Positions 1 to 21,133 of a stretch of DNA of 21,133 nt are shown here, piece by piece. The stretch is from the IMG/VR virus record IMGVR_UViG_3300032282_000704, positions 1 through 21,133 of that record. One strand, 5' to 3'. The stretch is from a virus. Each line of letters opens with the position of its first letter. The first letter of the stretch is position 1. The position numbers and the translations under genes are program-made. Under the pieces are notes generated by a model, which made no database searches, had not been told where the DNA came from, and worked only from the letters and a program-made list of their open reading frames with translations.

Positions 1-169
1 CACCATCTACTTTATTAAAAAATGCTTTCTTTTCATCATCGGTCATATCGTTGATACCTTTGCCAGCTTTTTCTAATGCTTTAGCGAAAAACGCTTGATA
101 TTCGTTTTCTTCAGTCATTACTTCTTTAACTAATTCTTTTAGTCTTGATTTTGTAATTGATGTGTTCAT
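1..169 (-). CDS. Head-operon protein, N-terminal part (cut by window edge)
   Basis: Only the first 56 codons are present, starting at the ATG at 169 and running off the window at base 1. The translation begins MNTSITKSRLKELVKEVMTE and continues with a charged helical stretch containing YQAFFAKALEKAG and DDEKKAFFNKVDG. The YQxFFxKALEKxG and EEKKAFFNxVD patterns recur, from memory, in small head-region proteins of uncultured marine T4-like phages; no biochemical role is known to me. The start lies one base past the stop of the upstream gene, so the two are almost certainly co-transcribed and translationally coupled. The opening peptide resembles that of the 195-residue protein encoded just upstream (SxLKE then hydrophobic/Lys), which may be a shared targeting peptide. 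There is no Shine-Dalgarno sequence. By position it could be a scaffold or core protein; this is inference. Confidence 0.75.
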   Translation of the reverse strand, partial: MNTSITKSRLKELVKEVMTEENEYQAFFAKALEKAGKGINDMTDDEKKAFFNKVDG

Positions 170-170
170 A

Positions 171-758
171 TTATAATGTTCTTATTTTTTCTGAAAGATT
201 CATTAACCTTTCTTTAATTTTATGTAAACTTTTATGAGTTCTTTTATAGTAATCATCTCTATTCACCCCATTCTCATTTTTTATTTTAGAATACCAGTTT
301 ACAAACTTTTCTACCTCACCTAACTGTTGTTTGATGCTTGTTACACCTTTACTCATTTTAGCTTTTGGTGAACCTTCTTCGTTTTTTATTGCTAACCAAC
401 GATTTTCATTTAAATTTGCATCATCATCATCTTTAGCTAATATCATACCACTTTTATCTGCAATACCACCAGCATCAGCTGAACTAATTGCTGTTGGTTT
501 TATTTCTAATGGTTTTTTAGAATCAGCGGGAACATCGTTTTTTAACCAATCCTTTGCTTCTTCTAAATCACTAACAACCTCACCACCACTTACACTAGCC
601 AATCTTTTATTTTTCTTTGCAGTTTGGCCAGGTGCACTAAAAGCGTTTGGAGTATTATATCCAGCAACAGCGCCAGTTCCAGTAGCTTCTTCTAATTCTG
701 TCTCCTCTTGAATTTCTTTAACTATACCTTTAATTATTTCCTTTAGTCTATTTGACAT
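171..758 (-). CDS. Head-operon protein with VAGYxTPxAF motif, possible prohead core protein
   Basis: A 195-residue protein with no catalytic motif that I recognise. Residues 1-24 form a charged amphipathic helix (MSNRLKEIIKGIVKEIQEE...). Residues 25-41 hold ATGTGAVAGYNTPNAFS; the GxVAGYxTPxAFS pattern is one I associate with small structural proteins of marine T4-like phages. Residues 140-195 are predicted by eye to be helical or coiled-coil. L22-E23-E24|A25 and L65-E66-E67|A68 fit the T4 prohead protease consensus (L/I)xE|(A/G), and the first lies exactly between the leader helix and the conserved motif. The start ATG (756-758) overlaps the end of the preceding 293-residue gene by 11 bases, so the genes form one operon. 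The role as a processed core or internal head protein is inferred from location after terminase and portal. No gp21-like protease is visible in this window. Confidence 0.85.
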   Translation of the reverse strand: MSNRLKEIIKGIVKEIQEETELEEATGTGAVAGYNTPNAFSAPGQTAKKNKRLASVSGGEVVSDLEEAKDWLKNDVPADSKKPLEIKPTAISSADAGGIADKSGMILAKDDDDANLNENRWLAIKNEEGSPKAKMSKGVTSIKQQLGEVEKFVNWYSKIKNENGVNRDDYYKRTHKSLHKIKERLMNLSEKIRTL

Positions 759-1629
759 TTACTTTTGATTTTAATTCTTTGATTAATTCATAAGAAAGCA
801 TGATAGATGAAACATTATTATCGGTTACAGTTTTGCCAATTTTCATTTTTTCTAAAACAGAAATAGTTTCTGACAATTTAATTGTAGTTACTTTATCTGA
901 TATTTTAGATTTAATTGTTTTTAATTCTTTTACAATTTGTGGAAGTTCTACTGCTAAATAATCTTTAAATTTAGATGTATTAGACATGTTATTAATATAC
1001 TCTTTTAACAAGCCTTTTTGTTTTTCATCTAAATTTGTGTATTTTTTATTAAAAGTTTCAACAAGAATCTTATAGGTTAATAATCTTAGGTCTTTATCTT
1101 GCTTTTTGTAGGTTTCTATTAGTTTTGTACTATCAGATGTAGGTTCTACTTTATTTGTAGTTGGTCTTGAGATAATATTCTCAATTAATGTAATTTTAGA
1201 ATTAAATACATCTTTAATATCATAGTTTTCTGATTTTTTGGATTCAAATACTTTATATATTGATGCTAATACTTTATAATTAGTTATAGGCGATGTTAAA
1301 AATTGCTCTAATTCAAATTTTGAATTAATCTCTTTAATAAGATTATACTTTTCTTTAGAAAGTTTTACACCATTTAATTTAGAATGTGCTTGAGATACAG
1401 TTTCTACAAACATTTCTGCTTTTGATTCCGAATTGTATTTCTCTTTTAATAGTAAATCATAAAGACGTAATTCTTTATTTAATTCAGTACCTGCGGCAAA
1501 GAATTCTTTTACTATATGTTTTGCATTTTCTGTCTTATCACCATTAAGTACCTCCAATGTTATTTGTCTTACTAAAAGCTCAAATAACACCCCAGTATTC
1601 TTAACTTTGGAATGTTTTATTTTTTTCAT
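748..1629 (-). CDS. Conserved T4-like phage head-operon protein (KNTGxLFELLVRQIT family)
   Basis: A 293-residue, lysine-rich, largely helical protein. It begins MKKIKHSKVKNTGVLFELLV and continues RQITLEVLNG; this K-x-K-N-T-G-(I/V)-L-F-E-L-L-V-R-Q-I-T signature is one I recall from proteins next to the portal gene in marine T4-like phages, where function is unassigned. No signal peptide, membrane segment or enzyme motif is visible. The middle (about 60-150) and the end (about 225-290) look like long amphipathic helices, which would suit a scaffold or core component. It follows the portal gene after 65 bases, and that gap carries a copy of the TATAnTTATAT motif, so it may have its own promoter. 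It overlaps the start of the next gene by 11 bases. The upstream A/T-rich leader contains GGG about 8 bases before the ATG but no convincing Shine-Dalgarno. Confidence 0.85.
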   Translation of the reverse strand: MKKIKHSKVKNTGVLFELLVRQITLEVLNGDKTENAKHIVKEFFAAGTELNKELRLYDLLLKEKYNSESKAEMFVETVSQAHSKLNGVKLSKEKYNLIKEINSKFELEQFLTSPITNYKVLASIYKVFESKKSENYDIKDVFNSKITLIENIISRPTTNKVEPTSDSTKLIETYKKQDKDLRLLTYKILVETFNKKYTNLDEKQKGLLKEYINNMSNTSKFKDYLAVELPQIVKELKTIKSKISDKVTTIKLSETISVLEKMKIGKTVTDNNVSSIMLSYELIKELKSKVNVK

Positions 1630-1667
1630 TTATTACCCTATATTTAAACCTACCTATAAATTAACAC

Positions 1668-1678
1668 ATATAAATATA
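1668..1678 (-). promoter_or_regulatory. TATAnTTATAT motif upstream of the 293-residue head gene
   Basis: The minus strand reads TATATTTATAT here, 38 bases before the ATG at 1629 and inside the 65-base gap after the portal gene. The same 11-base pattern occurs before four other genes in this window. I infer a phage promoter element. An AT-rich chance match is possible for any single copy. Confidence 0.4.
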
Positions 1679-1694
1679 AACTTTTTAATGTTTA

Positions 1695-3473
1695 TTAAAA
1701 TTTGGTGTCATCTAATATGTTTTTTTCATCTAAAAGGCTAGATTTTTCAGATTTTTCACTTAAAATCTTCTTTTTGGATGAAATTCCATTAATATATTCT
1801 TGTGCTAATTTTTTATTTGATTCGTTTGTACGAGTTTCTCTTTTCCTCTCAGCTTCATTTTCTTTATTTCCCAATGGGTCTCTACCTAATGGATGTTTAT
1901 CTTTACCATATGTATTTCCCTCTCTTGGTCTACCACCTTTATTGTCTACAATCTCCTGCTTCATTTTTTCAATCTCCTCCTCCACATTTTGTTGTTGTGG
2001 TGGATTTGCCGGGTCTTGTCCTTGCTGTTCTATTGAATTGTATCTGAAACGGTCTTTAAGGTCTAATATCATCTTAGCTCTTTGCATATCCATTTCATCT
2101 TCACTCATCCCAAACACATTATGATAAACCCAATCAGTAGATAACATATTCATTCCTTTGATATCAGATGCTAATCTAGTCTTTTCACTCCAAAGATTTA
2201 CTTTCTCTTGCTCATATATTGTAGAAGCGTTAGTTAAAGTAAGTTGGAAGTTAGTCATTTCAGAATCATCTATTCCTTGAGCTGCTAAGTGCACAATAGC
2301 TATTTTATATAATTCACTAACAACTGTTCTTTGAATTCTTTCGATAGTTCTAGCAAAACGAACATCTTGAGCTGCAAGAGTTGCTTTACCATTTACATCT
2401 TCTTCATATCCCAAAAATGCTTTAGGTACTTTTAATGCTGCAAATAGTTTAGCTTTTAGGTAATCAATATCTTCAATTGCTGCATATTCCAATCCAGCTA
2501 AGTTTTCAATTGATGTCCCACTATCCCCACCACGCACAGGTAAGAAGAAATCTTCCGTAAGGTTTTGAATATTGTATTTTAAGTTGTAATCGCCAGTATC
2601 TTTATTAACAAATGGAGTTTTTTTCATTTTGTTAATAATTTTTTGCATATAGTTATCAACTTCTTGAGGATTGATGTTACCTATATCAATTTTAAATATT
2701 CTTTTTTCAGGTGCTCTCATAATACGATGGATTAGCATCGCATCTTCCATTAATTGTAATTGTTTCCAAACTCTGCGGCCGCCTTCAATCATAGCTTTGC
2801 CATAAGGGAGGAAGTTTGTATCTGATAACATACGAAAGTGAGCCATTTCATAGTTCTCATATTCTTTTTTACCAAATCTATCCAATTCAACTTTAAACTT
2901 AACATAATTTTGATTATTAGGGTCAGTACCTTCTAATCTTTCAGTATTATATACAGAATATGGTATTACATTTACAACACCCTTACCTTCTGCTATTTCC
3001 CATGCTAAAAAGAAATCACCATATTTACAAAGATTTCTAACCCATGGCCATAAATTAAATTCAATATTAATTACATCATAAAATAAATTATGAAGTATTG
3101 CACTTACATTTTCATTTGTTGATTTAATTGCTAATATATCACCATATTCATTCTTTGTTGTAGATTCATCGGAATAAATATCTAATGCTGATGCAATAAT
3201 AGGGTCATTATCCATAGCATCATAATCTCTAAATAATTCTCTACGAACTTGATGGTATGCCATCGATTGTGCACCCTGATTGGTTTCGTAATAAGACCTT
3301 TGTAATTTTGTATATCTATCTCTAAGATTTACAAAATTTGTATTCATTTGACGTTCATCGGTATCTACAACTTTGCGTTTACCATCTTTATCAACGGTTA
3401 CAATTGCACTGGTTGAGAATAATTTCTTTAACCTACCAAAAAAACTTCTGTCATCTAATTCCTGCTCTGCCAT
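1695..3473 (-). CDS. 20: Portal protein, T4 gp20-like
   Basis: A 592-residue protein, a little longer than T4 gp20 (524). Family-typical stretches seen are MEDAMLIHRIMRAPEKRIFK (242-261) followed by IDIGN, matching the gp20 pattern EDAxxIYRxxRAPERRxFYxDVGN; DYLKAKLFAALKVPKAFLGY (337-356) followed by EEDVNGKATL; and FARTIERIQR (373-382). Portals of this family form the dodecameric ring at the unique capsid vertex through which DNA is pumped and to which the tail attaches. The last 100 residues are low-complexity and charged: Q/P-rich around 483-496, then GGRPREGNTYGKDKHPLGRD (513-532) with PLG, then K/E-rich sequence. That tail has no counterpart in T4 gp20 and may be disordered. The gene lies 71 bases after the terminase, the T4 order. 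The ATG at 3473 has no Shine-Dalgarno sequence, only an A/T-rich leader. Confidence 0.95.
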   Translation of the reverse strand: MAEQELDDRSFFGRLKKLFSTSAIVTVDKDGKRKVVDTDERQMNTNFVNLRDRYTKLQRSYYETNQGAQSMAYHQVRRELFRDYDAMDNDPIIASALDIYSDESTTKNEYGDILAIKSTNENVSAILHNLFYDVINIEFNLWPWVRNLCKYGDFFLAWEIAEGKGVVNVIPYSVYNTERLEGTDPNNQNYVKFKVELDRFGKKEYENYEMAHFRMLSDTNFLPYGKAMIEGGRRVWKQLQLMEDAMLIHRIMRAPEKRIFKIDIGNINPQEVDNYMQKIINKMKKTPFVNKDTGDYNLKYNIQNLTEDFFLPVRGGDSGTSIENLAGLEYAAIEDIDYLKAKLFAALKVPKAFLGYEEDVNGKATLAAQDVRFARTIERIQRTVVSELYKIAIVHLAAQGIDDSEMTNFQLTLTNASTIYEQEKVNLWSEKTRLASDIKGMNMLSTDWVYHNVFGMSEDEMDMQRAKMILDLKDRFRYNSIEQQGQDPANPPQQQNVEEEIEKMKQEIVDNKGGRPREGNTYGKDKHPLGRDPLGNKENEAERKRETRTNESNKKLAQEYINGISSKKKILSEKSEKSSLLDEKNILDDTKF

Positions 3474-3544
3474 AATTTATTATTAATTTCTACAAAATCT
3501 TATTTTGACATTATATAACATAAATATCGTAAAATATCAAAACA

Positions 3545-5140
3545 CTACAACCATTGAGATAAATCTTCAAAACCATCACCAACTCTCATTTTCCAAGGGT
3601 CATCATCTATCGTACTACCACCACCATAAATACCTTGAGATGTATTTGTTGTTATACCACTTACAGCTTGTTTAGTTAAATCAATACCTTCTTGTCTTAA
3701 ACGAAGTGCAGTATCCCTAACCCAAAGTCCAATTGAAAATGCCATCACCAAGTCATCATTATAACCTTTCATAGCCTCAGCTCTACCATTCATATAAATA
3801 AATGTAAATAATTCATCTATCAAACGAGAAGAACGAACTGTTATAGCTTTTTCTCTAAAATAATCCGTTAATTTTGATATAATCAACGGTCTAGTTTTAG
3901 AAGTGGTTGAAAATCCAGCTACTAATCCTTTATCCTCTGCTCTATATCTATTGGTAATTTGATTCTCAACATCAATATATTTTAAATCCTTACTCATATA
4001 GAATAAGTTTTTATATCCTCTATCAATTACTTGCTGAATTGTTGCCCAACCAATATTTGCATTCTCCACAACTAATAAAGCATCATTATATTCAGTTGAA
4101 AGTGCTACTAAGAAGTTTCCAAAATCTTTTGTATCAACTTTACCTTTATATTCTGCTACTTGAACTGAATTAACGATATCAATTACGTGACATGTGGAAT
4201 AATCGGCTCCATCACCTCTAGCTACATCGGCAACTACCATATAAGATTTAGAATAATCAGCATGTTCCCATTTCCAAAGATTTCCATCAAAACCACCCTT
4301 TTCTATTGGGTCCTGAATGTATGTTTCTTTATAGAACATTAGAGTTTCTGGTTCAATTACAGTTTCACCAGAAGATACAAAGTCACAATCACACTCTTGT
4401 GCTGCTTTCTTTACACCTAATAGTTTTTCTTGCTCATCTCTCCATTTTTGGTCTCTTTCAGGGTGTACTGTCCAATGTAAACGAATTGTATTAAATGGAT
4501 TTCTACTTTCTTCAGCTCCTAACCAAGTTTGGTGAAACCAATTACCCACACCATTAGGAGTAGAAAGGGCAATACAACTACCACCCGTTGAAAGCGTAGA
4601 TTGAGCCGATACCCAAATCTCATCAATATCATCAATGAAGGCTGCCTCATCAAATATAAGAAGTGATAAGGCTTCAGAACGTCCTGCATCAGGAGAACTA
4701 GCAATAGCTTTAATTTGAGAACCATTTTGTAAACGAAGGGAAAGTTTATTATCTTCCATTGAACCTCCTTTAAGCCATGTTGGAAGCAAATCATGCATTA
4801 CTCTTACCTTAGTTACTAAGTTCTTTGCTACTTCTTGCTTTGTTGCAATAACCAACACATTAAAATCTGAATTGAATATCATTTTCCAAAGTGAGAACCC
4901 AGCACAAAGTGTTGAGATACCAGTTTGACGTGATTTCAATACTACATTAAATCTATTATCTTTAAATTGTGTTAAAGTCTTTTCCTGAAATGGAAATAGT
5001 TGAAAAGGTATCTTACCTCTTACCGGATGCTGAATCATACAATACTTCTTCATAAAATGTATTGGGTCTACCGCACATTTTTTGTATTCTTCTGCAATAA
5101 TCTCTTTTAAAGATTTCTTTTGTGTTATTCCAGTACTCAT
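3545..5140 (-). CDS. 17: Terminase large subunit, T4 gp17-like
   Basis: A 531-residue packaging motor with an N-terminal ATPase and a C-terminal RNase H-fold nuclease. The ATPase has a Walker A region KSRQTGIST (69-77), Walker B LLIFDEAAFI (160-169, D164 E165) and a coupling motif STP (193-195). The nuclease has D305 (VADVARGDG), E359 (VVENANIGW) and D462/D463 (YNDDLVMAF), the expected three acidic positions. The conserved entry segment HPVRGKIPFQLFPFQ lies at 38-52. Walker A lacks the usual lysine before Ser/Thr: I75 occupies that place and K69 lies at the start of the loop, a deviant arrangement also known from lambda terminase. The protein converts ATP hydrolysis into DNA translocation at the portal and cuts concatemers. 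The gene starts one base after the stop of the four-cysteine protein and is followed by the portal gene. Length is shorter than T4 gp17 (610), mostly at the N-terminus. Confidence 0.97.
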   Translation of the reverse strand: MSTGITQKKSLKEIIAEEYKKCAVDPIHFMKKYCMIQHPVRGKIPFQLFPFQEKTLTQFKDNRFNVVLKSRQTGISTLCAGFSLWKMIFNSDFNVLVIATKQEVAKNLVTKVRVMHDLLPTWLKGGSMEDNKLSLRLQNGSQIKAIASSPDAGRSEALSLLIFDEAAFIDDIDEIWVSAQSTLSTGGSCIALSTPNGVGNWFHQTWLGAEESRNPFNTIRLHWTVHPERDQKWRDEQEKLLGVKKAAQECDCDFVSSGETVIEPETLMFYKETYIQDPIEKGGFDGNLWKWEHADYSKSYMVVADVARGDGADYSTCHVIDIVNSVQVAEYKGKVDTKDFGNFLVALSTEYNDALLVVENANIGWATIQQVIDRGYKNLFYMSKDLKYIDVENQITNRYRAEDKGLVAGFSTTSKTRPLIISKLTDYFREKAITVRSSRLIDELFTFIYMNGRAEAMKGYNDDLVMAFSIGLWVRDTALRLRQEGIDLTKQAVSGITTNTSQGIYGGGSTIDDDPWKMRVGDGFEDLSQWL

Positions 5141-5141
5141 A

Positions 5142-5825
5142 TTAATCTTTAAGTGGTCTTACTAAATCGTAATTTTTATCTTTTAATTTAGCGTAAGCCT
5201 CATTTCTTAATTTAATAATATCTTGGATTTCTTTTTCATATTTTGCAATATCAGATGATATCTCTGCTTTCATTTCTTCAACATCTCTTTCCATTCTCCA
5301 TTTTTCAATAGTACCATCTTCATTTACCATTTCATATTCTTGCTTACAATCTGCTAATGCTTGTCTAAATTGAGCCAATACATCATTACCATACCCAATC
5401 ATATTAGAATATATTTTATAATCTTCATATTCTTTCCATAATCCATCTGATTTGATACGAGTTTCTAATTTAGCTAAGCATGCCGCACAATAACCAGTCT
5501 TTGATATTAATTTTTTATCAACTCTACCAACTTTAATAGTTTTACAATCTTCAGATTTGCAAGTATTTAATTTATCTAAATAAGCTCTAACTTCAGCCAT
5601 AGTATCACCCAAATCGGATGTTTCTATTTTACCAGCTTCTAATTGTTCCCAAGATTTACCATTTTCATCTGTCCACTTTTCACCAACTTTTCTTTTTACC
5701 TTTTCTTTATCTGCTCCAGAAAATGAAATAAATGATTCCTTTTCATATTCAGCACCATGCATTACCATATCAACCAACTTTCTACGAGTTGGATGCATAA
5801 ACTTTTTATTGAATTCCTTTGCCAT
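5142..5825 (-). CDS. Four-cysteine zinc-ribbon-like protein upstream of terminase; candidate small terminase
   Basis: A 227-residue protein I know only as a conserved neighbour of the large terminase in marine T4-like phages. Residues 9-23 (FMHPTRRKLVDMVMH) and 46-61 (KVGEKWTDENGKSWEQ) are conserved-looking. C89 and C94 (CKSEDC) with C113 and C116 (GYCAAC) form a C-x4-C ... C-x2-C set that could bind one zinc. Residues 175-220 are a charged helical, probably coiled-coil, segment. Its stop is one base before the terminase ATG, so translation is coupled and the products probably work together. T4 places the small terminase subunit gp16 directly before gp17, so position suggests a DNA-recognition subunit. 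The fold does not obviously match gp16 (164 residues, no zinc site), and the assignment is inference. A TATAnTTATAT motif lies 22 bases before the ATG. Confidence 0.85.
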   Translation of the reverse strand: MAKEFNKKFMHPTRRKLVDMVMHGAEYEKESFISFSGADKEKVKRKVGEKWTDENGKSWEQLEAGKIETSDLGDTMAEVRAYLDKLNTCKSEDCKTIKVGRVDKKLISKTGYCAACLAKLETRIKSDGLWKEYEDYKIYSNMIGYGNDVLAQFRQALADCKQEYEMVNEDGTIEKWRMERDVEEMKAEISSDIAKYEKEIQDIIKLRNEAYAKLKDKNYDLVRPLKD

Positions 5826-5829
5826 ACTA

Positions 5830-5858
5830 TATACGATATATTTGTATATATAAGTATA
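5830..5858 (-). promoter_or_regulatory. Composite promoter-like element (TATAnTTATAT, 11 bases, TCGTATA)
   Basis: On the minus strand TATACTTATAT (5848-5858) is followed after exactly 11 bases by TCGTATA (5830-5836), just before the ATG at 5825. The same pair with the same 11-base spacing precedes the 925-residue gene. The larger stretch 5841-5860 matches 9121-9140 at 18 of 20 positions. I infer a phage-specific promoter in front of the packaging and head genes. Confidence 0.45.
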
Positions 5859-5876
5859 TCAAAATTAAGAAAACGA

Positions 5877-8654
5877 TTATTTTGCGAAGAAAATACCTAA
5901 AATTTGATTTAGGGGTGCGAATGCACCTGTTAATTTGTAAGTGTTGCCACCATATACAAATACTAGCCCCTCATTTGGTACAATTTTATCAAACCCACCT
6001 AACGCTTGCATTCTGCTCAATTCTAATTTAAGTTTTGCAATCTTTTTAGGGTCACCACTTGCTTTAACATCTGCTATTGTACTTTCCAAACGAGCTAACA
6101 TTTGTTTAGTAGCTTGTTTTGGGTTTGCGGTTAATACCGAATCCATAAATGATAATACTTCCGCACCAACTCCTAAAAATATCTCCTCAAATCTCATTAA
6201 GTTTTGTTTTGATATTTTAGCTTGGTCATTCTTATCAGTCGAATCTGCCCATTTTTGTATTTTAGGGTCTTTTATATCTGCTATACGGAAACTCTTGTCA
6301 CCAAAAGCCCATCTTTTAACTAATCCTATTTTTTGCTGTGCATCTAATCCCTTTGCATTCTTATTTACAAAGTTTGTCCACCATCCTTGATGATAATCAG
6401 CCACACCATCCTTATCACTCAATGCAAATTCAGATTGTAATTTAGTTATCATTCCTAAATACTTACCTTGCAATTTAGAAAGGTCTTCTGATTTAGGTAA
6501 TTTTTGCATTGGAGGTCCCTGAATTGTATATTTGGATTGAATGTGTGCATTTACTTGCTTAATCATACCACCTAATACTTTAGCTGCGTCTTGGTTTTCA
6601 CCAATCACTGTACCATCTTTATCATATTCAAATGTACCATGAAATACTAAAAGTGGTTGATTGTATGGAATTACATTTACTGATGTTGGGTATATTACTT
6701 CCAAATTCATAAAACATGCTCCATCTTTAAATACTTTTTTTCTTTGTGGTTCTGATAGAGCTCCTATTGCTTTTGACAAATCTTGCATTGCAAAATTATA
6801 TGCATCGGTTAATCCACCTCTACCAGCAAACTTATCTGCTACTTGTCCTATTGTCATAGCACCCTCACCTTTATTCTTTAGATGTGATTTGTTACGAGCC
6901 GCAACTAATCTACCATTTACCCAACTAATTGCTAATGCTTGGCCATCGGTTTTTTCTCTTACAGTTTCTAAATCACCATTAAGTGCTTTGGTTACAATAT
7001 TTTTTAAATCACCAAATGTAAGATTCATTTCAATATCAAATGGATGATTCATATGTCCATAAGCACCACCTTCTGTTAATAACCCTTCAGTAATATTAAT
7101 TCTTTCATCCGTATTTACATCATTGTCCCATTTGTTAGGATATACATCCGTAGTACCAATAACATTTTTATCAGAAGCTTCATTTGGTTTTGTAAATCCG
7201 TATTTTAGTGTACGATTGTATTTGTGAACACTATCATCGTGATTATCTATTGGTAATTTTTGGTCTACTGCTTTTTTCTTTTCTCTTTCAGATGGAACTT
7301 CATCTTTTGTTGTCCAATCTGGTAATCCTTGTAAATAATATTGCGCTTTATCATAATCATCCCAATTTTTATTCCATTGATATCCAGTCACACTATTACC
7401 ATCGTTTGGTATAGACCAAATTCCACTTTCTTCTTTTATTATATTTTCGTTTTCAATAGTTGCTAACTTATCGTAGTATTTTAAATCTTCCCATAAATGG
7501 TCCATAGCTATTTCAGCTGCATAGTGCACATCGGTTGTATGTTCCATTTCAACTTTAATACCTTGTAATAATTTTTTCTTAAGATATTCAGTTGCAAATT
7601 GTTTTTGGTCATAGTATCCTTTAGAATCCCATCTCTTAGCCAAATCAATTAGGGTTTTACCTTTTGCCAAACCACCAGGTATTCTATCCTTTTGAACTGC
7701 TATCTCATCAACTTCTTCATATTCCGAATCCCAATTCTCATCAATATCTTCATATCCACTCATTCCTTTGTTGTTAAGTTTCTTACTATTTTTCTTAACA
7801 TCTTTGGAATCAGGTGCTCCATTAATATATCCACCCGGTAAACTTAAACCAACACCAGCTCCACCAGGAAATCCCATTTCTTTTAAATTCTCTTTTTTAG
7901 GTATTCTAAATGTCACTGCTTTCTTACCATTAATTGTTGGCATTCCCCATTCATCTTTACCAATATCCTTAACTAATACTTTTTTGTTTTTGAATTTACC
8001 CATTAATAGAGTATCGCCAACTTTTACATTTAAAGTAATTTCTTCATTAATACATTCTTTAAGTTTTTTCAACTTAAGAGTAATCATTTTGAATATTTGG
8101 TCATCAAACTTTGGATATGCTTTTGTAAAATTCTTTTTTCTTTCAGATTCACTACCAGCACTTAACCAATAACGAACATCAGTACCACTAATAGGATTTG
8201 ATTCGGATGGTGCTGCATAAACATATCCTCTATCTAAATAAGGTTCGGTTACCTTACCTTTATATGGAGTAAAGTATTTGCCACCTAAACGATTTTCATC
8301 CTTCTCACCCACCACAACTATTAAACCAGTTGTATCTTCATTATATTTGTTTAAAATTTCAGATGGAGCATATGGATTTTTAACATTAACAATTTTAGAT
8401 GCTGGTATCCCAAACATCTTTGTCATTATTGCTTTCTTTTCGTTAAAATTAAAAGGAGATTTATTTGAATCGGTAACATTAGAAGTTCCGATATAAACAC
8501 TATCAGACCCGAATTTCTTTACAAGGTTTTGATATGTTGCAAAGTGGCCCTTATGAAAAGGTTGAAAGCGGCCTGAATAGACAACTATTTGTTTGTCTAT
8601 CTGAGCCGCTTCCAATAATATTGATTCTACTAAAAAATTTGATAATTCACTCAT
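5877..8654 (-). CDS. Multidomain protein: NadM-like nucleotidyltransferase, beta domain, DUF5661-like domain and ATP-dependent ligase-like domain
   Basis: A 925-residue protein. Residues 22-200 are a cytidylyltransferase/NadM-type domain: GRFQPFHKGH (28-37, HxGH motif) and ISGTDVR (155-161, the ISSTxxR-type motif). Residues 208-254 form a small Gly/Lys-rich beta domain (VKVGDTLLMGKFKNKK... then GxPTINGKK). Residues 328-400 resemble DUF5661 (IKVEMEHTTD, AAEIAMDHLWED, YYDKL). From about 529 the protein resembles covalent nucleotidyltransferases (RNA/DNA ligases): conserved GGAYGHMNHPFD, motif I K568-T-D-G571, an acidic motif III-like FMNLEVIYP (648-656), motif IV-like EGLVF (895-899) and motif V-like YKLTG (906-910). 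Such a domain would join or adenylylate nucleic acid; the real substrate is unknown. Sites fitting T4 prohead protease occur at E15|A16, E523|G524 and E528|G529. The gene lies 34 bases after a coiled-coil gene and before the packaging genes, so a virion cargo role is possible but unproven. Confidence 0.88.
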   Translation of the reverse strand: MSELSNFLVESILLEAAQIDKQIVVYSGRFQPFHKGHFATYQNLVKKFGSDSVYIGTSNVTDSNKSPFNFNEKKAIMTKMFGIPASKIVNVKNPYAPSEILNKYNEDTTGLIVVVGEKDENRLGGKYFTPYKGKVTEPYLDRGYVYAAPSESNPISGTDVRYWLSAGSESERKKNFTKAYPKFDDQIFKMITLKLKKLKECINEEITLNVKVGDTLLMGKFKNKKVLVKDIGKDEWGMPTINGKKAVTFRIPKKENLKEMGFPGGAGVGLSLPGGYINGAPDSKDVKKNSKKLNNKGMSGYEDIDENWDSEYEEVDEIAVQKDRIPGGLAKGKTLIDLAKRWDSKGYYDQKQFATEYLKKKLLQGIKVEMEHTTDVHYAAEIAMDHLWEDLKYYDKLATIENENIIKEESGIWSIPNDGNSVTGYQWNKNWDDYDKAQYYLQGLPDWTTKDEVPSEREKKKAVDQKLPIDNHDDSVHKYNRTLKYGFTKPNEASDKNVIGTTDVYPNKWDNDVNTDERINITEGLLTEGGAYGHMNHPFDIEMNLTFGDLKNIVTKALNGDLETVREKTDGQALAISWVNGRLVAARNKSHLKNKGEGAMTIGQVADKFAGRGGLTDAYNFAMQDLSKAIGALSEPQRKKVFKDGACFMNLEVIYPTSVNVIPYNQPLLVFHGTFEYDKDGTVIGENQDAAKVLGGMIKQVNAHIQSKYTIQGPPMQKLPKSEDLSKLQGKYLGMITKLQSEFALSDKDGVADYHQGWWTNFVNKNAKGLDAQQKIGLVKRWAFGDKSFRIADIKDPKIQKWADSTDKNDQAKISKQNLMRFEEIFLGVGAEVLSFMDSVLTANPKQATKQMLARLESTIADVKASGDPKKIAKLKLELSRMQALGGFDKIVPNEGLVFVYGGNTYKLTGAFAPLNQILGIFFAK

Positions 8655-8683
8655 TATACGATACCTTATATCATATAAATATA
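8655..8683 (-). promoter_or_regulatory. Composite promoter-like element before the 925-residue gene
   Basis: TATATTTATAT (8673-8683, minus strand), 11 bases, then TCGTATA (8655-8661), abutting the ATG at 8652-8654. It almost fills the 34-base gap after the 135-residue gene. The spacing equals that of the element at 5830-5858. If TCGTATA acts as a -10-like box, the transcript would have almost no leader. Confidence 0.45.
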
Positions 8684-8688
8684 TGAGA

Positions 8689-9096
8689 TTATTCTTTTAC
8701 AACTTTCATCGCAGTACCAGCAGATTGTTGTTGTTGTGGTCTTTGATTTTGTTGCTCTTGCATTTGCTTTCTAGTAGGTGCTCCTGGCTGATACTGAATT
8801 GTTCCTTCTCCAAGATTAATTCTACCTTGAGGATACTTTTCATCTAAACTATCAACTAATTCTTTTAATTGAAATTGAATAGCTTTGAATTCATCTTCAC
8901 CTTTTTCTAAAATCTCATCCAATTTAATCAATTCATCTTGGATTTCTCTTTTTCTTATATAGATACTTCCAAAATCATTGATTATTAAACTTGATTTCTC
9001 ATTATAATCATTAATGCTAGCTACCACATCTTCATCCAACTTTACTGTTGCGATTTCGATTTTTTGTGTTTGTGGAATTTTGTCTAATTCTGCCAT
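8689..9096 (-). CDS. Small coiled-coil structural protein (paralogue of the protein at 12514-12801)
   Basis: A 135-residue protein. Residues 32-102 align without gaps to residues 20-90 of the 95-residue protein encoded at 12514-12801, with about 24 of 71 identical, including a shared ending L..KYP.G.I.L.EG (84-98 here). The central region is a heptad-like charged helix, and the C-terminus (103-135) is a Q-rich, probably disordered tail absent from the paralogue. No enzyme motif is seen. Small coiled-coil proteins of this type occur among tail and head genes of marine T4-like phages, function unknown to me. The gene follows the sugar-modification pair and has its own TATAnTTATAT motif 31 bases before the ATG. 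The A/T-rich leader has no Shine-Dalgarno. Confidence 0.85.
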   Translation of the reverse strand: MAELDKIPQTQKIEIATVKLDEDVVASINDYNEKSSLIINDFGSIYIRKREIQDELIKLDEILEKGEDEFKAIQFQLKELVDSLDEKYPQGRINLGEGTIQYQPGAPTRKQMQEQQNQRPQQQQSAGTAMKVVKE

Positions 9097-9127
9097 AAAA
9101 TTTATTTTTATTGTTTATTGTTTGTAT

Positions 9128-9138
9128 ATATAACTATA
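9128..9138 (-). promoter_or_regulatory. TATAnTTATAT motif upstream of the 135-residue coiled-coil gene
   Basis: The minus strand reads TATAGTTATAT, 31 bases before the ATG at 9096. The surrounding 20 bases (9121-9140) match 5841-5860 at 18 positions, which is more than the core motif requires. This suggests either a strongly constrained promoter or a recent copy. Confidence 0.45.
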
Positions 9139-9152
9139 TTGTTTTTAAATTT

Positions 9153-10301
9153 CTATAAGAATTTTTCCAATTCTTTTATCACCTGTTGGGATGATATTGA
9201 TTTGGTGCATTCAAATTGTCTATCAGTTCCTTTGTGGTCAGGACACCAATTCCAATCTCCAGCGTCTAATCTTAATCTATTAAAACACCCCTCACATTTA
9301 CCTTTTGGAGCCGAAATTCTAATACAATCTTCCATCTCTGCCCAATCATATGAGAATCCACTAATTAATACAGTAGGAACATTCAATGCCCAACTCAACC
9401 AACTCAATCCACTACCAATACCTATGAATGCTTTGGATTTTTTCATCTCATCCATAACCAACTCCAAAGGACCATCTGGGTGTTTGATTATTCCTTTTGG
9501 TAATTTGTTTCCCATATAGTCATCATTCTCTTTAGATACTAATTTAACTGTATATCCTTTATTATTTAACCAATCCACCACATCTTGCCATCCAGTTGGA
9601 TTATTCCAAAATTTAGATTGTGCAGTTCCAAATACACCAATACAAACTTGCTTTAAATGTGGATTTGGTGTTATATTTCTTTCTTTTAATTTTGGTTTTA
9701 CTTCTTTAAATTCTAATCCTAAAATATCAGATGCCATTTTTTGCATTGTTTGCTCTCTAAAATTATTTGGATTTTTTAATAAATTAACTTTACCATCATT
9801 ATCATAAAATAAACCAATAGCGTACATCGAATAAAGATTATCAACATTATTACCAGGATTTACAAATTCTATTTCTGGATATTGCTCCTTAAGCATATCA
9901 TTCATAAATGTAGATGCTATCATTTTACATTTATGTTTTTTTCTAAATTCTTCAACATATGGAAACCAAGCTAATGAATCACCCAATGCTTTGGAATCCA
10001 ATGCTATATAAATTCTTTTATCTTCTGCATCAAATAAATGCTCATTCCAAAGTTTTCCATTTTCATATACTCTAACTTTCCATTCTATAAAATATTCAAA
10101 ATTACATTTACACCAACAATTATTATTAATAGTACTTTGATATAATATTTCTCCAGTTTTGTTATTAATAAATTCTATTTTATATTCTGCACTTTTATTT
10201 CCTTTAATTTCAGCATAAGGTCCTCTAACAAAATGAAGAATTAGTTTATTTTGAACTTCAACTATATTATTTTTATTCTTTTTTAAATTATCGTAAATCA
10301 T
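9153..10301 (-). CDS. BAHT-family glycosyltransferase (autotransporter O-heptosyltransferase-like, TibC/Aah type)
   Basis: A 382-residue enzyme of the GT9-like BAHT family, which in bacteria transfers heptose from ADP-heptose to Ser/Thr of beta-solenoid autotransporters. An N-terminal beta domain (about 15-90) ends in YFIEWKVRVYENGKLW. Then come ALDSKALGDSLAWFPYVEEF (100-119), with the GD aspartate D108 at the place of the catalytic Asp in TibC, and YPEIEF. The C-terminal half has FWNNPTGWQDVVDWL, GLSWLSWAL, then PTVLISGFS. The end holds C336-x2-C339, C353 in WCPDHKGT and C365 in RQFECTKSI, the four-cysteine iron site of the family. I chose the ATG at 10301, which overlaps the previous stop as TAATG and gives 382 residues; a TTG three codons upstream (10310) is the alternative. 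The acceptor and sugar donor are not shown by the sequence; no heptose biosynthesis gene lies in the window. Confidence 0.9.
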   Translation of the reverse strand: MIYDNLKKNKNNIVEVQNKLILHFVRGPYAEIKGNKSAEYKIEFINNKTGEILYQSTINNNCWCKCNFEYFIEWKVRVYENGKLWNEHLFDAEDKRIYIALDSKALGDSLAWFPYVEEFRKKHKCKMIASTFMNDMLKEQYPEIEFVNPGNNVDNLYSMYAIGLFYDNDGKVNLLKNPNNFREQTMQKMASDILGLEFKEVKPKLKERNITPNPHLKQVCIGVFGTAQSKFWNNPTGWQDVVDWLNNKGYTVKLVSKENDDYMGNKLPKGIIKHPDGPLELVMDEMKKSKAFIGIGSGLSWLSWALNVPTVLISGFSYDWAEMEDCIRISAPKGKCEGCFNRLRLDAGDWNWCPDHKGTDRQFECTKSISSQQVIKELEKFL

Positions 10302-12475
10302 TAACTCCAAGTTTTAACTGTTAAATCCAAAAGAGAAAATCCTTCGGCTTGCTTACTATACACTTTATTTGTAGTATATCTAGGTCTTGGATGATTTGCA
10401 AACACATGATTATACCAAAGGTCACCAACATCCCACCCGCAATCTTCAATTCTATCTAACCACCATTGCTTTTCTCTATTTGGAATTAAATAACAATGTG
10501 CTAAATCTTGATTAAATGCTGTCTTTGAAAACATTTCATCAATTTTTGTTTTTTCTCTTGATGGATTATCTGCAAATGAAATAAATGGTACGGCATCTCT
10601 TTCTGATAAAAAGCATGCTCTATGTACTATTTCAACAAATTCTTCCAAACCAGTATAGATAAATGCATCAGCTTCAAATATCAAAGTGTAATCATAATTT
10701 TCAGTATCCATTGTTTCTAAAGCCATTCTGTGTGCCATATAACATCCATAGTGCCTACCTGTCATCCATCCCAAACCAGCACCAGGGTATAATTCTCCCG
10801 GCTTATTATCTTTACTTATATGTTCAGGTCTCCTACAATTTTCCGCAGGTGCCAATCCTTCATATGGTTTATTAATTATTTGTTGATAATCTATTCCGTA
10901 TTTTGATAATTGTTTTAATGATTGAATACTAACCATCTCTCTCATATCATCTGGTCTAGTTAATAAATGCTTAACTTGAATACGGGGTTTTGTTCTATAC
11001 CAATTTCTAAAACCTCTATTAAATTGTTTATAAAAGAATTCGTCTGCAGCCTGAGTAACACCAGGAAAGAAACTTCCACCATAATCATCACCACTAATAA
11101 TACCACCTGGTCTTACTTTATTATACCATATTTTTATATCATTGGTAACATCTTCATATGAATGACCTGCATCTAGCATTATATAATCAATACTACCATT
11201 TGAAAATTGATTAGCTGCATTGTGTGATGTATCTTTTATAATATTAAATGAACCATAATTATTAGAAAGAACTGTATTATCTATAAATTCATAAAATACA
11301 TCTCCATTAAATGAACCTACTATATTTTGATGCAATTCTTCATCATCAGTTCCTTTAAAAGTATCTATTGTTATAAAATTAATATTCTTTTTTGATTCTT
11401 TAATTTTACTTGCTAAATAGTTTGTAGATTTTCCAAGCCAAGTCCCAACTTCAACAAAAGTAGAATCAAACGGAGCTTTATCAACAACATCATCATATAA
11501 ATCTGAATATGAAAACCAACCAGGTATTTCATTAAATTCAGGATTAAGTTTTTCTAATATAATTCTTTTTGTTAATTTTAAATCATTATCTATATAAGTT
11601 ACCAATGAATTATTATCATAAGTATCCAAATAAGTGTGTAATTTTCTAAATATAGAAGGCATCTTAAATGAAAGTGCTTCTTTAACTGATAATGGATTTA
11701 GTTCTAATGTAGATGAAAAATAAAACATATCAGAAGCTGCATAAAAAGTATCTACATCAGTTCTCTCTCCCCATATAACACAATTTTCAGGTTTATGTTT
11801 CATTAAAGGTCCCCAATAGTGTTCAAAGTTTCCAGCTTGATTTCCTACAAAATGAAATTTAATTTTGTATTTTTCCAATTGTCTTGCTATTGCAAATATT
11901 TCACCTTGATTTTTACCAGGTGCAAATAATCCAACATTTAATACATGTTTCCAATCGGATTCAAATCCCAATTCTTTTTGTGCTTCTTTTTTATCAAATG
12001 CATATTCTTCAATAGGATATTCCCATATATCAGTATCGACACCAGTATCAATAAATTTTTGTCTGCTCCATTCTGATACTAAAATATATCTATCAGGATG
12101 ATAAACTATATCTTCTGGATTTGTAAACGAACCATGTGTTGATGCTACAATAAAATATTTTCTTTTATCTGAAAATATTCTGTCTAATATTGGCGTAGAT
12201 AAATCAAATTGTGGAATCTCTTGAAAGTGAATAATATCAGGTTTAAATAAATTAATAATATCAATTATTTCCGATTTATTTTCTCCTAATGTGTGAACCT
12301 TAACTAAAGATTTTATTCTGTTTTTTTGAACAACAAAAGCATTTCCTCCACTGTTGTTTATTTCAACAACTTCAATTTCAAAATCTTTTATGAATTCTTT
12401 TACCTGTTTATATAGGTATTGTGGTTGTCCGCCAGTAGATAAGTGTGGCGCAATATAGAGTAACTTTTTCTTCAT
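10301..12475 (-). CDS. Three-domain sugar-modifying enzyme: GT4 glycosyltransferase, SAM methyltransferase, GT-A-like transferase
   Basis: A 724-residue fusion. Residues 1-310 are a GT4 (GT-B fold) glycosyltransferase: GGQPQYL (15-21), NVGLFAPGKNQGE (180-192) and an EX7E motif E258...E266 in ELNPLSVKEALSF. Residues about 318-485 are a class I SAM-dependent methyltransferase of the Methyltransf_24 kind: FVEVGTWLGKST (340-351, glycine-rich loop), ITIDTFKG (368-375) and DYIMLDAGHSYEDV (430-443), then RPGGIISGDDY. Residues about 510-724 resemble a GT-A fold enzyme near family GT25: GLGWMTGRHYGCYMAHRMAL (567-586) and the metal-binding-like E601-A-D603 in YTLIFEADAFI. Together these could build a short methylated glycan. 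The last base of its stop codon is shared with the ATG of the BAHT-like gene, so both form one unit. A Bacteroidetes-type promoter lies directly before the ATG at 12475. The target molecule is unknown. Confidence 0.9.
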   Translation of the reverse strand: MKKKLLYIAPHLSTGGQPQYLYKQVKEFIKDFEIEVVEINNSGGNAFVVQKNRIKSLVKVHTLGENKSEIIDIINLFKPDIIHFQEIPQFDLSTPILDRIFSDKRKYFIVASTHGSFTNPEDIVYHPDRYILVSEWSRQKFIDTGVDTDIWEYPIEEYAFDKKEAQKELGFESDWKHVLNVGLFAPGKNQGEIFAIARQLEKYKIKFHFVGNQAGNFEHYWGPLMKHKPENCVIWGERTDVDTFYAASDMFYFSSTLELNPLSVKEALSFKMPSIFRKLHTYLDTYDNNSLVTYIDNDLKLTKRIILEKLNPEFNEIPGWFSYSDLYDDVVDKAPFDSTFVEVGTWLGKSTNYLASKIKESKKNINFITIDTFKGTDDEELHQNIVGSFNGDVFYEFIDNTVLSNNYGSFNIIKDTSHNAANQFSNGSIDYIMLDAGHSYEDVTNDIKIWYNKVRPGGIISGDDYGGSFFPGVTQAADEFFYKQFNRGFRNWYRTKPRIQVKHLLTRPDDMREMVSIQSLKQLSKYGIDYQQIINKPYEGLAPAENCRRPEHISKDNKPGELYPGAGLGWMTGRHYGCYMAHRMALETMDTENYDYTLIFEADAFIYTGLEEFVEIVHRACFLSERDAVPFISFADNPSREKTKIDEMFSKTAFNQDLAHCYLIPNREKQWWLDRIEDCGWDVGDLWYNHVFANHPRPRYTTNKVYSKQAEGFSLLDLTVKTWS

Positions 12476-12480
12476 TGTAA

Positions 12481-12512
12481 CAAATATACGAAATTATTTG
12501 GAAACTACCAAA
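12481..12512 (-). promoter_or_regulatory. Bacteroidetes-type promoter (TTTG, 20 bases, TATATTTG) for the glycosylation pair
   Basis: On the minus strand TTTG (12509-12512) is followed after 20 bases by TATATTTG (12481-12488). This fits the Bacteroidetes primary sigma consensus TTTG-N19-21-TAnnTTTG. It starts right after the stop of the 95-residue gene and ends 5 bases before the ATG at 12475, so transcripts would be leaderless or nearly so. It is the only promoter of this exact form I found in an intergenic gap, and this gap lacks the TATAnTTATAT motif. Confidence 0.55.
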
Positions 12513-12513
12513 T

Positions 12514-12801
12514 TTATTTTTCTTCTACATCAAAAATAACAACGCCTTCTTTTAAATCTATTTCACCCATTGGATATTTAGCTTCCAATTCTTTTAAAAC
12601 TATACTCAATTCATCTGCATTTTTATCAAAATCCAAATCCAATTCTTCTTTAATTTTTTCTAATTTTTTAATTTCGTTATTGAATTCTCTAATTCTTACA
12701 CTAATTTGTCCCAATGATACCACAATATCATTTGATTTTGCTTGAAATCCTTTTAATTTTTCAAGTTGTTCCGGTTGTAATTTTTCAATTTGCGTTGCCA
12801 T
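12514..12801 (-). CDS. Small coiled-coil structural protein (paralogue of the protein at 8689-9096)
   Basis: A 95-residue acidic, almost wholly helical protein with heptad-like repeats (about 8-75), closing with ELEAKYPMGEIDLKEGVVIF (71-90). Residues 20-90 align without gaps to 32-102 of the 135-residue protein on the other side of the glycosyltransferase pair. No catalytic motif is seen. It follows the two small tail genes and may be a tail or neck component by position, but this is a guess. A TATAnTTATAT motif lies 19 bases before its ATG, in a 37-base gap. No Shine-Dalgarno is present. Confidence 0.85.
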   Translation of the reverse strand: MATQIEKLQPEQLEKLKGFQAKSNDIVVSLGQISVRIREFNNEIKKLEKIKEELDLDFDKNADELSIVLKELEAKYPMGEIDLKEGVVIFDVEEK

Positions 12802-12820
12802 AATATATTATTGTTTATAT

Positions 12821-12831
12821 ATATAAATATA
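12821..12831 (-). promoter_or_regulatory. TATAnTTATAT motif upstream of the 95-residue coiled-coil gene
   Basis: The minus strand reads TATATTTATAT, 19 bases before the ATG at 12801 and within the short gap after the 87-residue gene. It is part of a longer alternating T/A tract (12817-12833), so the match is less specific than the others. Confidence 0.38.
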
Positions 12832-12838
12832 TACTTTT

Positions 12839-13102
12839 TTAGTTTCCGTATGGAGAATCTCCTAAAATTTCAGAATTCCATGTAGATTTTAATTCATCTA
12901 ATGTAGATATATTACTTATATCAATATCAGTTGCATCTCTTAGTGCCTGTTTAGTTGCTCCTATTTGGGCTGCTGTTTCAGAATCTCCCCTCTCTAATGC
13001 TTTCATAAAATTAACATCAAGTGGTTTAAAAAGTTCTTCTCTTTTACCCCTTATCTTATTTTTATGTATTTCTAATGCTTTATTTAAATCAATTCGTATC
13101 AT
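12839..13102 (-). CDS. Small tail protein, possible fibre-assembly or XkdW-like protein
   Basis: An 87-residue protein. Residues 30-80 follow a pattern I associate with small phage tail proteins and tail-assembly chaperones (XkdW/DUF4376-like): a helix ALERGDSETAAQIGATKQAL, then RDATDID, then a short hinge and TLDELKSTW followed by ILGDSPYGN. The N-terminal part (LNKALEIHKNKIRGKREELF) is a basic helix, as in proteins that begin by binding a fibre tip. It starts four bases after the stop of the 93-residue gene, with no promoter between, so it is co-expressed with the giant fibre and its neighbour. A chaperone role for the fibre is suggested only by this position and the weak pattern. Confidence 0.75.
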   Translation of the reverse strand: MIRIDLNKALEIHKNKIRGKREELFKPLDVNFMKALERGDSETAAQIGATKQALRDATDIDISNISTLDELKSTWNSEILGDSPYGN

Positions 13103-13106
13103 AATA

Positions 13107-13388
13107 TTAATAATTTTCAGTATGTTGTGCTTCTTCTAATGCTTTTCTATGAAGTTCATCCATACCATAATCAGTTGGATTAGACCAATCAGGATCATAT
13201 GCGGTATGAAATACTTTATCATAATATTCATACTCAACCAGTATAAATGGCCATCCAGCCGGTACAGTTCGTTTTGCTATCATTACAGCTGTTTTAAAAT
13301 CATCCGCAAAAATACTTGTTGAACCTAACATTATTTTTGTTCCTAAACTTTGTTTACGAGAAGGAAATATACTTACATATCTTGCCAT
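13107..13388 (-). CDS. Small tail-associated protein of unknown function
   Basis: A 93-residue protein that I do not recognise confidently. It begins MARYVSIFPSRKQSLGTKIM; the middle AGWPFILVEYEYYDKVFHTA (64-83) followed by YDPDW resembles a pattern (rPFrIVd...DR.Fr.AWe.Df) seen in small proteins beside tail-fibre genes of marine phages. It ends acidic (ALEEAQHTENY). No signal peptide or membrane segment is seen. It follows the giant fibre gene by 11 bases and precedes the 87-residue gene by 4 bases, so the three form one transcription unit. The A-rich leader AAAAAATAAAT has no Shine-Dalgarno. A role at the fibre or baseplate is inferred from position only. Confidence 0.75.
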   Translation of the reverse strand: MARYVSIFPSRKQSLGTKIMLGSTSIFADDFKTAVMIAKRTVPAGWPFILVEYEYYDKVFHTAYDPDWSNPTDYGMDELHRKALEEAQHTENY

Positions 13389-13399
13389 ATATTTATTTT

Positions 13400-16300
13400 T
13401 TATTTATAAACTAATATATTAATTCTACTACCACTACTATCTTCATTACTTAATTCTATTTTAAAACTAGTGTTAAATGTATCAAACACTCTTACTATTG
13501 TTGGTACTGTCCCAGTCCCTGTTGTTGTACCACCCGCAACAACTACACTATAAAATCCAACAGGTCCATTTGGGTCAAACCATGTTGATGAATCTTGTAA
13601 TGCTTCTACAAAGAAAACTTGCCATGTATTTGTTGTTACATAAGTTATCTTCTCTATATTCATACAATACGGCCACCAATATTCACTATAAGTACCGGAA
13701 CAATTTGTTGTTGAATCCGGCTCAAACATAGCATATGCTCTTAAAATTTGGAAAGCTCTATTATATCCACCAAAAATATAAGATGTCATAAAGTTACCAC
13801 CAGCTGCTCTATTTGAGCGAGGATATGATGCATTATTAATATAAATTCTTTGCATTGAATTATGCCACTCAATAGCATTTTGATTTAATAATAGGAATGT
13901 TCCACCAATATGTCCAATTGTTCTTCTATCTTGAAATGAATTATTTTTTCTTGTATAAACTCCTGAACCAGGATATGTTTCTACATCTGGAAAATTAGTT
14001 AAATCCAATGAACTTAAAAAATCTGGTCTAGTTAAAAAATATCTATCAGTATCTTGTCCAACATTAATACCAACCTGATTAAGTACAGTAGATGATACTG
14101 ATGCATTATATGCTATATCTATTGTAGGCATATAATAATCAATAGTCATATAGTTATCATAATCTAAATTGAAAACTATATATTGAATACTAACAGTATA
14201 TACTTGACCAGCTACCATATTTATACCAGACATATACAATACTACATCAGTAGGTGGTGAGCTCGGATTAATTTGTTCATAAAAGTTTCCACCAAAATCT
14301 GCATCAAATACAGGAGTATCTACATATTCAGCTCCACCAAATCCAGTATACACACTATTACCACTACTATCTCTTACATAAAGTCTCATTTCTACATAAG
14401 GACCATAAGTTTTTGTTCCACTTATCCAAGTAGTTTTTCTTAAAGAAGTTACTGGGAATTTAAATGTCATTTCATATGCTGCCGTTAATGGTGCTGTGAT
14501 ATTTCTATCCATATTCCATGTAGGCGCATATGGCCATGTACCAGATCCCGGTACTTGCAAATAACCGTTAGAACCCTCTCCCGTTAATGTACCATTTTGA
14601 TATGTTGCTGTTCCAGATGCGTATCCTGAAATTGTTAGTATCCCAGATGTTGAGTTTAATGGGTCTGCGGTAGATGTAGTTCCATAATCTAATAATACTT
14701 TAGTTACATTATTAGTATCCTTTAAACGAATAATTCCAGATATAACTAAATCACTATCATCCCAATAAAGATACTTACCACCAACAGTAGATGTTGCATC
14801 TCCTAATCTAAATTGTCCTAAATTATTTAAAAAATATCCTTTACCAGCAGTTAAAGATGTTGCGTTTACACTTCTAAGATATCCCGTATAAGTTCCATCA
14901 GTACCAATAACTAAACCTCTAGTAATTGTTGCATCTTGCGCCAATAAGATATCAGTTGCTACTGAACTAAATGTTGCTCCAAATGTTGACCAATCAGATA
15001 CACCCGGAGTCCCCCAAGTTGCTAATCCACTTTTAGATACATTATTTGCTAAATAGTATGTTCCAGTAACTGCTGGGTATCTAACTACATCTCTACGAGT
15101 TCCATCAGCTGTATGAAAATATGCAGTTCCAGAATCATAATTTCCTCTAAACACCACACCAGGGCCAGGTGAACCATCAGCACCATTATTACCATTAAGA
15201 CCCGATGTACCATTTGCCCCATCTGCACCCGATGTTCCATTTGCTCCCGGTGCACCGGCAGCTGCCGCAACAGTCCAAGGACCTGCGCCGGGATATCCTG
15301 TTGATGAATTTGTATTATTTGTTGATGTGTGTGAAGTTGATGAAGTACATTGCCAACTCTGTCCTCCATAAGTTACAACATCATTTGCGTAATAAACAGT
15401 TGATGATGCCCAAGCTCCTCTTAATGTTCCAGCGTTTTGACCGGGAGCAACTTGATTTATAGAACCAACAATTGTTAATGTATCACCATCCCACTTCAAT
15501 GCCCTATTACCATCTGATGATTTAATTGAAAATCTACCAGTTGTTCCAGCTGCTCCATTTTCATAAATACCCAAAAATATACCCGGCTTATCATATCCAA
15601 TAACACCAGTAGAAGTTTGGTCACCACTTTTACCAGCAGTACCAGTCTGTCCCATAGCCATATACGGGTCATTGCGTCCTCCCGATAATACAATATTTGC
15701 AAATGCCCCATTACCATCTTTAGTACCAATATTTAATGTATTCTTTACATATGATTCATCAAATATTGCAATCTTAGCTGCTATAAAGAAATCTTGAGTT
15801 CCTAAATATTCCCAATGTGGATTATTAGGGTCATTACTAGGAGTTTGCGCGCCAACTATATAAGCGTGATTCTTATCGTATGTTGCAGGTCCACTACCAC
15901 TTTTTGCTGCATAATATGTTGTTGGGTTTCCGTTAGGTGGATATATTACCGCATCTCTACGATAATTTGTTGTTTCAACACTTCCTATGTAATCTATTGA
16001 ATTTAACCAATTACCTCTCATTACAACACCTGGTCCAGTCTTACCTTCAAATTGAACTGAAAAGGATTGTGTTTTGTATAATTTTTGTCTACCTTCGCAA
16101 TCTATTTCATATACAATTACTGCTGTTTGGTTTGTTTCAGGACTACTCCAATTTTCAATACCAGATGTATATGCTCTACCTTCCGCATCAACGGGTAAGA
16201 TACCATTAAGTAATAATCCACCACCCAAAGTTATGTGTTCTGATATATCACTTACTTTAACGACTGCTTGTTCTTTATAACCATTAACTCCATATGCATC

Positions 16301-19300
16301 ACGTTGTGCATTTGTAAAAGAAGTTACACAAGTTAATTTAGTATCTCCCCTAACTGCTCTTATTTTTGCAAAAGTTGCATCTAAACTAAATTGTCCAGAT
16401 ACTTTGTAAACTGCTGCTGCACTTTCATTTTCTAACTGTGCCGAATATGCCGCTGGTGGTGTGAATTGTACTGATATTGATTGTGTTACAAATTGTGTTT
16501 GTCTAGGAAGTGGATATCCATATGGATTTGTTTGAATTAAATATCCTCCTTCAAAATCTATCTTATATACAATTTCACCTGATTTATTTATAGCAGGGTC
16601 TTTCCATAGAGCTATGTTTCCAATTTGTGCAGGTGATGCGTCTGGAAATTTAGTGTCTGCCATTGTAATCCAAGAGGATTTTGTATATATAGATGCCGAT
16701 GAATATCCTAAAATACCAATAGGTTCGTTATTATAATCTAAATCACTTGGGGAAGATGGTCCTGGTAATATACCAGTTCCCCAGTTTGTTAATTGCTGAA
16801 TACCATTAAAGGTAGTAATTTTCATACCAGTTCCATTAGATGAACTAGTCCATAAATCAGCAGTTATTACACAATTATCATTTGTTGATGATAGTTTATA
16901 AGAATCAGCTCCAGCCTTTATACCAGATATTGTTAATTGAGCTTCTGCTCTGGATAATAAGGGATTTACAGTTGGTGATGTTTCGTTTCCATCAACAAGT
17001 TTAATTTTAAATGTTTTTATTGAATCCGGAGCTATATCATTATACAAAACAGTAGGAAGTGTAAATGTTACTGGGTTTGAACCAACATCTCCTGTAAACG
17101 GAGTTTCCGCAGATTCAGCACCATCCGGTGCAACATCATATAAATACAAAAATACTTTGTCAGCTGATGAAGTTGTATTAAATGCAGTTGCTGATAATAT
17201 TATTGGTTCTTGTGATGCCAATGATACTCTACCATTTCTATCATAATTTACAGTATATGAAGATGCTTTAAAATCTACTTTACGAGCTTTTGCAGCATCT
17301 ACATTTTTTGTAAATGTTTGAGTTCTAGTATATATTGATGATGTTGGTAAATGACCAGCTCCTAATGCGTAGGGATATACTTGAATTGTATAAAGTGCAC
17401 TTGCAGAAACATACGGATAATCAAATCTATCATAATTCATTCTTCCTGTTAATCCTGTTTTAGATGAACTCATTGATTGTGAGAAAGAACCTGTTAGGAT
17501 TGTAAAAATTCCATTAGATACACTTGGTTGTATTGAATTAATTTTATATGTACCTTTTCTAGCATCAGCGCTTGCAAACGATTCAGTTGTTATTAATTTT
17601 AAAAAATCATCTCCCTCTTTTACTTGTATTGTAGTATTTGCAGAAGAATATCCGGCCGGTGTAACATATCCAACTTCATCGGCCGTTAATGTAACTGCAG
17701 CTGGTGTTATTAGTATTTGTATTGGCGGGGCCCCTTCTAATACTTTTGTATAGTTTACAACTACACTAGCAGTGTAAATTGAAGATGTATAATATGGATG
17801 AATAATTAATGGATATGTAATACTTCCACTTAATTCATTCATATTTGATGATGCACTTACTATCATAGAAGCCGTATATTGAGTTCCGTATGATGATGTA
17901 AAATGAACATTACCAGCAGTAATATTAGTATCTATTATAGATGATGTTGATGCATTTAGTATATAAAATGTACCATGTGTATATAAATTATTTTCAACAT
18001 TTGCACTTGAACTAAACGCAAGATATTTAGAACCTTGCTTTAATTTAATATCAGTTATAGATGGTTTATAATCATTTACAATACCTCTTGAATTTGCTCC
18101 AAGTGTTACTGACATTGGATTTACTTCAAATACAATACTTTCATCACCAGGTTTACCTTCTGGTGTAATTGTAAATGTCTTATCAATACTAACTGATGCT
18201 GAAGTCCAAGGTTCGGTATATGTAAATGTTAATGTTAAATTTTTTGTTTGTTGTAATGGACTTCTAACATATAATGATTCAGTACCCTCTGGCTTTTGTG
18301 AAGGTATTAAAATTTTATTATCATCAATAGCAGTTACAGTTAATGTTGAGTCTAAACTTTGTGTATTATAATATAACCAATATTCAGGAACCCAATCTTT
18401 GTTTATTGACATTGATGGGTATATTTCAAACGATGCAGTAACTGCTTCTTGGATACCTGCTGCGGTTGCTCTTTTATTAAATGATGCTGTTGCAAATCCA
18501 AACACAGGTTTAAATTGAGTATCTGTTCTTGGGTTTATTGTAAATGAATCTGCGTTATATGTTACAATACCACTATCCAATCCATCTTGCAAATCCTCCA
18601 ATATAATAGATGCCAATACAGAAGAAGATGCTTCATATGCAAATTTACCAGCTGCAGATGATGATGGCATTAAATAAACTACCCTTCTAAAATCTATCGA
18701 ATCTCTAGTAAATGTTGCGTTATAATCAATTTCTTTTGTACCCAGAGAACCAGTAGTTAAACCCGGAATCATATTACTAGCAGTAACATATGATAAGTTT
18801 ACAAATTTTTCAGTACCATCCGCTGATCGTGATATTATATGTAATTGAATATTTCCATAATTCTTTAAAGAACCTTTTTGTAATAATATATCGTTGATAC
18901 CATCTATTCTTACTGCTTGTATTTCTAATGAAGCGGTACTACTATTTCTAATTTGAGTTCCTCTATAAGGTCTAATAATATGATTTACACCACCAAATCC
19001 ATCTAATATTTTATATATGTTAATTGTATCGGTATATCCCTCTACCTCTCCAGTTAATTTTACCAATTGAACATTTATATCACTTCTAGAACCAGTAAAA
19101 TTAGAAACTGTCATACGAACATTATCAGTACCAATTCCCAATAGTAAACCAGGAAATTGTTGACCAGAACCAGTATATGCTCCCGATGCAGATAAGTCAT
19201 TACCAAAAAAATCAAATGATTGAGATGTATAATGAACTGAACCTGTTAATAAAGTTTTTTGTTCATCGATTGTTATAATTGTTGGTGGTACTGGGTTTGA

Positions 19301-21010
19301 ACCAGAATCAAATTGAAATCCTCCCAATGATGGAACTAATTTTAATCCTTTTCTAATTGTTTGTAAATTACCACCATCAAATGTTTTAGTTTCTTCAACC
19401 AATACAGGAATGTAATTATTATTTATATCATAAAACTCAAAACGATAAATAAATGTTTCAACAGGCAAACTTCTTGGAACTGATTGTATGAATGTTATTT
19501 CATCGGGAGAAAATGCTGTTTCTTGAGATGCTTTTAAACTTACATCCGATATATGCCACCCTGTTCCTTTTACATCGAAATATAATCTAGCATTATCTAT
19601 TTGCTCAGCTTTTATATTTTCAGTAATATTTTGTTTTTGAAGTAAAGCGTTTTGGGTTTCTAATGTTGTTATACTTTGTTTTACTTGTACAGTAGTTGGT
19701 GTGCCATTTACAACAGATTGTTTAGAACCACTTAAATACGCTTCTATATATTCATACGCAAATCCTACACTTTCTTTTCTTATATTAAAATCTAAAGTGT
19801 ATTCTATATTTTCTGTTATGTTTAGTGATTTTGTTGTATAGAATGATGTCAATACATTACTACTATTTAACTTAACAGAATCAAATAAAAATATTTGGTC
19901 AAATGCTGTAACTAAACTATTTGATGAAGTTACCCAATATGATTTAAAATTAGTAGAATCAAATATTCCATAATTTTCTTGGTTTTTTGTTGTAGATTCT
20001 AAATCAATTAATAATTCATTTGATTCCAATTGTATTTCTTGCACAAATTGAAAATCAGATAAATCCGATTGTGATTTTCTAAATATTTTAACCCTAGCAC
20101 AATCACCAATAAATGTTGTTAAATCTGCTAATGTTATTTTAGCAAAAGAACCAGTCAATGCCGTTTTTAAATTATCTACACCTTCTGAATAATTAAAAGA
20201 TGCCGTATATCCTATTTCTGATAAATTTACAACTAATCCATTACTATTTGTATATGGTGGTTGTACTATAATTTCTCTAGTGTTTATAATGCTTGATACC
20301 AATGGATTGTATGAGGTATCATCAAATGTTAAATAAGTACCAACAACAGAAGCTGTCCAAAATGTATCATCTGTTGTTGTTAATAGATACGATGCTGGCG
20401 ATGTATAGTTTGCTAAAGATGCACTTACGGAAGGTGCTAATGGAGTACCATTAATATAACCTTTTTGTATTTTTGGCGCAACAACATTTGAAAATATTGG
20501 TTTAACTACTTCAATTATGCTTACATTTGGTCTTCTATAAAATCTTACTTTATCTTCATTTGATAGTAATCTATTTACCTTAAAGCTTCTCTCCCATTTT
20601 ACATTATAAACACCTTTCCAATCATCTGGTATATCTTTCGTAACCCCATCGGTATCTTTGAATGTTTTTAATTCACCAAGAATAGTTATTTTTGCTTCGC
20701 CTATTGGAGTATCTTCGTATATATAAACTGCAATTGGTTTAGATAATCCCTCATAATATTCAGGAACTCCATTACCAGGTTCATAATAAATTGGGTCTCC
20801 ATTAACATCTAAAATTTGTATTTTAATTTCAGTTGTTTCCTTTAGGTATTCAGAGCCCTCTATTAAAAATCCGTTTTTACCACCAGTAAAAGCTTCTTTA
20901 AATTCAGTAATTCTAAAATAATCCGAATTTGGATTAGTATCATTAACAAGAGTTTGAAATGATGTTAGAGTTTGATTTAAATTATCAGCATATTTTTTGA
21001 TTCTTGCCAT
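13400..21010 (-). CDS. Giant modular tail fibre / adhesin (2536 residues)
   Basis: Residues 1-170 hold a tail-type N-terminus (YFRITEFKEAFTGGKNGFLI, then GSEYL, EYYEGLSKPIAVYIYEDTP), common from memory in fibre or baseplate proteins of marine contractile-tail phages, presumably the attachment end. A long Ser/Thr-rich beta region follows, with Ig-like repeats starting near 955, 1094 and 1244 (pattern VxPxxVTLxA...GxV...). Modules opening GPGVVxRGN start at 1659 and 1949. Between them lie a CBM5/12-like module (about 1862-1914, W-x5-Y...DVVTYGGQSWQC) and a collagen-like Gly-X-Y stalk (1919-1951). Fibre repeats of the type LxWDGxxLxIxGxI occur around 1840 and 2090. The C-terminal part (about 2100-2536) is aromatic-rich and could bind receptors. 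No membrane segment or peptidase motif is seen. It is the first gene after the divergent region and heads the tail block. Host binding is inferred; the N-terminal start is the ATG at 21010. Confidence 0.88.
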   Translation of the reverse strand: MARIKKYADNLNQTLTSFQTLVNDTNPNSDYFRITEFKEAFTGGKNGFLIEGSEYLKETTEIKIQILDVNGDPIYYEPGNGVPEYYEGLSKPIAVYIYEDTPIGEAKITILGELKTFKDTDGVTKDIPDDWKGVYNVKWERSFKVNRLLSNEDKVRFYRRPNVSIIEVVKPIFSNVVAPKIQKGYINGTPLAPSVSASLANYTSPASYLLTTTDDTFWTASVVGTYLTFDDTSYNPLVSSIINTREIIVQPPYTNSNGLVVNLSEIGYTASFNYSEGVDNLKTALTGSFAKITLADLTTFIGDCARVKIFRKSQSDLSDFQFVQEIQLESNELLIDLESTTKNQENYGIFDSTNFKSYWVTSSNSLVTAFDQIFLFDSVKLNSSNVLTSFYTTKSLNITENIEYTLDFNIRKESVGFAYEYIEAYLSGSKQSVVNGTPTTVQVKQSITTLETQNALLQKQNITENIKAEQIDNARLYFDVKGTGWHISDVSLKASQETAFSPDEITFIQSVPRSLPVETFIYRFEFYDINNNYIPVLVEETKTFDGGNLQTIRKGLKLVPSLGGFQFDSGSNPVPPTIITIDEQKTLLTGSVHYTSQSFDFFGNDLSASGAYTGSGQQFPGLLLGIGTDNVRMTVSNFTGSRSDINVQLVKLTGEVEGYTDTINIYKILDGFGGVNHIIRPYRGTQIRNSSTASLEIQAVRIDGINDILLQKGSLKNYGNIQLHIISRSADGTEKFVNLSYVTASNMIPGLTTGSLGTKEIDYNATFTRDSIDFRRVVYLMPSSSAAGKFAYEASSSVLASIILEDLQDGLDSGIVTYNADSFTINPRTDTQFKPVFGFATASFNKRATAAGIQEAVTASFEIYPSMSINKDWVPEYWLYYNTQSLDSTLTVTAIDDNKILIPSQKPEGTESLYVRSPLQQTKNLTLTFTYTEPWTSASVSIDKTFTITPEGKPGDESIVFEVNPMSVTLGANSRGIVNDYKPSITDIKLKQGSKYLAFSSSANVENNLYTHGTFYILNASTSSIIDTNITAGNVHFTSSYGTQYTASMIVSASSNMNELSGSITYPLIIHPYYTSSIYTASVVVNYTKVLEGAPPIQILITPAAVTLTADEVGYVTPAGYSSANTTIQVKEGDDFLKLITTESFASADARKGTYKINSIQPSVSNGIFTILTGSFSQSMSSSKTGLTGRMNYDRFDYPYVSASALYTIQVYPYALGAGHLPTSSIYTRTQTFTKNVDAAKARKVDFKASSYTVNYDRNGRVSLASQEPIILSATAFNTTSSADKVFLYLYDVAPDGAESAETPFTGDVGSNPVTFTLPTVLYNDIAPDSIKTFKIKLVDGNETSPTVNPLLSRAEAQLTISGIKAGADSYKLSSTNDNCVITADLWTSSSNGTGMKITTFNGIQQLTNWGTGILPGPSSPSDLDYNNEPIGILGYSSASIYTKSSWITMADTKFPDASPAQIGNIALWKDPAINKSGEIVYKIDFEGGYLIQTNPYGYPLPRQTQFVTQSISVQFTPPAAYSAQLENESAAAVYKVSGQFSLDATFAKIRAVRGDTKLTCVTSFTNAQRDAYGVNGYKEQAVVKVSDISEHITLGGGLLLNGILPVDAEGRAYTSGIENWSSPETNQTAVIVYEIDCEGRQKLYKTQSFSVQFEGKTGPGVVMRGNWLNSIDYIGSVETTNYRRDAVIYPPNGNPTTYYAAKSGSGPATYDKNHAYIVGAQTPSNDPNNPHWEYLGTQDFFIAAKIAIFDESYVKNTLNIGTKDGNGAFANIVLSGGRNDPYMAMGQTGTAGKSGDQTSTGVIGYDKPGIFLGIYENGAAGTTGRFSIKSSDGNRALKWDGDTLTIVGSINQVAPGQNAGTLRGAWASSTVYYANDVVTYGGQSWQCTSSTSHTSTNNTNSSTGYPGAGPWTVAAAAGAPGANGTSGADGANGTSGLNGNNGADGSPGPGVVFRGNYDSGTAYFHTADGTRRDVVRYPAVTGTYYLANNVSKSGLATWGTPGVSDWSTFGATFSSVATDILLAQDATITRGLVIGTDGTYTGYLRSVNATSLTAGKGYFLNNLGQFRLGDATSTVGGKYLYWDDSDLVISGIIRLKDTNNVTKVLLDYGTTSTADPLNSTSGILTISGYASGTATYQNGTLTGEGSNGYLQVPGSGTWPYAPTWNMDRNITAPLTAAYEMTFKFPVTSLRKTTWISGTKTYGPYVEMRLYVRDSSGNSVYTGFGGAEYVDTPVFDADFGGNFYEQINPSSPPTDVVLYMSGINMVAGQVYTVSIQYIVFNLDYDNYMTIDYYMPTIDIAYNASVSSTVLNQVGINVGQDTDRYFLTRPDFLSSLDLTNFPDVETYPGSGVYTRKNNSFQDRRTIGHIGGTFLLLNQNAIEWHNSMQRIYINNASYPRSNRAAGGNFMTSYIFGGYNRAFQILRAYAMFEPDSTTNCSGTYSEYWWPYCMNIEKITYVTTNTWQVFFVEALQDSSTWFDPNGPVGFYSVVVAGGTTTGTGTVPTIVRVFDTFNTSFKIELSNEDSSGSRINILVYK
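14975..15166 (-). repeat. GPGVVxRGN module, second copy, in the giant fibre
   Basis: Residues about 1949-2012 read GPGVVFRGNYDSGTAYFHTA, then RRDVVRYP, TYYLAN and a final tryptophan (2007). The order of motifs matches the first copy at 15800-16036. The copy begins inside the collagen-like tract, so stalk and module are directly joined. Confidence 0.7.
15158..15256 (-). repeat. Collagen-like Gly-X-Y tract in the giant fibre
   Basis: Eleven unbroken Gly-X-Y triplets (residues 1919-1951), beginning GAPGANGTSGADGANGTSG and ending GSPGPG. Codon-level repeats of GGT/GGA plus Asn/Thr/Ala give visible C-rich repeats on the plus strand. Short collagen tracts in phage fibres are known trimeric stalks or hinges, so this one probably marks a trimeric section. 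Confidence 0.85.
15269..15424 (-). repeat. CBM5/12-like carbohydrate-binding module in the giant fibre
   Basis: Residues about 1862-1914 read LRGAWASSTVYYANDVVTYG then GQSWQCTSS and, after an Asn/Ser/Thr-rich loop, PWTV. The spacing of aromatic residues (W, YY, DVV.Y.G..W.C, final W) fits small chitin- and polysaccharide-binding modules. It starts RGAW, echoing RGNW/RGNY of the flanking modules, so all three may share one fold. It could also be a purely structural domain. Confidence 0.55.
15800..16036 (-). repeat. GPGVVxRGN module, first copy, in the giant fibre
   Basis: Residues 1659-1737: GPGVVMRGNWLNSIDYIG, then RRDAVIYPPNG, TYYAAKSG and a closing WEYLG. It shares the GPGVV-RGN-(W/Y), RRD-V-YP and TYY-A order with the copy at 14975-15166. 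Confidence 0.7.
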
Positions 21011-21101
21011 GTATGTTTCTATTAATCTTATTGATAAATATTCTTATTATTTTTTATCATTATAATTATATATAGAAAACTAAAGAAAACTAAAGAAAGT
21101 T
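21011..21101. promoter_or_regulatory. Divergent intergenic control region
   Basis: This gap separates the minus-strand giant fibre gene from a plus-strand reading frame starting at 21102. It contains an AT-only tract with TATAATTATAA on the minus strand (21060-21070, one mismatch to TATAnTTATAT, 49 bases before the fibre ATG) and the plus-strand TATAATTATATATAG. Beside it lies a 10-base direct repeat. No TTTG/TAnnTTTG pair is present. Promoters in both directions are inferred from gene orientation. Confidence 0.45.
21075..21099 (+). repeat. Tandem 10-base repeat GAAAACTAAA
   Basis: GAAAACTAAA occurs at 21075-21084 and 21085-21094, followed by a partial GAAAG (21095-21099). The 10-base period is about one helical turn. 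It lies just before the plus-strand ATG at 21102, so it could be an operator, an A-tract bend or a purine-rich ribosome-binding leader. Confidence 0.7.
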
Positions 21102-21133
21102 ATGAAAAAGTACGCAATGATACAAATAGATGC
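21102..21133 (+). CDS. Start of a divergent plus-strand gene (partial)
   Basis: An open frame from the ATG at 21102 to the window edge reads MKKYAMIQIDA. It is preceded by purine-rich AAAGAAAGTT, which would suit translation initiation. Only about ten codons are visible, so gene identity cannot be told. Support comes from the otherwise empty 91-base gap and the stop-free frame; chance is still quite possible. Confidence 0.4.
   Translation, partial: MKKYAMIQID

Follow-up and report, generated by a model that had tools for sequence, protein, structure and literature searches.

Tail fibers of other phages are known to exchange their tips together with chaperone genes: the shaft is conserved, and the tip and its helper genes are swapped. 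In cyanophage A-1(L), residues 111-215 of the short tail fiber gp33 constitute a ‘joint’ domain, which attaches to the wedges of the baseplate; the part of that account considered here describes a single copy near the baseplate and reports no RGN-coil-spike repeat of the kind presented below (PMC10966104). Cis13 from Anabaena, in the sections of its report drawn upon here, possesses an intermediary domain between the baseplate-binding and helical parts of the fiber trimer (PMC8894136). In crAss-like phages, whose hosts are Bacteroidota, tail proteins likewise carry carbohydrate-binding-like domains in tandem, the BACON repeats, but these form another domain family as far as the excerpted source goes, and the fiber examined here instead carries three diverged copies of its module at fixed positions (PMC6949934).

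The window, namely the whole stretch of DNA analyzed, is a 21,133-base virus contig that encodes a 2536-aa tail fiber on its minus strand (13400..21010; open reading frame, with a match of residues 1782-1949 to PHROG 5073 ‘tail fiber protein’, E 3.9e-11). A Pfam scan also detects T4-like portal and terminase genes. The portal is of the gp20 type of T4-like myophages (PF07230, E 4.1e-65), and the source phage is a T4-related myophage, probably of Bacteroidota. Apart from the repeats discussed below, the shaft of this fiber contains at least two more internal repeats detected by self-BLAST (residues 931-1083/1074-1211 and 1461-1516/1613-1654).

A preliminary description of this DNA had noted a GPGVV-RGN motif occurring twice, with an RGAW-starting, CBM5/12-like module and a collagen tract of 11 triplets between the copies, and all of the motif positions it gave are correct. 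The first copy opens at residue 1659 of the fiber, with RRD at 1684 and TYY at 1698, and the second at residue 1949, with RRD at 1972 and TYY at 1984; the stretches 1659-1737 and 1949-2012 correspond to window positions 15800-16036 and 14975-15166 on the minus strand. Using the motif, profile searches and AlphaFold2 models, we delimit a first RGN module, M1 (residues 1659-1742; 15785..16036, minus), and a second, M3 (residues 1949-2015; 14966..15166, minus). Between them lie the RGAW module M2 (residues 1860-1916, with RGAW at 1864; 15263..15433, minus; identified through PF02839 and a family profile match to 1ed7) and a run of 11 Gly-X-Y triplets recognized by sequence pattern (residues 1919-1951; 15158..15256, minus). 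The triplet pattern is plain and is that of a collagen-like phage fiber segment, with a Pfam Collagen score of 14 bits, below the cut-off of 27.2. The suggestion that the GPG preceding M1 is the remnant of a longer stalk is rejected, given that exactly two triplets precede M1 in 29/29 copies. Before M3-type modules the number ranges from 0 to 13 in 89/90 copies and reaches 91 in the other (L101). The roughly 91 triplets ahead of the M3-type RGN module of L101 are mostly GTS/GTA.

The two RGN modules align with a score of 82, compared to a mean of 27.9 and a maximum of 56 in 1000 shuffles, and their similarity is thus beyond chance. Plain pairwise scores do not convincingly place M2 with either copy (M1-M2 equalled in 196/1000 shuffles, M2-M3 in 39/1000), and the kinship of M2 to M1 and M3 therefore rests on profiles. 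An HMM grown from M3 alone gathers M1 (1661-1717), M2 (1862-1914), M3 (1951-2010) and the matching modules of relatives. Because iterative profile searches are prone to drift, a held-out test was run against decoys comprising shuffled modules and 347 natural fiber pieces, the best of which scores 9.4 bits. With the M3 profile, the scores of the seven M1 copies all lie between 17.3 and 35.0 bits and the median over the M2 copies is 11.8; the M1 profile detects M3 and does not place M2 above the decoys. Profile-profile comparison by hhalign gives probabilities of 98.0% for M3-M1, 96.3% for M3-M2 and 7.5% for M1-M2, indicating that M1 is tied to M2 via M3 and not directly. Taken with the fold matches described below, the profile searches and hhalign suggest that M1, M2 and M3 all derive from a single small beta module and have since diverged, with M2 nearest to CBM5/12. 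A PDB sequence search returns nothing for the M1-containing unit and weak matches only for the M3-containing unit (E 0.081).

The core pattern of the small module is common to CBM5/12 (PF02839; e.g. 1ed7). The RGN copies, unlike CBM5/12, enter through a GPG-V-V-RG strand, have a turn rich in Arg, sit in fibers rather than enzymes and lack a Pfam match in 25/26 modules scanned; the Pfam family CBM_5_12 matches 0/7 M1 and 1/19 M3-type members, and neither of the window's own copies. For M2, the scores fall on either side of the CBM_5_12 cut-off of 26.2, with 29.5 bits in a DNA-based scan and 24.1 bits in a whole-protein scan, and the M2 family profile matches the chitin-binding domain of chitinase A1 (1ed7, E 1e-4).

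The repeat is longer than the preliminary description had it. Self-BLAST pairs residues 1655-1801 with 1945-2075 (E 2.8e-8), and hhalign of unit 1 (M1 and what follows) against unit 3 (M3 and what follows) yields 99.2-99.6% over 146-150 columns using 20 relatives. In each unit the RGN module leads into a conserved stretch resembling a coil and then into a beta segment, which closes with the pattern W-D-G-x-x-L-x-I-x-G. The true repeat is thus approximately 150-200 aa, an RGN module plus coil plus trimeric-spike-like segment, with one unit on each side of M2. In the window, the coil and beta spike-like segment after M1 spans residues 1743-1857 (15440..15784, minus; hhalign of the two units, and model) and that after M3 spans residues 2016-2100 (14711..14965, minus; T5 fiber match and breakpoints, both below). 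The second unit is shortened in the window and as long as the first in the relatives L051, L052, L059, L061 and L064. A literature search of open-access papers at the listing level found no account of such an RGN-coil-spike repeat.

AlphaFold2 models of unit 1 (pLDDT 72.7) and unit 3 (pLDDT 84.5) show identical strand order in their RGN parts. Unrelated folds, which the preliminary description had named as evidence against its reading, did not emerge; the strand order is shared, and the models match CBM5/12-like or fiber-joint domains with modest Z-scores. The M1 model aligns with residues 337-384 of the chitin de-N-acetylase 4nz4 (VIA Z 4.9, rmsd 2.1, 48 residues aligned) and the M3 model with residues 134-184 of the A-1(L) fiber (8kec; VIA Z 6.5, rmsd 1.6, 50 residues aligned) and residues 35-91 of Cis13 (7b5h; VIA Z 3.7). 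Independently, the M2 sequence profile matches residues 136-165 of the A-1(L) fiber and 38-66 of Cis13, such that M2 profile and M3 model converge on one region in each of two fiber proteins of solved structure, the gp33 joint domain (8ke9 and 8kec) and Cis13. The modeled segment after M1 resembles trimeric spikes (e.g. 6orj, Z 6.1), and that after M3 resembles the straight fiber of T5 pb4 and DT57C (7zn2 400-463, Z 6.5; 8hre 391-474, Z 6.1), a comparison covering this segment; that fiber belongs to a siphophage tail tip, unlike the myophage fiber of the window. Z values of 4.9-6.5 fall in the range of common arrangements, and Foldseek alone finds no match at E < 0.001 for either unit model; the modeled folds are therefore supportive and not decisive.

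The explanation that we consider probable, though by no means certain, is a conserved shaft with two repeat units, M2 and a collagen rod, in which the small modules act as joints or spacers and beyond which the tip is swapped. Computation shows the repeats, their constant order, the links in sequence and fold between modules and the replacement of the tip beyond the last unit. The shaft ends in two long units, each an RGN module, a coil and a trimeric beta spike-like segment, and between the two lie M2, the CBM5/12-like third copy, and the collagen rod. The remainder is inference: in a trimer the small modules may serve as structural joints or spacers, and the conserved unit that precedes the tip may offer a stretch of homology as well as a matching trimer interface, through which recombination between phages could install another tip along with its helper genes. 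A joint is favored over a receptor binder by the matches to the A-1(L) joint domain and the Cis13 intermediary domain.

It is possible, if somewhat unlikely, that the RGN and CBM5/12-like modules are instead working sugar binders that make early, reversible glycan contacts along the shaft, with the tip providing final specificity. Such a role fits the resemblance of M2 to 1ed7 and to other CBM5/12-like enzyme stretches, the match of the M1 model to a chitin de-N-acetylase domain and, in the portion of the source used, the ancillary CBMs with which phages of lactic acid bacteria bind host glycans (PMC8540738). It fits less well with the near absence of CBM_5_12 matches among M1 and M3-type modules and with the solved fiber proteins, which, as far as the portions of their reports considered here describe, use the matching domain near the baseplate or within the shaft. 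The tryptophan that we take to be the chitin-binding residue of CBM5/12 is likewise not kept in M2: a rough pattern scan, itself weak evidence, finds tyrosine at this position in 18/28 sequences and does not place the other 10. The findings caution against taking each CBM-like module of a fiber for a receptor binder.

Relatives of the fiber were collected from viral contigs, from Cellulophaga, Bacteroides and crAss-like phage records and from 10 genome contigs (eight labeled Bacteroidota, two Oscillospiraceae or Ruminococcus MAGs). Queried singly, the M1 sequence recovers no relative in viral contigs or among 50,697 phage records; only an alignment-based search recovers relatives, in 35 loci. 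The de-duplicated set, restricted to loci contributing new module sequences, comprises 94 ORFs with 175 modules, 37 ORFs carrying one, 33 two and 24 three. In a smaller first set, counted after removal of repeated contigs and near-identical fibers, all three modules occur in 21/39 fibers, and the order is M1-M2-M3 in 21/21; module labels denote the best-scoring profile and agree with the order along the protein in these 21. Module gain and loss, a check that the preliminary description had proposed, is evident in fibers with only M1 (L031, L033, L036, L053-L057) or only M3 (L009, L010, L013, L062). A tree of 87 modules requires 8 label changes compared to a shuffled mean of 47.6, with M1, M2 and M3 clustering by position, in an alignment of 76 columns whose bootstrap has not settled and in which one M3-labeled row (L062) falls within the M1 clade. 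The copies consequently appear to be old and position-bound.

This clustering bears on the proposal that the copies are a recombination device, with M1 x M3 exchange gaining or losing the parts between them, which we regard as very improbable. M2 and M3 are indeed missing from some relatives and M1 from others, and in two pairs (L030/L059, L018/L041) the breakpoint lies between M1 and M3. However, the modules cluster by position, the single-module fibers occur in different shaft contexts and are not simple deletions of the window type, and no fused M1/M3 hybrid module is seen among relatives. The longest identical DNA run between M1 and M3 in the window is 11 bases, a length that shuffles also reach. 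The earlier idea that the copies recombine with each other through short repeats is rejected on the positional clustering and the lack of long shared DNA.

Sequence comparison among relatives points to the region beyond M3 instead. Mean pairwise identity among 24 M1-bearing fibers is 0.62 over the first 400 residues, 0.61 in M1, 0.67 in the M1-M2 segment, 0.44 in M2, 0.41 in M3, 0.37 just after M3 and 0.20-0.22 in the tip, where inclusion of the M1-only fibers L031, L036 and L053 lowers the M2 and M3 values. As judged from these sequences, it is mainly the C-terminal tip that is exchanged, and the RGN modules belong to the conserved shaft. The view of this part of the gene as modular, swap-prone and receptor-binding accordingly survives as to modularity, gain and loss, and recombination, tips being replaced in close relatives, and lacks support as to the RGN modules being the swapped receptor-binding part, since M1 and M3 are more conserved than the tip.

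The exchangeable, presumed receptor-binding tip of the window spans residues 2106-2536 (13403..14695, minus), and among all fetched loci it has relatives in only two contigs, L008 (65.8% identity) and L096 (32% over the last 253 aa), the latter on an M3-only shaft. Identity between L008 and L035 is 98% in the fiber body and 19% in the tip; between L008 and the window the values are 53% for the body and 54% for the tip. At the DNA level, L008 and L035 are 96.3% identical up to L008:8424 (70 residues past M3), share no similarity to 10325 and are then 97.2% identical; similarity ends in their counterpart of the segment after M3. The replaced segment of L008 contains the tip and relatives of two small window genes, a 93-aa gene (71%; 13107..13388, minus) and an 87-aa gene (88%; 12839..13102, minus). 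The 93-aa gene travels with the tip, occurring only in L008 and L096, which both carry the window's tip, and is a candidate tip chaperone. The 87-aa gene, which matches phrog_20196 of unknown function (E 1.5e-25) and phrog_8746, tail fiber assembly (E 0.04), is present in L008, L096 and six further loci. That the exchange is only apparent, reflecting rapid point changes driven by the host or chimeras made in assembly, is scarcely credible. All recombinant contigs are metagenome assemblies, but the unalignable segment of L008 and L035 is flanked on either side by DNA of 96-97% identity, the tip of L008 turns up again in the window, an independent contig, and similar patterns occur in other families.

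Among 32 pairs of fibers extending at least 250 residues beyond the last module, 5 are collinear to the fiber end and 27 break, although these pairs are not independent. Six breaks lie 70-167 residues past the last module (in two fiber families) and three 261-313 past it; nine lie 121-385 residues upstream of it and nine near the N-terminus, at residues 164-377. This spread indicates at least two preferred exchange boundaries, one at the close of the RGN unit and another behind the N-terminus, where the whole fiber is replaced. L034/L046, L033/L048, L036/L046 and others break after the N-terminal 164-221 residues, almost the entire fiber being replaced, although both the N-terminus and the genes 3' of the fiber stay similar. 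In comparison with the tip-exchanging phages mentioned at the outset, the boundary in several pairs of this group is the end of the RGN-coil-spike unit. For the large and little-studied group of fibers from environmental and gut Bacteroidota phages, this draws a definite line between the shaft, which stays fixed, and the tip, which can be exchanged, and should aid sequence-only prediction of the part that determines host range.

Large aquatic Bacteroidota phages encode four core glycosyltransferase groups whose function was left open in the portion of the report considered here, the main text of which does not contain the string ‘heptosyl’ (PMC12619734). Downstream of the window's fiber gene lie a gene for a 724-aa glycosyltransferase/methyltransferase-like protein (10301-12475, minus) and one for a predicted 385-aa TibC-like protein O-heptosyltransferase (9153-10310, minus). 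The latter scores 286 bits against TIGR04414, the NCBIfam equivalog for autotransporter O-heptosyltransferase (cut-off 200), and aligns to TibC (4rap) over 333 residues (E 2e-55). The four-cysteine pattern of the iron finger, described for TibC in the part of the source used here (PMC4358343), is found in 24/24 distinct relatives of the protein. Where the sequence continues for 5 kb or more beyond the fiber, all 24 M1-bearing loci have the 724-aa gene and 19 of the 24 have the TibC-like gene, in synteny; in the remaining five the stretch may end early, four holding a truncated 724-aa gene and L011 a cut frame. Among loci without M1, the TibC-like gene occurs in 2/32. Given that the M1-bearing fibers constitute one lineage, this association is a linkage and no proof of the predicted enzyme's target, and glycosylation of the fiber by the TibC-like enzyme is a guess; the linkage nevertheless raises the question of whether phages of this group glycosylate their own fibers. 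We consider it distinctly unlikely that the RGN-coil-spike unit is a general socket in Bacteroidota phage fibers, with tips and matched helpers exchanged even between unrelated shafts, and that in addition the fiber of the window's lineage is O-heptosylated by the phage's TibC-type enzyme. Elsewhere in the window, a 925-aa protein (5877-8654, minus) carries a cytidylyl/adenylyltransferase-like domain at its N-terminus.
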